DNA of 64,000 nucleotides. It comes from Arthrobacter sp. NicSoilB8. GTDB lineage: Bacteria; Actinomycetota; Actinomycetes; Actinomycetales; Micrococcaceae. The notes beneath the pieces are model-generated. The model made no database searches. It worked only from the letters and a program-made list of their open reading frames with translations, and was not told the DNA's origin. Shown piece after piece: positions 1-64,000 of this stretch. The stretch covers positions 2,914,001 through 2,978,000 of the forward strand of contig NZ_AP024655.1 of the NCBI RefSeq assembly GCF_019977355.1, written 5' to 3'. The translations under genes and the position numbers were made by a program. Numbering within the stretch: the stretch's first letter is position 1; each line of letters begins with the position of its first letter.

Positions 1-920
1 GTTCCGCGGCGTTGAACCCCGGGAGGGTCGCGGCGGCTGCCGCCGGCCCGGCAGGGGACACGGCCGCCCCTCCCCGCCGGGTCCTGCTCTGGGTGGATTC
101 GTTCTCGGACGCGCTGAGCCCCGAGGTCCCCCTCGCCGCGGTCAAGGTTCTGCAGGCCGCAGGATGTGACATCGAGATTGCCGGCCCCGGTGCGTGCTGC
201 GGATTGACCCTGATCTCAACCGGACAGCTGACCGCGGCCAAGGCAGCCCTGAGGAAGACCCTCGACGTCCTGTACCCGCATGTAGCCGACGGCCGGACCG
301 TGATCGGACTCGAACCGTCCTGCACGGCGGTGCTGCGCTCGGACCTGCTCGAACTGCTGCCCGGCGACGAACGCGCCCGGCAGGTCTCAGCCCGGACCCG
401 GACCGTCTCGGAATTCCTCACGTCCATCAACTGGCAGCCACCTGCCAGCGGGGAACGGATTCTCGCACAGCCGCACTGCCATCAGAACGCCGTTATGGGC
501 TATGGGAAGGACCTGGAGCTCCTGCAGTCCATGGGGTGCGACGTGGACGTCTCCAGTGGATGTTGCGGCCTGGCCGGCAACTTCGGCATGGAAAAGGGCC
601 ACTATGACGTCTCCGTGGCCATTGCCGAACAGGGAATTCTGGGCAAGATCGCGGCTGCCCCGGACCGGGTCCTCCTGGCCGACGGGTTCTCCTGCCGCAC
701 CCAGGTGGCCGATCTGGCCGGACTCGGCTCCCGCCACATCGTCCAGATCATTGCGGAGGCGTTGGACAACCCCGCGGGCTCCTCTCCGCCGAAGGGGCCG
801 CGTGACGAAGCTCCCCGTCTCCGACGGATACCGGCAGACTTCCCGGTTGTCCCGGCACTTATTGTCCCGGCACTTAAGGACGTTGCTGCTGCTTCGGAGC
901 CAAAGTCCGCGGATTCGTAG
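1..920 (+). CDS. C-terminal part of FAD-linked oxidase / Fe-S oxidoreductase (CCG domain), 5' end outside window
   Basis: The frame is open to the window edge, so the gene starts upstream; the TTG at position 12 is only internal. About 300 residues are visible. They contain two cysteine-rich CCG motifs, GACCGLT near residue 60 and SSGCCGLAGNFG near residue 185, plus EPSCTA and PHCHQNA. This is the tandem cysteine-rich domain that in glycolate/lactate/D-2-hydroxyglutarate-type dehydrogenases passes electrons from the flavin domain to a quinone or heterodisulfide. I infer a long fused FAD-binding plus Fe-S protein of the DLD/GlpC type; the substrate cannot be read from this end. The last ~45 residues are a Pro/Ala-rich tail unlike the family and contain a 15-bp tandem duplication. 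Confidence 0.8.
   Translation, partial: SAALNPGRVAAAAAGPAGDTAAPPRRVLLWVDSFSDALSPEVPLAAVKVLQAAGCDIEIAGPGACCGLTLISTGQLTAAKAALRKTLDVLYPHVADGRTVIGLEPSCTAVLRSDLLELLPGDERARQVSARTRTVSEFLTSINWQPPASGERILAQPHCHQNAVMGYGKDLELLQSMGCDVDVSSGCCGLAGNFGMEKGHYDVSVAIAEQGILGKIAAAPDRVLLADGFSCRTQVADLAGLGSRHIVQIIAEALDNPAGSSPPKGPRDEAPRLRRIPADFPVVPALIVPALKDVAAASEPKSADS
847..876 (+). repeat. 15-bp tandem duplication in C-terminal tail
   Basis: Two perfect copies of a 15-bp unit (TTGTCCCGGCACTTA) stand head to tail close to the stop codon of the Fe-S oxidoreductase. The length keeps the reading frame and adds five residues. It is one of several 15-bp repeats at gene 3' ends in this window. Confidence 0.85.
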
Positions 921-984
921 AATGATCCCGGCGCCTCCCGCGGACCATCCGGTTCGGGTGAGGCGCCCGCCGGCGAAGCGGCCC

Positions 985-990
985 TATGGT
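985..990 (+). promoter_or_regulatory. -10 hexamer of a probable leaderless promoter
   Basis: TATGGT lies six bases before the ATG at 997. A TAnnnT -10 box at that distance puts the transcription start on the start codon, the usual leaderless layout in actinobacteria. There is no Shine-Dalgarno sequence in front of this ATG, which agrees. Confidence 0.6.
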
Positions 991-996
991 CAGGGC

Positions 997-1503
997 ATGG
1001 GACTACTGCACCACCGGCGTGACGAGCCCGCAGGCGAGCGGTTTCAGATGCGCGAAAAGCTGCTGTCGATCGGGGATGACTTCTGGATCGAAGACGACCA
1101 AGGCAGACGCGTCTACAAGGTCGACGGCAAGGCTCTGCGCATCCGCGACACGTTCGTTCTGGAGGACTCCTCGGGAACCGAGGTGGCGCGCATCCAGGAG
1201 CGCAAGCTCTCCCTCCGGGACAAGGTCGCCGTCGAACGCGGCGGCGACACCGCCGCGACCGTGCACAAGGCGCTGATCGGGCTCCGGGACCGCTTCACCA
1301 TCGATGTGAAGGACGGCGCCGACATGAAGGCGCACGGCAACATCGTCGATCACGAGTACGAGATCGAGCGCGACGGCCGCACCGTCGCCACGATCTCGAA
1401 GAAGTGGTTCCGCGTGCGTGACTCGTACGGCGTCGAAATCGCGGCGGGCGAGGACGTTCCGCTCATGCTCGCGGTCACCGTCGCCATCGACTCCTTGACC
1501 TAG
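997..1503 (+). CDS. LURP-one-related / scramblase-like beta-barrel protein
   Basis: 168 residues. The body runs from FQMREKLLSIGDDFWIED through repeated strand-like segments (GRRVYKVDGKALRIRDTF, VARIQERKLSLRDKV, YEIERDGRTVATISKKWF). This is the tubby-like/LURP-one fold also found in phospholipid scramblases. Bacterial members are about this long and have no proven function; a membrane- or phosphoinositide-like lipid-binding role is only inferred from the fold. I chose the ATG at 997 because it has a leaderless promoter at ideal distance and the product matches family length; an in-frame ATG at 1048 is the alternative. The next gene begins 13 bases after the stop and may be co-transcribed. Confidence 0.75.
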   Translation: MGLLHHRRDEPAGERFQMREKLLSIGDDFWIEDDQGRRVYKVDGKALRIRDTFVLEDSSGTEVARIQERKLSLRDKVAVERGGDTAATVHKALIGLRDRFTIDVKDGADMKAHGNIVDHEYEIERDGRTVATISKKWFRVRDSYGVEIAAGEDVPLMLAVTVAIDSLT

Positions 1504-1516
1504 CTGCTCAGGCACC

Positions 1517-3730
1517 ATGGCGCCCAGGAAACGCACCCGATCCCGACTCGCCGCGACCCTGTGGCGGCTTTTCGGCTTCCTGACCGCTAGCGCGGTCTGC
1601 GGCGTCCTGGCCGCCAGTCTCCTGGTCCCTACCGTGGCCGGTGCCGGCGTCGCCGTCAAGGAATCGATTGTCCTGTTCAACAGCCTTCCGTCGGAACTGA
1701 CCGTTGATCCGCCGTCGCAGTCCACCAGGGTGCTCAGCGCCGACGGGAAACCAATCGCCACCTTCTATGCGGAGAACCGGGTGAAGGTCCGGCTCGACCA
1801 GATGTCGCACTACATCAAGGACGCAATCGTGGCGATCGAGGACCGCCGCTTCTACGAGCACGGCGGGATCGACCCCCAGGGGATTGTCCGGGCGCTGGTG
1901 TCCAACCTGCGCAGCGGCAGCCGGCAGGGGGCCTCCACCCTGACCCAGCAGTACGTGACCAACGTGCTCAACGAATCCCTGGTCTCGGCGGACCGGGGCG
2001 ACCAGATTATCCTCAACGGGCAGAAGAGCATGGCCGACAAGATCCGCGAGATGAAGCTCGCCGTTGAACTGGAGAAGAAGTACACGAAGGACCAGATCCT
2101 CGAGGGCTACCTCAACATCGTGTTCTTCGCCCGGGACGCGTACGGCATTGAAGCGGCGTCCCGCTACTTCTTCAGCACCACGGCCATGGACCTCACCCTG
2201 CCGCAGGCTGCGCTGCTCGCCGGCCTCGTGAACAGCCCCAGTTTCTACAATCCCGCCGTCCATCCGGAAAACGCCATCCAGCGGCGCAACCAGGTCCTCG
2301 ACCGAATGCTCAGCTACGGCGCGATCTCCCGGACCGAGCACGATGCCGCCGTCGCCGCCCCGGTGGATCTGAAGATCACCCCGGGGCGTCAGGGTTGCGC
2401 CGGAGCGGAAATGGCGCCGTACTTCTGCGATTACGTGTCCCATCTCATCCTCAACAACCCGGCCTACGGCGCCGACATGGCCGAGCGCGAGAGGAAGCTG
2501 TTTCGCGGCGGCCTGACCATCAGCACCACGCTGGACAGCCGGCTGCAGCTGGCCGCGCAGGCCCAGGTCGATGCCACGGCCGGGGCCAACCCGGACAAGT
2601 GGGGCGCGTCGCTGGTCTCGATCGCCCCCGGCACGGGCAAGATCCTGGCGATGGCGCAAAACACCGTGTTCCTCCCGGCGCCCGGGAAATTCGATACTCA
2701 GCTGAACTTCAATGTCGATTCCAAGGATGCCAACGGCAATGACCTGAACGGCGCCGGCGGGTTCCAGCCCGGTTCCACCATGAAGCCGTTCACGTTCGCG
2801 GAGTGGCTCAACGAAGGCAAGTCCCTGGCCGCCATAGTCGACGCATCCCGGCGCTCCTATCCGCTCGGGTTCCGCTGGAGGTCAAGCTGCGGCAGGGTGC
2901 TCGGGGCCTACAGCACCAGCCAAAAGAGCCTCGGCGCGGCGGACGACCTCCAGAACAACGACGCCGGGTACTACCGCCGCATGCGCGTGGACTACGGGCT
3001 GTACAACTCCATCAATACCGCCACCTTCGCCGAGGCCGCCCAACTCGACTTCTGCGGCATCCAGAAGATGGTCGACGCCGCGGGGCTCCACAGCGGCGTC
3101 GACAACGCCCAAATTAACATGCACCAGCTCGGCAATCTGCTGGGCGCCATCGGGGTGGCGCCGCTCCATCTGGCCAACGCGTTTGCCACGTTCGCCAATG
3201 ACGGCAAGTACTGCGCACCGATTGCGATTGTGGCCGTAACCGACGCCTCCGGACGAAACCTACCTGCCGAGTCCAGCGCCTGCCGTGATGCGTTCAAACC
3301 CGAGGTCGCCCGCGGCGTCAACTCCGTGCTGCAGGACGTGCTGAAGCGCGGGTCCGGCGTCTACATCAAGCCCAAGGTCCAAACCCGATTCCCGGTCGCG
3401 GCCAAGACCGGCACCTCCAATACCAACGGCGCCACCTGGGTGGTGGGATACACCAGCGGCATAGCGACCGCATCCTTCTTCGGGGATGCCCTGGAAGGCC
3501 AGAAGCGGCCGGGCCAGAACATCACCGTCAACGGCACGTTCTACAAAGCCATCGACGGGTACATGCTTGCCGGCCCGCAATGGGCGAACTACATGATGGA
3601 GGTCGCCGGGTACTACCCCACGGCAGCCTTCCCGACGCCGCCCGAGTCCATGACGCGCACGCCCGGATCGGCGCCCGGCAGGACCCCGATGCCCTGCTAC
3701 CCCGGTGCTGACCGTGCGCTGTGCCGGTGA
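1517..3730 (+). CDS. Class A penicillin-binding protein (transglycosylase/transpeptidase)
   Basis: 737 residues. An N-terminal membrane anchor (residues ~19-47) is followed by a GT51 glycosyltransferase domain with EDRRFYEHGG (108-117) and QGASTLTQQY (137-146). The transpeptidase domain has the SxxK motif STMK (420-423, Ser420 nucleophile), SIN (498-500, SxN) and KTGTS (630-634). It polymerises and cross-links peptidoglycan outside the membrane. All catalytic motifs are intact. There is no PASTA domain; the C-terminus is a short Pro/Thr-rich tail ending in a Cys-containing segment. The ATG at 1517 has a weak ribosome site but gives the expected positively charged cytoplasmic tail. The spacing to the LURP-one gene suggests one transcript. 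Confidence 0.93.
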   Translation: MAPRKRTRSRLAATLWRLFGFLTASAVCGVLAASLLVPTVAGAGVAVKESIVLFNSLPSELTVDPPSQSTRVLSADGKPIATFYAENRVKVRLDQMSHYIKDAIVAIEDRRFYEHGGIDPQGIVRALVSNLRSGSRQGASTLTQQYVTNVLNESLVSADRGDQIILNGQKSMADKIREMKLAVELEKKYTKDQILEGYLNIVFFARDAYGIEAASRYFFSTTAMDLTLPQAALLAGLVNSPSFYNPAVHPENAIQRRNQVLDRMLSYGAISRTEHDAAVAAPVDLKITPGRQGCAGAEMAPYFCDYVSHLILNNPAYGADMAERERKLFRGGLTISTTLDSRLQLAAQAQVDATAGANPDKWGASLVSIAPGTGKILAMAQNTVFLPAPGKFDTQLNFNVDSKDANGNDLNGAGGFQPGSTMKPFTFAEWLNEGKSLAAIVDASRRSYPLGFRWRSSCGRVLGAYSTSQKSLGAADDLQNNDAGYYRRMRVDYGLYNSINTATFAEAAQLDFCGIQKMVDAAGLHSGVDNAQINMHQLGNLLGAIGVAPLHLANAFATFANDGKYCAPIAIVAVTDASGRNLPAESSACRDAFKPEVARGVNSVLQDVLKRGSGVYIKPKVQTRFPVAAKTGTSNTNGATWVVGYTSGIATASFFGDALEGQKRPGQNITVNGTFYKAIDGYMLAGPQWANYMMEVAGYYPTAAFPTPPESMTRTPGSAPGRTPMPCYPGADRALCR

Positions 3731-3790
3731 AACCGGCCCGATGCGGCCCGAATCCACGCCCGCACCCTATGCCAGCGGGCTCCGAGCCCC

Positions 3791-3796
3791 TATCCT
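3791..3796 (+). promoter_or_regulatory. -10 hexamer, leaderless promoter for the 3803 reading frame
   Basis: TATCCT ends six bases before ATG 3803, the same geometry as at 985, 42944 and 47628. Transcription would start at or next to that ATG, so the short frame at 3803 would be translated first. Confidence 0.55.
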
Positions 3797-3802
3797 CTTG
3801 CC

Positions 3803-3874
3803 ATGAGAGACGGGGGCAATTTCCGGCGAGGGGAATCGCGCCACCGCGCGCGAGTGGCTCGTGACTACCGATAA
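3803..3874 (+). CDS. Possible 23-codon leaderless upstream ORF
   Basis: A reading frame starts at ATG 3803 exactly six bases after a TATCCT box and ends with TAA at 3872-3874. The peptide (starting MRDGGNFRRG) is basic with eight Arg in 23 residues. Its last 14 bases overlap the GTG start (3861) of the next gene in another frame, a layout that allows translational coupling. It resembles no known peptide. It could instead simply be the untranslated leader of the downstream gene, so this is a suggestion from position only. Confidence 0.3.
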   Translation: MRDGGNFRRGESRHRARVARDYR

Positions 3875-4418
3875 CACGCGCCCTTACGACAATTACGACG
3901 CCTTCCTGGCGAGGCTGGACGCCGCCACAACCAGCCTGACCACCCGGGCCGGGTCGTTGGACAAGGCCCTGGCAGCCGTCTCGCTGCTCGTGGAACCTTA
4001 TGAATCCGCCGTCCGGAAATGGGAACGACGGCGCCACTACGTCAGTGAGCAGCTCGCCGCGCACTCCGGGTCGCCGCAGTCCTATACGGCGCTGTGCGAA
4101 CTCCACGTCGTGGCAGGAAAAATGGAATCAATGCTCCGCGGCCGTGTCGAGCGCGTCACGGAAAAGCTTGCGGTCATCCAACGCCGTCGCGAGGCCATCG
4201 ACAAGTCACTGCTGGAGCTTGAGCTGAGCAGGATCAAGCTGACGTCGTCCCGGATGCTGTCACAGGACCGCGAAGAGTTGAGCGGCATCTTTTCCGACCT
4301 CGCCGGCTCCACCGTTGCCGCCGGAACCATCCCCGATATGGGGCTGCTGGGTGATCTCAAGGAAGCACGCGAGGCAATCATCCTGGCCGAAGCGCTGATC
4401 GAAGTGAAGGGGTACTAA
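3861..4418 (+). CDS. Hypothetical alpha-helical protein, first of a gene pair
   Basis: 185 residues, starting at GTG. The sequence is almost entirely heptad-rich helix (for example KMESMLRGRVERVTEKLAV, then RRREAIDKSLLELELSRIK) with no signal peptide or membrane segment, so a cytosolic coiled coil is likely. I do not recognise a family. The stop is two bases from the ATG of the next gene, a two-TM protein, so the two products are probably made together and may form a membrane-associated complex (inference). Translation may be coupled to the small frame at 3803. Confidence 0.65.
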   Translation: MTTDNTRPYDNYDAFLARLDAATTSLTTRAGSLDKALAAVSLLVEPYESAVRKWERRRHYVSEQLAAHSGSPQSYTALCELHVVAGKMESMLRGRVERVTEKLAVIQRRREAIDKSLLELELSRIKLTSSRMLSQDREELSGIFSDLAGSTVAAGTIPDMGLLGDLKEAREAIILAEALIEVKGY

Positions 4419-4420
4419 TC

Positions 4421-4969
4421 ATGGAAATTTCAAGGCGCGATCAGCCCCGCAAGAACACCGTCGCTCTTGTCCGTTGGTCAAAGCAACCAGGCGAAAACCC
4501 CGTGACAAAGTTCATCATGTCCAGCATTTTGGGATTGATCCTGTGCCTGTTCCTGATGATCTTCCTGTCCGGCCTGAGAAGTTTCGGCGCCGTGGTCTTG
4601 TTTACGCTCTGCTTCGCGGCGCTTCTCACGGTGCGCTCGGTCTCGGCCCGGAGACGGTTCATGCGGGGGCTGACCACGAGGATCAACGAGACCCTCGCCG
4701 AGGTGACGCACAGCCCGGGCGACCAACTGTCGGTCAGGCAATTCCGGCGCATGGCCAAGAGCGGCGAGAAGCTTCCGCTCCCTGTCAGCGGCGTCGCCGG
4801 GTTGCACCTGCATGTTGCCCGGGCTTCCACACTGGAGAAAAATGCCCCCGAGAAATGGGTTGCGGTCTTCACCGTGGTCCCGCCCGAGAACGGGACCGCG
4901 AGTTTTGACCGCCTGGTGGCGGCGGCCATCAACGCCGGCCCCGGCACCCCGAGCACCAACGTCGCCTAG
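4421..4969 (+). CDS. Hypothetical membrane protein with two TM segments
   Basis: 182 residues. A short basic N-terminus precedes a hydrophobic hairpin at about residues 28-68 (FIMSSILGLILCLFLMIFLS, then GAVVLFTLCFAALLTV). The soluble C-terminal domain of ~110 residues has alternating charged and hydrophobic strands. I recognise no family. It starts two bases after the stop of the coiled-coil gene and is the last gene of that pair. The C-terminal domain probably faces the cytoplasm, because basic residues follow the second segment. Confidence 0.65.
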   Translation: MEISRRDQPRKNTVALVRWSKQPGENPVTKFIMSSILGLILCLFLMIFLSGLRSFGAVVLFTLCFAALLTVRSVSARRRFMRGLTTRINETLAEVTHSPGDQLSVRQFRRMAKSGEKLPLPVSGVAGLHLHVARASTLEKNAPEKWVAVFTVVPPENGTASFDRLVAAAINAGPGTPSTNVA

Positions 4970-5334
4970 CCCCCGCCCGTCAGGGCGCCGCGGGCGCCCA
5001 TGATGATGCGGCCGCTTCCCGGGATGTCTGCTGGAGGTCGTGGGGCGGCACGGCACTCATCCGTCCCTCGCACGGGAGGGCCACATTGTCCGGGACGAGA
5101 TCGTGGCCGATGAACACGTCCGGCATTGTGCCGCCTGTACCGGCCGGCGGAAGCTGGGAGGCACGAACACGAACAACTGCCGAAGAACCCTGTTCCAGAT
5201 GTTTCAAGCGCCAACCTGGACCGGGACCAGCCCGTCGGAGGCATCGCCCCAGAATCGCAGGCCGGACCTCGCAGAATAAGCTGACCATCGCGTGAGCCTG
5301 CGGCGGCGTTCGGGCCTGGCCGCTCGGGCCCTTG
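4970..5334. other. Intergenic stretch without a convincing gene
   Basis: The 365 bases between the convergent membrane-protein gene and the tautomerase carry only short frames with poor codon bias on both strands. I see no strong hairpin with a T-run. A decayed gene is possible but cannot be shown from sequence alone. Confidence 0.5.
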
Positions 5335-5586
5335 CTACGAGTGCCCGTCCTTCGACGCTTCGTCGCGCAGAGCCTGCCGGTACTCGAGTGCGGGTAGTCC
5401 GCCCCACCCCCAGTTATCCGTGTCCACTTCATTGATCACGACATACGTTGAGGCGAGGGGCTTGTTCAGGACGTCTAGCAACACGTGGCTGACGCCTTTG
5501 ATGATGGCGGCCTTTTCGGCGGCGGTGGCTGTTGCCGCAGCCGAAGTCGATCCTTCTCGTGTGATGTCAATGGTGACAATAGGCAT
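5335..5586 (-). CDS. 4-oxalocrotonate tautomerase family protein
   Basis: 83 residues starting MPIVTIDITREG. Pro2, which becomes the N-terminal catalytic base after Met removal, is present, as in 4-OT, YwhB and MIF-like small tautomerases. The family usually has ~62-80 residues; here a short C-terminal tail (EYRQALRDEASKDGHS) follows. VLNKPLASTYVVINEVDTDNWGWGG matches the second strand-turn of the fold. It ketonises enols or dehalogenates small acids; the true substrate is unknown. It lies 35 bases downstream of the SDR pseudogene on the same strand and was probably co-transcribed with it. The surrounding genes suggest detoxification of small electrophiles. Confidence 0.88.
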   Translation of the reverse strand: MPIVTIDITREGSTSAAATATAAEKAAIIKGVSHVLLDVLNKPLASTYVVINEVDTDNWGWGGLPALEYRQALRDEASKDGHS

Positions 5587-5621
5587 GACTGATCAATCCG
5601 TTCTTAAGTGGAGGTGTGTGG

Positions 5622-6070
5622 TCATCGTCCGGCGTGCTGGCCGCCGTCGACGTGGAGGATTTCACCGGTAACGAACTCGGCTTCTTCGAGAAAGACGACG
5701 GCATGGACAATCTCGTCGATATCCCCCAAACGGCCCATAGGATGCAGCCCCGCAAGCTGCGCGTGAGTTTCAGCCAGGTGCATCGGGGTCTTGATGACAC
5801 CTGGGGATACGGAGTTGACCCGAATCCCGCGGCTTGCGTACTCGGTGGCAAGGGACTTCGTCGCCGAATTCAGCCCGCCCTTTGTCAGGGCGGCGAGCAT
5901 CGCCGGCACGTCTGTGCTCGGCTGGTCGGCCAGGGTGGTGGTGATGTTGATGATGTGTCCGGATCCCGCTTGTTCCATCAGAGCGACAGCCCTTTGGCTG
6001 ACATGGAAAAATCCGGTGAGATTGACCGCTACTGTGAGGCACCAGTGATAACGACTGTTTTCTCGCTCAT
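5622..6070 (-). pseudogene. Short-chain dehydrogenase/reductase with internal deletion
   Basis: Reading leftwards from ATG 6070 the frame gives MSEKTVVITGASQ and then a TAG stop: the start of an SDR Rossmann fold (TGxxxGxG region). The next frame immediately continues with NLTGFFHVSQRAVALMEQ, the active-site-loop half of an SDR, and runs on through IINITTTLADQ, a segment aligned with YxxxK, and IRVNSVSPGVIKTPM to the normal C-terminus DGG at 5622. About 80-100 residues between the glycine motif and the NLTG helix are missing and the frame is shifted at the join near 6030. A shorter protein from ATG 5978 could still be made but would lack the cofactor site. It is also notable that the usual catalytic Tyr appears replaced (PAMLAALTKGG). 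Confidence 0.8.
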
Positions 6071-6143
6071 GTTGTTGCCCTAGTGATGATGACCAATGCT
6101 CGGGTTTTGCTCATGTTGTGTCCTCGGAAAGGGTGTTGCTGGC

Positions 6144-6176
6144 GGCGCCGGCAGCTGCAGGTGCGCTGCCGGCGCC
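6144..6176 (-). terminator. GC-rich hairpin behind the DJ-1/PfpI gene
   Basis: A perfect 12-bp inverted repeat (6144-6155 with 6165-6176, nine-base loop) lies between the stop of the PfpI-type gene and the SDR remnant. No T-run follows, so it is either a weak terminator or a transcript-end stabiliser. Confidence 0.4.
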
Positions 6177-6193
6177 GGTGAGAGAGGGCAGGA

Positions 6194-6901
6194 TCAGACC
6201 CGGGCGGCCAGATCGAGAACAGCCTTGGCTGCTGCCTCAGCCGATGCGGGATTCTGTCCGGTCACGAGGTTGCCGTCGACGACGACGAACGAACCCCAGG
6301 CGGGCCCGGATTCGAAGATCGCGCCATACTCGCGGAGGCGGGATTCCAGAAGCCACGGTGCCTTGTCGGCGAAGCCAACCTGGGATTCTTCCTCATCGAG
6401 AAACGCGGTGAGGCGCCGGCCCTTGAACAGCCACTGCCCGTCACGGGTGGCTGTGCTGAAGCTAGCGGGACCGTGGCACAGAGAGGCGACAACCTTAGTC
6501 GGGTCATCGAGCGTTGCCTCGAAAATCCGCTTGATGTCGGTGTTGGTCGACAGATCCTGCATGGGACCGTGTCCGCCAGGGACGAAGATGACGTCGTACT
6601 CGCCGGGATCGACCTCCTCGAGCGCGACGGCGGCAGCCAGGTTCTCCTTGGAGTCCGCGAGGTAGGCGCGGAATTCCTCGACTTTCTCGTTGTCGTTGTC
6701 GTTCGTCTCCGGCACCAGGCTGAACTCGTCCGCAACAGGGGTGACGGCGCCCGGCGTGGCGATGGTCACCTCCAGGCCCGCCTCCCGGAAGATGCGGTCG
6801 GGGACCACGAACTCCTCCGCCCAGAATCCGGTCGGATGCTTCGAGCCGTCCTTCAACTCCCAGAAGGTGGCTCCGGTGAGGACCAAGAGGACCTTTTTCA
6901 T
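6194..6901 (-). CDS. DJ-1/PfpI family protein (Hsp31/glyoxalase III-like)
   Basis: 235 residues. The class I glutamine-amidotransferase-like fold is shown by KKVLLVLTG, HPTGFWAEE (conserved Glu), DVIFVPGGHGPMQDL and the nucleophile elbow SLCHGPA with the catalytic Cys followed by His. The HPTGFWAEE segment and the late WLLES/FESG region are typical of Hsp31/YajL-like chaperone-glyoxalases, which turn methylglyoxal into lactate without cofactor. I chose ATG 6901 (MKKVLL) with GGAA upstream; a TTG at 6913 would add four residues. The gene faces the CGNR regulator across a 147-bp region that holds two matching palindromes, so it is probably under that control. Fits a carbonyl-stress role. Confidence 0.87.
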   Translation of the reverse strand: MKKVLLVLTGATFWELKDGSKHPTGFWAEEFVVPDRIFREAGLEVTIATPGAVTPVADEFSLVPETNDNDNEKVEEFRAYLADSKENLAAAVALEEVDPGEYDVIFVPGGHGPMQDLSTNTDIKRIFEATLDDPTKVVASLCHGPASFSTATRDGQWLFKGRRLTAFLDEEESQVGFADKAPWLLESRLREYGAIFESGPAWGSFVVVDGNLVTGQNPASAEAAAKAVLDLAARV

Positions 6902-6987
6902 TTCATATTCCAATCAGTAGATGCACGGTGGATGAGATAACTGCGACATGCCAGTTCGAGTAGACGTGTCCTGTTCCGCCGGGCGTC

Positions 6988-7008
6988 GTCACTGGTTGAA
7001 CAGGTGAC
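6988..7008 (+). promoter_or_regulatory. Operator-like palindrome A (GTCAC-N11-GTGAC) over a -35 box
   Basis: 21 bp with outer arms GTCAC/GTGAC and inner GTT/AAC around a central base; only two of ten pairs mismatch. A TTGAAC -35-like hexamer (6996-7001) lies inside it and a CATAAT -10-like hexamer follows at 7017-7022. Its centre is exactly 40 bp from that of palindrome B. The same pair recurs at 10663 and 10703. Confidence 0.65.
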
Positions 7009-7027
7009 GATCGTTGCATAATGGATC

Positions 7028-7048
7028 GTCACCTGTCAAACTGGTGAC
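7028..7048 (+). promoter_or_regulatory. Operator-like palindrome B, abutting the CGNR start codon
   Basis: 21 bp with arms GTCACC/GGTGAC and N9 between. It ends one base before ATG 7049, so a bound protein would block transcription start or the ribosome site. The arms of A and B also form a 13-bp inverted repeat with each other (ACAGGTGACGATC and its complement). Probable autoregulatory site of the CGNR protein (inference). Confidence 0.65.
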
Positions 7049-7612
7049 ATGAAACATTCATTCGTCTGCGGAAATCCGGCCCTCGACTTCGCCGCAACAG
7101 TTCGCTCACGGCTCGGGACGCCGCTCGAAATGCTTTCGTCGCCTGAGAGCCTGGATGACTGGTTCCGTGAATCCGGCATTATCGACGGGGACACAAAATG
7201 CCAGCGGGCCGACCTCGACGAGGCCATCGTGATGCGGGAGGCCATCTACTCACTCGTTCACGCCAGAGTTGATGGGGGTGACTATGACAGCGACGCCCTC
7301 TCCATCGTGAACGATGCCGCCCGCACGCCGCCCGTCGTTCAGCAGCTCACGCCCCTTGGCCGGCGGACCGACGGAACCCCGGCCCAGGCGCTATCGAGCG
7401 TGGCACGTCACGCTATCGAGGTCCTCAGCGGGTCCGATGCGCCGCTGCTCAAGGAGTGTGCGAACCATGAGTGCACCCGGGTCTACATTGACCGGTCCCG
7501 TGGCGCGCGCCGGGAGTGGTGTGCCATGGACCCCTGCGGCAACAAGATGAAGGCTGCCGCCTACCGGGCTCGCAAGAGGGCGGACAAACCGGCTTCGGTA
7601 GCCGGAAAATAG
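7049..7612 (+). CDS. CGNR zinc-finger regulator with ABATE domain
   Basis: 187 residues. The N-terminal ABATE region (FVCGNPALDFAATV, DLDEAIVMREAIYSLVHA) is followed by a C-terminal CGNR zinc finger: Cys at KECANHECTRVYID, WCAMDPCGNKMKA, then the basic helix AAYRARKRA. The family consists of stress-responsive DNA-binding proteins; the ABATE part is thought to sense a ligand. The start codon directly abuts operator B, and the same 21-bp palindromes precede the 10761-12913 gene set, so I infer that this protein represses itself and that set, and perhaps the divergent DJ-1-type gene. Ligand unknown, but the neighbours point to reactive electrophiles. No canonical ribosome site; GGTG of the operator is the nearest purine tract. 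Confidence 0.85.
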   Translation: MKHSFVCGNPALDFAATVRSRLGTPLEMLSSPESLDDWFRESGIIDGDTKCQRADLDEAIVMREAIYSLVHARVDGGDYDSDALSIVNDAARTPPVVQQLTPLGRRTDGTPAQALSSVARHAIEVLSGSDAPLLKECANHECTRVYIDRSRGARREWCAMDPCGNKMKAAAYRARKRADKPASVAGK

Positions 7613-7650
7613 CCGCCGCGCTTCGGCGGACGGTGCGCTGAAGCCTGCGC

Positions 7651-8688
7651 TCAGGTGGCGAGCCGGGCAAGGATGGATCGGGCCGAGCCGACCATGGAGC
7701 GGTTAAACCCTGTGCCCGCCCAGAGGTTAACACGGTGGGAATCACCGGCCCCGGCTGCTGCGGCCCGCAGGGGACGGGTCAGGTGATGAATTTCCGGATA
7801 TCCGAAGGGCGCCTCGGGGTCGTGCTGCCGCATGAAGTCGTTGTACAGACCCCGCGCATATCTGCCGGAGAAGGCCTTGGTGACGGCCGTCGTCGTAAAT
7901 TGACCAGAGGAAAGTGCGGCCCGGTGCACGGCTCCGGTGCCAGCTTCGTCTGCCCTGAGGAAGGCGGTGCCGGCCTGGACTGCCACGGCACCCCGCGAAA
8001 GCGCAGCCCGCGTATCTGCCCCCGTGACAATGCCACCTGCTGCAATCAACGGGATCTCCAGGCTGGACAAATCGTTGAGCAGCACGTGCAGGGGGGTGAC
8101 TCCTGCGGGCGCGGTTGGATCGAAAGTACCCCTGTGCCCGCCAGCTTCAGGTCCCTGGACGCAGAGCATGTCCGCCCCGGCGGCCATCGCCAGCTTCGCT
8201 TCGGCACGCGAGGTGACCGTCACGGTCACTGACACCCCCCGTTCCTGCAACGCGGTGATGATGCCCGCCTCCGGCACGTCGAAGGTAAACGACACGACGG
8301 CGGGGGCCAGCTCGTAGAGGACGTCGAGTTTGTTTTGCCAGTCGTCATCATCGTGTCTGGGATCGCCGAGGGTCACCTGCAGGCGGGATGCGTCGGAGGC
8401 GAGGGAATGTGCGTATTGCTCTAGGACGTCAGGCCGGATTATCGGGGGCTGGGGGACGAAGAGATTGACGCCGAACGGGGCGTCGGTGAGGTCCCTGACA
8501 GCCTTGATCTCGGCGCCCATACTGTCCGCCGTTTTATATCCCGCGGCCAGGAACCCCAGTCCTCCGGCGGAGCTCACGGCGGCCGCAAGCTGTGGGGTAG
8601 AGGGGCCGCCCGCCATTGGGGCTTGGATGACGGGCAGTGGCAGTGCGGTGATATCGAAGCGGGATTGATTCGTCGTGGACGTGTTCAT
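7651..8688 (-). CDS. Nitronate monooxygenase (NMO / 2-nitropropane dioxygenase family)
   Basis: 345 residues from ATG 8688, which has GAAGGGACC upstream. FMN-binding TIM barrel: LPVIQAPMAGG, AAVSSAGGLGFLAAGY, GADMLCVQGPEAGGHRG (flavin/phosphate segment with catalytic His), PLIAAGGIVTGADT and GAVAVQAGTAFL. NMOs oxidise alkyl nitronates such as propionate-3-nitronate; some relatives are enoyl reductases (FabK), but the VQGPEAGGHRG stretch fits class I NMO. Last gene of a minus-strand run HxlR - MFS - NMO with short gaps (95 and 52 bases), so it is probably induced with the pump by the same inducer. It ends 38 bases from the convergent CGNR gene. Confidence 0.87.
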   Translation of the reverse strand: MNTSTTNQSRFDITALPLPVIQAPMAGGPSTPQLAAAVSSAGGLGFLAAGYKTADSMGAEIKAVRDLTDAPFGVNLFVPQPPIIRPDVLEQYAHSLASDASRLQVTLGDPRHDDDDWQNKLDVLYELAPAVVSFTFDVPEAGIITALQERGVSVTVTVTSRAEAKLAMAAGADMLCVQGPEAGGHRGTFDPTAPAGVTPLHVLLNDLSSLEIPLIAAGGIVTGADTRAALSRGAVAVQAGTAFLRADEAGTGAVHRAALSSGQFTTTAVTKAFSGRYARGLYNDFMRQHDPEAPFGYPEIHHLTRPLRAAAAGAGDSHRVNLWAGTGFNRSMVGSARSILARLAT

Positions 8689-8740
8689 GATGCCGGTCCC
8701 TTCGTTACGTGTGCCGCAGATGGCAGTCTGAAATGTTCCT

Positions 8741-9976
8741 TCACTTTTGCCGGCCGCGGCTGATGCGCATTTGAGCGACAAGGCTGACGAGTGCGAGGGC
8801 GACGGTCGCGCCCCCATATCCGACGACCGTCGGCAGGAGGCCCAGCGGAGCGGCCAACTGGCCCGCGATGATGACGGGCAGGCCGAACGCGATGTAGGCG
8901 ACGACGTAAATGGCTGCGACGATGCCCGCCCTCTGTTGAGGGACGGCCAGCGGCATGATCAGACGCAGCGAGGCGGAGAACGCAGCGCCGAAGCCGATGC
9001 CCATGACGACCAGCCCGGCGATCATGAGCGCGAGGCTTCCCGACAGCACGGCGGCCACGATGACGACGGTCCCGGCGATGGATGAGTAAATTCCGGTTGT
9101 CATTCCGCGCCGGGGGCTGAACCGGGCGAAAGCGACTCCCACCACGGCCGACGTCGCCGGCGCGATGAAGCCGCTGAGGCCGTTGACCAGTCCGCTGTTG
9201 AGGTGGAAGACACTGCGTACGATGGTCGGCGCGAGCCCGAGGGACAGGCCCGCGAGCATCCAGACGGCGGCAATCACGGGGGCGGCGGCGGCGAATTCCT
9301 TGCTGGCGGCCGGCGGAACAAAGACGCGCGGAATCAGGGAACGCAACGCTCCGGGTGTGCGGGTCACACTCTCAGGCGAGAGCGCGACAACGACAATTCC
9401 CAGGACCGTCACGATCGTGAGGACGGTGAAGATGATCGTGTTCGCCTCGGGTGTGAACTGGATGGCGAACCCGGCAAGCAATGCGCCGACAGCGAGTCCT
9501 GCGGTCATGCCGACGCTGCCAAGAATGCTGCCCAGCCTTTTCCGGTTCGGCGGGGCGAGTTCGGCGAGGGTGGCCGTGAATGCGCTGGTGGCGGCGCCGG
9601 TGGCGAGGCCCTGCACGACGCGGGCGGCAATCACCCACCCGATGTCCGGGGCCACGAGGAACATCAGGGTCGCCGCGAGCTGAACGAGGAGTGCTCCGAT
9701 CAGCACGGGCCGCCGGCCGACATGGTCGGATAGTGAACCGACAGTCAGCATGGCGGCAAGGAAACCGATCGCGTAGACAGCGAACGCCAGGGTCAGGACC
9801 GCGGCGGGAAAATGCCATTGCTCCTGGTAGAAGGGAAGCAGGGGCGTCGGTGCGCCCGCCGCCAGGTACAGGCTGATGAAGGTGACCGCGTTCCCCGCGA
9901 AGGCTGCCCCGGAAGGAAGCCTGGAGCGACGGCGCGCGGCCGGTGTACGAGTTTCGAGGGATGCAATAGCTGACAT
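8741..9976 (-). CDS. MFS transporter, drug-efflux type
   Basis: 411 residues, about 12 transmembrane segments. Motif A-like SDHVGRRPVLIG follows TM2-3, and RVVQGLATGAATSAF in TM4-5 resembles motifs B/C of drug:H+ antiporters. The first segment begins after a basic leader (TPAARRRSRLPSG). I chose ATG 9976 (MSAIASLETR), which gives the usual MFS length; a longer frame upstream has no family support and the ribosome site is weak. It sits between the HxlR repressor and the nitronate monooxygenase on one transcript, suggesting export of the toxic compound or its product (inference). Substrate cannot be predicted. Confidence 0.88.
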   Translation of the reverse strand: MSAIASLETRTPAARRRSRLPSGAAFAGNAVTFISLYLAAGAPTPLLPFYQEQWHFPAAVLTLAFAVYAIGFLAAMLTVGSLSDHVGRRPVLIGALLVQLAATLMFLVAPDIGWVIAARVVQGLATGAATSAFTATLAELAPPNRKRLGSILGSVGMTAGLAVGALLAGFAIQFTPEANTIIFTVLTIVTVLGIVVVALSPESVTRTPGALRSLIPRVFVPPAASKEFAAAAPVIAAVWMLAGLSLGLAPTIVRSVFHLNSGLVNGLSGFIAPATSAVVGVAFARFSPRRGMTTGIYSSIAGTVVIVAAVLSGSLALMIAGLVVMGIGFGAAFSASLRLIMPLAVPQQRAGIVAAIYVVAYIAFGLPVIIAGQLAAPLGLLPTVVGYGGATVALALVSLVAQMRISRGRQK

Positions 9977-10071
9977 TTGAGGACTTCTGTTCTGCCGGCC
10001 AACGATCCTCCGGCAACGTGGTTGATTTGTGTGCTGAGCTCCGGCGTCCGGGGCAGCGCGGCGCTGACTGG

Positions 10072-10569
10072 TCAGGCGCGCCCTTGCTCGATCCAGTCGC
10101 CGTTTGCGGCGATTTCGAGATCGTCGAACCCGAGTTGCGCATCCGATTCGGCATGGGGTCCGATGACGACTGGAATGTCCGTGCCGCGTTTCACGAGCCG
10201 CAGCGGGCCACCGTCGTCGGACTGCAAATACCGGTTGCCCCACTGCATCAGCGCGAACACCGCGGGCATGAGATCTGCACCCTTCGGCGTCAGGACATAT
10301 TCATAGCGCTTCCGCTTGCCCTCTTCCTGGTAGGGACGCTTTTCGAAGAGGCCAAGATCCGTAAGCTGCTTGAGCCGGGCCGAAACTATGGCATCCGTGC
10401 CTTTTGTCCGTCGCACGAAGTCGTCGAATCGGGTGGTGCCGTAGATGGCCTCCCGCAGGATGAGCATGGATGACCGCGTACCGATGATCTCCATCGTCAT
10501 GGCGATGGAGCAGTTCTCCATCCGCCAGGCGCCCCGGTCCTCGAGCGCGCCTTTGAGTTTGATTGACAT
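10072..10569 (-). CDS. HxlR family transcriptional regulator
   Basis: 165 residues. The winged-helix HxlR domain is clear: CSIAMTMEIIGTRSSMLILR, TTRFDDFVRRTKGTDAIVS (recognition region), RLKQLTDLGLFEKRPY and KRYEYVLTPKGADLMP. The N-terminal Cys20 corresponds in position to the redox or alkylation-sensing Cys of YodB/HypR-type members. A C-terminal extension of ~45 residues follows. It heads the minus-strand unit with the MFS pump and nitronate monooxygenase, and inverted repeats overlap its own promoter, so autorepression relieved by electrophiles is likely. The effector is not known. Confidence 0.9.
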   Translation of the reverse strand: MSIKLKGALEDRGAWRMENCSIAMTMEIIGTRSSMLILREAIYGTTRFDDFVRRTKGTDAIVSARLKQLTDLGLFEKRPYQEEGKRKRYEYVLTPKGADLMPAVFALMQWGNRYLQSDDGGPLRLVKRGTDIPVVIGPHAESDAQLGFDDLEIAANGDWIEQGRA

Positions 10570-10603
10570 AGAGCCACCTGCCTGACTTCCAGTTGTAGTA
10601 GCT

Positions 10604-10639
10604 AGAGCGTAGCTTGCTGACTACCAAAATGTCAAGCTA
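10604..10639 (-). promoter_or_regulatory. Promoter and inverted-repeat operator of the HxlR unit
   Basis: On the minus strand TTGACA (10630-10635) and TACGCT (10606-10611) are 18 bp apart. The arms TAGCTTG (10610-10616) and CAAGCTA (10633-10639) span this promoter, and AGCTA-N5-TAGCT (10600-10614) overlaps the -10 box. This is a good fit to a repressor site for the adjacent HxlR protein. Confidence 0.6.
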
Positions 10640-10662
10640 GCTGCCTGGGTGCCCTAAGGCGA

Positions 10663-10683
10663 ATCACCTCCTTGACAGGTGAC
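10663..10683 (+). promoter_or_regulatory. Operator-like palindrome D over a TTGACA -35 box
   Basis: 21 bp, ATCACCT-N7-AGGTGAC. It contains the -35 hexamer TTGACA (10672-10677), followed 18 bp later by CAGTAT (10696-10701). Its centre is 40 bp from palindrome C, the same spacing as the pair before the CGNR gene. Confidence 0.6.
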
Positions 10684-10702
10684 GCAATCGCATGCCAGTA
10701 TC

Positions 10703-10723
10703 GTTACCAGTTGAACCGGTGAC
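10703..10723 (+). promoter_or_regulatory. Operator-like palindrome C just downstream of the -10 box
   Basis: 21 bp, GTTACC-N9-GGTGAC with inner GTTGAAC. It begins one base after the CAGTAT -10 hexamer, so it covers the start site of transcription for the 10761-12913 genes. Same architecture as palindrome B. Confidence 0.65.
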
Positions 10724-10760
10724 GCGGCTAGACCCCCACTACCGACCGAAAGGAACCCCC

Positions 10761-10937
10761 ATGGGACAGCCCATCACCGAGGTACTGACAGACGCACTAA
10801 AGAAGGCCGCGACCGCCCACGGCATCTACGAAACCGAAGTCCTGGGCGGGGTGTACGACACCGAATGGCCGCAGTGGTACGCGGAACACATGACCCGCAC
10901 GCTCGCCGAAGCAGGCCACCGGCTCACCGCCGGCTAG
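10761..10937 (+). CDS. Small protein of unknown function (58 aa), first gene of the CGNR-type operon
   Basis: 58 residues from ATG 10761, which has AAAGGA eight bases upstream. The sequence is acidic and helical at first (EVLTDALKKAATAHGIYE) and ends in a compact aromatic segment (GGVYDTEWPQWYAEHMTRTL). There is no signal peptide, membrane segment or metal-binding cysteines. The conserved-looking GG-Y-WP-WYA-HM pattern suggests a real family, but I cannot name it. It is the first gene after the two palindromes at 10663 and 10703, followed 87 bases later by the VOC gene, so it is presumably made in the same stress response. Confidence 0.65.
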   Translation: MGQPITEVLTDALKKAATAHGIYETEVLGGVYDTEWPQWYAEHMTRTLAEAGHRLTAG

Positions 10938-11024
10938 CACCACCCACCCAGGCAGCGGCACCGGCTGGTGCCGACAAAAACAACCACACCCAACTCACGA
11001 AACTCACCAAAAGGATGCAACACC

Positions 11025-11468
11025 ATGGATTTGAAGCTTGAAGTACTGTTCGTTCCCGTTTCGGACGTCGACCGGGCCAAGGCCTTCTACGAATCGCTCG
11101 GATTCCGCCTCGATATCGACTACATCGCAAGCGACGAGTACCGGGTGGCGCAGCTGACCCCTCCCGGGTCGGAAGCATCCATCATCATCGGCAAGAGCAT
11201 CACCGCTGCCACACCCGGGTCGCTCCAGAATCAGATTTTCGCCGTGAAGGATATCCTCGCCGCCCGGGCCGACCTTGTGGAAAAGGGCGTTGACGTCTCC
11301 GAGGTATTCCACTACGCGAAGGGATTCATCTTCCACCGCGACAACCAGCACCGCGTTGCCGGACCACACCCCGAACGCGCCGATTACCAGTCCTTTGCCA
11401 CCTTCAGCGACCCGGACGGCAACACCTGGTCTCTTCAGGAAATCAACACCCGGGCGCCCGGGCGATGA
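11025..11468 (+). CDS. VOC (glyoxalase/bleomycin-resistance/dioxygenase) family protein
   Basis: 147 residues from ATG 11025 with AAAGGA upstream. The two beta-alpha-beta3 modules of the VOC fold are visible: VLFVPVSDVDRAKAFYESLG at the start of the first and FATFSDPDGNTWSLQEI at the end of the second, with the usual metal-ligand Glu (SLQEI). Many VOC proteins conjugate or isomerise reactive carbonyls or bind drugs. The stop overlaps the start of the MerA-like gene by four bases (ATGA), so they are translationally coupled. Product and substrate are unknown; the context suggests detoxification of an electrophile. Confidence 0.88.
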   Translation: MDLKLEVLFVPVSDVDRAKAFYESLGFRLDIDYIASDEYRVAQLTPPGSEASIIIGKSITAATPGSLQNQIFAVKDILAARADLVEKGVDVSEVFHYAKGFIFHRDNQHRVAGPHPERADYQSFATFSDPDGNTWSLQEINTRAPGR

Positions 11469-12913
11469 GCACCCCAAGCGGTTCAACAGACGGTTCAGCA
11501 GAATATGACCTGATCGTGCTCGGCGGCGGTGCCGTGGGCGAGAACATCGCCGACCGCGCAGTCCAGGGCGGCCTGACCGCGGTGATTGTCGAAGGCGAGC
11601 TCGTCGGGGGCGAGTGCTCTTACTGGGCATGCATGCCCTCAAAGGCGCTGCTGCGCTCCGCCCAGGTGCTGCGCGCGGCCCGTCGGGTTCCCGGGGCCGC
11701 GCAGGCCGTGACCGGTCAACTCGACGTGCAAGCCGTGCTGGCTCGCCGGGACTCATTCGCCAGTAACTGGTCCGACGGCGGGCAGGTGAAGTGGCTCGAA
11801 AGCGCCGGCATTGCGCTGGTGCGCGGTCACGGCCGGCTCACCGGCACAAAGGAAGTCACCGTCACGGGCCCGGACGGTTCGACGACGGTGCTCACCGCCC
11901 GCCAGGCCGTGTCCATCACGACGGGATCAGATGCCCTCCTTCCCGACATCGACGGGCTGGCTGGTGCCCGGCCGTGGACGAGCCGGGAGGCTACCAGCAT
12001 CAAGGCTGTTCCTGAAAGCCTGGCGATCATTGGCGGCGGCGTAGTTGCCACCGAGATGGCGACGGCCTTCGCCGCTTTTGGGACGGCGGTAACCCTTGTC
12101 TCCCGCAGCGGGCTGCTCTCAGGCATGGAGCGCTTCGCCGGCGATCTGGTCGCGGACGCCCTTCGCGGCCAAGGTGTCACCGTAATGCTTGAGACGAAAA
12201 CCACCCGCGTTTCCCGCGACGAAAGCGGCGTCACCCTCGAAACCGGGGACGGGAGCTCGATCACCGCCCAGGAAGTCCTCGTGGCAACCGGCCGCACCCC
12301 CCGTACCCGGGACATCGGCCTCGATTCGATCGGCCTCACACCCGGGGCTTGGATTGAGACCGACGACACCATGCTGGTTCCGGGCTTTGACTGGCTCTAC
12401 GCGGCCGGCGACGTGACGAATCGGGCCCTTCTCACCCACCAGGGGAAGTACCAGGCCCGCGCGGCGGGTGATGTCATCGCCGCCCGGGCCACCGGAGCAC
12501 GGGTATCGGACGCGCCATGGGGAACCCATGTGGCCACCGCCGACCACGAGGCGGTGCCGCAGGTCACGTTTACCGACCCGGAGATTGCCTCCGTGGGCCT
12601 CACCGCCGCCGATGCGCGCAAGCGCGGCTTCGACATCCGGGTGGTCGACTACGAGATCGGGCACGTCGCCGGTGCCAGCGTGCGGGCCGACGGCTACACG
12701 GGCACCGCCCGGATGGTGGTCGACGAAACGCGAAAGGTCGTGCTCGGCGTGACCTTCGCCGGTCCGGACGTGAGCGAACTGCTGCACGCCGCGACAATCG
12801 CGGTGGTCTCAGAAGTCCCGATCGACCGCCTGTGGCATGCTGTTCCGGCCTACCCCACGGTCAACGAGGTCTGGCTGCGGCTCCTCGAAACCTACGGGCG
12901 GCCGGCCCGCTAG
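11465..12913 (+). CDS. Class I pyridine nucleotide-disulfide oxidoreductase (MerA/Lpd-like)
   Basis: 482 residues. FAD-binding [10 protein letters not shown] near residue 18, redox-active disulfide [15 protein letters not shown] (Cys pair spaced C-x5-C), NAD(P) Rossmann motif [12 protein letters not shown] (residues ~188-199), second FAD segment [15 protein letters not shown], and C-terminal dimerisation domain with [13 protein letters not shown] providing the catalytic His-Pro pair. It lacks the N-terminal HMA domain and the vicinal C-terminal cysteines of mercuric reductase, so reduction of Hg(II) is unlikely; quinone or disulfide reduction is more plausible. It overlaps the VOC gene by four bases and ends the palindrome-controlled operon. 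Confidence 0.9.
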
Positions 12914-12933
12914 GCGTTGGTCCCGGCCTTGGC

Positions 12934-12973
12934 GGCGGTGCCGTCTCCGTAATCTTGCGGCGACGGCACCGCC
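12934..12973 (+). terminator. Hairpin downstream of the MerA-like gene
   Basis: Perfect 12-bp inverted repeat (12934-12945 with 12962-12973) around a 16-base loop, 20 bases after the stop codon. There is no T-run, so it is probably a weak or factor-assisted terminator. Confidence 0.4.
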
Positions 12974-13023
12974 GTCGTCCGCCCTGTCCACGTCGTTGGA
13001 TAAAGCGACTACACGGAACTTTG

Positions 13024-13094
13024 CCGGATCTCCCCCGGATCTCTACCGGATCTCCTCAAGCGGGCCCAAGGTTTTCCGAGGATCTGTGAGGATC
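13024..13094 (+). repeat. Helically phased GGATC direct-repeat array
   Basis: Three copies of CCGGATCTC begin at 13024, 13035 and 13046, exactly 11 bp apart, and two copies of GAGGATC begin at 13078 and 13088. The core GGATC therefore recurs on one face of the helix five times before the M1 peptidase gene. This looks like a tandem binding site for a response-regulator-like protein. Confidence 0.55.
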
Positions 13095-13177
13095 ATGGGC
13101 CACATTCCACAGACCCGCATGCCTCCGGTCATGATCACCCTCGGATGTCCAGACTAGTGAGCGGAAAGGACCTGCAG

Positions 13178-14803
13178 ATGATCGAACACCAGCTCCCGGC
13201 ACACGGAACGAATGTCGCCTCTGGGCACAGGGACAGGCAAAGAAATGGACGCCTACGCCACATGGCGATTGCCCTGGTGCTGGCGGCGGCCGGGTCCGGG
13301 GCGATCAGCGGCGCGGCGCAGGCCGCCCCCGCACACGACGGACCCCGCTACGTAGCGGGCGCATCCGGCAGCGGCGACGCATATTTCCCCTACGCCGGCA
13401 ACGGCGGGTACGACGTCCTGCACTACGACCTCGCCCTGCGCTACGCGCCGCCGTCGGACGCCGCGGTGCTCGAAGGCCGCCTCAGCGGCGTCGCGACCGT
13501 CACACTGCGCGCGACGCAGGACCTGCAGTCCCTCAACTTCGACCTCCGCGGCCTCGGCGTCACGTCGGTCCGGGTCGACGGCAGGGCCGCGACGCACGGG
13601 AAGCCGCAGGGCAGCGACCGTGCCGGGTGGTCACAGCAGCAGGACGACGCGAACCGCATCTGGGAACTCACCGTCGGTCTGCAGCCGAAGCTGAAGTCGG
13701 GACAGACGACGACGATCGTCATTGAGTACGGCGGAGTCACCGGACGGCCGCTCGACACCACCGGGGCACTCTACGGGTGGGTCACGACCGCTGACGGCGC
13801 CATGGTCGTGAACGAACCCGAGGGCGCGGCGACCTGGTACCCCGTGAACGACGACCCCGAAGACAAGGCAACCTACACGTTCCGCATCACGGTGCCGGAC
13901 GGCAAGACGGCCGTGGCGAACGGGCTGCCCGTCGGCCGCCCGGTGACCAAGGCCGGGTGGACGACATGGACCTGGAAGGCCTCGGAACCGATGGCCAGCT
14001 ACCTGTCGACGGCGAGCGTCGGCGACTTTGCCCTGTCCCGCGAGGTGGGTCCGCGCGGGCTGCCGATCATCAACGCGATCGACGCCGGCGTGACGGGCGC
14101 GGCACTGGCGGAAACCAATGCGTCACTCGCACAGCAGCCCGCAATGATCACCTTCCTGGAGGGCCGGTTCGGGCGGTACCCGTTCGAGTCGTTCGGCGCG
14201 ATCGTCGACGACGACACGGTCGGCTATGCGCTTGAGACGCAGACGAGGCCGGTCTACTCGGAGGTCGCAGACGAATACACCGTGGTGCACGAACTCGGGC
14301 ACCAGTGGTTCGGAAACTCGGTGAGTCCGTCTGACTGGAAGGACATCTGGCTGAACGAGGGCTGGGCGACGTACGTCGAGTGGCTGTGGGCCGAGCACCA
14401 GGGCACGGCCACGATGCCGGAGCAGTTCGCGGACGCGGTGGCCTACCTCGACAAGAACAACCGCTGGGCGCTCAACATTGCCGACCCGGGCCGCGACAAC
14501 CTGTTCGTGGGCCAGGTCTATCTTCGAGGTGCGGCTGCTCTCCACGCGCTGCGCGCGACGATCGGCGACGCGGCGTTCTTTGAGGGCGCCCGTTTGTGGC
14601 TGACCCGATTCAACGACTCGACGGCGGGGACGGAAGACTTCGAGGCCGTCATGGAAAAAGCCTCGGGTCAGCAACTCGACGCGTTCTTCGACGACTGGCT
14701 GCGCGAGGGCGACCGCCCGGCGATGCCGCAGCTCTCCGCGGATTCCGTGTCTCATGGAACGGGCCGGCACGCGGTCTCCCCCGACGGGTCGAGGACGAGA
14801 TAG
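13178..14803 (+). CDS. Secreted M1 family metallopeptidase
   Basis: 541 residues from ATG 13178, preceded by AAAGGA. A signal peptide (hydrophobic MAIALVLAAAGSGAISGAAQA, cut near AQA-AP) sends it outside. The N-terminal saddle-like beta domain (YDLALRYAPP and FDLRGL segments) precedes the zinc site: HELGH at 371-375 with the third ligand Glu394 in WLNEGWATY, the gluzincin HExxH-x18-E pattern. The upstream GAMEN-type exopeptidase motif is not obvious; YALETQTRP occupies its place. At ~540 residues it lacks the C-terminal helical domain of large aminopeptidases, as is usual for short actinobacterial secreted M1 enzymes. A phased GGATC array lies ~85-155 bp upstream. Confidence 0.9.
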   Translation: MIEHQLPAHGTNVASGHRDRQRNGRLRHMAIALVLAAAGSGAISGAAQAAPAHDGPRYVAGASGSGDAYFPYAGNGGYDVLHYDLALRYAPPSDAAVLEGRLSGVATVTLRATQDLQSLNFDLRGLGVTSVRVDGRAATHGKPQGSDRAGWSQQQDDANRIWELTVGLQPKLKSGQTTTIVIEYGGVTGRPLDTTGALYGWVTTADGAMVVNEPEGAATWYPVNDDPEDKATYTFRITVPDGKTAVANGLPVGRPVTKAGWTTWTWKASEPMASYLSTASVGDFALSREVGPRGLPIINAIDAGVTGAALAETNASLAQQPAMITFLEGRFGRYPFESFGAIVDDDTVGYALETQTRPVYSEVADEYTVVHELGHQWFGNSVSPSDWKDIWLNEGWATYVEWLWAEHQGTATMPEQFADAVAYLDKNNRWALNIADPGRDNLFVGQVYLRGAAALHALRATIGDAAFFEGARLWLTRFNDSTAGTEDFEAVMEKASGQQLDAFFDDWLREGDRPAMPQLSADSVSHGTGRHAVSPDGSRTR

Positions 14804-14882
14804 TAGTCCCCTCTTCCCTTGGCGCCCGTCCAGGGGGATGATCGGTTTCAGGTGAGGGCGGTTCCCGGCGGGGAGGTGTCAA

Positions 14883-15989
14883 ATGTCCCGGAATCTGGTG
14901 ATGTGTCTGGATGGGACCGGTGGCCAGTTGCGGGCCAGGGGCAACACGAACGTCCTTTTGCTGTACAACCTCCTCGATCATTCCGATCCCACCAAGCAGA
15001 TCGCCTACTATGACCCTGGGGTCGGCACGTTCGCGTCCGCAGGCGCGTGGACTCCGCTCGCTAGATCGGTCTCGCGGTTAGGCGGCCTTGCCTTCGGATG
15101 GGGCCTGCGGCAGAACCTCGGGGAAGCCTATACCTGGCTGATGCGGAACTGGGCACCCGGGGATCAGGTCTTCATCTTCGGGTTTAGCCGTGGCGCCTAC
15201 ACGGCCCGCGCCCTGGTGGGGATTCTTCGCGCCATCGGTGTGATGCGTCCAGGCTCCGAAAACCTCGTTCCGTATGTGGTCGCCACTTATGCCCGCCGGG
15301 GCGGTGAAATGAAGCTGGACTGGGACGAAGTGCACCTCACCTCGGAAGTGTTCGGGCAGCAGGTCGACGGCAAATCGACGGTGCCGGTGAAGTACCTGGG
15401 CGTCTGGGACACTGTCAAGGCCGCCGGGTTCCTCCGATGGGAGATCCGCTGGCCATATACCCGCGAACTCCCCAACGCCCTGCGCATCCGCCACGCCGTA
15501 TCGATCAATGAGAAGCGGGCCCCTTTCAAGGAGTATCTGGTCCACGCCCGCACCGACGGATCCTTGGAAGAGGTTTGGTTCGCCGGCGTGCACAGCGATG
15601 TCGGAGGGACCTTCATCGACAAGCCACCTGCCGGCCAGGCTACCCACCCGGGCACCAGGAATCGTGCGCCCCGGCTGTCGACCATCGCCTTGAAGTGGAT
15701 CATCGAGGGCGGCATTGCCGAGGGAATGCGGGTTCGGCCCCGTGCAGTCGCGGCGGCCTGCACGGTCACAGCCGCTGATGCGGCCGCGGTGCTGCACCGC
15801 CGCGGCCGGGCATGGGTTTTCCTCGGCACGCGCAACAGGAAGGTCCCCGACGGCGCCTCTGTCCATGCAAGCGTGAACACCAGGGCCGTCGACGATCCAA
15901 CGTTCAAGGCACCGGCCAGCGTAGCCTGGGTCGATCCAGATTGGGTCGGGCCACCATTGTTACCGGCGTCGGCCCGGGCTGAGCCGTGA
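14883..15989 (+). CDS. DUF2235 / Tle1-like alpha/beta hydrolase (putative phospholipase), gene 1 of three-hydrolase operon
   Basis: 368 residues from ATG 14883 with GGGAGG upstream. It begins NLVMCLDGTGG, the usual DUF2235 start. The catalytic triad can be placed: Ser102 in GFSRGAYTAR (GxSxG elbow), Asp176 in LGVWDTV and His237 in FAGVHSDVGG. In proteobacteria this family includes the type VI secretion lipase Tle1, but no secretion genes are nearby and there is no signal peptide, so it probably acts inside the producing cell or on an invader. The GTG of the next gene overlaps its stop by four bases, so the products are coupled. Its association with a peptidase and an MBL hydrolase is unusual. 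Confidence 0.87.
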   Translation: MSRNLVMCLDGTGGQLRARGNTNVLLLYNLLDHSDPTKQIAYYDPGVGTFASAGAWTPLARSVSRLGGLAFGWGLRQNLGEAYTWLMRNWAPGDQVFIFGFSRGAYTARALVGILRAIGVMRPGSENLVPYVVATYARRGGEMKLDWDEVHLTSEVFGQQVDGKSTVPVKYLGVWDTVKAAGFLRWEIRWPYTRELPNALRIRHAVSINEKRAPFKEYLVHARTDGSLEEVWFAGVHSDVGGTFIDKPPAGQATHPGTRNRAPRLSTIALKWIIEGGIAEGMRVRPRAVAAACTVTAADAAAVLHRRGRAWVFLGTRNRKVPDGASVHASVNTRAVDDPTFKAPASVAWVDPDWVGPPLLPASARAEP

Positions 15990-17914
15990 CTACTGCGAAG
16001 AGGGACCGGCCCCAGCCCGTCCTGCCGGCCCGGCGACTGCTTCGCGCGTATGCTTTTGATCCGATGTCGACCCGTCTCTCCGGCAGGTTTCTCACCATCG
16101 ACATCCCGTTCGAAACAGACCTGAGGCCTGGGCCGGCCGGCAGGCTCCTGCAGGTCGTCGATTATGACGCGGCTCGTGACCTCTGGTATTTGCCGGTTGA
16201 CCTGAACGACGCCGCAATCCTCGCTCAACGAGGTATGCAGCCCGCGGAAAACGACCCCCGAACCCATCAGCAAGTCGTCTACGCCGTGGCGATGAGTGTG
16301 ATCGAGCGATTCGAACGATTCGGCGGCCGCCGCTTCCGCTGGCGTGGCGACGATAAGCTCCGCCTCGTCCCGCATGCGTTCGAAGGACGGAACGCATACT
16401 TCGACAAGGACCGGCGGGCCGTCCTGTTCGGCTACTTCCGCGCTGATCTAAGGGACCCTGGGGCCAACCTGCCGGGCCAGATGATATTCACCTGTCTGTC
16501 CGTTGACGTGATCGCCCATGAAGTCACCCACGCCATCGTGCACCGGATGCGCAGGTACTTTTCAGAACCGACCCACCCTGACGTGCTGGCCTGGCATGAG
16601 GCAATCGCCGACCTCGTTGCGCTGTTCAACCACTTCGGCTTCCCCGAAGTCGTCTCCGACGCCGTGGAGAAATCGGAAGGGACACTCGAGCAAGGGTCGG
16701 CACTCCTGGATCTCGCAAGCGAGTTTGGTGAGTCCACCGGCCGTGGCGCAGCACTGAGGTCCGCGATCGGATCCCCCCGCACCCCGGACGCATTCCTGAA
16801 AGCGGTCGAACCACACGATCGGGGGGCGTGCTTCGTCGCCGCCGTCTTTGACGCGTTCATTGACACCTACAAAGCGCAGATCGCCGATCTTCGGCGTATC
16901 GCCAGTGCGGGCACCGGCATCCTCCCGCCGGGTGCGCTCCCACCAGACTTGGTCAAACGCGTCACCGCCACGGCGGCGATGAATGCCGACAGGTTCATGG
17001 AAATGGTGGTCCGGGCGTTCGAATACCTCCCCGTCGTCGACGTGACTTTCGGTGATGTCGTCCGGGCGATCGTCACCTCTGACCGGGAACTCTACCCCGA
17101 TGACGTCGCACATCTCAGGGCAATTCTTGTCGAGGCATTCCGTCGGCGCGGGATCTACCCTCCGGGGGTGACCTCCCTTGCTGACGAGTCCCTCGTCTGG
17201 TCCAAACCGCCCCTGGACCTGAACCTCCGGGGTGGGATCAACGCCGTCGACCTGGCACCCCTCATCTTGGAAGCAACCCTCGATCTTGACACAGGCAGTA
17301 CCGTCTATTTCGCCGACGACCCCGCCACCACTCCGTCCTCAGGGGAAGATGCCCCCGGGCGGGCGGTCCCCGAGCATTTGAGTTCACAGCCCGATAGCAG
17401 GCGTCTTCGGAAACTCATTCACAACTGGGGTGTGGAACACGCCTACGAACTAGGCCTGGACAAAGCCGCAGGGAAGATCGAGATAGTCAGCGCCCGTGTC
17501 GTCTACCTCCGGGCCTCTGACGGGCAACCCCGGCCGATCGTCTCCATCCAGTTCGCCCAACGTCGAGACGACCTGAAAGATCAGCGAACCGACGAGGCCG
17601 GTTCGCAGATCCCACGATCTCAACGTGCAGCCGTTCGCGCCGGCACAACTGTGATCGCCCGCGTGGACGGCCGGGTCGAATTCCTCGTCACCAAACCGTT
17701 GCCGCTTTCGGACCGCGCGAAGCTCGACGATCTGTCGCGGGACCTCAAAGAGTGCGCCCTCGCATTCGATAGGGCTGGCACCGAACGGCTGGGGTCGATC
17801 CGCGACTGGATGGGCGACGTCGAAGACATGGATGCGCTCTCGGCATGGACCGTCGAACCCGCAACGCTCCGGTTGTCTTTCGCTCGCCTGCACGCCGGCC
17901 AGGACGGAGCCTGA
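15986..17914 (+). CDS. Large protein with HExxH gluzincin-type metallopeptidase centre, gene 2 of three-hydrolase operon
   Basis: 642 residues, GTG start overlapping the previous stop (GTGA). The zinc motif is HEVTH at 178-182 and a second WHEAIADL helix supplies Glu205, giving HExxH-x22-E as in thermolysin-like gluzincins. No signal peptide, propeptide or membrane segment, which is unlike secreted thermolysins and suggests a cytosolic enzyme. The C-terminal half (from ~residue 380) has no motif I know. The ATG of the MBL gene follows the stop by two bases. The enzyme may cleave or activate a partner encoded in the same operon (inference). Family assignment beyond the zinc centre is uncertain. 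Confidence 0.75.
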   Translation: MTTAKRDRPQPVLPARRLLRAYAFDPMSTRLSGRFLTIDIPFETDLRPGPAGRLLQVVDYDAARDLWYLPVDLNDAAILAQRGMQPAENDPRTHQQVVYAVAMSVIERFERFGGRRFRWRGDDKLRLVPHAFEGRNAYFDKDRRAVLFGYFRADLRDPGANLPGQMIFTCLSVDVIAHEVTHAIVHRMRRYFSEPTHPDVLAWHEAIADLVALFNHFGFPEVVSDAVEKSEGTLEQGSALLDLASEFGESTGRGAALRSAIGSPRTPDAFLKAVEPHDRGACFVAAVFDAFIDTYKAQIADLRRIASAGTGILPPGALPPDLVKRVTATAAMNADRFMEMVVRAFEYLPVVDVTFGDVVRAIVTSDRELYPDDVAHLRAILVEAFRRRGIYPPGVTSLADESLVWSKPPLDLNLRGGINAVDLAPLILEATLDLDTGSTVYFADDPATTPSSGEDAPGRAVPEHLSSQPDSRRLRKLIHNWGVEHAYELGLDKAAGKIEIVSARVVYLRASDGQPRPIVSIQFAQRRDDLKDQRTDEAGSQIPRSQRAAVRAGTTVIARVDGRVEFLVTKPLPLSDRAKLDDLSRDLKECALAFDRAGTERLGSIRDWMGDVEDMDALSAWTVEPATLRLSFARLHAGQDGA

Positions 17915-17916
17915 GA

Positions 17917-19209
17917 ATGCCAGCTCCCTCAGTCACCGTCCGCATGTACGACGTCGGCTTCGGCGACGCCTTCCTGACCACCGTCAAACGGGACGATCAG
18001 GCCTGGCGGATGCTGGTGGACTGCGGCGTCCACAGCCAGGGCAAGGCGCGGCCCCTCCTCGACGTCGTTCATGCGATCATCGCCGACCTCACCGAGGCGG
18101 CCGCGCCAGGAACACCACCCACCCTCGATGTGGTCGTGGCAACTCACCACCATGCCGACCACATCACAGGATTCGCTTACGACGATTGGGAAAAGGTCCG
18201 CGTCGGCGAAGTCTGGGTGCCGTTCGTCGAGGACGATTCCGACGACGATGCCAGGGTTCTGAAGAGCGGGCTCGCTCGCGCCGCGAGAAGCTTGAACGCC
18301 CTGATCGGCCGTGCGGCCGCCGCACTAAACGACGAAGCACGAACCCTGGCTCTGGGGGTTGCCAGCGCCCTGGCCTTGAACTCGCTCGGAAATGAAGACG
18401 CCATGGACCGCCTGCTCGGACGCAACGGCAAACACTTCTTCAACGTCCCGAAGGTACGGTACCTCCCGGACAAGTTCGCCCAGCTCAACGTCATCCGCAC
18501 ATCGGTGCCGGGCGTCAACGTACACGTCCTCGGACCATCCCGTGACCCTGATCAGCTCAAACGGATGAACCCTCCCGCGTCGGCCCGCTGGCTCGCCTTG
18601 CAACAGGCCCTGGATGCCGAATCCGCGAGCGGCTCCGCTGGCGACCAGACACCGGCCAAGCCACTCTTCGACGGGATCTTTAGTGTCACGCCAGACGACG
18701 TCACTCGCGACATCGGCATCGAACTCGTCAGCGCTCTGGCAACACTCAACCTCAAGACGCTCCTCGACGACGCGAACGAACTTCTGGCGGCGGCTTCCAT
18801 CCTCGAGCGGTCCGTCAACAACACCAGCGTCTTCCTTGTTCTGGACGTCGTCGGCACCAGGCTCGTCTTCGTGGGCGACTCGCAACAGGGCGCCTGGGAG
18901 CATGTCCTGCAAGACCCTTCGGCTCGCGCCCTCGTCTCAGACCCTGCGTTCTACAAGATCGGCCACCACGGCTCCCACAACGCCACACCGCGGGACTACG
19001 TCACCAACGCCATCGGCAATCACGGAACCTACGCGATGCTCCCCTACGGGAAAGTCGAGCAATGGGGCGACATCCCCAACGAGAATCTGCTGGCCGCATT
19101 CACCGCCATGAACGCCCACATCGTCCGGGCTGATGCCCCAGTCGCCGACGCCAGGGTTCACGTCGGACCCGACAACCTATGGTGCGAGATCACTTTCCCG
19201 GCGAATTGA
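17917..19209 (+). CDS. ComEC/Rec2-type MBL-fold hydrolase, gene 3 of three-hydrolase operon
   Basis: 430 residues from ATG 17917, GGAG eight bases upstream. N-terminal VRMYDVGFGDAFL is typical of ComEC-like metallo-beta-lactamase proteins. Metal ligands: HHHADH at 77-82 (HxHxDH), Asp in FVGDSQQG, and His in GHHGSHN (349-355). There is no membrane domain, unlike ComEC itself. An insert of ~170 residues (about 110-280) between metal motifs is longer than in minimal family members. Such proteins are presumed nucleases or phosphodiesterases; the target is unknown. Last gene of the operon; the next gene's probable start is 175 bases on. Confidence 0.85.
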   Translation: MPAPSVTVRMYDVGFGDAFLTTVKRDDQAWRMLVDCGVHSQGKARPLLDVVHAIIADLTEAAAPGTPPTLDVVVATHHHADHITGFAYDDWEKVRVGEVWVPFVEDDSDDDARVLKSGLARAARSLNALIGRAAAALNDEARTLALGVASALALNSLGNEDAMDRLLGRNGKHFFNVPKVRYLPDKFAQLNVIRTSVPGVNVHVLGPSRDPDQLKRMNPPASARWLALQQALDAESASGSAGDQTPAKPLFDGIFSVTPDDVTRDIGIELVSALATLNLKTLLDDANELLAAASILERSVNNTSVFLVLDVVGTRLVFVGDSQQGAWEHVLQDPSARALVSDPAFYKIGHHGSHNATPRDYVTNAIGNHGTYAMLPYGKVEQWGDIPNENLLAAFTAMNAHIVRADAPVADARVHVGPDNLWCEITFPAN

Positions 19210-19383
19210 ATGACGCCCGACCTCTCAGAGGAACCGGGCGAGCCTGAGCTCTCCAGATCACCGTTGCGGAGCGTGAGACCGTCAACAGCAGCCTCAACGT
19301 CGCCTGGCGCCACCAACCACGAGAGAAATCCGGTTCAGCCCCATTTCGTACATATTGTCGGTGGCTCGCGAGATGATCGAGGC

Positions 19384-21324
19384 ATGGATAACACGGCGGC
19401 GTGGGGTGCGGAAAGCAGGGAGGCCCTGGCGGCCGTCGCCGCGTCTGCTGCCGCGCTTGTTGCCGGAGTTGCTGCTTTCACGGGCGCCGGTGCCGGCCTC
19501 GGAACCGTTGCCGGCCCGGCTGATCCGCCCGGCGCCGACCGGCCGCACAACGGGGATCCGCTGCGCAAGGTGAATCCGCTGCGCAACGCCGATTCACTGG
19601 ACGATGCCGATCTGTTCCAGCCCGCCGGCCCGCGCAACGCTGATCCTTTGCGGGACGCGGATCCGCTACACAACGCCGATCCGTTGCGGGGCTCTGATCC
19701 GTTGCGGGATGTGGCGGAGGGGTGTCTGGACGGGTTGGCCGGGGTGGCGCGGCTGGAGGCCCGGATGGCGGCGTTGAAGGTGCGTCTGGCCGCGGACTAT
19801 CTGCGGGCGGCCACGGCCCTGGCGGCCCCGGCGGCGTCCCCGCGGGAGCACACCGTGCAGGAAATGGCGCTGGTCGCCGAGGTCGCGGGTGTCCTGACCG
19901 TGAGCGAACGCGCCGCCGGGGCCCTGCTCGCCGAGGCCCACGCCCTGACCACGGCGCTGCCGCTGACCCTGGCCGCGTTGGGCGCCGGGACGATCTCCTG
20001 GGCCCACGCCCGGGTCATTATCGACGAAACCCAGAACCTGGACCGGGCCGGGGCGGCCGGGCTGGAGGCGCACTTCCTGGACCCCGGCGCCCCGGACCCG
20101 GCCCGGGGCTGCCCGGCCGGGGAGCTCACGGCGTCCCGGTTCCGGGCCAAGGCCCGCACCTGGCGCGAACGCCACCACCGGGACAGCCTCGAGGCCCGCC
20201 ACGCCCGAAGCGCCGCGGACCGGCGGGTCGAGTACGTCCCGGACCGGGACGGCATGGCCTGGCTCTCGGCCTACCTCCCGGCCGACACCGCCGCCGGGAT
20301 CTGGGACCGGGCCACCACGGCCGCCCGCGCCCTCCAGGGCCCGGACGAGGCCCGCACCCTGGCCCAGCTCCGCGCCGACATCACCGCCACCTGGCTCCTC
20401 ACCACCACCACCAGTCCCGGCGGGAACACCGGCACCGGGACCACCGGCGACGGCATGGCCAACTGCGGGCCGGCCGGCACCACCACCGGCACCGGCCGGG
20501 CCGGCGGACCGGACACCGGCACGGGCATGGGCGGGTGTGTGGGTGGGGGTGTGCCGTCGCCGCGGGCGCAGGTCCTGGTCACCGTCCCGGTCCTGTCCCT
20601 GCTCGGCGTCACCGGGGAACCGGCCGTCCTGGACGGGTACGGGCCGATCCCGCCGTCGATGGCCCGGCGTCTGGTCGCCGAGGGCGCCGGGTCCTTCTAC
20701 CGGGTCCTGGTTGACCCGCGGGACGGTGCCCCGCTGGAAATCGGCCGGAGCAGCTACCGGGTCACCAAGGCCCAGCGGCACTGGCTCCGGCTCCGCGACA
20801 GCCACTGCACGTTCACGGGCTGTAACAACCACTCCCTGGACAACGACGCGGACCACCTGCTGGCCTGGGCCGACGGCGGCACCACCGGCATCGCCAACCT
20901 GGGCCAGCCCTGCCCCAAACACCACCGCCTCAAACACTCCTCGGCCTGGCAACCCGTCGGGGCCAGCAAAACCAGCCCGCCCGGCTGGATCTCCCCCTCG
21001 GGACGGCACTACCCCGCCGAACACCAGGACTGGGAACCACCCCACTGGCCAGACCACACCCCGGCCACGCACAACGGCCCGGATCTGGGACTGCCCCTAG
21101 ACCCCGGACTTCCCGCGGACCCCAAACCACATCACGGCCCGGACCTGGAGCAGGGACTGCCCCCGGATCCCGGCCTGGACCGGGGACTGCCCCCGGATCC
21201 CTTCCCGGACTGGCACCACTTCACAGCTGCGCACCCATTGACACCGGCGGAAACCGACCACCCGGACCGGCCAGCGCCCCTCGACGCACCCTTCCCGGAC
21301 GGCCTCCTAATCCTCAGCGTGTGA
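19384..21324 (+). CDS. DUF222 domain protein with C-terminal HNH nuclease
   Basis: 646 residues from ATG 19384. The central DUF222 (13E12-type) helical region covers about residues 110-310. The HNH motif follows at about 475-520: CTFTGCNNH, DADHLLAWADGG and CPKHHRLKH. Proteins like this are multi-copy in Micrococcaceae and mycobacteria and are suspected mobile or mosaic genes; their activity is unproven. The N-terminus holds repeated xADPLRx units and the C-terminus repeated GLPxDPGL units, both low complexity. The frame is open back to an ATG at 19210 directly after the MBL stop, but those 58 residues do not look like the family, so I prefer 19384. Confidence 0.85.
   Translation: MDNTAAWGAESREALAAVAASAAALVAGVAAFTGAGAGLGTVAGPADPPGADRPHNGDPLRKVNPLRNADSLDDADLFQPAGPRNADPLRDADPLHNADPLRGSDPLRDVAEGCLDGLAGVARLEARMAALKVRLAADYLRAATALAAPAASPREHTVQEMALVAEVAGVLTVSERAAGALLAEAHALTTALPLTLAALGAGTISWAHARVIIDETQNLDRAGAAGLEAHFLDPGAPDPARGCPAGELTASRFRAKARTWRERHHRDSLEARHARSAADRRVEYVPDRDGMAWLSAYLPADTAAGIWDRATTAARALQGPDEARTLAQLRADITATWLLTTTTSPGGNTGTGTTGDGMANCGPAGTTTGTGRAGGPDTGTGMGGCVGGGVPSPRAQVLVTVPVLSLLGVTGEPAVLDGYGPIPPSMARRLVAEGAGSFYRVLVDPRDGAPLEIGRSSYRVTKAQRHWLRLRDSHCTFTGCNNHSLDNDADHLLAWADGGTTGIANLGQPCPKHHRLKHSSAWQPVGASKTSPPGWISPSGRHYPAEHQDWEPPHWPDHTPATHNGPDLGLPLDPGLPADPKPHHGPDLEQGLPPDPGLDRGLPPDPFPDWHHFTAAHPLTPAETDHPDRPAPLDAPFPDGLLILSV
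19634..19711 (+). repeat. 18-bp imperfect tandem repeat in DUF222-HNH gene
   Basis: At least four units coding for six-residue xADPLR-like repeats. The bases vary between units, so this is an older expansion than the perfect 15-bp repeats elsewhere. Confidence 0.6.
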
Positions 21325-21387
21325 TCGAGTGATTGCAGACCGCATAATTGCAGGCCGTAACAGCAGCGGTACCAGCCGGCGCCCTCG

Positions 21388-22404
21388 TCACTCCCCCAAG
21401 GACGGGCGCACGTCGCGGGAAATCGACTCAAGTAGTCGGACGTTGAAATCCACGCCAAGCTGATTGGGGACTGTGATCAGCACGGTATCCGCCGCGGCCA
21501 CGGCCGCGTCCCGGGAGAGCTCCTCAACCAGCCGGCCGGGTTCACCGATGTAGCTGCGCCCAAAACGGGCCAGGCCGCCGTCGAGGTAGCCCACCTGGTC
21601 CCGGGCCTCAGCCTGCGCCCGCAGCCCGAAGTAGCGGCGCGATTCGTCATCGATCAGCGGAATGATGCTGCGCGATACGGATACCCGGGGCGTGCGCGTG
21701 TGGCCGGCCGTTGCCCAGGCCTCCCTGAATCCGGCGATCTGTTCTGCCTGCAACTCATCGAAAGGAACCCCGGTGTCCTCCGTCAGCAGGGTCGAGGACA
21801 TGAGGTTCAGACCCTGCTGCGCGGCCCATCGGGCGCTGGCACGATTCCCGACACCCCACCAGATGCGCTCAGGAAGCGTCGGGGACTGGGGCTGAAGCGG
21901 GACCAGCCCAGTGTGCCCGCTGACCTGCGGGTTGCCCCTGGCCATGCCTGCACCAGAGATGGCGCTCCGGAAACGATCGGTGTGCCGGCGAGCCATGTCG
22001 GCGTCGGACTCACCCTCCGCCGGGTGGTGCCCGAAAGCCTCGTAGCCGGCCAGCACAGACTCGGGCGAACCACGGCTGACTCCCAACTGCAGTCGGCCGC
22101 CGCTGATGAGGTCGACGGCGGCGGCCTCCTCAGCCATGTAGAGCGGGTTCTCGTACCGCATGTCGATGACTCCGGTGCCAATCTCAATCCGTGAGGTGCG
22201 TACGGCAATCGCGGCGAGGAGCGGGAACGGCGAGGCCTGCTGCTCCGCAAAGTGATGGACCCGGAAGAACGCTCCGTCGACACCGACTTCCTCCGCGGCC
22301 GCGGCCAGTTCAATCGACTGCAGGAGCGCTTCCCCCGCGCTACGCACGCGCGACCCAGGGACGTCGCCCCAGTGGCCGAAGGACAGAAATCCGATCCGTT
22401 TCAT
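21388..22404 (-). CDS. LLM class flavin-dependent oxidoreductase (luciferase-like)
   Basis: 338 residues. Luciferase-like TIM barrel: KRIGFLSFGHW, AEEVGVDGAFFRVHHFAEQQ, RTSRIEIGTGVIDMRYENP and GGRLQLGVSRGSPESVLAGY, followed by SARWAAQQGLNLMSSTLL. The family uses reduced FMN or F420; the RVHHFAEQQASPFPLLAAIA segment resembles the FMN-dependent alkanal monooxygenase-like group. No dedicated reductase gene is adjacent. It stands alone between the DUF222-HNH gene (convergent) and the secreted phosphoesterase (same strand, ~130 bases away). The ATG at 22404 has only a weak ribosome site. Substrate unknown. Confidence 0.87.
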   Translation of the reverse strand: MKRIGFLSFGHWGDVPGSRVRSAGEALLQSIELAAAAEEVGVDGAFFRVHHFAEQQASPFPLLAAIAVRTSRIEIGTGVIDMRYENPLYMAEEAAAVDLISGGRLQLGVSRGSPESVLAGYEAFGHHPAEGESDADMARRHTDRFRSAISGAGMARGNPQVSGHTGLVPLQPQSPTLPERIWWGVGNRASARWAAQQGLNLMSSTLLTEDTGVPFDELQAEQIAGFREAWATAGHTRTPRVSVSRSIIPLIDDESRRYFGLRAQAEARDQVGYLDGGLARFGRSYIGEPGRLVEELSRDAAVAAADTVLITVPNQLGVDFNVRLLESISRDVRPSLGE

Positions 22405-22533
22405 AAGAACTCACACTGTTCCATAGGCACCCAGTCTTTTGGAAGTGAGGCGGCTGTCTTGGTGAGAGTCTCGGCCCAGGTCGGGCCCGGCCGACGGTCC
22501 CTGCCTTGGCACGTGTACGTCCGCCGTGGGGCC

Positions 22534-25500
22534 TTAGGGCGCGGCGCGGATTTCGATGAGCGCGAGGTTCCAGCGGTCGGTGGTGGGGGCGGTGTCGTTG
22601 ATGGCGACGACCGTTCCGCTTGTGGCTGTTAGCCCGGCTTGACGCTGCACCCAATATGTATCGCCAGCCGGGGGAAGGTACTGATCAACCAGGGTCTGGG
22701 CCGGCCCGACGGTCCGGGCAAGCGGAGCGTCCCAGTCGGTTCCAACGCCCCAAACCCATGATCCTGCGCGCGTGGTGGTGAGGCTGGCACTCGGGGGTCC
22801 GGAAGCGGCGCTGGCGCCGGCTGTGGCGCCATTAGTGGTATCTGCATTGTTGAACGCCACGACCGTCATGGATGACTGCCACGTGCCTGAGTTCTGGGTT
22901 GCGGTAATCGTGACATTCGCGAGCGGGGCGGGTGAGACGGCCTGCCATATTTCGGCTGTGCCGGCCTGGGCGTTGGTGCGCCGGCGGAGCGTCCAAGTAA
23001 GGCCGCCGCCACTGACCGACCGCATGGATTCGGTGCCTCCGCCGCTGGGGCCGTCGGAGCTGATGAAGGCAAGTAGGAGCTGGTTGCTTCCGGTGGTCGT
23101 GAGGCCGGAGGCGCTGACCGTCGCGGCGTTGGTGCCCTGATGGGCGGTTACGATCCTGTCGACGGTGATGGTCCGGACGCCGGAGGCTGTGGCCGTGGCG
23201 GTGTTCGAGGGAGCACTGAGGTTCCCGGCCGCATCCTGCGCCGTGACGGTGTAGCTGTATGTGGTGCCTGAAACTACTGAACCATCGGCGAAAGTCGTGC
23301 CGGTAGCCGTACCGATGGGTGCCCCGTTGCGGGAAATGTTGTAGCGGGTGACGCCGACATTGTCGGTGCTGGCACTCCAGGCCAAGGCGATTTGGCCGGA
23401 GCCGGCCACGGCGGAGAGGTTTGTGGGGGCCGTAGGGGCGGTCGTGTCCGGGTTCACCGTGATCGTGATGGAGGGGGTGACGGCGTCGGGGCTGACCCCG
23501 TTGGTCGCAGCAACCGTGAACGTTGCCGTTCCGGCCGCCGTCGGGGTGCCGGACAGGATCCCGGTGGTGGTGTTCAGGCTCAGCCCGGCCGGCAGGGCGC
23601 CGGAATTCACCCTGAACGTCGGGGCCGGGTTTCCCGACGCGGCGAAGGTGTACGTGTAGGCGGCGCCGACCGCGGCAGTGGTCGGAGGCGTGGCCGCCGT
23701 GAACACCGGGGCTACCTGGGCCTGGTTCACCGTGATCGTGATGGACGGGGTGACGGCGTCGGGACTGACCCCGTTCGTCGCAGCAACCGTGAACGTTGCC
23801 GTCCCGGCCGCCGTCGGCGTGCCCGACAGGACCCCGGAAGTCGTGTTCAGGCTCAGCCCGGCCGGCAGGGAGCCGGAATTCACCCTGAACGTCGGGGCCG
23901 GGTTACCCGATGCGGCAAAGGTGTAGGTGTAAGGGGCGCCGACCGTGGCAGTCGTGGGAGGCGTGGCCGCGGTGAACGCCGGGGCCGCCTGGGCGGGGTT
24001 TACGTGGATCGTGATGGGTGCGGTGACCGCGTCGGGACTGGCCCCGTTCGTCGCGGTGACCGTGAACGTTCCACTGAATGGGGCAGCGAGTGCCGCTACG
24101 CCTAGCGTGTTTGCGTTGCGCGGGAGCCCGTAAGCGTCTTGGATCAGGCCAAGCATGCTGTAGTGATTGATGGTCTGCGTGTAGTTACCCGGGAGGACGT
24201 TGGCACCGTTGAAGAAGGTTGCGATTTTGTTCGGGCTTACCGATGAATCGTTTTCATCCCATGTGGTGATCAGCAGTGAGTTGTGGGTTTTCGCCCATTG
24301 CAGGTACGTGTCCATGTGATTCATTGCCCACGTGTCACCGGTGCCGATGGAGCAGTCGTGCATGCTGTTGCAACTGTCCGGGACAACAAACGACACCGTA
24401 GGCAGCGTTGTGAAGTCAGTCGGCCATGCGCTGTAATCGAGGCGTTCCGATGACGGGATGGATGCCCAGTTGTTCCATGGGGAGTGGTAAGCGAGGTAGT
24501 TGGTTCCCGAGGTCTGGCCTTCGGCGAATCCCGTGAATGTTTTGCCTGCCGTTTTTAGCTGGCCTTCGAGCATCGTAGTCGTGAAACTATGCGGGTAGCT
24601 GTCATCCGTGATCCCCTGCGTAGACCCTGAGAATAACGCGAGATAGTTCGGCTGAGAAGGATGGGCCTCCGCGAACGTCTGCGTCATGTTCGCACCTGAC
24701 GTGGCGAGGGAGTTCAGGTACGGTGCGCTGGGATTGCCAAGAATGGAGGTGTCCTTCTGGTTCTCCTCAACCAGGATGACGATGTGATCCCATGTTGCGA
24801 CCTTGGTGGGAGTGCCTGACAGAACGCCTGTGGTGGCGTTCAGGCTCAGCCCGGCCGGCAACGTACCGGAGGACACCCTGAACGTCGGGGCCGGGCTACC
24901 GGACGCGGCAAAGGTGTACGTGTAGGCGGCACCAACCGTGGCCGTCGTCGGAGGCGTGGCCGCAGTGAACGCAGGGGCCGCCTGGGCGGTGTCCACGGTG
25001 ATCGTGATGGAGGGGGTGACGGCGTCGGGGCTGACCCCGTTCGTCGCGGCGACGGTGAACGTTGCCGTTCCGGCCGTCGTCGGGGTGCCGGACAGGATCC
25101 CGGTGGTGGCGTTCAGGCTCAGCCCGGCCGGCAGGGAACCGGAATTCACCCTGAACGTCGGGGCCGGGCTACCGGACGCGGCGAAGGTGTACGTGTAGGC
25201 GGCGCCGACCGCGGCAGTGGTCGGAGGCGTGGCCGCCGTGAACACCGGGGCTACCTGGGCCTGGTTCACCGTGATCGTGATGGACGGGGTGACGGCGTCG
25301 GGACTGACCCCGTTCGTCGCAGCAACCGTGAACGTTGCCGTCCCGGCCGCCGTCGGCGTGCCCGACAGGACCCCGGAAGTCGTGTTCAGGCTCAGCCCGG
25401 CCGGCAGGGAGCCGGAATTCACCCTGAACGTCGGGGCCGGGTTACCCGATGCGGCAAAGGTGTAGGTGTAAGGGGCGCCGACCGTGGCAGTCGTGGGAGG

Positions 25501-26268
25501 CGTGGCCGCGGTGAACGCCGGGGCCGCCTGGGCGCCGCTCTTGATGATGACGTCGTCGACATAGCTGTCGCCCATCTGGCTCGCATGTTCGGATCCAAGC
25601 TGCACCCTCGACAAGGTGGTGAATCCGGTGCTGACCTGGTTACTGGAATAGACGAGGACACTGTCAAACCAGACCTGTATCGTTGTCGCGCTCAGATTGG
25701 GGACGATCTGCATGACGACGTGGTGCCAGGAGCCGAGGGGGATGCTGGAGGAGAATAGACGCGTGTAAACGAAGGTGCCGTTTGGTGACGTTACTCGCAG
25801 CCAGAGCTGGCCGTTGCTGTTGTAGCGGTATACGTCGGCGATCCGCGTGGTTCCCGAGAAGAACCGGAAATAGGGTACGTCGCTGCCGGTCAGGCCGGCC
25901 GTGGTGATGTTGAACCAGCCGTCGGCGTAGGCGGACGGGGTTCCTGCCGGCAGGGGGGCCGTGAGGTAGGCGAGGGAGCCGGCGTCGGAGGTTACGTGCA
26001 GGTAGGCGGCACAGCCGCCGGTGTGGGCCAGGGCCGAAGAGATGGTGGCGGTTCCGGTTCCGGAGGTGTTGACGACGAACGGGGCGAGGCTATCTGATTC
26101 GAAGTTGTCGGCCACGACGGTGGCGCCAGGGTACGAGTTGGTCGGTGCGGGCGTGGTGGGCTGGCAGCTCGCGGCGGCTGCCGGTGCGACCACTGCGCGA
26201 AGCATGCCGGTTCCCAGCAGTGGCACCAGAAGCAGGCCGACAAGTCCCAGCCGGGCTAAGAACCGCAT
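22534..26268 (-). CDS. Secreted multidomain phosphoesterase nested in Ig-like repeats
   Basis: 1244 residues from ATG 26268, which has GGGGGA upstream. A signal peptide is followed by a concanavalin/LamG-like domain (~40-250), putative Ig (He_PIG) repeats, an acid phosphatase/phospholipase C-type phosphoesterase domain (~487-733; DHIVILVEENQ, HPSQPNYLALFSGST, WDEND), more Ig repeats, one fibronectin type III domain (~940-1030) and a C-terminal beta domain. The phosphoesterase interrupts the third Ig repeat after LSGTPT and the repeat resumes at GTFTVTATNG. There is no sortase signal or TM anchor, so it is probably released or bound to the wall through its beta domains. It may release phosphate or cleave phospholipids outside the cell. 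Confidence 0.88.
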   Translation of the reverse strand: MRFLARLGLVGLLLVPLLGTGMLRAVVAPAAAASCQPTTPAPTNSYPGATVVADNFESDSLAPFVVNTSGTGTATISSALAHTGGCAAYLHVTSDAGSLAYLTAPLPAGTPSAYADGWFNITTAGLTGSDVPYFRFFSGTTRIADVYRYNSNGQLWLRVTSPNGTFVYTRLFSSSIPLGSWHHVVMQIVPNLSATTIQVWFDSVLVYSSNQVSTGFTTLSRVQLGSEHASQMGDSYVDDVIIKSGAQAAPAFTAATPPTTATVGAPYTYTFAASGNPAPTFRVNSGSLPAGLSLNTTSGVLSGTPTAAGTATFTVAATNGVSPDAVTPSITITVNQAQVAPVFTAATPPTTAAVGAAYTYTFAASGSPAPTFRVNSGSLPAGLSLNATTGILSGTPTTAGTATFTVAATNGVSPDAVTPSITITVDTAQAAPAFTAATPPTTATVGAAYTYTFAASGSPAPTFRVSSGTLPAGLSLNATTGVLSGTPTKVATWDHIVILVEENQKDTSILGNPSAPYLNSLATSGANMTQTFAEAHPSQPNYLALFSGSTQGITDDSYPHSFTTTMLEGQLKTAGKTFTGFAEGQTSGTNYLAYHSPWNNWASIPSSERLDYSAWPTDFTTLPTVSFVVPDSCNSMHDCSIGTGDTWAMNHMDTYLQWAKTHNSLLITTWDENDSSVSPNKIATFFNGANVLPGNYTQTINHYSMLGLIQDAYGLPRNANTLGVAALAAPFSGTFTVTATNGASPDAVTAPITIHVNPAQAAPAFTAATPPTTATVGAPYTYTFAASGNPAPTFRVNSGSLPAGLSLNTTSGVLSGTPTAAGTATFTVAATNGVSPDAVTPSITITVNQAQVAPVFTAATPPTTAAVGAAYTYTFAASGNPAPTFRVNSGALPAGLSLNTTTGILSGTPTAAGTATFTVAATNGVSPDAVTPSITITVNPDTTAPTAPTNLSAVAGSGQIALAWSASTDNVGVTRYNISRNGAPIGTATGTTFADGSVVSGTTYSYTVTAQDAAGNLSAPSNTATATASGVRTITVDRIVTAHQGTNAATVSASGLTTTGSNQLLLAFISSDGPSGGGTESMRSVSGGGLTWTLRRRTNAQAGTAEIWQAVSPAPLANVTITATQNSGTWQSSMTVVAFNNADTTNGATAGASAASGPPSASLTTTRAGSWVWGVGTDWDAPLARTVGPAQTLVDQYLPPAGDTYWVQRQAGLTATSGTVVAINDTAPTTDRWNLALIEIRAAP
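23636..23995 (-). repeat. 360-bp identical direct repeat, copy 1
   Basis: Base for base identical, as read by eye, to 25175-25534. It codes for parts of two adjacent Ig-like repeats on the C-terminal side of the phosphoesterase domain. The offset of 1539 bp equals 513 codons. Confidence 0.9.
25175..25534 (-). repeat. 360-bp identical direct repeat, copy 2
   Basis: Identical partner of 23636-23995, on the N-terminal side of the phosphoesterase domain. Recombination between the copies would delete 513 codons in frame, including the whole catalytic domain. Confidence 0.9.
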
Positions 26269-26283
26269 CAAGTCCCCCTGCAT

Positions 26284-26632
26284 TGATAAGTGCCTGTTAT
26301 GGCTGGCACCGTATGAGCGAAGTCTGTCTTTTGAATCGTGTTCGTGGCTTGGCCGCAGGTGACCCCTCGGGCAGTTGGCTGCCAGCAGGCACTGCGTTGA
26401 AACGGCTGACCGAAATGACGGCTGAGTCCGGAGCCTATAGGCCTGGCGGCCGACGGGTCACCAGTGGACGATACTTGTCTCTTGGGCGAAACCACCCGGG
26501 TTCGCTGGGTCCTAGTGGTGATTCTGGGCGTGAGCTGTAGCAACGGAGCCTGTCGACCTGCATCTGGTTTGGCACAACGGCGGTCCCGTCCGGGAGCCAG
26601 GCCAGCTGGATTGTTTAGTGCATCCGGACCTT
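26284..26632. other. Non-coding divergent promoter region
   Basis: No gene with convincing codon use. It separates the secreted phosphoesterase (minus) from the DUF2087 gene (plus) and contains small hairpins, for example GCGAA-N10-TTCGC near 26485. I see no named riboswitch. Confidence 0.5.
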
Positions 26633-26696
26633 GGCTGGTGTGCCGGGTCTGCGTCGGCGAGACGGTGCAGGTCACCAGCCTGCCGCCCGCAGACCC
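26633..26696 (+). ncRNA. Candidate pseudoknot RNA upstream of DUF2087 gene
   Basis: Two strong inverted repeats are interleaved: GGCTGGTG (26633-26640) with CACCAGCC (26673-26680), and GGGTCTGCG (26645-26653) with CGCAGACCC (26688-26696). The order A-B-A'-B' gives either an H-type pseudoknot with 8-bp and 9-bp stems or two exclusive hairpins. It lies ~95 bases before GTG 26792. Its function and even its transcription are inferred. Confidence 0.45.
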
Positions 26697-26791
26697 TGTC
26701 CGTCACACGCGCGCAGGACTACGATTTTCCCTGGTGACCAACCACACGGTGACCAGCGCAGGCGTGGCCGACGCAGAGTGAGGAAAACGCT

Positions 26792-27316
26792 GTGACCGCA
26801 GGGACGAGACTGAGCGGACCGCACTGGCGAAGAGTGGTGGCCACCCTCGCCAACAACGACGCCCGGACCGCCTACGCGCAAATAGTGCTCGGCGCCAAGC
26901 TCCCCGACGTGGCTGCTGATCTGAATGACCGACGGCGAAACCGGGCCATCGCCGCCCTGCTTGAGTCAGGGCTTGTCGAACGGAATGCTGGTAACGAACT
27001 GGAGGCGTCTGAGGCGATCTTCCGCAACCTGCTCATGCAGCAACCACGGCGACAGGCGCAGACCGGATTGGCTCGCTTCATGCGCCTGGGCAGGATCGAG
27101 AGGTATCCAGCCAACATGGACGAACGGCGGGAACTTCTGGCCTGGATTGTCAGCCAAGCCATCGAGCCTGGCGAATACCTAACGGAAAAGCAGGTCAATC
27201 AACGGCTCCTCAGTTATACCGATGATGTCGTTCTGCTGCGCCGCTACATGATCGACTTCGGACTACTGGAACGGACGCCCTCCGGATCCGCCTACTCCCG
27301 GCACGACGAAACGTAA
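26792..27316 (+). CDS. DUF2087 domain-containing protein
   Basis: 174 residues from GTG 26792 with GAGGAAA upstream. The N-terminal half (HWRRVVATLANNDARTAYAQ and a stretch like a winged helix) is followed by the DUF2087 signature: FMRLGRIERYPANMDERREL, then LLAWIVSQAIEPGEYLTEKQ, VNQRLLSYTDDVVLLRRYMI and DFGLLERTPSGSAYSR. This C-terminal domain is common in small bacterial regulators fused to winged-helix domains; a nucleic-acid-binding role is inferred. Upstream are a candidate pseudoknot RNA and a GGTGACCA direct repeat (26733 and 26748), either of which could be a regulatory site. No operon partner is visible. Confidence 0.82.
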   Translation: MTAGTRLSGPHWRRVVATLANNDARTAYAQIVLGAKLPDVAADLNDRRRNRAIAALLESGLVERNAGNELEASEAIFRNLLMQQPRRQAQTGLARFMRLGRIERYPANMDERRELLAWIVSQAIEPGEYLTEKQVNQRLLSYTDDVVLLRRYMIDFGLLERTPSGSAYSRHDET

Positions 27317-27631
27317 GAAGGAGAAGAAGGACTGTAGACACCTGGTCCCCTGCATCCCGGTACACCCGGACAGACCTGGAGTCTCGGTCGCCCGGATTTC
27401 TCCGTCAGTCTGTCAACGGGTTTTCACTATCCGTCCCATTCCCGCCAGGCTCACTACCCGGCAGAGAAGGCTAGCCGCTGCCCCGGCACAGGACCCGGAT
27501 ACCGGGTCCCAGGCGCTACGGCGATCCGCCAATACCCGGCGATTGCGGCCCGGTCGCTGTCAGCACGGTCGTAGGCTACTTTGGAGACCGGACACTAGCG
27601 GCCTGGCCTCAGGCCCCGAAAGAAGGACTGA
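27317..27631. other. Intergenic region with an 8-bp-arm hairpin
   Basis: 315 bases with no gene. The inverted repeat GGACCCGG-ATA-CCGGGTCC at 27491-27509 is perfect but has a three-base loop and no T-run. A purine-rich tract just after the DUF2087 stop holds no start codon of note. Confidence 0.5.
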
Positions 27632-29245
27632 GTGGACACTGATGCTGGTACGTGGTTTCTGAGTCGCGCTGAGCGGGGGAATCTGGCAACAGACGTACAC
27701 GCGGGCGGTGCCGGATCGCCGTCGTGGTCGGAGGGCAATCTGGTGAGGCCTCTGATTCATGGAGCGACCTACTTCGCCCGGCTGCATGAGGAGTTGACGG
27801 CTCTGCAGGCGGGAGACCGCGTGTGGTTCACCGACTGGCGTGGCGACGCCGACGAGCGGCTGCTGGCGGACGGACCGTCGATCGGCGACGTGCTCGCGGC
27901 GTTGGCCCGGGCGGGAGTGGAAGTGCGGGGCCTTGTCTGGAGATCCCACGGAGAGCGCGTATCGTCCCCAATCAGCAACCGATCCAATGAGCTCCTAAGC
28001 CGTCAGGTCAACGACGCCGGCGGAGAGGTGCTGCTGGATCAGCGTGTACGCCTGTTCGGCTCCCATCACCAAAAACTCTTCGTCATCCGCCGCCGTGACG
28101 ATCCGTCACGGGACGTCGCGTTCGTTGGCGGAATCGACCTTTCGCACAGCCGTCGAGACGACGCCGACCACGCGGGAGACCCGCAGCCGGTGACCATGGA
28201 TTCCCGGTACGGGAAACGACCCCCCTGGCACGATGCCGCCCTCGAACTACGCGGCCCCGTGGTGGGAGATGTGCTGGCAGTGTTCGCTGAACGATGGAAC
28301 GACCCCCATCCCTTGGACCGCCACACCCCCTACCGGATGCTTCTGCAACGTTTGGCCCGTATGCCCCGTCACCCCGAACCGCTCCCGGCCACTGCACCGC
28401 CGCCGCCACCTGCTGGCCCTCATGCCGTGCAACTGCTGCGCACCTATGGCGTGAAACGTCCCCCGTTCCCGTTCGCGCCTGTTGGGGAGCGCAGCATCGC
28501 CCGCGCCTACGCGAAGGCCTTCGCCCGCGCCCGCTCGCTGATCTACGTCGAAGATCAGTACCTGTGGTCGACAGAGGTCGCAGCCGGAATCGCTGAGGCC
28601 CTCGAAAGGAGTCCAAAATTGAGGGTGATTGCCGTCGTGCCCCGTTACCCCGACTCGGATGGGCCTCTCGCAGGGCCGCCGAGCCGAATCGGGCAACTGC
28701 GTGCCATCAGAATGCTGCACCGGGTCGCGCCCGGCAGGGTCGGCGTGTTTGACCTGGAGAACCGCTGGGGAACTCCGATCTACGTCCACGCCAAAATCTG
28801 CATCATCGATGACACCTGGTTTACCTGCGGCTCAGACAACTTCAACCGCCGATCCTGGACCACCGACAGCGAGCTCACCTGCGCCGTATTCGACACGACT
28901 GCGGACAACCGGGAAGCGCCCGGCACAGACAGCGGCCACGACACCTCCCGGCCGTTGGCCCGTGGGCTCCGGCTCCAACTCTGGGCCGAACACCTGGGCC
29001 TGGACCAGAACGATCCCCAGTTCCACGACCCGACGGCCGGGCTCGAACTTTGGAACGCGACCGCAGATGCTCTCGACCGCTGGCATGAAGCTGGCCGCCG
29101 CTCGCCCCGACCCGCCGGACACGTACGTCATCACACTCCAGAGCCAGTGTCGCCCCGCCAGCGTCTCTGGGCGGATCCAATGAGCCGCCTTGTCATGGAC
29201 CCGGACGGCCGCCCCCGCCGGCTGCGCGGCACGACCCGGTTCTAG
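27632..29245 (+). CDS. Phospholipase D family protein with two HKD motifs
   Basis: 537 residues from GTG 27632 with GAAGGA upstream. Two catalytic half-sites are present: HHQKLFVI with His146/Lys148 and VHAKICIIDD with His386/Lys388, each followed by the usual Gly-Gly or GSDN segment (FVGGIDLSHSR and CGSDNFNRRSW). There is no signal peptide. Known members include cytosolic cardiolipin synthase-like and PLD-like enzymes acting on phosphodiesters; the VEDQYLWS segment and order match bacterial PLD-like proteins rather than nucleases (Nuc). It stands alone, before the convergent cysteine hydrolase. Substrate uncertain. Confidence 0.9.
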   Translation: MDTDAGTWFLSRAERGNLATDVHAGGAGSPSWSEGNLVRPLIHGATYFARLHEELTALQAGDRVWFTDWRGDADERLLADGPSIGDVLAALARAGVEVRGLVWRSHGERVSSPISNRSNELLSRQVNDAGGEVLLDQRVRLFGSHHQKLFVIRRRDDPSRDVAFVGGIDLSHSRRDDADHAGDPQPVTMDSRYGKRPPWHDAALELRGPVVGDVLAVFAERWNDPHPLDRHTPYRMLLQRLARMPRHPEPLPATAPPPPPAGPHAVQLLRTYGVKRPPFPFAPVGERSIARAYAKAFARARSLIYVEDQYLWSTEVAAGIAEALERSPKLRVIAVVPRYPDSDGPLAGPPSRIGQLRAIRMLHRVAPGRVGVFDLENRWGTPIYVHAKICIIDDTWFTCGSDNFNRRSWTTDSELTCAVFDTTADNREAPGTDSGHDTSRPLARGLRLQLWAEHLGLDQNDPQFHDPTAGLELWNATADALDRWHEAGRRSPRPAGHVRHHTPEPVSPRQRLWADPMSRLVMDPDGRPRRLRGTTRF

Positions 29246-29303
29246 GCATGCAAATCCGGTGCAAGGAGGGCCGGACGGTGCGGCCTTTGCTTCTTCTGGA
29301 AAC

Positions 29304-29909
29304 TTAGGACAGTCGGCTGGAGAATTCCTCGGCAGTCATCGGGGTGGAGAACATCGGGTAGTCGTATGCGATTGCGTTGTCGTGTTCCTCAACAGATGTT
29401 GCAGCGACACAGTCGCTCAGTGTCACCACCTGGTACCCGTTCTCGTAGCCACTGCGCATGGTTGATTCAACGCAGCAGTTGGTCAAGAACCCGCCCAGGG
29501 CGATGGTGGTGATGCCTTTGCTGCGCAGGATGAAGTCCAGATTTGTGCTGGCGAAGGTGTCCAGACCCCTTTTGCCTTCGATGACGATGTCGCCCTCTGC
29601 CGGCGCCAACTCGTCGATGATGGCCGCACCCCAGGTTCCCTTGACGAACACGCCACCGTCCACGACCCCCTTGAGGATCCCGTACGGGTGCTTGCCGAGC
29701 TCGTTGTAGCCCTCGGCAAACGTGATGGGGGCGTGCATTACCGTAACCCCCGCTGCGCGGGCCGCCTCGACAACGCGAGCCGTGTTGGCGAGCATGTCGG
29801 TCTTTTCCATGACCGGTCGAACAGCGTCATGTAAGCCGCCGCCCTCGGACGTGAAGTCGTTCTGGTATTCGATAAGTACAACGGCTGTGGTGTTCGGATC
29901 GAACTTCAA
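29304..29909 (-). CDS. Isochorismatase-like cysteine hydrolase
   Basis: 201 residues from TTG 29909, chosen because AGGAGG lies directly upstream and family homology begins at once (FDPNTTAVVLIEYQNDF). The Asp of EYQNDF, a Lys in the IEGKRGLDTF region and the nucleophile Cys in FLTNCCVESTMR form the typical triad. It ends ATAYDYPMF-like (AIAYDYPMFSTPMTAEEF), as in cysteine hydrolases of amidase type. These enzymes hydrolyse amides such as nicotinamide, N-carbamoylsarcosine or ureidoacrylate; the substrate cannot be set from sequence. Single gene, downstream of nothing obvious, convergent to the phospholipase D gene. Confidence 0.88.
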   Translation of the reverse strand: MKFDPNTTAVVLIEYQNDFTSEGGGLHDAVRPVMEKTDMLANTARVVEAARAAGVTVMHAPITFAEGYNELGKHPYGILKGVVDGGVFVKGTWGAAIIDELAPAEGDIVIEGKRGLDTFASTNLDFILRSKGITTIALGGFLTNCCVESTMRSGYENGYQVVTLSDCVAATSVEEHDNAIAYDYPMFSTPMTAEEFSSRLS

Positions 29910-30224
29910 GGCATCCTCCTGGTAGGCGGTGAACCGCCCGCAGCAGTGCAGACGGTCGAGGTCAGAGTAGTCGCCACCCCGGAACAGGACAAGGGCCCCG
30001 TCCCCGCCGGGCGAAGAATCGCACCCCGAAATCCGTCCCCGGGCGCTTCCCGGGACCACTCCCACCGGCGTGTTGCTGTCCAAACGGCTGTGACCAAGGT
30101 GGGCTAGCTACGGGAAGAACACGCACGACGGGTCCGTGGTCGCCGTAAGACCCGTCGCGTAAAAGTCCGCTGACACCAATACCTTGCGCGATCATCCCGC
30201 GAGCTGGTGAAAGCTTGCAAAGCA
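29910..30224. other. Leader region of the cysteine hydrolase
   Basis: No gene. A 9-bp inverted repeat (CGACGGGTC 30126-30134 with GACCCGTCG 30149-30157) could be an operator or RNA hairpin. Confidence 0.4.
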
Positions 30225-30264
30225 AAAGCGGGCCCTGCACGATTCACCGTGCAGGGCCCGCTTT
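30225..30264 (-). terminator. Rho-independent terminator of nrdHIEF
   Basis: Perfect 16-bp stem (30225-30240 with 30249-30264) with an eight-base loop, followed on the minus strand by TTTTGCTTTG. It lies 73 bases after the nrdF stop. Confidence 0.85.
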
Positions 30265-30336
30265 GATGGCAGCTACTTGGAAGATGACTTCCAGCTGGCT
30301 AGGCCGACATCTCGCAGAAGAAGAAGCAGCAGCAGC

Positions 30337-31338
<1,002 letters not shown>

Positions 31339-31349
31339 TTAGTTAAAGC

Positions 31350-31381
31350 GTACGACGGCGGGCGGCCACCCGCCGTCGTAC
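31350..31381 (-). other. Intercistronic hairpin between nrdE and nrdF
   Basis: Perfect 13-bp inverted repeat (31350-31362 with 31369-31381) with a six-base loop. No T-run follows on the minus strand, so it is more likely an mRNA processing or stabilising element than a terminator. It could set the NrdE to NrdF ratio. Confidence 0.6.
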
Positions 31382-31409
31382 TCGGCAAAAATCAACCTAA
31401 ATCAGTTGA

Positions 31410-33641
31410 TCACAACATGCAGCTGACGCAGCCCTCCACCTCGGTCCCTTCCAGCGCGAGCTGGCGGAGACGGATGTAGTAGATGGTCTTGATGCCCTTC
31501 TTCCAGGCGTAGATCTGGGCCTTGTTGATGTCGCGCGTGGTGGCGGTGTCCTTGAAGAACAGCGTCAGGGACAGGCCCTGGTCCACGTGCTGCGTGGCTG
31601 CGGCGTAGGTGTCGATGACCTTCTCGTAGCCGATTTCGTACGCGTCCTGGTAGTACTCCAGGTTGTCGTTGGTCAGGTACGGTGCCGGGTAGTACACGCG
31701 GCCCAGCTTGCCTTCCTTGCGGATCTCGATCTTGGACGCCACCGGGTGGATTGAGGAGGTGGAGTTGTTGATGTAGGAGATCGAACCGGTGGGCGGGACA
31801 GCCTGCAGGTTCTGGTTGTAGATGCCGTGCTCCATGACGGAGGCCTTCAGCTCGCGCCAGTCATCCTGCGTGGGGATGTGGATGTTCTTGAACAGCTCCG
31901 CGACCTTCTCGGTCTGCGGGACCCATTCCTGCTCGGTGTACTTGTCGAAGAACTCGCCGGAGGCGTACTTGGACTTCTCGAAGCCGCCGAAGGTCTGGCC
32001 GGTCTGGATGGCCAGCAGGTTGGAGGCGCGGACAGCGTGGAACACCACCGAGTAGAAGTAGATGTTCGTGAAGTCCAGGCCCTCTTCGGAGCCGTAGTGG
32101 ACCCGCTCGCGGGCCAGGTAGCCGTGCAGGTTCATCTGGCCGAGGCCGATCGCGTGGCTCTGGTCGTTGCCGCGGGCGATCGAGGGTACCGAGGTGATGT
32201 TGGACATGTCCGAGACGGCCGAGAGGGACCGGATGGCCGTCTCGATGGTCAGGCCGAAGTCCGGCGAGTCCATGGTCTTGGCGATGTTCAGCGAACCCAG
32301 GTTGCAGGAGATGTCCTTGCCGGTCTGGTCGTAGGACAGGTCATCGTGGTACGTCGTGGGCTGCGAGACCTGGAGGATCTCGGAGCACAGGTTGGACATG
32401 ATGATCTTGCCGTCGATCGGGTTTTCCCGGTTCACGGTGTCCTCGAACATGATGTACGGGTAACCGGATTCGAACTGGATCTCGGCGAGGGTCTGGAAGA
32501 ACTCGCGCGCCTTGATCTTGGTCTTCTTGATCCGGGAATCGTCCACCATCTCGTAGTACTTCTCGGTGACCGAGACGTCGGAGAACGGCATGCCGTAGAC
32601 CTTTTCGACGTCGTACGGGGAGAACAGGTACATGTCCTCGTCCCGCTTGGCGAGCTCGAAGGTGATGTCCGGGATGACGACGCCGAGCGAGAGGGTCTTG
32701 ATGCGGATCTTCTCGTCCGCGTTCTCGCGCTTGGTGTCCAGGAAGCGGTAGATGTCCGGGTGGTGCGCGTGCAGGTACACCGCGCCGGCACCCTGGCGGG
32801 CACCGAGCTGGTTGGCGTAGGAGAAGCTGTCCTCGAGGAGCTTCATCACGGGGATGACGCCGGAGGACTGGTTCTCGATCTGCTTGATCGGCGCGCCGAC
32901 CTCACGGATGTTGGTCAGCGCGAAGGCCACGCCGCCGCCGCGCTTGGACAGCTGCAGGGCGGAGTTGATGGACCGGCCGATCGACTCCATGTTGTCCTCG
33001 ATGCGGAGCAGGAAGCAGGAGACCAGCTCGCCGCGCTGCTTCTTGCCGGCGTTCAGGAACGTCGGGGTGGCCGGCTGGAAGCGGCCCTCGATGATCTCGT
33101 CCACCATCTGGGTGGCGAGCTTCTCGTCGCCGCGGGCCAGGTGCAGGGCCACCATGCAGACGCGGTCCTCGTAGCGTTCCAGGAAGCGCTTTCCGTCGAA
33201 CGTCTTCAGCGTGTAGGAGGTGTAGAACTTGAACGCGCCCAGGAAGGTCTCGAAGCGGAACTTCTTCTTGTACGCGCGGTTGTAGAGCTCGCGGATGAAG
33301 TTCATCGTGTACTGGTCGAGGGTTTCGCGCTCGTAGTACTCGTTTTTGACGAGGTAGTCGAGCTTTTCCTCGAGGTCGTGGAAGAACACGGTGTTGTTGT
33401 TCACGTGCTGCAGGAAGTACTGGTGCGCGGCCTCGCGGTCGGCCTCGAACTGGATCTCTCCGTTGGGGCCGTAAAGGTTCAGCATGGCGTTCAGCTCGTG
33501 GTAGCCCAGGCCCTTGTACGCGGCTGGCATCTCGTGCTTCTTCTGTTCCTGCTTCTCAACGGCGACGGCGGTGCCGGTGCTGGTGCCGTTGGGCAGGCCT
33601 GCGCCCTCTGTTACTGCTGTGTCTGCGACAGTCGTGTCCAA
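31410..33641 (-). CDS. nrdE: Class Ib ribonucleotide reductase, alpha subunit
   Basis: 743 residues from TTG 33641. It reduces nucleoside diphosphates to deoxy forms. Motifs: [20 protein letters not shown] (active-site Cys), [12 protein letters not shown] with the Asn-Cys-Glu catalytic set, [20 protein letters not shown], and the C-terminal redox pair in EGCVSCML. There is no N-terminal ATP-cone, as expected for class Ib. I chose TTG 33641 because it has GGAAGAG upstream and the 37 residues before the alternative ATG 33530 show strong GC-rich third-codon positions once past nrdI; starting at 33530 gives ~706 residues, closer to textbook NrdE. With the TTG it overlaps nrdI by 31 bases. Confidence 0.95.
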
Positions 33642-34108
33642 AACTCTTCCAATCCTTGTTGTACGCGGTTGACGTCTTCCGGCGTCCCCATGAGTTCGAA
33701 GCGATATAGGTGCGGGACCTTGCACTTGGCGGCGATGATGTCCCCGGCCATGCAGTAGTTGTCCCCGAAATTGGTGTTCCCTGCGCCGATCACTCCGCGG
33801 ATCAGCTTCCGGTTGCCCGGGTCATTCAAAAACCTGATGACCTGCTTTGGAACAGATCCCTCTCCCCCGGTCCCGCCGTAGGTCGGCACCACCAGCACGT
33901 ACGGCTCCCGGGCCGCCAGCGGAGCGTCCCTCGGGTAGAGGGGGATCCTGGCGGCGTCGACGCCCAGCTTCGCCACGAAGCGCGCGGTGTTTTCGGAAGT
34001 GGAGGAAAAGTAGATGAGGCTGCAGTGGGTTAGTTCGGGAGCCGCTGTGCTGACCGCTTCCCCGCTGTCAGCCGTGGTAGCTACCCGATCATCAGTTGTT
34101 ACAACCAT
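33611..34108 (-). CDS. nrdI: Flavodoxin-like protein NrdI
   Basis: 165 residues from ATG 34108, which has GAGGTGAG upstream; a GTG at 34117 is less likely. FMN-binding segments [21 protein letters not shown] and [18 protein letters not shown] are all present. NrdI supplies the oxidant that assembles the dimanganese-tyrosyl radical in NrdF. About 30 N-terminal residues before the first strand are longer than in many NrdI proteins. It lies between nrdH (54 bases upstream) and nrdE. Confidence 0.95.
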
Positions 34109-34162
34109 GGGACTCACCTCATCTACCGTGGAATTTTGCCCGGTAGCGGCGTCCGGAGCGTT

Positions 34163-34402
34163 TCAGGCTACAGCGAATGCCTGCGCCAGTTCTTCAATCT
34201 TGTCCGGACGGAAACCGGACCAGTGATCCTGGTCCGTGACGACGACCGGGGCCTGCATGTAGCCCAGGGACTTCAGGCGCTCAAGGGCCTCCGCATCCTG
34301 GGAGATATCGACGCTCTGGTAGGCGATGCCCTTCTTGTCCAGAGCGCGGTAGGTCGCGTTGCACTGAACGCAGGCCGGCTTCGTGTAAACCGTAACGGTC
34401 AT
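34163..34402 (-). CDS. nrdH: Glutaredoxin-like electron donor NrdH
   Basis: 79 residues, normal length. Thioredoxin-like fold with redox motif CVQC (Cys11/Cys14) after VTVYTKPA, then the cis-Pro segment MQAPVVV and the C-terminal WSGFRPDKI typical of NrdH. It reduces NrdE, taking electrons from thioredoxin reductase. First gene of nrdHIEF; two NrdR-box-like sites lie ~90-135 bases upstream, so the operon is probably repressed by NrdR when dATP is high. Confidence 0.96.
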   Translation of the reverse strand: MTVTVYTKPACVQCNATYRALDKKGIAYQSVDISQDAEALERLKSLGYMQAPVVVTDQDHWSGFRPDKIEELAQAFAVA

Positions 34403-34490
34403 GGTCCTGTCCCCTTAGTTGAAAGTCTTCTTCGGAGCGCTTCCCCGGCTCCGACCGTCCCGCGTGATGCTCTGCTGGAACTGTAAGTCG

Positions 34491-34506
34491 ATACTACATG
34501 TAGTGC
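34491..34506 (-). promoter_or_regulatory. NrdR-box-like site 1
   Basis: A perfect 12-bp palindrome ACTACATGTAGT (34493-34504) fits the NrdR-box pattern CwAnATnTwG. It lies ~90 bases before nrdH. Confidence 0.7.
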
Positions 34507-34522
34507 AAGAGCCTCACGTGGA

Positions 34523-34538
34523 CCCCAAGATGATGTAT
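34523..34538 (-). promoter_or_regulatory. NrdR-box-like site 2
   Basis: CCCCAAGATGATGTAT matches most conserved NrdR-box positions. Its centre is 32 bp, about three helical turns, from site 1, the spacing known for paired NrdR boxes. Confidence 0.6.
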
Positions 34539-34567
34539 TACAAGTATGTCATTTAACCCACCGTTAA

Positions 34568-34637
34568 TCCACAGGAGGGGGCCCGCCAAATGTCCGGATT
34601 TCCGCCATTTTGGCGGACGAAATCCACACCCTGTGGA
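34568..34637. other. Nested 70-bp stem-loop between nrdH promoter and lipid operon
   Basis: An outer pair TCCACAGG/CCTGTGGA (34568-34575 with 34630-34637) encloses an inner hairpin GGATTTCCGCC/GGCGGACGAAATCC (34596-34625, loop ATTTT). No coding sequence. The remaining bases to 34932 contain no gene I can support. Confidence 0.5.
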
Positions 34638-34932
34638 GTAGTTAGCCACATTAATCACCCCCGCGTGTCGCACCGCAGACGGCGTGTCGCGCGCTTCCGC
34701 GGGGACCCCGGACGGTGGCGCCGGCCACTACATCTGGTGTCCGGGCACACGAAAGAGGCGGACACCGTGGTGCCCGCCTCATGGGGACGTGATTGTTCTA
34801 ACACCCGCATTCCAACAGTCCGCCGTGACCGGGCGCCACGGGAACGCCGCCGGGCCCCGGTCGAGGACCCTGGGAGCTACTTGAGGGACGCTCCGGGACG
34901 TGCCCGGCTGCCGAGCCGGCAGCTGACCGGTC

Positions 34933-36183
34933 CTACCCCAGGGGCTCCGGCCGGCTGCAGAGGATCTGGTCCACGCCCATCCGGGCCTCGGCGAAGCTGC
35001 GCAGCGCGCCCACCAGGTACAGCCGCCAGACGCGGGCGATTTCCTCGCCCATCATGGCAGCGGCGGCGTCGTGGTTCTCCTCGAACCGGGCGTACCAGGC
35101 CTCCAACGTCCGGACGTAGTGCCGGCGCATGCCCTGCACCCCCTCGATCTCGAGGCCCGCGTCCTCGAGGAACCCCAGCGTCTCCCCCACCGGACGCATG
35201 TGCATGTCCGGGGCGATGAAGGACTCGATGAACGGGCCGCCGCCGGGGTGTTTGCCGTGCCGCGACATCTGCTGGACCAGGACCCGGCCGCCGGGCTTGA
35301 CGTTGCCGAACAGGGCGGCCGCATAGACGGGGTAGTTGCGCTGGCCGACATGCTCACCCATTTCAAGGGACGCGACGGCGTCGAACGGCCCGTCCGGGAT
35401 CTCCCGGTAATCCTGGACCCGGATCTCGACACGCCCCTCCAGCCCGCGTTCTTTGATGCGGGCGTCGATGAACGCCTTCTGTTCCACCGAGAGGGTGACG
35501 CCGACGACGTCGACGCCGTAGTGCTGCGCCGCGTGCAGGCTCAGGGAGCCCCAGCCGCAGCCGACGTCGAGCATCCGCATCCCCGGGGCCAGGCCGATCT
35601 TGCGGCATACGAGGTCCAGCTTGTCCCGCTGGGCGTCCTCGAGGCCGTATCCGGAGGTGTTTTCCCCCTGGGGGTCCGTCCAGTAGCCGCTGGAGTAGGC
35701 CATCTGCGGGTCCAGGATCAGGGCATAGAAGTCGTTGCTGAGGTCGTAATGGTGGCTGATGGCCGCCCGGTCCCGGAGCAGACTGTGCAGCCGGCCCCTG
35801 ACCCGGGCCTGGCTGGCCGGCGGCTGCGGCGGCGCGCCGAGGGCCCCGGCGGCTGCCGCGATCCGGGCAGCGCCGGCCAGCAGGGCCGGCGTCGGGCGGA
35901 TGCTGCCGAGGCCGCGGTCCCGCGCCACCTTCCAGAGGTGCTGCAGCGTGGCGTTGAGGTCGCCGTCGACGTCGAGCTCGCCGGTGACGTAGGCCTGGGC
36001 GGCGCCCAGCTCCCCCGGCGCCCAAAGCAGGCGGCGGAGGGCGTCCGGCGAGTTCAGCCGGACCACGGGCGCGCCGGACGGTCCCGCCTCACTGCCGTCC
36101 CAGACGACGAGCCGGACCGGCAGTTCCCCGCCGACAACGGGCCGCAGGACGTCGGCTATGGTGTCCGCGAGCTGTCCCGTCAT
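34933..36183 (-). CDS. Cyclopropane-fatty-acyl-phospholipid synthase-type methyltransferase, copy 1
   Basis: 416 residues. The C-terminal SAM methyltransferase domain has ISHHYDLSNDFYALILDP, MAYSSGYW, LDVGCGWGSLSLHAA (SAM motif I), LEMGEHVG and VLVQQMSR. The N-terminal ~110 residues form the SCP2-like lipid-presenting part seen in short CFA relatives. It would add a methylene or methyl group to an unsaturated acyl chain in the membrane. The start overlaps the end of the second methyltransferase gene by four bases (ATGA), so the two are coupled; this is the last gene of the operon. Which reaction each paralogue does is not clear. Confidence 0.9.
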   Translation of the reverse strand: MTGQLADTIADVLRPVVGGELPVRLVVWDGSEAGPSGAPVVRLNSPDALRRLLWAPGELGAAQAYVTGELDVDGDLNATLQHLWKVARDRGLGSIRPTPALLAGAARIAAAAGALGAPPQPPASQARVRGRLHSLLRDRAAISHHYDLSNDFYALILDPQMAYSSGYWTDPQGENTSGYGLEDAQRDKLDLVCRKIGLAPGMRMLDVGCGWGSLSLHAAQHYGVDVVGVTLSVEQKAFIDARIKERGLEGRVEIRVQDYREIPDGPFDAVASLEMGEHVGQRNYPVYAAALFGNVKPGGRVLVQQMSRHGKHPGGGPFIESFIAPDMHMRPVGETLGFLEDAGLEIEGVQGMRRHYVRTLEAWYARFEENHDAAAAMMGEEIARVWRLYLVGALRSFAEARMGVDQILCSRPEPLG

Positions 36184-37751
36184 GCCGCGGCTCCCTTCTC
36201 AGCTCCCTTGCCGATGCCCTTGGTTGAGTTGGTTGAGTTGGTTGAGTTGGTTGAGTTGGTTGAGTTGGCTGCGTTGGCTGAGTGGGCAGTGGCGCCGGCG
36301 ACACTCTTGGTGGCGGCATGGTCGAGCACGATCTGCTGCACGTCCAGGTAGCCTGTCTCAAACCCGGCCCGGGAATAGCACAGGTAGAACAGCCACATCC
36401 GCTGGAAGACCGCGTCGAAGCCCATGGCGCCGACCTCGTCCGCACGGGCCATAAACCGCTCCTCCCAGAGCCGCAGGGTCTGCGCATAGTGCTCGCCCAT
36501 CGCGAGCCGTTCGCGGACGCGCAGCCCGGTCTGCTTCTCGGTGATGTCCTCGATGGCGCGGACGGAGGGGATAACTCCGCCGGGGAAGATGTATTTGTGC
36601 ACCCAGGTGTAGCTGGTGCGGGTGGCCATGAGCCGGTCGTGGGCGATCGTGATGGCCTGGATGGCCACCTTGCCGCCGGGGGCCAGGACGCGCTCGATCG
36701 TCTGGAAGTAGGTGGCCCAGTATTCGAAGCCGACGGCCTCGATCATTTCGACCGACACGACGGCGTCGTACTCGCCCTCCACGGCGCGGTAGTCCTTGAG
36801 CTCGATCGTGACGGCGTCCGCGTAGCCGGCCTCGGCGACGCGCCGGCGGGCCAGTTCCTGCTGTTCGCTGGAGAGGGTGACGGAGTAGACCGTGGCGCCG
36901 CGGGCCGCGGCACGGAGGGCGAGCTCGCCCCAGCCGGTGCCGATCTCCAGGACGCGGGTGCCGTCCTTCACGCCGGCCTTGTCCAGCAGCCGGTCGATCT
37001 TGGCCTGCTGCGCGGCCGCGAGGCCGTCCCAGGCCACGGTCCGCAAGGCGTCTCCGCGTTCGGGGAAGAGGGCGCTGGAGTACGTCATGGTGCTGTCCAG
37101 GAACGAGGCGAAGAGTTCGTTGGAGAGGTCGTAGTGCCGGGAGATGTTGGACCGGGTGTTCTTCTCGGTGTTCCGTTCCTTGCGCGGCTGGCGCGGAAGG
37201 TAGAGGCCGCGCAGCTTCTGCAGCGGCTCGGGCACCAACGTGCCGACGCGGGAGGCGAAGACCTCCATGACGGCGGTGAGGTCGTCCGCGTCCCAGTCGC
37301 CGGCCATGAAGGACTCGCCCAGGCCGATCAGGCCGCCGTCGCCGAGCCGGGCGGCGAAGGCCTCCGGCCGGTTGATGGTCATGACAGGGTAGGTGCCGCC
37401 GTCGGGGGTCTCGCTGAACTCGGGCTGCCCCTGCGCCGACTGCCTCAACGCCGGCTTACCCAATACTGTGCCGTCCGGGTAGCGCACTTCCAGCGGGAGC
37501 CTGCGCACGGCAGCCTTGAAGATGGCCTCCGCGGCGTGCCCGGCGAGGCGGGCCTTGAGGCTCGACGGCACCGCGGCGATGCTGGGCCAGATGGCTGCGT
37601 CAATGGTGACGGGCGGCTGCGGAACCGTGTAGGGAACCGGGCCGCTTATTGCGGCGTCGATTGCGCCCTTTATTGCGCCGTTCACAGCGCTGTTGCGGGT
37701 GGTGTCCGGTGTCCGTCCCGTACCGGATCCGGTCGCTTCGGTCATTGTCAC
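36180..37751 (-). CDS. Cyclopropane-fatty-acyl-phospholipid synthase-type methyltransferase, copy 2
   Basis: 523 residues from GTG 37751, which has AGGAGG seven bases upstream and overlaps the DUF1365 stop (GTGA); ATG 37745 is the alternative. Motifs: SRHYDLSNELFASFLD, MTYSSALF, VLEIGTGWGELALRAAARG (SAM motif I), VSVEMIEAVG and AIQAITI, followed by YIFPGG, typical of CFA synthase and mycolic cyclopropane enzymes. An N-terminal extension of ~60 low-complexity residues and a C-terminal Asn-Ser-Thr repeat are unusual. With the flavin oxidoreductase and DUF1365 this matches gene sets that make modified (cyclopropane, methyl-branched or furan) fatty acids. Confidence 0.9.
   Translation of the reverse strand: MTMTEATGSGTGRTPDTTRNSAVNGAIKGAIDAAISGPVPYTVPQPPVTIDAAIWPSIAAVPSSLKARLAGHAAEAIFKAAVRRLPLEVRYPDGTVLGKPALRQSAQGQPEFSETPDGGTYPVMTINRPEAFAARLGDGGLIGLGESFMAGDWDADDLTAVMEVFASRVGTLVPEPLQKLRGLYLPRQPRKERNTEKNTRSNISRHYDLSNELFASFLDSTMTYSSALFPERGDALRTVAWDGLAAAQQAKIDRLLDKAGVKDGTRVLEIGTGWGELALRAAARGATVYSVTLSSEQQELARRRVAEAGYADAVTIELKDYRAVEGEYDAVVSVEMIEAVGFEYWATYFQTIERVLAPGGKVAIQAITIAHDRLMATRTSYTWVHKYIFPGGVIPSVRAIEDITEKQTGLRVRERLAMGEHYAQTLRLWEERFMARADEVGAMGFDAVFQRMWLFYLCYSRAGFETGYLDVQQIVLDHAATKSVAGATAHSANAANSTNSTNSTNSTNSTKGIGKGAEKGAAA
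36220..36282 (-). repeat. 9-bp tandem repeat in methyltransferase tail
   Basis: Five perfect and two degenerate units of TTGGTTGAG (plus-strand reading) encode an Asn-Ser-Thr repeat near the C-terminus of copy 2. Unit loss or gain would keep the frame. Confidence 0.9.
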
Positions 37752-38536
37752 TGAACTGCCTCCTGTGAAGGGTGGTGTGGTCTCTTGATGATGGGCAGGC
37801 GGCGTGCCCACAGCTTGATGCCCTGCCAGCGGATCTGCGCGGAGACGCGCAGCGGGGCGAGGGGTACCGCGAGCGCCGCGGACAGGATGTTCCGCAAGGT
37901 GGCTTCGTGGCGGACGCCGTCCATGGTGGCGATGAAGGGCTGGTGCCCCTCCCGCTCCAGGACGATCGACACGGCGAGGCGGTCGCCGGGTTCGGGGAGC
38001 TTCATGCGGTACTGGCCGTCGACGTCGTTGAACGGCGAGACGTAGAACGCCTTCGGCACGCTCGCCCGGCCTGCGCCGTCCGTTTCGAGGAGGTAGCAGT
38101 GCCGCTCCCCGTAGGTGTTGTGGACCTCGACGACGACGCAGCGCGGGTTCCCCGCAGCGTCATGGCACCAGAACACGCTCAGCGGGTTGAACACGTGCCC
38201 GAACACGCGGGCGCTGGCGAGCATCGTGATGCGTCCGCCGTCGGGCCGGATCCCCTGGGTTGTGAGGTAGCGTTCGACGTTGCCGCGCAGGGTGCCGGCC
38301 GGGTCGCCGAGGTGGTCCTCCACGCGGAAGCCGGCCAGCGGCCGGAGCAGGCGCGGCAGCTGCGGCAGGTGGTCGATGTCGACATACCAGCTGTAGCTGC
38401 GGTACGTGAAGGCGTTGTGCAGCGGGGTGCGCCGCACGTGGGAGATGGCCGTCCGGTAGATGGCTGCCCGCTGGACGGCGGGGCCGCCGGTGGCGGGGCG
38501 GATGGTGGCGGGGCGGCTGGTGGCGGGGTCGCTCAT
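37748..38536 (-). CDS. DUF1365 domain-containing protein
   Basis: 262 residues. Family features: AIYRTAISHVRRTPLHNAFT, YSWYVDIDHLP, ARVFGHVFNPLSVFWCHD, VVEVHNTYGERHCYLL and KAFYVSPFNDVDGQYRMKLP. No known motif for catalysis. The family occurs almost always next to a flavin amine-oxidase-like protein and a CFA-type methyltransferase, as here, so it is assumed to take part in fatty-acid modification. The start overlaps the previous gene by four bases (38533-38536) and the stop overlaps the next GTG. The first ~20 residues are a Pro/Ala/Thr repeat tail. Confidence 0.88.
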   Translation of the reverse strand: MSDPATSRPATIRPATGGPAVQRAAIYRTAISHVRRTPLHNAFTYRSYSWYVDIDHLPQLPRLLRPLAGFRVEDHLGDPAGTLRGNVERYLTTQGIRPDGGRITMLASARVFGHVFNPLSVFWCHDAAGNPRCVVVEVHNTYGERHCYLLETDGAGRASVPKAFYVSPFNDVDGQYRMKLPEPGDRLAVSIVLEREGHQPFIATMDGVRHEATLRNILSAALAVPLAPLRVSAQIRWQGIKLWARRLPIIKRPHHPSQEAVQ

Positions 38537-39966
38537 GATGCCTCCGCTGTGTCCTGAAGAACTGTGGCCTGATGAACCGTGGCCGGCTGGAGGTCCCGGT
38601 CCACGGCCGCGGGACGCACATTTACAGCGCCGCCGGACGCCGGGAGCCGGTCCCAGTCGCGGCCCAGCCGGGCAGCGGCCTTGAGCCCGGACAGGGCGCC
38701 GTCCTCGTGGAATCCCCAGCCGTGGTAGGCGCCGGCGAACGCCAGACGCTCATCGCCAAGGGCGAGGATCCGCTCCTGCGCCTTGAGCGACTCCGGGGTG
38801 TACTGCGGGTGCTCGTAGACCATGCGGTCCAGGACCGTGGCGGGGTCAATGAGTTCGGATTCGCCGAGGCTGACGATGTACCGGCCGCCGTCCACGGGTT
38901 CCAGCCGCTGCAGCCGGGTCATGTCGTAGCTGACCAGGACCTTGTCCGGGCGGGCGTCGCAGGAGGGCAGGCGGTAGTTCCAGGAGGCCTGGGCGTTGGG
39001 GCTGGCCGGCAGCACGGCGGCGTCGCGGTGGAAGATCGTCTGGTTCACCGAGTACGGCATGCCGCCCAGGGCGTCCTTCTCGGCGGCCGAGGCATCGGCA
39101 AGCATCCGCAGGGCCTGCGCCGGGTGGGTGGCGATCACGACGGCGTCAAAGGTTTCGCTGACAGTCCCGGTGCCCCGCACGGACGTGATGTCGACGCCGG
39201 CGGCATGCCGCTGCACCCCGGTGACGGGGCTGGAGAGCCGGATGTCCGGCAGGGTCCGGGCGACCTTGTCGACATAGGTGCGCGAGCCGCCGGTGACCGT
39301 GCGCCACTGCGGCGAGCCCTTGACGCCGAGCAGGCCGTGGTGGCCCAGGAACGTGAACAGGTAGCGCGCCGGGTACGCCAGCGCCGTGGTGGGGTCGCAG
39401 GACCAGACGGCGCTCACCACGGGGGTCATGAAGTGCGAGACGAAATAGCTGCTGAACTTCTCCCGGGCCAGGAACTCCCCCAGGGTGAGTTCTTCTCCCC
39501 GGGCTGCTCCGGTGGAGGGTTCGGCCAGCAGGGCGCGGGCCCGGCGGTGGAACCTGGTGACCTCCAGCAGCATCCGCAGGTAGCGGCCGCGCAGCAGGGT
39601 GGAGGGCCGGGGAATGATGCCGCTGGCGTTGGGACGCGCGCCGGCATACTCCAGGCCGCAGCCGTCGCAGCGGACGGACATGCTCATCTCCGAGTCCTGG
39701 GTCTGGACGCCGAGCTCGGCGAACAGGCGCAGGAGCGTGGGGTAGGTGCGTTCGTTGTGGACAATGAAGCCGGTATCCACGCCCAGGGTCGGCCCATTGT
39801 CCTGCGGCACATCGTGGGTGTGGGCGTGGCCGCCGGGCCGGGAGTCCGCCTCAAAGAGGGTCACCCGGTCCTGGCCGTTCAGCACGTATGCGGCGGTCAG
39901 CCCCGCCACCCCGCTGCCGATGACGGCAACCCGGCGGCCTGCCGGAATCCCTGCTGCTTGCGACAC
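38533..39966 (-). CDS. FAD-dependent amine-oxidase-like oxidoreductase of the CFA cluster
   Basis: 477 residues from GTG 39966, with AGGAG seven bases upstream. FAD-binding motif VAVIGSGVAGLTAAYVLNG at residues ~13-31, then LFEADSRPGGHAHTH. The C-terminal half ends with LAFAGAYHGWGFHEDG, the usual FAD-end segment of this family. It is the first gene of a four-gene unit with four-base overlaps throughout. In Rhodobacter sphaeroides a related flavoprotein (UfaD type) desaturates methylated fatty acids on the way to furan fatty acids. That is the nearest known role; whether it holds here is inference. Confidence 0.85.
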   Translation of the reverse strand: MSQAAGIPAGRRVAVIGSGVAGLTAAYVLNGQDRVTLFEADSRPGGHAHTHDVPQDNGPTLGVDTGFIVHNERTYPTLLRLFAELGVQTQDSEMSMSVRCDGCGLEYAGARPNASGIIPRPSTLLRGRYLRMLLEVTRFHRRARALLAEPSTGAARGEELTLGEFLAREKFSSYFVSHFMTPVVSAVWSCDPTTALAYPARYLFTFLGHHGLLGVKGSPQWRTVTGGSRTYVDKVARTLPDIRLSSPVTGVQRHAAGVDITSVRGTGTVSETFDAVVIATHPAQALRMLADASAAEKDALGGMPYSVNQTIFHRDAAVLPASPNAQASWNYRLPSCDARPDKVLVSYDMTRLQRLEPVDGGRYIVSLGESELIDPATVLDRMVYEHPQYTPESLKAQERILALGDERLAFAGAYHGWGFHEDGALSGLKAAARLGRDWDRLPASGGAVNVRPAAVDRDLQPATVHQATVLQDTAEAS

Positions 39967-40103
39967 TGGTCTGCTCCTGTTGTCTCGTCCAAAACGTCTT
40001 ACGGGCAATTCGTCGCCGTCGGGGCATCGGATGAGTAGGATTCTGGCATTTTTTTCGGCGCAGGCCTTTCGGACGCGCCCGCGGAGCGCCCGGGTGTGCC
40101 GGA

Positions 40104-40109
40104 TAGAAT
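40104..40109 (+). promoter_or_regulatory. -10 box TAGAAT of the LysR gene
   Basis: TAGAAT lies about 70 bases before TTG 40180, which leaves a ~65-base untranslated leader. Confidence 0.45.
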
Positions 40110-40179
40110 GAAGCGGGATTTCCGGTCCCGCCATTCCGGTCCCGTTCCAGTGGACCCGCTACCAGGCGAAGGGCAGCCC

Positions 40180-41100
40180 TTGATCAACCCCGTTCATCTG
40201 CGGACCCTTGTGGAAGTGATCCGGCTCGGATCGTTCGCGGCCGCCGCGGCGCGGCTCGGCTACACGGCGTCGGCCGTCTCCCAGCAAATGTCGGCGCTGG
40301 AGCGTGACACCGGCGTCACGCTGTTCCAGCGGGCGGCGCGCAGCATCCACCCGACGGATGCCGCCGTCGTCATGACCCGGCATGCGGCGAAGGTGCTCAC
40401 CGACATCGAGGCGCTCATGGCGGCTGCCTCGCGGGCGCAGGAAAGCACCAGCCAGGAGCTGCGGCTGGGCATTTTCCCGAGCCTCGCCACCTATGTGCTG
40501 CCTCCGATCCTGAAGAACCCGGCCTGGAAGAAGCTCGGCATCGACCTGCGGGTCTCGGTCGCAGAGCCGGCCCAGACCATCCAGGGCCTGCGGACCGGCG
40601 GCGAGCTCGACGTTGCCTTGGTGTACCAGGTGGGGCAGTCCGGCCTCGCGTGGCCGCACACGGTGGACCGGCAGTGGATCGGCGACGACGACTTCCGGGT
40701 GGTGCTTCCGGCGGCCTGGGGAATGGGCACGGATTCCAAGGTGGCCGCCCCGCACCTCTCGGACATGCCCTGGATCATGCATCACCCGGGAACCTCCGAC
40801 GCCACGGTGATTGAGCGCCTTTTCGCGAGCTGCAACCTGCATCCCCGTGTAGTGGCCTACAGCGATGATTTCCATGCCAGCCTGGAGATGGCGGCCGCAG
40901 GGCTCGGCGCCGCACTGGTCCCCGAACTCGCGCTGCGGCACCGCCCGGCCGGCGTGGTGGTCCTCGATGTGCCGGAGATCCGGCTCGCCCGGAATGTTTT
41001 TGCCCTGCTGATCAACGAGAAGCAGACCGCCCAGGTCCAGCTGTTCGTGGAACTGCTGGCCGAGACCATGCATAAGCTCGGGACCGTACGACCAGCCTGA
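40180..41100 (+). CDS. LysR family transcriptional regulator
   Basis: 306 residues from TTG 40180 (AAGGG six bases upstream); longer in-frame starts at GTG 40150 or ATG 40096 give tails outside the family. The N-terminal winged helix reads LRTLVEVIRLGSFAAAAARL, GYTASAVSQQMSALERDTGV, TLFQR. The co-inducer domain follows with LRLGIFPSLATYVLP and a late GLGAALVPELALR segment. It is divergent from the lipid-modification operon, so it may control it, but the small-ligand type is unknown. A 15-bp tandem repeat starts at its stop codon. Confidence 0.88.
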   Translation: MINPVHLRTLVEVIRLGSFAAAAARLGYTASAVSQQMSALERDTGVTLFQRAARSIHPTDAAVVMTRHAAKVLTDIEALMAAASRAQESTSQELRLGIFPSLATYVLPPILKNPAWKKLGIDLRVSVAEPAQTIQGLRTGGELDVALVYQVGQSGLAWPHTVDRQWIGDDDFRVVLPAAWGMGTDSKVAAPHLSDMPWIMHHPGTSDATVIERLFASCNLHPRVVAYSDDFHASLEMAAAGLGAALVPELALRHRPAGVVVLDVPEIRLARNVFALLINEKQTAQVQLFVELLAETMHKLGTVRPA

Positions 41101-41160
41101 GGGCACCAAGGCTGAGGGCGCCGCGACTGAGGGCGCCCGGCCTGAGGGCACCGCGACTGA
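41097..41160 (+). repeat. 15-bp tandem repeat starting at the LysR stop codon
   Basis: Units beginning CTGAGGGC start at 41097, 41112, 41127, 41142 and 41157, exactly 15 bp apart: four full copies and a partial one. Each contains TGA in the LysR frame. It occupies the gap before the small gene at 41204. Confidence 0.9.
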
Positions 41161-41203
41161 GGAGGGGTTCCCACATGGCTCCCGATCGATAAGGATGGGG
41201 TCC

Positions 41204-41425
41204 ATGAGCCAAACCTATTCAGCCTCCCGTCCCGTTGCCTCCGACAACCCCGGGGAAGTCGCCGCCGCGGTCCGCGCGGCAACCGAGGAACTCCGTGAAA
41301 CCCTCCGCGGGCACGGGATCGACGTCAGTTTTGAGGACATTGCCCTGCTGGGGCACACCGAGTCCTGGGACGACGAGGGGCAGCGGTGGGTCAACGTCGA
41401 CTGGGAGGGCGAGCAGGCGGGGTAG
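41204..41425 (+). CDS. Small hypothetical protein (73 aa)
   Basis: 73 residues from ATG 41204 with AAGGA eight bases upstream; ATG 41195 is in frame but lacks spacing. Acidic C-terminus (HTESWDDEGQRWVNVDWEG) after a helical middle (EVAAAVRAATEELRETLRGH). No signal peptide, membrane segment or known motif. Good GC3 bias supports coding. Neighbours give no hint of its role. Confidence 0.6.
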   Translation: MSQTYSASRPVASDNPGEVAAAVRAATEELRETLRGHGIDVSFEDIALLGHTESWDDEGQRWVNVDWEGEQAG

Positions 41426-41440
41426 CCCGGCGCGGGACGC

Positions 41441-42838
41441 TCAGCGCTTCCGGCCCCGCATCCGCACCGGCGCGACGAGCGCGTCGATGATCCGGTGCTT
41501 GGTCCGGGTGTAGGGCGGGTAGATCAGTTCGAGCGTGTCGGGCCAGAGCGGTTTGTCCAGCGTGGGCCGCTCGTGCGAGAACGTCCGCACGGAGTGTTCG
41601 CCGTGGTATGCGCCCATGCCGCTGCCGCCGACTCCGCCGAACGGCAGCCCGGGGACGGACAGGTGGGCCGCCGGAATGTCGAAGCACAGCGCCCCGGACG
41701 CGGTCCGTTCGGCGAAGGCCCGGCGTGTTTCCGGGTCCTTGCTGAAGACGTAGAGCGCCAGCGGCTTGGCCCGTCCGTTCACGTGGCCGATTGCCTCCTC
41801 GAGCCCGGCCACCGGCACCAGCGGCAGCAGCGGTCCGAAGATTTCCTCGGCCATGACGGCGTCGCCGGGCGCCGGCCGGAGCAGGGTGGGCGCGAAGTAG
41901 CGGGCGGCGGCGTCGCGTCCTCCGCCGTGCACCACGGTGCTGGCGTCGGCGAGGGCCGCGAGCCGGGCGAAGTGCCGGTCATCGACAATCCGGCCGTAGG
42001 ACGGGCTGGCCGCCGGGTCAGGGCCGAAGAGCGCCGTGACGGCTTTGATGAGTTCGGCCTGCAGCGGATCCAGGACCTCCTCCCGTGCCAGGACGTAGTC
42101 CGGGGCGACGCAGGTCTGGCCGGCGTTCATGAACCGGCCCCAGGCGATGCGTTTGGCCGCCGTGGCCAGGTCCGTGGAGGCATCGACATAGGCCGGGGAC
42201 TTGCCGCCGAGCTCGAGTGTCACGGGGGTCAGGTGCTCGGCCGCCGCGCGCATCACCACCTTGGCCGCTGCTTCTCCCCCGGTGAAGAAGATGTGGTCGA
42301 AGCGTTCGGCCAGGAGGGCTGCGGTCTCCGGGATGGCCCCCTCGACCACCTCGGCGGCACCGGCCAGGTACTCGGGAACCCACCGGGCCAGGGCGGCCGA
42401 GGTGGCCGGGGCGTGTTCGCTGGGCTTGAGCACCGCGGTGTTTCCCGCGGCGAGGGCCCCGGCCAGCGGGGCGAGCACCAGTTGCAGCGGATAGTTCCAC
42501 GGCCCGATCACCAGCACCACGCCCAGCGGAGTGAGCTCGGTCCAGGCCCGGGCCGGCCGCGCCGCGAGCGGCACCGGCACACGGCGGGGCCGCAGCCAGT
42601 CTTCCAGGTGCCGCTCCAGGTGGGCCGCCTCCGCGGCGACGAAGCCGATCTCCGCGAGCTGCGCCTCGGTGGGGTGCTTGCCCACATCCCTGGCGAGGGC
42701 CGCGGCGAAGTCCGCGTGCCGTTCGCCGAGCATGCGCCGGAGATTGCGCAATTGCTCCAGCCGCCAGGCCAGCGGACGGGTCGTGCCGGCGTCGAACAAG
42801 GCCCGGGCGCGGGCGACGGGTGAGGCTACGGTCTGCAT
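41441..42838 (-). CDS. Aldehyde dehydrogenase family protein (ALDH3-like)
   Basis: 465 residues, the ALDH3 length. Motifs: VLVIGPWNYPLQL, PSEHAPATS, FFTGGEAAAKVVM, TLELGGKSPAYVD (catalytic Glu) and NAGQTCVAPDYVL (catalytic Cys), with GGVGGSGMGAYHG near the C-terminus. It oxidises aldehydes with NAD(P)+. ALDH3-type proteins include fatty-aldehyde and coniferyl-aldehyde dehydrogenases; substrate not fixed. Single gene, convergent with the small 41204 gene. Consistent with lipid-aldehyde detoxification but not proven by context. Confidence 0.93.
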   Translation of the reverse strand: MQTVASPVARARALFDAGTTRPLAWRLEQLRNLRRMLGERHADFAAALARDVGKHPTEAQLAEIGFVAAEAAHLERHLEDWLRPRRVPVPLAARPARAWTELTPLGVVLVIGPWNYPLQLVLAPLAGALAAGNTAVLKPSEHAPATSAALARWVPEYLAGAAEVVEGAIPETAALLAERFDHIFFTGGEAAAKVVMRAAAEHLTPVTLELGGKSPAYVDASTDLATAAKRIAWGRFMNAGQTCVAPDYVLAREEVLDPLQAELIKAVTALFGPDPAASPSYGRIVDDRHFARLAALADASTVVHGGGRDAAARYFAPTLLRPAPGDAVMAEEIFGPLLPLVPVAGLEEAIGHVNGRAKPLALYVFSKDPETRRAFAERTASGALCFDIPAAHLSVPGLPFGGVGGSGMGAYHGEHSVRTFSHERPTLDKPLWPDTLELIYPPYTRTKHRIIDALVAPVRMRGRKR

Positions 42839-42943
42839 CCGATCAATGTACAGCCCGGCGCCCGCTCCAGCGGTCCGCTACCGGATGGAACTCCGGCACC
42901 GGATAAAACCGCCCTAACGCTGGAATGGTCCGGTTTTCAGGAC

Positions 42944-42949
42944 TATGTT
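42944..42949 (+). promoter_or_regulatory. -10 hexamer, leaderless promoter of DUF2004 gene
   Basis: TATGTT lies six bases before ATG 42956, and no ribosome site is present. Confidence 0.6.
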
Positions 42950-42955
42950 GAAGAT

Positions 42956-43462
42956 ATGAACAAGGTAGCGAGCAAGCACTTCGGCGAGGTCGAGCTCAAC
43001 CACGGAAGGGATCATAATCTCACCGCCACGCATGAGCTGGCGGGGCAGACCGTGGAGCTTGACCTTAATGTCAACGCGCATGACCATTTCGACGAAGCGG
43101 CCATGCATAAAGTTGACTACCGCTTGCGCTTCCTGCCCGAACTTGTGGACCAGGTCCGCGAAATGATCGCCGAGGAACTGGCGCAGGAAGGCACCAGCCC
43201 GCAGGAGTACCGCCACTTCCATTGCAACGCGATCAAGGACGAGCACCTCAAAAAGGTCTTCGGTGTCGAGGACAAGAGCCAGCTGACCGACGAGGTCTTC
43301 CTCAAGGCGCTCAAACTGGGCCACGTGGGCATCTACCCCGGCCAGCCCGAACGCTACTTCGTGCTCGACTTCACGCTGGGCCAGCACTTCACCGACGAGG
43401 TCCTGGTCGCCTCCGCCGACGAGGACGGGGTCGTCGACGACGAAATCCTCTGGGAATCCTGA
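42956..43462 (+). CDS. DUF2004 domain-containing protein
   Basis: 168 residues. Family features: FGEVELNHGRDHNLTATHEL, ELDLNVNAHDHFDEAAMHKV, HVGIYPGQPERYFVLDFTLG and the final FTDEVLVASADEDGVVDDEI. Soluble, acidic, no signal peptide. Function unknown in all genomes I know of. The promoter looks leaderless. It is followed by a 17-bp tandem repeat and a strong bidirectional terminator shared with metE, so it is monocistronic. Confidence 0.85.
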   Translation: MNKVASKHFGEVELNHGRDHNLTATHELAGQTVELDLNVNAHDHFDEAAMHKVDYRLRFLPELVDQVREMIAEELAQEGTSPQEYRHFHCNAIKDEHLKKVFGVEDKSQLTDEVFLKALKLGHVGIYPGQPERYFVLDFTLGQHFTDEVLVASADEDGVVDDEILWES

Positions 43463-43521
43463 CTCCTCCCCCGTCCCGGGGTTGAGCAGGTCCAAGCCCA
43501 GAACGGGTCCAGAGACAGAGT

Positions 43522-43589
43522 AGGTCGAAGGACAGCGCAGGTCGCAGGACAGCGCAGGTCGCAGGACAGCGCAGGTCGAAGGACAGCGC
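43522..43589 (+). repeat. 17-bp tandem repeat downstream of DUF2004 gene
   Basis: Four adjacent 17-bp units (AGGTCGnAGGACAGCGC) with one variable base, alternating A, C, C, A. They lie between the stop codon and the terminator. There are no spacers, so it is not a CRISPR. Confidence 0.9.
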
Positions 43590-43596
43590 AGAACGT

Positions 43597-43639
43597 ACGA
43601 CGCCGGCCGGTCACCTTGCAGGTGACCGGCCGGCGTCGT
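43597..43639. terminator. Bidirectional terminator between DUF2004 and metE
   Basis: Perfect 19-bp stem (43597-43615 with 43621-43639) with a five-base loop TTGCA. It serves convergent transcripts; T-runs are short. Confidence 0.8.
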
Positions 43640-43694
43640 TATGTCAGGTTATGTCAGCTCGGCTGTTATGTCGGCTGGCGGGTTCAGCGGCGTG

Positions 43695-46043
43695 CTACTT
43701 GGCTGCTTCCAGCAGTTCGGCGCGGACCGTCTTGGTGGCCGTGACCAGGTTGCGCAGAGACTCTTCGGTCTCGGCGTAGCCGCGGGTCTTCAGGCCGCAG
43801 TCCGGGTTGACCCAGAGCTGGCGGGACGGGACGTGCTTGACGGCGGTGCTGAGCAGTTCGGTGACTTCCTGCTCGCCCGGGACGCGGGGCGAGTGGATGT
43901 CATAGACGCCCGGGCCGACGCCGCGGCCGAAGCCGTGGGATTCGAGGTCGTGCACGACCTCCATGCGGGAGCGGGCGGCCTCGATCGAGGTGACGTCGGC
44001 GTCGAGGCCGTCGATCGCGTCAATGATGGCGCCGAACTCGGAGTAGCACAGGTGCGTGTGGACCTGGGTGGCGTCGGCGGCGCCGGCGGTGGAGAGGCGG
44101 AAGGACTTCACGGACCAGTCCAGGTACGCGGCCTGGTCGGCCTTGCGCAGGGGCAGGAGCTCGCGCAGTGCGGGCTCGTCCACCTGGATGACCTTGATGC
44201 CGGCTGCTTCGAGGTCGGCGATTTCGTCGCGGAGGGCGAGGGCCACCTGGTTGGCGGTCTCGCCGAGCGGCTGGTCGTCGCGGACGAAGGACCACGCAAG
44301 GATGGTGACCGGGCCGGTGAGCATGCCCTTCATCGGCTTGTTGGTCAGGGACTGCGCGTACCTGGCCCATTCCACCGTGATCGGGGCGCTGCGGGTGACA
44401 TCGCCCCACAGGATGGACGGACGGGTGCAGCGCGAGCCGTACGACTGGACCCAGCCGTGCACGGTGACGTCGAAGCCTTCGAGGTTCTCGGCGAAGTACT
44501 GGACCATGTCATTGCGCTCGGGCTCGCCGTGAACCAGGACGTCGAAGCCGAGCTCCTCCTGCAGGTCCACGACGCGCTTGATCTCGTCCTTCATGAGCTG
44601 CTCGTACTGACCCGTGGTGAGGTCGCCGCGGTTGGCACGGGCCCGGGCGGTGCGGATTTCCGAGGTCTGCGGGAAGGAGCCGATCGTGGTGGTGGGCAGC
44701 GGCGGCAGGTCCAGCGCCTTCTCCTGAGCGGCTTCGCGGACCGCGTAGGCGGAGCGGTTGAAGTCGGCGTCGGTCAGCGCGGCGGTGCGGGCCCGGACGT
44801 CGGCGCGGCGTACGCCCTCGGCTTCGGCGCGGGAGGCGATGACGCGGGTGGCCTCGTCGATGGCCGGCCGGACGGCCGCCTCGTCGGTCAGCAGGCCGGC
44901 CAGGGTGACAACCTCGACGGCCTTCTGGTCGGCGAAGGCGAGCCAGCTGCGCAACTGCTCGGAGAGCTGGACTTCCTCGTCGACGTCGTGCGGGACGTGC
45001 TGGGTGGAGGTGGAGGTGCTGATGGCGAGCTTGGCCACCGACTTCTTCAGCTCGGCGATCTTCTTCGCGGAGGCCGCGAGGTCGTTGCGCCAGATGTTGT
45101 GGCCGTCCACGACGCCGGCAACCAGGGTCTTGTTGCCCAGTGCGGCCAAGGCGGCAGCGGAGGGGACCTCACCCTTGAAGACGTCCAGGTGCAGGGCGTC
45201 GATCCCGGTGGCGGCGAGGGTGCCGAGCTGGCCGTTGAGCGCACCGTACGGGGTGGAGACAAACAGCTGCGGGCGCTGCGCCGCGGCGGCGAGAACCTCG
45301 TAGGAGCGGGCGACGGCGGCCTGGATTTCCTCGGCCGGGGTGTCCTGGTCCACCACGAGGGCGGGCTCGTCGAGCTGGACCCAGCTGGCGCCGGCGGCGG
45401 CAAGATTCTGGAGCAGCGCGGTGTAGACGGGCAGGACTTCCTCGAGGCGGGACAGCGGGCTGAAGCCGGCCGGGGCGTCGTCGGAGGCCTTGCTCAGCAG
45501 GAGGAACGTGACCGGGCCGACGATGTACGGGCGGGTCTGGACGCCGTTGGCGAGGGCGTACTCGAATTCCTCGACGATCCGGTTGGAGGTCAGCGCGAAG
45601 GGGGTCTCGGGGCCGATTTCCGGGACGAGGTAGTGGTAGTTGGTGTCGAACCACTTGGTCATTTCCAGCGGCTGCTGGTCCTTGTTGCCGCGGGCCAGGG
45701 TGAAGTAGCCGTCGATGTCCAGCTGGCCCTCGGCGTTGAGGAGGTTGCCGAAGCGGGCGGGCACGGCGCCGAGGTGGGCGGCGGCGTCGAGGACCTGGTC
45801 GTAGTAGGAGAACGTGCCGGGAACGGCGGCGGCTTCGGTCAGGCCGAGGCCCTGGAGGCGCTTGGCGGTGCCGAGCTGGATCTCCTTGGCGGCGGTGTCC
45901 AGGGCCGCGGCGTCGATTTTGCCGGCCCAGTAGGCCTCGACGGCCTTCTTGAGCTCGCGGCGGCGGCCGATGCGCGGGTAGCCCAGGATCGAGGCGGACG
46001 GGAAGGGGGTGGTGCGCTGTTCAGTGCTGGGAAGTTCAGTCAT
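43695..46043 (-). CDS. metE: Cobalamin-independent methionine synthase
   Basis: 782 residues from ATG 46043 with AAGGA eight bases upstream; frames further upstream are repeat-derived. Starts SASILGYPRIGRRRELKKAV, as MetE does. Zinc/homocysteine site in the C-terminal barrel: HTHLCYSEF (His, Cys ligands) and NPDCGLKTRGYAE (Cys ligand). It moves the methyl group of 5-methyltetrahydrofolate-triglutamate to homocysteine. It lies directly downstream of metF, which makes the methyl donor, so the two steps are co-expressed. The 180-bp gap between them is made of repeats of the metF 3' end. No cobalamin riboswitch was found in front. Confidence 0.97.
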   Translation of the reverse strand: MTELPSTEQRTTPFPSASILGYPRIGRRRELKKAVEAYWAGKIDAAALDTAAKEIQLGTAKRLQGLGLTEAAAVPGTFSYYDQVLDAAAHLGAVPARFGNLLNAEGQLDIDGYFTLARGNKDQQPLEMTKWFDTNYHYLVPEIGPETPFALTSNRIVEEFEYALANGVQTRPYIVGPVTFLLLSKASDDAPAGFSPLSRLEEVLPVYTALLQNLAAAGASWVQLDEPALVVDQDTPAEEIQAAVARSYEVLAAAAQRPQLFVSTPYGALNGQLGTLAATGIDALHLDVFKGEVPSAAALAALGNKTLVAGVVDGHNIWRNDLAASAKKIAELKKSVAKLAISTSTSTQHVPHDVDEEVQLSEQLRSWLAFADQKAVEVVTLAGLLTDEAAVRPAIDEATRVIASRAEAEGVRRADVRARTAALTDADFNRSAYAVREAAQEKALDLPPLPTTTIGSFPQTSEIRTARARANRGDLTTGQYEQLMKDEIKRVVDLQEELGFDVLVHGEPERNDMVQYFAENLEGFDVTVHGWVQSYGSRCTRPSILWGDVTRSAPITVEWARYAQSLTNKPMKGMLTGPVTILAWSFVRDDQPLGETANQVALALRDEIADLEAAGIKVIQVDEPALRELLPLRKADQAAYLDWSVKSFRLSTAGAADATQVHTHLCYSEFGAIIDAIDGLDADVTSIEAARSRMEVVHDLESHGFGRGVGPGVYDIHSPRVPGEQEVTELLSTAVKHVPSRQLWVNPDCGLKTRGYAETEESLRNLVTATKTVRAELLEAAK

Positions 46044-46074
46044 GGGAAGTCCTTGGAGTTGGTCGGTGACAGAA

Positions 46075-46255
46075 GACGAAAGTTGGGCGGTCAGCTGAAG
46101 CGCTGGCCGGCGGCACGCCGGGAGCCCGAGAGATGACGAAGGTTGGGCGGTCAGCTGGCTGGCTGGCTGGCTGGCTGCTGGCGGCAGGCCGGGAGCCTGC
46201 CAGATGACGACGGTTGAGCGGTCAGCTGGCGAGCTGACTGGCGGCACGCCGGGAG
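46075..46255 (-). repeat. Imperfect triplication of the metF 3' end
   Basis: Three units start at 46075, 46135 and 46206 (GACGAAxGTTG, GCGGTCAGCTG, then GGCGGCACGCCGGGAG). The third codes for the real C-terminus and stop of metF; the first two fill the metF-metE gap. The middle unit carries a CTGG tetranucleotide run. Confidence 0.8.
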
Positions 46256-47235
46256 GCGTTGATGCGCCCGGCGCCGTGCCGGCTGCCACCCTGCCGATTG
46301 CCGCCCTGCCGATTGCCGCTGCGCGGTCGGGGCAGTGCGAGTTTGTCCAGCACGTCGAGGGCGGCGGCGTGCTCGTTGAACGTGTAGAGGTGGATGCCGG
46401 GGGCGCCGGCCTCCAGGGCGGCGTTGGCGAGGTCCACTGTGGCGCTGACGCCGATCCGGGTCCGCTCGGCGTCGGTATCGGCGGCCGCGAGGCGGTCGAT
46501 GAGCTCCGGCGCCGGCTCCACGCCGGTCAGTTCGCCGAGGCGGGCGAGCCGGCGGAGGCTGGTCAGCGGCATGACACCGGGGATGATCGGGATGGTCACC
46601 CCGGCCCGGCGTGCCCGGGTCAGGAGGTTGGCGTACTGCTCGGTGTGGAAGAAGACCTGGGTGATGGCGAAGTCGGCGCCGGAGCGCTGCTTGGCCAGCA
46701 GGACCTCGACGTCGTGCGCTTCACTGGGAGATTCCGGGTGACGGGTCGGGTAGGCGGCGACGCCGACGGCGACCTTGCCGGCGCACAGGAGCGCCGAGCG
46801 GCGCTGTTCCACGCGGCGGATGAGTTCGATCAGGTCCTGGGCGTAGCGCAGCGACCCGGGCGGCGGGGTTGCGCCGTCCTTGGGCTGGTCGCCACGCAGG
46901 GCGAGGATGCCACGGACCCCGACGTCGAGCAGTTCGCCGATGATCTCCGCCAGTTCCTCCGGGGAGTTCCCGACGCAGGTCAGGTGGGCCAAGGGCCGCA
47001 GCGTCGTTTCCTGCACGAGCCGGTTGATGAGCTCGACGGCGGTGCTGCGGTTGGAGCCGCTGGCGCCGTAGGTCACGGACACGTAATCCGGGTCCGTGGC
47101 TTCCAGTTCGCCGATGGTGGTCCAAAGGGATTCAGCGGCGGCGGCCGACCGCGGCGGGAACAGCTCGTAGGACAGCGCAACGGGAGCCGCGCCGGCCAGG
47201 TTGGGATGGGTGTCGATAAGGCTTGGTGGTGACAT
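46222..47235 (-). CDS. metF: 5,10-methylenetetrahydrofolate reductase
   Basis: 337 residues from ATG 47235 with AAGGAC six bases upstream. TIM barrel: LSYELFPPRSAAAAESLWTT (catalytic Glu), DYVSVTYGASGSNR, THLTCVG-like segment PLAHLTCVG, ILALRGDQPKDG, AAYPTRHPESP, FAITQVFFH and PIIPGVMPLTS. It reduces 5,10-methylene-THF to 5-methyl-THF for MetE. The last ~45 residues are a basic, repeat-born tail (GNRQG twice), not part of the barrel. A structured leader and a GTTAC-TGAG-GTAAC palindrome lie upstream. Confidence 0.96.
   Translation of the reverse strand: MSPPSLIDTHPNLAGAAPVALSYELFPPRSAAAAESLWTTIGELEATDPDYVSVTYGASGSNRSTAVELINRLVQETTLRPLAHLTCVGNSPEELAEIIGELLDVGVRGILALRGDQPKDGATPPPGSLRYAQDLIELIRRVEQRRSALLCAGKVAVGVAAYPTRHPESPSEAHDVEVLLAKQRSGADFAITQVFFHTEQYANLLTRARRAGVTIPIIPGVMPLTSLRRLARLGELTGVEPAPELIDRLAAADTDAERTRIGVSATVDLANAALEAGAPGIHLYTFNEHAAALDVLDKLALPRPRSGNRQGGNRQGGSRHGAGRINASRRAASQLAS
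46290..46319 (-). repeat. 15-bp tandem duplication in metF tail
   Basis: Two perfect copies of CCTGCCGATTGCCGC encode a doubled five-residue GNRQG unit near the MetF C-terminus. Confidence 0.88.
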
Positions 47236-47312
47236 TTGCGTCCTTGGCTGTGAACACTGGCGCATGCCCGGAAAACGGGACGGGTCGCCAATGAATTGAG
47301 TTTGGGGAACAC

Positions 47313-47467
47313 GGAGGGAACTCCAGCAGGGCGCAGCCGCGACTGTTACGCCTGATACGAAGTTGTCCGTGAGCAAATGTCAGGCCCACATGGGGGCACC
47401 CACACCCTCCTGGGCCGCCCTGGGGCATGCCTTCAACGGAGGATCGCTGACACGTTACTGAGGTAAC
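47313..47467 (-). promoter_or_regulatory. Structured leader and operator-like palindrome of metF-metE
   Basis: On the minus strand the order is CAGGGCG (47422-47416), GGAGGG (47410-47405), GCCTGA/TCAGGC hairpin (47385-47350), CGCCCTG (47333-47327), CCCTCC (47318-47313), a pseudoknot-like arrangement. GTTAC-TGAG-GTAAC at 47454-47467 sits just after a TATACA -10-like box. Either could answer to methionine supply; no known riboswitch class matched. Confidence 0.45.
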
Positions 47468-47627
47468 TTGTATAGAACTCTAAGGGGCGGTAGCGGGGCC
47501 CTTCAAGTCGGCGTCCGAATTAAGACGCACCTTTACGGCCTTCTGCGGGTCCGGACAGAATAATGTTCGCGGCCGGGCCGATTTTGTTACGCTGCCCGGC
47601 CCCCTCCCCATCGCCCTTGCTCAGGAC

Positions 47628-47633
47628 TATCCT
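47628..47633 (+). promoter_or_regulatory. -10 hexamer, leaderless promoter
   Basis: TATCCT lies six bases before ATG 47640, as at 985, 3791 and 42944. Confidence 0.6.
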
Positions 47634-47639
47634 TTTGCC

Positions 47640-47843
47640 ATGATCCAGCTTCCAGCCAGTTACCAGGAGTACCTCGCCGGCAAGAGCGAGAGCTTCATCA
47701 ACACCGTCCGGCCTGTGCTCATGCAGTCGGCTGCAGACAAGTCGCACGGCGTGCGCGTCTCCTACAACCGCGGCCCCACCGGCCACCAGGCGCACCTGGA
47801 CGAGAGCATCCCGTTCGGGACGGTCATTGAGGACATCGACTGA
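47640..47843 (+). CDS. Small hypothetical protein (67 aa)
   Basis: 67 residues (starting MIQLPASYQEYLAG) with a leaderless promoter. No cysteine, signal peptide or TM segment; the middle is helical and the end acidic (SIPFGTVIEDID). Strong codon bias and the promoter support a real gene. I do not recognise the family. It is convergent with the ROK regulator and not in an operon. Confidence 0.65.
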   Translation: MIQLPASYQEYLAGKSESFINTVRPVLMQSAADKSHGVRVSYNRGPTGHQAHLDESIPFGTVIEDID

Positions 47844-47874
47844 AACCGGCCGGGCCCAGCGGGCCCTAACCCCG

Positions 47875-49128
47875 CTAGCCTTCCAGGAGCAGCCGCTGCG
47901 AGCGCGGAGCCAGCGTGTGTTCCAGCACGAGGCAGGCCGCGCCGACCGCACCGACGTCCTCGCCCACGCCCGTGCCCACAACTTCGATCCCGTGGATCAG
48001 CCGGGTGGCGCTGTTCGCCTCGATCAAACCGGGGATCTTCTCCAGGTAGGCCGTTGACAGGCAGGTCCAGAACGGGCCGCCGAACACCACCCGGTCCACG
48101 TCCAGGGCGTTCGTGACGGCCGAGACCGCACGGGCTACGAGCACGGCGGATCGTTCGATGATCTCCTTCGCCTGTTCGTTGCCGCTGTAGGCGAGTTCGC
48201 ACAACTGCGCAAAACGCTCCTGGACCTCCGGCGCACTCCGGTCCTGACGCGCACCGTCCAGCACCCCGGCCGCCTCGGCCTGGGCGACGAGCACCTGCGG
48301 AATGGCGGAGGATTTCACGCAGCCGCGCTGTCCGCAGTCGCAAAGGGCGCCGTCCGGGTCCACGATGATGTGCCCGATCTCCCCGGCGTTGCCCGAGGTC
48401 CCCCGGACGACTTCGTCGTTGAGGACAATTCCGCAGCCGATCCCGGTCCCCATGTACATGAAGACGAAGCTGCCTTCGCCGCTGGGGCCGCCGGCCCAGG
48501 TTTCCGCGACGGCGGCGCTGGTCACGTCCTTGTCCATCAGGGTGGACAGGCCGGTGGCTTCGGTGAGGGCGTCCCGCAGCCGGACCCGGTCCCAGCCGGG
48601 CAGCAATGGCGGATCCACCACCGCGCCTTCGGTCAGGTCGATCGGGCCCGGGGAAGCAACGCCCAGCCCCGCGATCCGGGCCGGGTTGGCCCCGGAGTCG
48701 GCGATGAGCCTCTTGATTTCCGCCGCGATGGTGTCAATGACGGCCCCGGGGTCCGTGCCGGGCGGGGTGCTGATCCGGGAGTGCTTGACGACGGCGCCGA
48801 GGAGGTCCAGCACCACGAACGTGAGCACGGCCGGGTCCAGATGGACGCCCACCGCGTACATCCCCGCGGGATTCAGCCGGAGCATGGTCCGCGGCTTGCC
48901 CGGCCCGGTGCCTTCCTTGCCGGCCTCGACGATCAGGTGCTGGTCCAGCAGCCGGCGGGAAATATTGGAAATGGTCTGCGGCGACAGCCCGACGATCTGG
49001 GCCAGCTCCACCCGGCTCAGCCCGGCCGGCGCGCGGCGGATGGCGTCGAGGATGACCGTGAGGTTGAAATCGCCCATCTTCGGTAGGTTGGTCCCTCGCC
49101 TCGGTGAGGGTTGCCGGATCTCGGTCAC
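47875..49128 (-). CDS. ROK family transcriptional regulator (NagC/XylR type)
   Basis: 417 residues from GTG 49128 with GAGG five bases upstream. N-terminal winged helix: LSRVELAQIVGLSPQTISN, ISRRLLDQHLIVEAG. The ROK domain follows, with GVASPGPIDLTEG (sugar/ATP fold), MGTGIGCGIVLN, GNAGEIGHIIVDPDG, and a CDCGQRGC zinc motif. Such proteins bind sugars and control sugar-utilisation genes, but no sugar operon is next to it, so its targets are elsewhere or only itself. The GCVKS after the zinc motif differs from the usual GCxE. Confidence 0.9.
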   Translation of the reverse strand: MTEIRQPSPRRGTNLPKMGDFNLTVILDAIRRAPAGLSRVELAQIVGLSPQTISNISRRLLDQHLIVEAGKEGTGPGKPRTMLRLNPAGMYAVGVHLDPAVLTFVVLDLLGAVVKHSRISTPPGTDPGAVIDTIAAEIKRLIADSGANPARIAGLGVASPGPIDLTEGAVVDPPLLPGWDRVRLRDALTEATGLSTLMDKDVTSAAVAETWAGGPSGEGSFVFMYMGTGIGCGIVLNDEVVRGTSGNAGEIGHIIVDPDGALCDCGQRGCVKSSAIPQVLVAQAEAAGVLDGARQDRSAPEVQERFAQLCELAYSGNEQAKEIIERSAVLVARAVSAVTNALDVDRVVFGGPFWTCLSTAYLEKIPGLIEANSATRLIHGIEVVGTGVGEDVGAVGAACLVLEHTLAPRSQRLLLEG

Positions 49129-49226
49129 TGTTACCTCTAAACGTCTTTGGCCACGCACAGCAGTTGTCAGAATCGTACGTTACGTGCAGGCGTGCGCCCA
49201 CACATCTGCTTTTCGACCCGAATGTT

Positions 49227-50393
49227 TCACTTTTGTGGGCGCCGGGTGCTGGCCGTCACCGTGAACTTCGGATTCCTGCCGACCTCGCGTGTCGGCCCGA
49301 TCAGTCGTTCGAGTGCCGGCCGGTAGTGCAGGTGGCTGTTGAACACGGTCCACAGTTCCCCGCCGGGAGCTAGCACCCTGCCGGCGGCCTCGATCAGCTT
49401 GATCCCGGCGCCGGCGTGCACGGCCGCTTCCAGATGGAAGGGCGGGTTGAGCAGGACCAGGTCGGCACTGGCATCCGGCAGCGTGCTCATGGCGTCGTCC
49501 TGCAGCACGTCGATCCTGCCGGCCAGGGCGTTGGCGCGGGCCGTGGCGAGGGCTGAGTCGACGGCGGCCGCGGACCGGTCCGTGGCCGTGACGCGGGCGC
49601 CCGGGTTGGCACGGGCGTACATCGCGGCAAGGATGCCCGTGCCGCAGCCCAGGTCAATGGCATGGGAGGCGTGGGGCATCCGCGGCAGGAAGTCCAGTAG
49701 GAACCTGGTACCGATATCCAGCCCGGTGCCGGCGAAGACGGCTCCCCGGGCGCAGACCGTTAGCCCCAACTCTTCGTTCACCTCGGTGACCGGGAATGGC
49801 GGGGCTGCCGGGACGGGCTTGGGGCGCCGGGCCAGCAGGAGCCGTGACTTCTGCCGGGCCAGCTGGGGCTGGACGTCCGCGAAGTAGCGTCCCAGCACCG
49901 CGTTCATGCCCAGGCTCATGTGTTTGACGCGGCCACCCGCCAGCAGGACGACGTCGGGCGCCGCGTAGCGGGCGATGGCGTCGGCGATTTCCTCGAGTTC
50001 CGCGAGGGACCGGGGCAGTTGGAGCAACACGACGGCGGCGCCCTCCAGCAGTGCGGCGCCAAGCGGGAGTTGCTCGAAGCCGGCGTCGATTGCCAGGGCC
50101 TCGGCGTTGGCGCGGAGCGCCCGCTCGCCGGTGATGAGGTCCTGGTGGACCCGGACGGGGCCCGTCCCGGGCGTCGGGGCCTCGGAGTTCAGGGCACCCA
50201 GCGTGAGGGCACCGTACCGGTCCCCCACGACCGTGAGCCGTCCCCCGGGCCGCAGCAAGCCTGCCGCCTGCATCTCAAGGGTAGTGTCCAGCAGGAGTTT
50301 GTCCGTGGCGTCCCACGCCTGCAGGTTGGCGGCCTCGACATCCGGGAATCGTCTCAACCGGGCCAAGAGGGATTCGAAGTTGGTGTCCGCCAC
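49227..50393 (-). CDS. Class I SAM-dependent methyltransferase, RlmG/RsmC type
   Basis: 388 residues from GTG 50393; TTG starts at 50420 and 50435 are possible and the true start is unsure. Two-domain layout: a degenerate N-terminal methyltransferase-like half and a catalytic C-terminal half with AIDLGCGTGILAAMYAR (SAM motif I), DLVLLNPPFHLEAA (the N-P-P-F motif of base N-methylation) and LWTVFNSHLHY. The layout matches 23S/16S rRNA guanine-N2 methyltransferases (RlmG, RsmC). Neighbours are unrelated, so the target site is inferred from family only. Confidence 0.85.
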   Translation of the reverse strand: MADTNFESLLARLRRFPDVEAANLQAWDATDKLLLDTTLEMQAAGLLRPGGRLTVVGDRYGALTLGALNSEAPTPGTGPVRVHQDLITGERALRANAEALAIDAGFEQLPLGAALLEGAAVVLLQLPRSLAELEEIADAIARYAAPDVVLLAGGRVKHMSLGMNAVLGRYFADVQPQLARQKSRLLLARRPKPVPAAPPFPVTEVNEELGLTVCARGAVFAGTGLDIGTRFLLDFLPRMPHASHAIDLGCGTGILAAMYARANPGARVTATDRSAAAVDSALATARANALAGRIDVLQDDAMSTLPDASADLVLLNPPFHLEAAVHAGAGIKLIEAAGRVLAPGGELWTVFNSHLHYRPALERLIGPTREVGRNPKFTVTASTRRPQK

Positions 50394-50444
50394 GCGCGTT
50401 GTGCCGCCGTTTCTTCTCAAGCTTGGTACCTGCAAGGCTTTACG

Positions 50445-51542
50445 TTATCCCGAACCGGCCAGAAGTGTGAGGATTCCCGCGACGGCGGCCCGGCCGGCAC
50501 GGTTGGCTCCGATGGTGGACGAGGACGGCCCGTAGCCCACCAGGTGAACCCGGGGCTCGGCCGCAACCCGGGTGCCGTCCATCGCGATGCCGCCGCCGGG
50601 TCCGCGCAGGTGCAGCGGGGCGAGATGGTCGAGCTCGGCCCGGAATCCCGTGGCCCACAGGATCACCCCGGCGGCCAGGAAGCCGCCGTCGGCCAGCCGG
50701 ACGCCGTCGGGCTCGATCGCGGTGAACATGGGCTGCCGGTCAAGGACGCCGCGCTCCGCGGCGGCGCGCAGTGCCGGCGTCCGGATCAGGCCGGTCACGG
50801 ACACGACGCTCTGCGGCGGGAGGCCCTGGCGCACCCGCTCCTCGACGAGGGCGACGGCGTAGTGGCCCGCCTGCCGGTCAAAGGCGGCCTCGCGCCAGAC
50901 CGGTTCCCGGCGGGTGAACCACGAGGTGCCGGTGACTTGGGAGATCTCATCGAGCAGCCCGACGGCGGAGATCCCGCCGCCGACCACAATGACATGCAGA
51001 CCGCGGAATTCTTCGGCCGAGACGTAGTCGGCCACATGCAACTGCCGGCCGCGGAAGCTTGCCTGGCCCGGGTAGATGGGCCAGAAGGGCCTGGTCCAGG
51101 TGCCGGTCGCGTTGATGACGGCGCGGGCAGACCACTCGCCGCGGGATGTGGTGATCTTCAATCGCCCGGCAGGATCGGCGTCTTCGCGGCTCACTGACTG
51201 CACTTTGACGGGCCGCTCTATCGCCAGGCCGAGGTCGTGTTCGTACCCGCCGAAGTAGCGGGTCAGGAAACTGGAGCTGGCCTCGGCAGGATCCACGGCC
51301 GGCTGCGGGATGCCGGGGAGGTCGCTGATGCCGTTCACCGTGGCCATGAGCAGGCTCTTCCAGCGGTGCCGCCAGGCCCCGCCCGGGCCCTCCTCCGCGT
51401 CGAGGACGATGTAGGTCCCGGCAGCCCGGCCCGCCACTGCGGGCCGTCCGGCGCCGGCCTCGGAGGGACCAGCGGGAACCAAGCCGCGGCGCTGCAGGTG
51501 GTAGGCCGCGGAGAGCCCGGCCTGGCCGGCGCCCACCACCAC
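50445..51542 (-). CDS. NAD(P)/FAD-dependent oxidoreductase (flavin monooxygenase-like)
   Basis: 365 residues from GTG 51542, but this start cuts the first strand of the FAD fold (VVVVGAGQAGLSAA). The frame is open upstream through ADVV with no ATG, GTG or TTG; an ATT at 51575 or CTG at 51593 is conceivable. FAD motif VVGAGQAGLS, then NADPH motif VIVVGGGISAVGLL mid-protein and ILWATGFRAELDHL before the end, as in flavin-containing monooxygenases of the CzcO/YhdD-type. The insert between residues ~20 and ~45 is low complexity. Function beyond monooxygenase-like not assigned. Confidence 0.82.
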   Translation of the reverse strand: MVVGAGQAGLSAAYHLQRRGLVPAGPSEAGAGRPAVAGRAAGTYIVLDAEEGPGGAWRHRWKSLLMATVNGISDLPGIPQPAVDPAEASSSFLTRYFGGYEHDLGLAIERPVKVQSVSREDADPAGRLKITTSRGEWSARAVINATGTWTRPFWPIYPGQASFRGRQLHVADYVSAEEFRGLHVIVVGGGISAVGLLDEISQVTGTSWFTRREPVWREAAFDRQAGHYAVALVEERVRQGLPPQSVVSVTGLIRTPALRAAAERGVLDRQPMFTAIEPDGVRLADGGFLAAGVILWATGFRAELDHLAPLHLRGPGGGIAMDGTRVAAEPRVHLVGYGPSSSTIGANRAGRAAVAGILTLLAGSG

Positions 51543-51589
51543 GACGTCGGCCCGGCGGGCCGTCTGTGCGGTAATGCCCCGGCCCCCGC

Positions 51590-51949
51590 TCAGATCTTCT
51601 TGACGACGCTGGACTTGAGCTGCATGGGACCCACGCCGTCCACCTTGCAGTCGATGTCGTGGTCGCCCACCCCGTTGACCAGGCGGATGCCGCGGACTTT
51701 GGTGCCGACCTTGATGACGGTCGAGCTGCCCTTGATTTTCAGGTCCTTGACCACCGTCACGGTGTCGCCGTCGGCGAGGACGTTGCCGACGGCGTCCTTG
51801 ATGACGGATTCAGCCTGGAGGTTGGCCTCGGTGTCAGTCTCCGCGGACGCGGACCATTCGTGTGCACACTCCGGGCAGACCAGGAGCGCCCCCATCTCGT
51901 AGGTGTATTCGCTGGAGCATTCGGGGCACGGGGGCAAGGAGTCGTTCAC
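51590..51949 (-). CDS. YjdM/PhnA-type zinc-ribbon protein
   Basis: 119 residues. N-terminal zinc ribbon with [15 protein letters not shown] and VCPECAHEW (four Cys), then the PhnA-like C-terminal domain [40 protein letters not shown] and [11 protein letters not shown]. Long annotated as alkylphosphonate protein PhnA, but there is no phosphonate operon here and the real role is unknown. It is upstream of and close to the flavoprotein gene, whose start may lie inside or next to its stop. Confidence 0.9.
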
Positions 51950-51975
51950 CTGCCCAAGTTTAGCCGCACTCTGCC

Positions 51976-52773
51976 TTAGAACGGGTTGAGCAGCCGGTCC
52001 ACGAACTGCCGTGTGCGTTCCTCCCGAGGGTCGCGCAGCACGGTGTCCGGGTGGCCGCGTTCGACCACCACGCCGCCGTCCATGAAGATCACTTCGTCGG
52101 CCACCTCGCGGGCGAACGCGAGCTCGTGGGTGACCACCACCATCGTCCAGCCTTCGTCCGCGAGCTCTTTGATGACGGTCAGGACCTCGCCCACCAGCTC
52201 CGGGTCAAGGGCTGACGTCGGCTCGTCGAAGAGCAGCAGCTGCGGGCGGAGGGCCAGCGCACGCACGATGCCCACCCGCTGCTGCTGCCCGCCGGAGAGC
52301 TCGAACGGATAGCTCTTTTCCTTGTCGGCCAGCCCGACGCGGGCCAGCAGTTCCTGGGCATCCTGGACCGCCTCGGCCTTGGGCCGCTTCTGCACCTGGA
52401 CCGGGCCTTCGATCACGTTCTCCAGGACGGTCTTGTGCGGGAAGAGGTTGTAGTGCTGGAACACCATGGCGCTGCGGTCCCGCAGGTCAAACAGCTGCTT
52501 CTTCGCCGCCGTCGTGGAAAAGTCGACTCTCAGTTGCCCCGCGAACTCGGCGACGCCGGCGTCGGGCACTTCGAGGCCGTTCAGGCACCGCAGCACTGTC
52601 GTTTTGCCTGAACCGGACGGCCCGATCAGCGTGACCACTTCGCCGCGGCGGACGTCGAGGTCGATGGATTTGAGTACCTCGTGGTCGCCAAAGGACTTGC
52701 GCAGGCCCCTGACGGTCAGCAGGGCGGCCTCCGGGGCAGCGGCGTCCGGGCCGGGGGTTTCAGTGGGCGACAT
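51976..52773 (-). CDS. Amino acid ABC transporter, ATP-binding protein
   Basis: 265 residues. Walker [11 protein letters not shown]-loop [10 protein letters not shown], signature [15 protein letters not shown], Walker [15 protein letters not shown] and H-loop VVTHELAF are all intact. The insert of ~20 residues before the Q-loop ([16 protein letters not shown]) is typical of polar amino acid importers such as the cystine system TcyN. It overlaps the permease gene by 14 bases. The operon order is binding protein - permease - ATPase, with a single permease, which works as a homodimer. Confidence 0.93.
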
Positions 52774-53425
52774 AGCGGTCCAATCTCTTCTCCAGAGCGG
52801 ATTGTCCGCTGGCGAGGACGAGGCAGATGATCCAGTAGATCACGGCCGCCTCCAAGTACAGCAGCATGAATTCCTGGCTGAAGGCCGCTACCTGCTGCGC
52901 CTGGCGGAACAGTTCGGTGACGAGGATCAGCGACGCCAGGGACGTGTCTTTGACCAGGCTGATGAAGGTGTTGGACAGCGGCGGGACCGAGACCCGCGCA
53001 GCCTGCGGCAGGATGATCCGCACCAGGGTCTGGTGACGTGACATCCCGATGGTGTGGCCGGCCTCCCACTGTCCCTTGGGGACGGACAGGATGGCCGCCC
53101 GGATGACTTCCGCAGCATACCCGCCGACATTGAGGGAGAACGCGATGATTGCGCTGGGCCAGGGGCTGATGGTGATTCCGACTGAAGGCAACCCGTAGAA
53201 AATGACAAACAGCTGGACCAGGAGCGGGGTTCCGCGGATGACGGAGATATAGATCCGGGCGACCGCGGACACCACGCGGTTGCGGCTCAGACGCATGAGG
53301 GCTACCAGCAGGGCCAGCACGAGGCCCAGGCTGAACGACGCCAGCGCCAGCGGGATAGTGCCGGCAATCGCACCCGTGAGGAGAGGTCCCAGCGATGACC
53401 ACACGAGTTCCCAGTTGATGTTCAT
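52760..53425 (-). CDS. Amino acid ABC transporter, permease
   Basis: 221 residues from ATG 53425; ATG 53440 is the alternative, both have poor ribosome sites. Five to six TM helices and the EAA loop [20 protein letters not shown], contact site for the ATPase, are present, as is [16 protein letters not shown] at the HisM/GlnP-family start. Imports a polar amino acid or cystine (TcyM/L-like). It lies between the binding protein and ATPase genes. Confidence 0.92.
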
Positions 53426-53461
53426 GCCCGGACGCGGCATTCCTCGACGACTGCCACAGCG

Positions 53462-54283
53462 CTACTTCGAGACGTCGGCGTCGAAGTACTTCTGGGAAAT
53501 CTTCGTCAGGGTGCCATCGGCCGCGAGCTCGCCGAGGGCCTTGTCGATGGCACCGGTCAGGCTGGTTGATCCCTTGCGCAGGGCGAAAGCGCTCAGTGAC
53601 TTGTCCGTGGTCTCGGCGGCAATCTTGATGCTGTCGTCATGCTGCGTCTTCTGGGAGTCCAGGTACGTCAGCTTGTCATTGATCGTGGCATCGACACGGC
53701 CCTGCTTCAGGAGGGTGATCGCCTGCGCCCACCCCTCCACGGCTTCGACGTTCGCGCCGCTCTGCTGGGCCAGCTTGTACCAGTTGCTCGTCAGCGACTG
53801 CGCCGTGGTTTTGCCCTTCAGGCTGTCGAAGGACGTGATGCTGTTGTTGTCGGCCTTGGTGACGATCACGCCGGTGCTCACCGTGTAGGGAGCGGAGAAG
53901 TCGTACTTCGCCTTACGCTCGTCCGTGATGGAAATCTGGTTGGCCACGACGTCGAACCGCTTGGCGTCGAGGCCGGCAAAGATGGCGTCGAACTGCGTTT
54001 CCTGGAAGGCCGGCTTGACGCCCAGCTTCCCGGCAACGGCGTTGATGATCTCCACGTCATAGCCGGTCAGTTCACCGCTGCCGTTGGCGTGGAATGAGAA
54101 CGGCTTGTACGTGCCTTCCGTGCCGACCTTGAGCACGCCAGCGCTCTTGACGTCGCTGAGGGACGTGTCTGCGCCGGCCGCCGGTGCGGAGCTGGCCGCC
54201 GTGGTGGAGGCAGACCCGCAGCCCGTGAGGGCGAGTCCTGCCGCTGCAATGAGGCCGATAACGGAAAGTCCTGTGCGCTTCAT
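53462..54283 (-). CDS. Amino acid ABC transporter, substrate-binding lipoprotein
   Basis: 273 residues. The signal peptide ends in lipobox LTGC, so Cys is lipid-modified and the protein is anchored outside the membrane. Family 3 binding protein: VGTEGTYKPFSFHANGSGEL (ligand loop), LTGYDVEIINAVAGKLG, FDAIFAGLDAKRFDVVANQI and FALRKGSTSL. The binding-site pattern resembles cystine- or polar-amino-acid-binding proteins (TcyJ/K type); the exact ligand is inferred. First gene of the transporter operon; about 270 bases upstream lies the tRNA-Ala terminator. Confidence 0.93.
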   Translation of the reverse strand: MKRTGLSVIGLIAAAGLALTGCGSASTTAASSAPAAGADTSLSDVKSAGVLKVGTEGTYKPFSFHANGSGELTGYDVEIINAVAGKLGVKPAFQETQFDAIFAGLDAKRFDVVANQISITDERKAKYDFSAPYTVSTGVIVTKADNNSITSFDSLKGKTTAQSLTSNWYKLAQQSGANVEAVEGWAQAITLLKQGRVDATINDKLTYLDSQKTQHDDSIKIAAETTDKSLSAFALRKGSTSLTGAIDKALGELAADGTLTKISQKYFDADVSK

Positions 54284-54516
54284 GATGGTCCTTAGTCGGG
54301 GAGCCGGAAATGGCCTTCCGGCTAAGCCGCATGGCGGCCGTCTCCTAGCGACGATAGCAAGGTCCCGCTCGCTTAGAAGACCTTAAATGACTGTTTGTGA
54401 CGTCCGGTCATGAGACAGTCTTGACGGATGCGCCATTCGAAGCCGGCCGCCGATGCCCCGGGCGCAAAGCGGGCACGCCAGGGCACAGAGTTAAGCCACA
54501 AAGTTAGGGCACAAAA

Positions 54517-54546
54517 AAGGGAACCACCGTCTCCGGTGGTTCCCTT
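54517..54546 (-). terminator. Terminator of tRNA-Ala copy 1
   Basis: Perfect 12-bp stem (54517-54528 with 54535-54546) with a six-base loop, followed on the minus strand by a run of six T. It lies just behind the tRNA. Confidence 0.9.
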
Positions 54547-54552
54547 CGTTGG

Positions 54553-54625
54553 TGGAGCTGAGGGGACTCGAACCCCTGACCCCCTGCATGCCATGCAGGT
54601 GCGCTACCAGCTGCGCCACAGCCCC
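54553..54625 (-). tRNA. tRNA-Ala(GGC), copy 1
   Basis: 73 bases on the minus strand fold as a cloverleaf with anticodon loop ATGGCAT (GGC, Ala) and acceptor pair G3:U70, the alanine identity element. The 3' CCA is encoded (54552-54550). Identical to copy 2 in the body. A terminator follows. Confidence 0.97.
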
Positions 54626-54937
54626 TCATTTGCCGGGAAGTCTCGTCTTCCCTGAAGCAACCTGAATAGCCTAAACCACAATCGCCGCTTCCGCCAATCG
54701 GCGCACCGACCCGTCACATTCACCGCCCCAACACCCCTGCCAGCCGGCGCGGCGTCACACCAGGCACGACAACCGGGAGCGAAAGAAGACACGAAACCCA
54801 GGCACCAATACGGGCACAAAAGTGGGCGCGGAACTCGGCAGGACGCACCTGACACGCCCGGCATTTACACACGTTTTGTCCCATAACCCACGTTTTGTCC
54901 TATAGCCCCGAAACCGGGTGCGAATCCGGGCAGAAAA
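54626..54937. other. Spacer between the two tRNA genes with direct repeat
   Basis: No gene. CACGTTTTGTCC occurs twice (54870 and 54889, 19 bp apart), each followed by a near copy of CATA or TATA. It may be part of the tRNA promoter region or a genomic repeat family. Confidence 0.5.
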
Positions 54938-54969
54938 AATCCGCCGGAATCTTTCGATTCCGGCGGATT
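54938..54969 (-). terminator. Terminator of tRNA-Ala copy 2
   Basis: Perfect 14-bp stem (54938-54951 with 54956-54969), loop TTTC, then T6 on the minus strand. Confidence 0.92.
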
Positions 54970-54975
54970 GTCCGG

Positions 54976-55048
54976 TGGAGCTGAGGGGACTCGAACCCCT
55001 GACCCCCTGCATGCCATGCAGGTGCGCTACCAGCTGCGCCACAGCCCC
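54976..55048 (-). tRNA. tRNA-Ala(GGC), copy 2
   Basis: Identical 73-base body to copy 1, same GGC anticodon and G3:U70 pair. The genome has CCG, not CCA, after the discriminator base, so the CCA tail must be added by the tRNA nucleotidyltransferase. Confidence 0.97.
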
Positions 55049-55212
55049 GAATTTTCGCTGCTCCGATGGCCTCTAATGAGGCGCAAAGTTCCGGTTCTTT
55101 CTCCGGATCTCTCCGAAGCAACTCAAATATCTTAGAACAGCCCTTCCGAAAATTCCAAATCGGGCATATTCGCCGCCGTTTCGCTCCGGCGGGCCGGCCG
55201 GTGCGCGGGCTG

Positions 55213-55614
55213 CTACTCCGCGTCGGTGCTGGCGGTGGCCTTGGCGGAGGCGTCGTCGCCGAGCTGGAGATCGACGACGGGGCAGTCCTTCCAGAGGCGT
55301 TCCAGGGCGTAGAAGACGCGGTCCTCCTCGTGCTGGACGTGGATGACGACGTTCGAGTAGTCCAGCAGGACCCAGCGTCCGCCGGAGCGGCCTTCGCGGC
55401 GCACGGGCTTCTGGTCAAACTTGGCGAGTTCGTCCTCGATGCCGTCCACGATCGCGTTGACCTGGCGTTCGCTCGGGGCCGAGGCGATCAGGAAGACGTC
55501 GGCCAGTGCGAGCCGTTCGCTGACGTCCAGGGCCACGATGTCCTCGGCAAGCTTCTCCGAGGCAGCGCGGGCTGCGTGGCGGGCGGTGGTGATGGATGAA
55601 TCGGTTGCAGTCAT
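55213..55614 (-). CDS. rsfS: Ribosome silencing factor RsfS
   Basis: 133 residues from ATG 55614 with AAGGAG upstream. Conserved blocks: AEDIVALDVSERLALADVFL, IASAPSERQVNAIVDGIEDE, REGRSGGRWVLLDYSNVVIH and VQHEEDRVFYALERLW. It binds ribosomal protein L14 and stops the large subunit joining the small one when nutrients are low. It lies downstream of nadD in the common actinobacterial order nadD - (unknown) - rsfS. Confidence 0.95.
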   Translation of the reverse strand: MTATDSSITTARHAARAASEKLAEDIVALDVSERLALADVFLIASAPSERQVNAIVDGIEDELAKFDQKPVRREGRSGGRWVLLDYSNVVIHVQHEEDRVFYALERLWKDCPVVDLQLGDDASAKATASTDAE

Positions 55615-55623
55615 GGGACTCCT

Positions 55624-55670
55624 TGTTGTGATGAAAATCTGTTGTGATGAAAATTTCCTGCGATGAAACT
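55624..55670 (-). repeat. 16-bp imperfect tandem repeat in the rsfS leader
   Basis: Units TGTTGTGATGAAAATn at 55624 and 55640 and a weaker third. The ribosome site of rsfS lies at its edge, so unit number would change the leader length. Confidence 0.7.
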
Positions 55671-55796
55671 GTGTGGTCAATACCTGACGTGGGAATCCTG
55701 CACGGGGCTGGCGCTTCGGCGAGGACTGCCTCTGACAGCGGAGCCCGGTAGCCGGGGGACGTTCCGCTGCTGCGTGCACGGCTGGCAGCCCCAGTC

Positions 55797-57065
55797 CTAG
55801 CGGGCCAGCCCGGTGACGATCAATGTGATGCCGGCGATGAGGGCCACGATCCCCAGGGCCAGGACGCCGAGCTGCAGCATGCGCAGGCGCCGCGCCCGGC
55901 CCAGGCCGGCCGTAGCCGCATCCAGGGGATCGAGCCCGTAGGCCGAATTCGCGGCCACCGGTTCTCCGCCCACGAAGTTCTCGTCGGCCTCCCCCGCGGA
56001 AATCGCCGCAGCGCTTACCGGACGTGCCGTTTCGGCCTTGGCGGCTGCTTCGGCCCGGGCCAGGACACCGGCCCGCCCGGCGGCAGGGCCCGCAGTCCCT
56101 TTGCGGGTCAGCCCGGGGCGCCGCAGTCCGGGTTTCCGTGGCGCGTCCACCCGGGGACCCGGGTTGGTCACGACCGGAACGTACGACGTGGCAGGGCGCT
56201 TCATGACGGGCCGCTCCACGCCGGGAACCTTCTCAAATTCCAGGGGTGTCACCATGGCCAGGTTGTTGGCCGTGGCAGGATCGTTGCGCGGCGCCGCCGG
56301 CTGGCTGTTCTGTTCTGCGAGCTTCTGCTTGGCGGCGGCGCGACGGTTCAGGATCGCGGCGCGCTCGGCCAGGGCGATCTGCTCGGCCAGCACGGCCGGA
56401 TCGACGGCGTCGGGATCCGTGGCTGAGATGTGCTCCATCTTGGCCACTTGGTTCTTGGCCTGCTCCGCGAGGAGTTCGCGGGCGGCCAGTGCCTGTTCCA
56501 CGGTCATGCCCGCGGGTGCCTTGCCGCCGGGCACGACGCCGTCCGCCGCGGGAGCCATGGGGGCCCGGGGGCCGGAGTCAGTCGGGGCGGCGTTCCTCTG
56601 TGCCGTGTCCTTTTGTGCCGCGTCCTTTTGTGCCGTGTCCTTTTGTGCCGCGTTCGCGGCTGCATCCTTCCCGGCTGCATCTTTCCGGGCCGGGGGAACC
56701 ACCGGGTTGGCCCGGGTCCGGGGCGAGGCCGGAACAATCGTGTTGGCCTGGGTGGCGGGGGCGGTCTCGGTCGCGAGTTGCAGAAGCCGCAGCTGGCGCC
56801 GGGTGGGCGGCCCTCCCCCTGCCAGATGGCCTTCCTTCTCAGCCAGTTCCTTGATGGTGCGCAACGCGGCACGGTCCCGTGCCCGGACCTGCGAGGACCG
56901 CTCCGCGCCGCCAGGGACAGAGTCCACGGGAGCATCGGCCACCCGACGGTTCCGGCCGGTGATTTCGGCCTCGGTCGGCTCGCCCGGTCCGGCAGTATCC
57001 AGGCGTTCATCTCTGGCCTGCCGCAGTTCGCGGCGGCTGCGGATGGGAGGCTGTTCCTGACTCAT
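55797..57065 (-). CDS. Unknown 422-aa protein with C-terminal membrane helix
   Basis: 422 residues. The body is hydrophilic and low complexity, rich in Ala, Lys, Asp and Gln, with a 5-residue repeat (KDTAQ, KDAAQ) about 135-160. A single TM helix (residues ~398-420, LQLGVLALGIVALIAGITLIVTG) lies at the very end, so most of it faces the cytosol. Two helical segments (GMTVEQALAARELLAEQAKN and PAVLAEQIALAERAAILNRR) may be coiled coil. I recognise no family; the position between nadD and rsfS is conserved in relatives I know only in outline. Confidence 0.75.
   Translation of the reverse strand: MSQEQPPIRSRRELRQARDERLDTAGPGEPTEAEITGRNRRVADAPVDSVPGGAERSSQVRARDRAALRTIKELAEKEGHLAGGGPPTRRQLRLLQLATETAPATQANTIVPASPRTRANPVVPPARKDAAGKDAAANAAQKDTAQKDAAQKDTAQRNAAPTDSGPRAPMAPAADGVVPGGKAPAGMTVEQALAARELLAEQAKNQVAKMEHISATDPDAVDPAVLAEQIALAERAAILNRRAAAKQKLAEQNSQPAAPRNDPATANNLAMVTPLEFEKVPGVERPVMKRPATSYVPVVTNPGPRVDAPRKPGLRRPGLTRKGTAGPAAGRAGVLARAEAAAKAETARPVSAAAISAGEADENFVGGEPVAANSAYGLDPLDAATAGLGRARRLRMLQLGVLALGIVALIAGITLIVTGLAR
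56599..56658 (-). repeat. 15-bp tandem repeat, four copies
   Basis: TGTGCCGYGTCCTTT (Y = C or T) repeats four times, exactly 15 bp apart, the last copy partly decayed. In frame; it encodes the KDTAQ/KDAAQ repeat. Confidence 0.9.
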
Positions 57066-57072
57066 GGCAAAC

Positions 57073-57828
57073 TCATTCAGTGCTGGCTGGTTGGGTTATC
57101 TCAAGGGCTGGATCGTGCTGTGCTGGATCGTGCTGTGCTGGATCGCCCTGCACGGGGTCAACCCCTGCCCCGCCGTTGCGGGCGCGATGGGCCTCAGCGT
57201 GTCCGGCATCGAGGCGGACCGCATCGTGACGCGTGTGGTACAGGCCGTACTTTGCGATGTACTGGACCACTCCGTCCGGAACGAGGTACCAGACCGGGTT
57301 GCCTTCGGCCACCCGCGTGCGGCAGTCCGTGGAGGAAATAGCCATGGCCGGGACCTCCAGGAGGCTGACGTCCTTGCGGCCCATGCCGTCCAGAACGTGG
57401 CCCGGCCGGGTGACCCCCACAAAGTGGGCGAGGGACCAGAGTTCATCGATGTCTTTCCAGGACAGAATCTGGGCCAGGGCGTCCGCGCCGGTGATGAAGA
57501 AGAGATCGGCATCCGGGCGCAGGGTCCTGAGGTCGCGCAGGGTGTCAATCGTGTAGGTCGGCCCCGGACGGTCCACGTCCACCCTGCTCACGGTGAAGCG
57601 GGGATTCGAAGCCGTGGCGATGACTGTCATGAGGTACCGGTGCTCGGCCTCACTGACCTTCTTGGCCATCTTCTGCCAGGGCTGGCCGGTGGGGACGAAC
57701 ACGACCTCGTCGAGCTCGAACTTCGCCGCGACCTCGCTGGCCGCGACAAGGTGTCCGTGATGGATCGGATCGAACGTGCCGCCCATCACACCCAGACGCA
57801 GGCGGCGCTGGGCGCCGCGCTGCCTCAT
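57073..57828 (-). CDS. nadD: Nicotinate-nucleotide adenylyltransferase
   Basis: 251 residues. Nucleotidyltransferase fold: [16 protein letters not shown] (HxGH), [21 protein letters not shown] and [14 protein letters not shown] (SSTxxR-type end motif). It makes deamido-NAD from nicotinate mononucleotide and ATP. The last ~40 residues are repeat-born (DPAQH units) and not part of the fold. The unknown TM protein follows after 7 bases. Confidence 0.96.
57107..57151 (-). repeat. 15-bp tandem repeat in nadD tail
   Basis: GCTGGATCGTGCTGT twice perfectly and once in decayed form, exactly 15 bp apart. It encodes the DPAQH repeat at the NadD C-terminus. Confidence 0.9.
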
Positions 57829-57841
57829 GGTGGCGGAAATA

Positions 57842-58081
57842 TTAGTGACCTTGGCCGTGATCGTGCTTGTTCGGGTGCTGGCGGTGCGGGTCCGAGTGCT
57901 CCTCGACGGCCACGTGGCGCCTGCCCAGGTTGGAGTAGGACAGCGTGATCAACAGCAGCACGACCAGGATCGCGAACATGGTGCCGCCAATGACAAACGG
58001 CGGTGCAATGAGCGGCGCGAGTTCCTCGTGGCCTGATTCGCCAACGGCGGCGACGAAAGTGGCGATCTGCTGCGACAGCAT
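57842..58081 (-). CDS. Small single-TM protein with His-rich tail
   Basis: 79 residues from ATG 58081 with AGGGGAGAAC upstream (good site); ATG 58102 is less likely. One TM helix ([18 protein letters not shown]) and a His-rich C-terminus ([20 protein letters not shown]). The tail could bind metal, but this is only composition. Lies between proA and nadD on the same strand. Confidence 0.75.
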
Positions 58082-58110
58082 GTTCTCCCCTAATGAGTTC
58101 AAAATTTAAC

Positions 58111-58132
58111 AACGGCGGAGGTGTCCGCCGTT
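58111..58132 (-). terminator. Terminator behind proA
   Basis: Perfect 9-bp stem (58111-58119 with 58124-58132), loop GGTG, followed on the minus strand by GTTAAATTTTG. Confidence 0.7.
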
Positions 58133-58161
58133 CCGGTCTTCCGTTCCATGTTACAGCGTTG

Positions 58162-59556
58162 CTAGCCCCGGATCTGGCCCTCGCCCTGCACGATCCACTT
58201 GGTGGTGGTCAGCTCCGTCAGTCCCATGGGGCCCCGGGCATGAAGTTTCTGGGTGGAAATCCCCACTTCGGCGCCCAGGCCGAGCTCGCCGCCGTCGGTG
58301 AAGCGCGTGGAGGCGTTCACGATCACGGCTGCCGAGTCGATTTCCGCGATGAAGCGTTCGGCGTTGGCGAGGTCATTGGTCAGGATCGCCTCGGTGTGGC
58401 CGGTCGACCACTTCCGGATGTGCCTGACGGCCTCGTCCAGGCTGTCCACCATGGCCACGGCCAGGTCCAGATCCATGTATTCGGTGGCCCAGTCCTCGTC
58501 CGTGGCCGGCACGGTTTCGATCGACGCCGGCAGTGCGGCGCGGACGCGCTGGTCAACGTGCAGCCTGACCCCGGCGGCCCGCAGGGCGGCGGCGACGGCG
58601 GGCAGGACGGTGGACTTCGAGTGCACCAGCAGCGTCTCCACTGTGTTGCACACGCTGGGCCGCTGGGTCTTGGCGTTGAGGAGGATGTCGACGGACATTT
58701 CCTCGCCGGCTGAGGCATCCAGGAAGATGTGGACGTTGCCCTCGCCGGTCTCGATGACCGGTACGGAGGAGTTCGTCACGACGGTCTGGATGAGCTCGCG
58801 GCCGCCGCGGGGAATGAGCACGTCCACGCGGCCGCGTGCCCGCATGAGGGCGTTGGCGCCGTCGCGGCCGAACTGGTCCACGGACTGGACGGCGTCGGCG
58901 GGCAGCCCCACCGATTCCAGCGCATCCCGGAGGATCGTGACGAGAGCGGCGTTCGTGGCGGCGGCTGCGGATCCGCCGCGCAGGATCACGGCGTTTCCGC
59001 TCTTGAGGGCCAGTCCGGCGATGTCGACCGTGACATTGGGGCGGGCCTCATAGATCGCAGCAATCACGCCCATGGGCACGTTGACCTGGCGGAGGCGAAG
59101 CCCGTTGGGGAGCGTCTGGCCCCGCACCACGTTTCCGACCGGGTCGGGCAGGGTAGCGAGGTTTTCCAGTGCCGCGGCGAGGGCCGTGATGCGTTGCTCG
59201 GTCAGGGTCAGGCGGTCCAGCAGGGCGGCACCGGTGCCGCTGGACCGGCCGGCCGCAACATCCTTGGCGTTGGCGGCAAGGATGTGGTTCTTGTGTTCCA
59301 GGAGCGCCTTGCCGATGGCGCGCAGGCCCCGGTCCTTCCAGGCCCGGTTGGCGTGCGCCATCTTGCGGGCCGCGTGACGGGAGCGGTCGGCGATCGCGTG
59401 AACTGCAGTTTCGACGTCCGCCGGAGTGGCCGGTGCCCCCGCGGGTGCAGGATCCGGTGCGGCGCCGAAGCCCTCGGCGGGCACGGGAGTGCCGGCCGGG
59501 ACGTTAACGGCGGGCTCGGCAGCGGGCGCGGAAGCGGAAGTCAGGGCCTCAGTCAT
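58162..59556 (-). CDS. proA: Gamma-glutamyl phosphate reductase
   Basis: 464 residues with an N-terminal extension of ~45 (Ala/Pro-rich) before AVHAIADRSRHAARKMAH. Aldehyde-dehydrogenase-like fold: LGVIAAIYEARPNVTVD-type segment (VPMGVIAAIYEARPNVTVDI), ILRGGSAA, PSVCNTVETLLVH (catalytic Cys) and ASTRFTDGGELGLGAEVGIS. It makes glutamate-5-semialdehyde for proline. Directly downstream of proB. Confidence 0.96.
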   Translation of the reverse strand: MTEALTSASAPAAEPAVNVPAGTPVPAEGFGAAPDPAPAGAPATPADVETAVHAIADRSRHAARKMAHANRAWKDRGLRAIGKALLEHKNHILAANAKDVAAGRSSGTGAALLDRLTLTEQRITALAAALENLATLPDPVGNVVRGQTLPNGLRLRQVNVPMGVIAAIYEARPNVTVDIAGLALKSGNAVILRGGSAAAATNAALVTILRDALESVGLPADAVQSVDQFGRDGANALMRARGRVDVLIPRGGRELIQTVVTNSSVPVIETGEGNVHIFLDASAGEEMSVDILLNAKTQRPSVCNTVETLLVHSKSTVLPAVAAALRAAGVRLHVDQRVRAALPASIETVPATDEDWATEYMDLDLAVAMVDSLDEAVRHIRKWSTGHTEAILTNDLANAERFIAEIDSAAVIVNASTRFTDGGELGLGAEVGISTQKLHARGPMGLTELTTTKWIVQGEGQIRG

Positions 59557-59582
59557 GCTTCCAGTTTAGGCGAGCAGGGGAC

Positions 59583-60785
59583 CTAGACCAGCACCAGATC
59601 GTCAACATGAACAACTTCGCGGTCATAACCGCGGCCCAGCGACTTGCCCAGCTCCCGGGTGGAGCGGCCCAGCATTTGGGGCAGCTCGGCGGCCGAGTAG
59701 TTCACTAGTCCCCGCGCAATCACGGTGTTATCGGTGGAAACCATCTCCACGGCGTCGCCGGCCTCGAAGTTGCCCTTGACCGCGGCGATCCCGGCCGGCA
59801 ACAGCGAGGTGTGGCGGTCGCGGACGGCCCTGACCGCGCCGTCGTCGAGCACCAAGGTGCCCTGTACCGACGCCAGGTGCGCCAGCCACAGGAGCCGGAT
59901 GGGCTTGCGGGCGCCGTTGACCGAGAACCACGTTCCCACGTCCTCCCCCGCCAGCGCCGCTGCCGCATTGGGCGTGGACGTCACGAGGGCGTGGATGCCG
60001 GAACCCGCGGCGATGCCGGCGGCCTCGACCTTGGTGGCCATGCCGCCCGTGCCCACACCGGCCTTGCCGGCGCTGCCGATCGAGACGCCGTCGAGGTCGT
60101 GGGGGCCGGAGACGTGCGGAATCCGCTTGGCGCCGTGCGACGGCGGCCCATCGTACAGGGAGTCGACGTCGGACAGCAGGACCAGCGCGTCGGCGCGGAC
60201 CAGGTGGGCCACGAGGGCGGCGAGGCGGTCGTTGTCGCCAAAGCGGATCTCGTGCGTGGCCACGGTGTCGTTTTCGTTGACCACCGGGACGACGCCGAGG
60301 TTCAGCAGCCGGTCCAGGGCGCGGAAGGCGTTGGTGTGCTGGCTGCGCCGCATGAAGTCATCCGCGGTCAGCAGCACCTGGCTGACGGTGACGCCGTGCG
60401 CGCCGAACGCGTGGGTGTACCGGGCCATCAGCAGGCCCTGGCCCACGCTGGCAGCCGCCTGCTGGGTGGCGAGGTCGCGGGGGCGCTTCTCGAGTCCCAG
60501 CGGGGCGAGGCCGGCGGCGATCGCGCCGGAGGACACCAGGATGATTTCCGTGCCGGCGTTGCGCTTGTGTGCCAGGGCGTCGGCGAGGTTTGTCAGGGCC
60601 TCTTCCGAAATCCCGCCCTTGATGGACGTCAGTGAGGACGAGCCCACCTTGACGACGATCCGGCGGGCTCCGGACAGCGCGGAGCGGTCAGGGGCCTTGA
60701 GGGCTTCGGCGTTGACGTTTTGAGCACTGATGTTGTGGGGCCTGAGCGGCTGCGACCGGTGCTCGACGACGGTCTTACTCGTCAT
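59583..60785 (-). CDS. proB: Glutamate 5-kinase
   Basis: 400 residues from ATG 60785, which overlaps the obgE stop by 11 bases, so it is coupled to obgE. Kinase part: [44 protein letters not shown] and [13 protein letters not shown]-terminal PUA domain ([20 protein letters not shown] to the end). It phosphorylates glutamate, the first step to proline, and is normally inhibited by proline. Followed by proA. Confidence 0.96.
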
Positions 60786-62364
60786 CGGCTGCGCCCAGCC
60801 CACTCTCCTTGAGCGGTTGCCGAGCCCGGCGGCCGCTGACGGATTCGGTCCAGATGCCGGCCTTGCGTTCGGCTTCGAGTTCGGCGCGGGCGGCGGCCTT
60901 GGCGTCGCGGCGCTCCTGCTGCTCGTCGCGCTTCTGGCCGCGCGTCGGGCGGTCGCCGATGTCGGCGAAGCGCACGTCGGTGCCGCGCGGTGAGGCGAGC
61001 AGCTCGGCGCCGGCCATCATGGTCGGCTCCCAGTCGAAGACGACGCCGTCGTCCTCGCCGATGACCACCATGTCGCCGGGCTTGGCGCCCTGCTTGAACA
61101 GTTCATTTTCGACGCCGAGCTTGGCCAGGCGGTCGGCGAGGTAGCCGATCGCTTCCTCGTTGGTGAAGTCGGTCTGCTTGACCCAGCGCACGGGCTTGTC
61201 GCCGAGGACGCGGAAGAGCGGCTCAAGGTTCTTTTCCTCGCGGCGGATGGTGAAGCCGGTTTCGTTGACGGCGCGGGGGCGCAGCACGGGGGCATGCACC
61301 TTCGGCGGGGTCGCGGCGACGGCGTCGCGGGCGGCCTTGACGATTTCGGCCATGGCGAAGCCGAGCTGGCGGAGGCCCTCGTGGCTCGTCGCGGAGATCT
61401 CGAAGACCTTGTAGCCGCGGGATTCCAGTTCCGGGCGGACGAACTCGGCCATGTCCTTGCCGTCCGGCAGGTCCACCTTGTTCAGGGCCACCAGGCGGGG
61501 GCGGTGGTTCAGCGGGACCACTTCGCCGTCGGAGCCGCTGTAGCTCATGTCCACGGCGTATTTCTCCAGCTCGGCCTCGATGATGGCGAGGTCGGAGAGC
61601 GGGTCGCGGTCGGATTCGAGCGTGCCGCAGTCAAGCACGTGCACGAGGGCGGCGCAGCGCTCGACGTGGCGCAGGAAGTGGTGGCCGAGGCCCTTGCCTT
61701 CGCTGGCGCCTTCGATCAGGCCGGGAACGTCAGCAATGGTGAAGCGGACCTCACCGGCCTGGACGACGCCCAGGTTGGGGATGAGGGTGGTGAAGGGGTA
61801 ATCGGCGATCTTGGGCCGGGCGGCGGACATCGCGGCGATGAGGCTGGACTTGCCGGCGGAGGGGAAGCCGACCAGGGCGATGTCCGCGATGGACTTCAGT
61901 TCCAGGACGACGTCGCTGGATTCGCCCTCGATGCCGAGCAGCGCAAAGCCCGGGGCGCGGCGCTTCTGCGAGGACAGCGCGGCGTTGCCGAGGCCGCCGA
62001 TGCCCCCGGCGGCGGCGATGTATTCGTCGCCTTCTGCCACGAGGTCGGCGATGACTTCGCCGGACTTGGACTTCACTACGGTGCCCACGGGCACCGGAAG
62101 GATCAGGGTCTCGCCGTTCTTGCCGCCGCGCCAGTCGCCCATGCCGGGACCGCCGTTAGTGGCGTGCCGGTGGGGGGCGTGGTGGTAGTCCAGGAGGGTG
62201 GTGGTCTGCGGGTCGACGCGCAGGATGACGTCGCCGCCGTTGCCGCCGTTGCCGCCGTCGGGGCCGCCGAGGGGCTTGAACTTCTCGCGGTGCACGGAGA
62301 CACAGCCATGGCCGCCGGTACCGCCGGATACGTGCAGTACTACCCGGTCTACAAAGCTAGCCAC
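60775..62364 (-). CDS. obgE: Obg family GTPase
   Basis: 529 residues. N-terminal glycine-rich Obg domain ([53 protein letters not shown]), G1 [11 protein letters not shown]3 [10 protein letters not shown]4 NKVDLP and a C-terminal OCT domain with an acidic/charged tail. Essential GTPase for ribosome assembly and stress response. Third gene of rplU-rpmA-obgE; proB follows by overlap. Confidence 0.97.
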
Positions 62365-62479
62365 GTGGATCTCCTCAGTGCTGTTCCCGGACCCCAGAAA
62401 GGCCCAAGTTGATTGTAATGCGGTTAAAACACCGGTGGAGCGGACCTAATGGCCCGCCCCACCGATTTAGAACTTGTTG

Positions 62480-62743
62480 TTACTCTGCAGCTGCAGCAGT
62501 CACGATGTTCACAACGCGACGACCACGGCGGGTGCCGAACTCGACGGCGCCGGGGGTCAGGGCGAACAGGGTGTCGTCGCCGCCGCGGCCTACGCCGGCG
62601 CCCGGGTGGAAGTGGGTGCCGCGCTGGCGGACGATGATCTCGCCTGCGGAAACTACCTGGCCGCCGAAGCGCTTGACGCCGAGGTACTGGGCGTTGGAGT
62701 CACGACCGTTGCGAGTGGAACTCGCGCCTTTTTTATGTGCCAT
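62480..62743 (-). CDS. rpmA: Ribosomal protein bL27
   Basis: 87 residues, [20 protein letters not shown], then [28 protein letters not shown]: all typical. It does not need the N-terminal cleavage peptide of Firmicutes. Between rplU and obgE. Confidence 0.98.
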
Positions 62744-62803
62744 TTGAAATGCCTGCCTTCAAAAATTCTGGGGAATCTGCTGGAACCTGAACAGTAACGA
62801 AAG

Positions 62804-63112
62804 TTACTTGATACCGGTGATCTTGACCTTGGTCAATTCCTGACGGTGGCCCTGGCGCTTCTTGTAACCGGTCTTGTTCTTGAACTTCTGGATGACGATC
62901 TTCGGACCACGGAGGTCTTCGAGGATCTCAGCCGTAACCGTTACCTTGGCCAGGTCCGCAGCAGCAGACGTGACTTTGTCACCGTCCACCAGGAGCAGTG
63001 CGGGCAACTCAAAGGTGCTGCCGGCTCCACCGGGGACGCGGTTCAGGGTAACGAAGTCTCCAACGGAAACCTTCTCTTGGCGGCCGCCTGCGCGGACAAT
63101 CGCGTACACCAC
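62804..63112 (-). CDS. rplU: Ribosomal protein bL21
   Basis: 102 residues from GTG 63112, giving [18 protein letters not shown] right after the start as in the family; GTG 63124 would add four residues. The C-terminus [18 protein letters not shown] is typical. First gene of the rplU-rpmA-obgE operon. The leader is ~200 bases with a strong hairpin and may allow feedback control. Confidence 0.96.
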
Positions 63113-63124
63113 TGGGGAACTCAC

Positions 63125-63349
63125 TTCTCTCGACGTTTATTACTAGATTTGCGTGCGGAACCTGGGGCCAAATTGTTTGGACCGGCTCACGCTGTGCCTC
63201 AACGCCGGTGGATTCCCCGGGGGAATCCATGAGCTACCCCCGGAACAAATCCGACTGGAATTCCAAGCGGATAGTTCTCAGGGTCATAACCCAAGTGTTG
63301 GCGTAAGCACCGAAGATCTAGAATACGCTAATTTTGCCTTCGGCCGCAA
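63125..63349 (-). promoter_or_regulatory. Promoter and long leader of rplU-rpmA-obgE
   Basis: On the minus strand TTGCGG (63344-63349) and TATTCT (63320-63325) are 18 bp apart, putting the start ~200 bases before rplU. A perfect hairpin TGGATTCCC/GGGAATCCA at 63209-63229 lies in the leader. The rest up to the TenA-like gene at 63518 shows no other gene. Confidence 0.5.
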
Positions 63350-63517
63350 ATGAGGCTGGTTCCGGCGGTAGTCCGTGATAGGCGCCACAGCGTCTCGAAT
63401 CCATGATCTCGACATTGTCTCAACACTTTGTCTTAACCAGGACCCCAACGCGGTGAAGCCGCCACGACTTCCGGAACCGTGCCCCACTATCCTACCGGCT
63501 GGAACGGCCCGCTGGTG

Positions 63518-64000
63518 TCAGGCGTGCAGCCTCGGCGCGTCGAAGAAGTCCACTTCGTAGCGCGACGACTGCCGGAAGGCCAGGGCCATGGCCTCCCGCT
63601 CGCTCGCGGATGCCCGCCGGGCCGCCGCGTCGGTGTACGCGATGGCCTGACGGGTCGCGGCGGCAAAGTCCTCGTCGGCGTACGTCCGCAGCCAGTCGGC
63701 GTAGGGGTGCGCCCCGGGTGCGCCGCCGGCCAGGAACTCCCGGTGCAGGGTGGCGCCGACTTCGGCGTAGAGCCAGAAGCACGGCAGGGCTGCCGCCACG
63801 AGCACCCCGTAGCTGCCGGACACCGAGGCGGCCAGGAGGTGGTCCACGTAGGCTTTGGTGACCGGGCCGAGGATCGGTGCCGTGGGGCGGGTGCTGAGCC
63901 AGGAGCGGTGAAGCTCGGATTCGACTTCCAGGCATGTCTGCGCCGAGCGGGCCCAGAACAGCTGCTCGGCCTCGGTGGGGGCCAGGGCGGCGGCGCGGGC
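63518..64000 (-). CDS. TenA family protein (thiaminase II-like), 5' end outside window
   Basis: 160 residues are visible and the frame is open at the window end, so the start is missing. Heme-oxygenase-like helical fold: EAEQLFWARSAQTCLEVESE, LGPVTKAYVDHLLAASVSGS, YGVLVAAALPCFWLYAEVG (catalytic Cys in ALPCFWLY, as in TenA), HPYADWLRTYADEDF and a final Glu in RYEVDFFDAP. TenA hydrolyses aminopyrimidines for thiamine salvage, and all these residues fit. Thiamine genes may lie beyond the window. Confidence 0.87.
   Translation of the reverse strand, partial: ARAAALAPTEAEQLFWARSAQTCLEVESELHRSWLSTRPTAPILGPVTKAYVDHLLAASVSGSYGVLVAAALPCFWLYAEVGATLHREFLAGGAPGAHPYADWLRTYADEDFAAATRQAIAYTDAAARRASASEREAMALAFRQSSRYEVDFFDAPRLHA

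What the first reader, a model, noticed from the sequence alone, without database searches (positions are those of the whole stretch)
6988..10723. Two promoters share a pair of 21-bp palindromes at exactly 40-bp spacing: an undescribed CGNR regulon
Palindromes at 6988 and 7028 (before the CGNR gene) and at 10663 and 10703 (before the 58-aa/VOC/MerA-like genes) fit GTCACC-N9-GGTGAC. In both pairs the centres are 40 bp apart, the first site covers a -35 box and the second sits just downstream of the -10 box. That double coincidence is hard to get by chance and suggests one repressor, probably the CGNR protein itself, acting as two dimers that may loop or meet. I know of no published operator for CGNR/ABATE proteins.
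Basis: partly seen in the sequence, partly recalled or inferred. Interest (0 to 1): 0.75.

Follow-up and report, generated by a model that had tools for sequence, protein, structure and literature searches.

The report
Shared operator of CGNR zinc-finger repressors
Matching pairs of short mirror-image DNA sites in front of two stress-gene clusters look like the docking sites of a little-studied zinc-finger repressor, and versions of the same site lie in front of many genes for its relatives in other bacteria, which gives this uncharacterised regulator family a first predicted binding code.

Summary
Four 21-bp sites fit GTCACC-N9-GGTGAC (1, 0, 1, 1 mismatches), in two pairs exactly 40 bp apart, before the ABATE/CGNR gene and the p58-VOC-flavoprotein operon. 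The pair pattern occurs in 4 of 204 congeneric genomes, exactly those with a CGNR orthologue of at least 80% identity; the reversed control pattern never. Class-wide: 12 of 394 genomes, 11 of them among the 16 with this CGNR subfamily. In 41 of 41 distinct promoters examined the palindrome abuts the CGNR start codon, on the -10 of a predicted leaderless promoter. Most target promoters carry TTGAC (-35) inside the site; about half have a second site over the predicted start. The pair before CGNR also reads as a divergent promoter for DJ-1. Many distant CGNR genes carry variant palindromes (GTA, GTT, GAC; core ACC-N9-GGT), different ones within one genome; Enterobacterales and Deinococcus loci use N19. 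This points to CGNR as autorepressor and repressor of an oxidant/electrophile-defence regulon. The paper searches showed no published CGNR operator. Binding, repression and signal are inferred. 'Exactly 40' is not universal (mostly 39-42); looping is not needed.

The parts
6988..7008 (.). Operator O1, GTCACTGGTTGAACAGGTGAC; ends 40 bp before the CGNR start codon; predicted to lie over the start point of the divergent DJ-1 promoter
   Evidence: counterpart at the same place in L054 and L055 (2 mismatches each), 39 bp away in L018
7028..7048 (.). Operator O2, GTCACCTGTCAAACTGGTGAC; abuts the CGNR ATG; covers the -10 of CGNR and, on the minus strand, the -35 of DJ-1
   Evidence: palindrome abuts the start codon in 41 of 41 distinct promoters examined
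7014..7019 (+). Predicted -35 (TTGCAT) of the leaderless CGNR promoter
   Evidence: TTG at -35 in 31 of 41, at -36 in 7 more
7037..7042 (+). Predicted -10 (CAAACT) of the leaderless CGNR promoter, inside O2
   Evidence: A at -11 and T at -7 invariant in 41, beyond what the palindrome's symmetry needs
7049..7612 (+). ABATE + zf-CGNR protein, 187 aa, the predicted repressor
   Evidence: PF07336 E 7.7e-27, PF11706 E 3.6e-17; one PDB match at E up to 0.001: 3h0n, E 3.1e-7
7034..7039 (-). Predicted -35 (TTGACA) of the divergent DJ-1 promoter, inside O2
   Evidence: inference
7010..7015 (-). Predicted -10 (AACGAT, preceded by TGC) of the divergent DJ-1 promoter
   Evidence: same alignment as the operon promoters; inference
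6194..6901 (-). DJ-1/PfpI family protein, divergent from CGNR; predicted regulon member
   Evidence: PF01965; same divergent DJ-1/CGNR arrangement in L054
10663..10683 (.). Operator O3, ATCACCTCCTTGACAGGTGAC, with the -35 TTGACA at 10672-10677
   Evidence: counterparts before the same operon in L044, L047, L050
10696..10701 (+). Predicted -10 (CAGTAT, preceded by TGC) of the operon promoter
   Evidence: aligned with CACTAT, CAATAT, AAATAT in relatives
10703..10723 (.). Operator O4, GTTACCAGTTGAACCGGTGAC, over the predicted transcription start
10761..10937 (+). 58-aa protein of unknown family, first gene of the operon
   Evidence: inside ORF 10692-10937; no Pfam match; relatives in L044, L047, L055, L076
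11025..11468 (+). VOC/glyoxalase-family protein
   Evidence: PF00903; behind paired sites in L067, L068, L069, L073, L056
11465..12913 (+). MerA/RclA-like flavoprotein disulfide reductase
   Evidence: PF07992, PF02852; best models lipoamide_DH and MerA, below the curated cut-off in all 25 models shown (of 40)

Best explanation
The palindromes are operators of the CGNR protein. Shown by sequence: their conservation, their place on predicted promoters and their co-variation with CGNR clades. Inferred: a CGNR dimer binds each 21-bp palindrome, one zinc finger per GTCACC half-site. At its own gene it sits on the -10 and start codon of a leaderless promoter and represses itself. At target promoters one site covers the -35 (TTGAC is built into the palindrome) and, where there is a second site, it covers the start point, so RNA polymerase is blocked twice. 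In the window the pair before CGNR serves the divergent DJ-1 gene in the other direction, and the second pair serves the p58-VOC-flavoprotein operon. Least certain: the signal is an oxidant or electrophile that disables the protein, perhaps through the four zinc cysteines, the only cysteines invariant in the subfamily alignment, releasing detoxification and repair genes (VOC, flavoprotein reductase, DJ-1, MsrA, OsmC/Ohr, molybdopterin oxidoreductase, quinone-reductase-like genes).
For: Pair pattern in 4 of 204 genus genomes, exactly those with an orthologue of at least 80%; 0 control matches. Class: 14 places in 12 of 394 genomes, control 0; 11 of the 12 are among the 16 subfamily genomes (Fisher 6.7e-17). 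Of the 14 places, 9 lie within 1.5 kb of a CGNR gene, 4 before regulon-type genes, 1 near neither. Protein-selected test: 21 of 22 loci carry the palindrome at the CGNR start. TTGAC-type sites in 18 of 19 subfamily genomes (58 sites, control 1) against 2 of 19 hand-picked genomes without it (2 sites). Before 90 CGNR genes, perfect xxxACC-Ng-GGTxxx palindromes number 49 at gap 9 and at most 1 at any other gap from 0 to 30; 12 of 16, 10 of 14 and 19 of 60 genes by growing distance, shuffled means 0.04-0.09, coding control 0. The outer triplet differs by clade, also between paralogues of one genome. The one solved relative is reported as a likely dimer predicted to bind DNA (PMC2954205, passages).
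Against: No binding, expression or start-site data. 28 of 90 CGNR genes, among them the subfamily member L105 (2 mismatches), lack an N9 site by the rule; some may use other operators. 5 of the 16 subfamily genomes have no strict pair, and 11 of 23 target promoters inspected have a single site. Genomes and rows are related, so the Fisher value overstates. 8 of the 26 rows of A1 came from motif-selected loci. G263 has the subfamily but no TTGAC-type site; 9 of the 10 G574 sites have no partner and look like chance. G299 has a pair (L080) but no CGNR match at E up to 1e-25. No divergent target is evident at L018, L054 (6001), L055 or L062 despite their distal site. The zinc-finger part of the model is weak (pLDDT block means 52-71 from residue 151 on).
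Confidence: 0.87

Rival explanations
1. Another regulator, for example the HxlR protein at 10072-10569, binds the palindromes, and CGNR is only one of its targets.
For: HxlR is divergent from the operon and next to O3/O4, and stays beside the operon in L044, L047 and L055; HxlR-family proteins are often redox sensors (recalled).
Against: A relative of this HxlR was found in only 1 of the 20 non-Arthrobacter loci (L073, 38%), while the palindrome stays at CGNR in 19 of those 20. The palindrome changes with the CGNR clade, also within one genome, which an unlinked regulator would not explain.
Confidence: 0.06
2. CGNR binds the sites but acts as an activator, or as both activator and repressor: O1 at about -51 of CGNR could recruit polymerase.
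For: O1 lies just upstream of the -35 of the leaderless promoter; the -10 elements are far from consensus (CANNNT). Some more distant CGNR genes (L077, L078, L079, L084) also have a distal site.
Against: The constant site is O2, on the -10 and start codon; a distal site at up to 3 mismatches is missing in 18 of 19 non-Arthrobacter loci checked. In targets the sites cover the -35 and the start, typical of repression.
Confidence: 0.12
3. The sequences act as RNA, as a 6-bp stem with a 9-base loop in the 5' leader, not as DNA operators.
For: Inverted repeats can fold; O4 is probably transcribed.
Against: O2 and O3 overlap predicted -35/-10 elements and would largely not be transcribed towards the gene concerned; sites occur in both orientations and, elsewhere, with N19.
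Confidence: 0.03
4. Chance repeats plus inheritance: the palindromes have no function and are shared by descent.
For: Single sites are common in this GC-rich genome (44 at up to 1 mismatch, control 10).
Against: Flanks differ widely between genera while the palindrome and its distance to the start codon stay; controls are near 0.
Confidence: 0.01

Closest known systems
ABATE/CGNR family, Jann_2411 (PDB 3h0n; PF07336 + PF11706)
   Same: Same two-domain build and the only structural match at E up to 0.001; likely dimer with a zinc finger predicted to bind DNA (PMC2954205, passages read).
   Different: The passages read report no DNA site, target or regulon for it; here operators, promoter geometry and a regulon are proposed.
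Autoregulated repressors with palindromic operators (TetR/MarR/LacI kind; recalled)
   Same: Dimeric palindrome, autoregulation, operators on the -35, -10 and start point, divergent target gene (what it works like).
   Different: A treble-clef zinc finger after an ABATE domain instead of a helix-turn-helix; the operator abuts the start codon of a predicted leaderless gene.
Oxidant/electrophile response regulons (RclR, NemR, OhrR, HypR kind; recalled)
   Same: Similar kinds of target: RclA/MerA-like flavoprotein, MsrA, OsmC/Ohr, DJ-1, VOC.
   Different: Different regulator family and operator; the inducing signal is not known here.

Membership tests
ABATE/CGNR protein family | ABATE domain (PF07336) followed by CGNR zinc finger (PF11706) | tested here: met
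   94.9 and 62.3 bits, gathering scores 24.4 and 24
ABATE/CGNR protein family | Four zinc-binding cysteines and the CGNR-type helix | tested here: met
   C137, C142, C158, C163 invariant in 26 of 26 rows; CGNK in the window, CGNK or CGNR in the other rows except CGNM (L017) and CGAR (L076)
ABATE/CGNR protein family | Fold like 3h0n | tested here: met
   E 3.1e-7, TM 0.63-0.64, next match E 0.63; part of the zinc finger modelled with low confidence
Autoregulated palindrome-binding repressor | Conserved palindrome on its own promoter | tested here: met
   abutting the start codon in 41 of 41 distinct promoters examined; the promoter itself is predicted
Autoregulated palindrome-binding repressor | Protein binds the site as a dimer | not testable with these tools
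   only the likely dimer reported for Jann_2411
Autoregulated palindrome-binding repressor | Loss of the protein derepresses the targets | not testable with these tools
   needs a deletion strain
Oxidant/electrophile response regulon | Targets are detoxification or repair enzymes | tested here: met
   VOC, DJ-1, MsrA (PF01625), OsmC (PF02566), Oxidored_molyb (PF00174), flavoprotein reductase; but also alpha/beta hydrolase, HAD, GMC and small proteins of unknown function
Oxidant/electrophile response regulon | Induced by an oxidant or electrophile through the regulator | not testable with these tools
   no expression data

The most novel reading that the evidence does not exclude
CGNR zinc-finger proteins across Actinomycetota, Pseudomonadota and Deinococcota share one operator logic: two inverted half-sites of the kind GTnAC(C), with a clade-specific outer triplet (GTC, GTA, GTT, GAC, GGA, GAA) and a gap of 9 or about one helical turn more (18-19), often on the promoter of the CGNR gene itself. 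Paralogues within one genome use different triplets, which would insulate parallel circuits and make regulons of this orphan family predictable from sequence.
Probability: 0.72. Interest if true: 0.8.

Novelty: new variant of a known kind. Interest (0 to 1): 0.72.

Why it matters
ABATE/CGNR proteins are common (a relative at E up to 1e-25 in 108 of 394 class genomes) and were called putative regulators after the 2009 structure paper, yet the paper searches made here showed no operator or target for them. A conserved operator makes the family's role as DNA-binding repressors directly testable, lets regulons be read from genomes, and offers natural half-site variants for working out how a treble-clef zinc finger reads DNA.

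Tried and rejected
Rejected: single-site counts as evidence (44 in the own genome). Rejected: 'exactly 40 bp' as a rule (mostly 39-42; a partner at 37 in L228, 38 between two Sphingomonas sites). Rejected: looping of two dimers as the needed reason for the spacing. Rejected as the regulator: HxlR.

Led nowhere: text searches for the motif letters with 'palindrom' and 'regulator' listed 5 papers and 1 paper; of these only PMC7413915 was opened, and there the letters sit in a primer table (passages); the others were judged by title and abstract. A search for hypochlorite/MsrA/Streptomyces/repressor/zinc-finger papers (15 of 25 listed) showed no CGNR protein in titles or abstracts. NCBIfam gave the CGNR protein no match at E up to 0.001. 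Which finger residues set the outer triplet was looked at by eye and is confounded by relatedness, so no residue is claimed. G574 sites without partners were not counted as targets. An earlier count said 13 pair places; the recount gives 14.
Full report
WHAT IS THERE. The four palindromes are at the stated coordinates with 1, 0, 1 and 1 mismatches to GTCACC-N9-GGTGAC, and both pairs are 40 bp apart. A single such site means little: the own genome (5.17 Mb) has 44 at up to 1 mismatch against 10 for the pattern read backwards. A tighter form, GTCACCNGTTNAACNGGTGAC at up to 3 mismatches, has 5 places in the genome, 3 of them among these sites, against 2 for its control.

GENES. 7049-7612 encodes an ABATE + zf-CGNR protein. 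Minus strand, divergent: a DJ-1/PfpI protein (6194-6901), then a truncated SDR and a tautomerase. Between the two promoters, also on minus: nitronate monooxygenase, MFS transporter and an HxlR regulator. After the second pair, on plus: a 58-aa protein, VOC, and a MerA/RclA-like flavoprotein disulfide reductase, which is below the curated cut-off in all 25 NCBIfam models shown, of 40. The window's genus is inferred to be Arthrobacter: two same-genus contigs match, in length, named records of Arthrobacter sp. ISL-5 and Bi26.

CONSERVATION IN THE GENUS. A protein search of 206 genomes gives, besides the window's own gene, matches at 83% (G131), 83% and 82% (two copies, G197), 80% (G176, with a second partial match at 67%) and 69% (G022); the next is 41%. 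The pair pattern (24 specified bases, up to 3 mismatches) searched in 204 genomes of the genus has 10 places in 4: G000, G131, G176, G197, with 0 control matches. G022 has a weaker pair at 39 bp (2 + 2 mismatches). The second CGNR copy of G197 has its pair at 42 bp. In L017 (full CGNR copy of G176) the distal site is degenerate.

CONSERVATION BEYOND THE GENUS, CHOSEN BY PROTEIN. One search returned 22 loci, 20 of them outside Arthrobacter (Streptomyces and relatives; 19 at 52-63% identity, plus the fragment L074). 21 of 22 carry the palindrome at up to 2 mismatches at the CGNR start; the exception is L074. The reading frames of L062 and L071 are broken, and at L062 the ATG that abuts the palindrome is out of frame with the matched region. 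Only L062 among the non-Arthrobacter loci has a distal site at 40 bp.

CONSERVATION BEYOND THE GENUS, CHOSEN BY MOTIF. A looser pair pattern with N18-21 between sites has 14 places in 12 of 394 class genomes, control 0. Twelve of the places were new loci: 8 have a CGNR gene within 1.5 kb (L076-L079, L081, L084-L086), L083 has OsmC/Ohr and MsrA, L087 has VOC and flavoprotein reductase, L082 an HAD hydrolase, and L080 none of these. A profile search with A1 (26 rows) in 394 class genomes shows a gap: 17 matches at 221 bits or more in 16 genomes, the next at 187 bits; I drew the subfamily line at this gap after seeing it. Eleven of the 12 pair genomes are among those 16; Fisher 6.7e-17, which ignores relatedness. 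Eight of the 26 A1 rows came from motif-chosen loci, so eight of the 16 genomes are not independent of the motif.

PROMOTER ANATOMY. In 42 CGNR promoters (41 distinct; 39 of the subfamily and 2 near relatives, L110 and L113; the fragment L074 left out), a start codon follows the palindrome directly in 41 of 41 (26 ATG, 15 GTG). TTG stands at -35 in 31 and at -36 in 7 more; A at -11 and T at -7 are invariant. This fits TTGnnn-17-CAnnnT-6-start codon: a leaderless promoter with the operator on its -10. The palindromes had been located by pattern before this count; the start-codon and -35 features had not been selected for. Target promoters differ. Of 23 inspected, 12 have a pair and 11 a single site; in most, TTGAC is part of one palindrome (not at L073 8930/8971 or L057 3256). 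Where there is a partner it follows mostly 39-42 bp on, over the predicted start. The right-hand site before CGNR, read on the minus strand, is of this target kind (TTGACA 7034-7039, AACGAT 7010-7015), so the pair can serve DJ-1 in the other direction. DJ-1 is divergent from a CGNR gene in the window and L054; an HAD gene is divergent in L077, L078, L079 and L084; no clear divergent target is seen at L018, L054 (6001), L055 and L062 (HAD assigned by eye from the likeness to L082).

GENOME-WIDE SITES. GTCACCNNNTTGACNGGTGAC at up to 1 mismatch: 58 sites in 18 of 19 genomes with the subfamily (control 1), 2 sites in 2 of 19 hand-picked genomes without it. The 58 include CGNR genes' own sites. Fourteen of the positives are pair-bearing genomes; of the five that are not (G263, G395, G456, G222, G293), four have sites. 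Ten sites are in G574, nine of them without a partner and chance-like. Genes behind sites: VOC, flavoprotein reductase, DJ-1, p58, recurring small proteins of about 59 aa, MsrA, OsmC/Ohr, molybdopterin oxidoreductase, alpha/beta hydrolase, HAD, GMC and quinone-reductase-like proteins (the last by eye). Other ORFs behind sites were not identified.

THE WIDER FAMILY. Ninety CGNR genes of the 150 matches listed (30 loci of that call and 60 fetched; four listed above the last one taken were skipped) were scanned without assuming a sequence: 6-bp-arm palindromes peak at gap 9 (57 against 18 in coding control). The commonest arms are GTCACC 20, GTAACC 16, GTTACC 5 and GACACC 3. Perfect xxxACC-N9-GGTxxx sites: 12 of 16 subfamily genes, 10 of 14 next, 19 of 60 distant; shuffled means 0.04, 0.04 and 0.09; coding control 0. 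With two of three outer pairs: 33 of 60 distant against 1. By gap from 0 to 30, with perfect arms: 49 at gap 9, at most 1 at any other; 28 of 90 have no gap-9 site even with two of three outer pairs. Paralogues in one genome differ, for example G395 (GTC, GAC, GGA), G551, G293, G384, G387, G502 and G291 (GTC and GTA each); some of these sites have one unpaired outer base (genomes).

OUTSIDE ACTINOMYCETOTA. From 102 plasmid records with a relative, 18 loci outside Actinomycetota were fetched, several near-identical; one Nonomuraea locus has the site before the GTG at its match start. Among the 18, arms with at least 5 of 6 pairs and an AC/GT core occur 16 times at gap 19, 7 at gap 18, 7 at gap 9, 6 at gap 22 and 4 at gap 10; mononucleotide shuffles give 0.55 for gap 9 and for gap 19. 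All 8 Enterobacterales loci have at least one N19 site; at least one arm is of the GTAAC kind in 7 of them (L244 has AAAACC/ATAACC with GGTTAT). Deinococcus has GTAACT-N19-AGTTAC. Sphingomonas has GAAACC-N9-GGTTTC directly before its ATG and a second site 41 bp away. Pararhizobium has GGAACT-N9-GGTTCC before its ATG; two Rhizobium loci have GTAACG-N18; Ensifer and L239 are weak; L236, L247 and L248 show nothing (the start of L248 is unannotated and was guessed).

STRUCTURE AND LITERATURE. The model (mean pLDDT 83; block means 52-71 from residue 151 on) has one PDB match at E up to 0.001, 3h0n. Passages of PMC2954205 report a likely dimer, zinc on four cysteines and a predicted DNA-binding role. 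Searches for CGNR, zf-CGNR, PF07336, PF11706, DUF1470, ABATE domain and Jann_2411 (in one search, 40 of 46 listed, 30 of 268) showed no paper whose title or abstract describes an operator; PMC9976334 and PMC2954198 were seen in single passages. Subscription journals and preprints are not held, and DAP-seq or ChIP-seq supplements were not searched.

HOW IT PROBABLY WORKS. CGNR keeps its own gene and its targets off by sitting on -35, -10 and start point. The regulon looks like oxidant and electrophile defence; the signal could be oxidation of the zinc cysteines or a ligand of the ABATE domain. Repression and signal are inference.

Noticed in passing
window 5622-5978 (-): The SDR gene downstream of DJ-1 is N-terminally truncated (118 aa; Pfam covers only the C-terminal part), while L054 has a 236-residue version.
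   Followed up: partly
window 7651-10569 (-): Nitronate monooxygenase, MFS and HxlR genes lie between the two operator pairs; the scan shows no site at up to 1 mismatch among them. HxlR may run its own small circuit.
   Followed up: no
L068:9977-10156, L069, L070, L071, L066, L058, L061, L073: Small proteins of about 59 aa (motif like RFxKLPERIRxEDMVEE, read by eye) recur behind these sites in Streptomyces; no Pfam match for the two tested (L068, L058); unrelated by eye to the window's p58.
   Followed up: partly
L235, L237, L238, L241, L243, L244, L245, L249: In 8 of 8 fetched Enterobacterales plasmid loci the CGNR gene is divergent from an alpha/beta hydrolase gene, and in 5 of them (L237, L238, L243, L244, L245) two N18-19 sites stand 55 bp apart.
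   Followed up: partly
L233, L239, L246, L247: In four rhizobial loci the CGNR gene is divergent from an EamA-family transporter gene; L233 and L246 have a GTAACG-N18-CGTTAC palindrome there.
   Followed up: no
L062 near 6000, L071 near 6237: The CGNR reading frame is broken although the operator before it is intact.
   Followed up: no
G197:C72 (L054), G176:C2: Two CGNR copies 3.2 kb apart in the G197 contig (by length the Arthrobacter sp. Bi26 record), and a second partial copy with its own operator pair on a 161-kb contig of G176, suggest recent duplication or spread.
   Followed up: no
PMC9976334, one passage: A CGNR gene (bp3097) near mod genes is in a published table of genes changed in a putative cysteine starvation; could hint at a link to sulfur or molybdate.
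   Followed up: no
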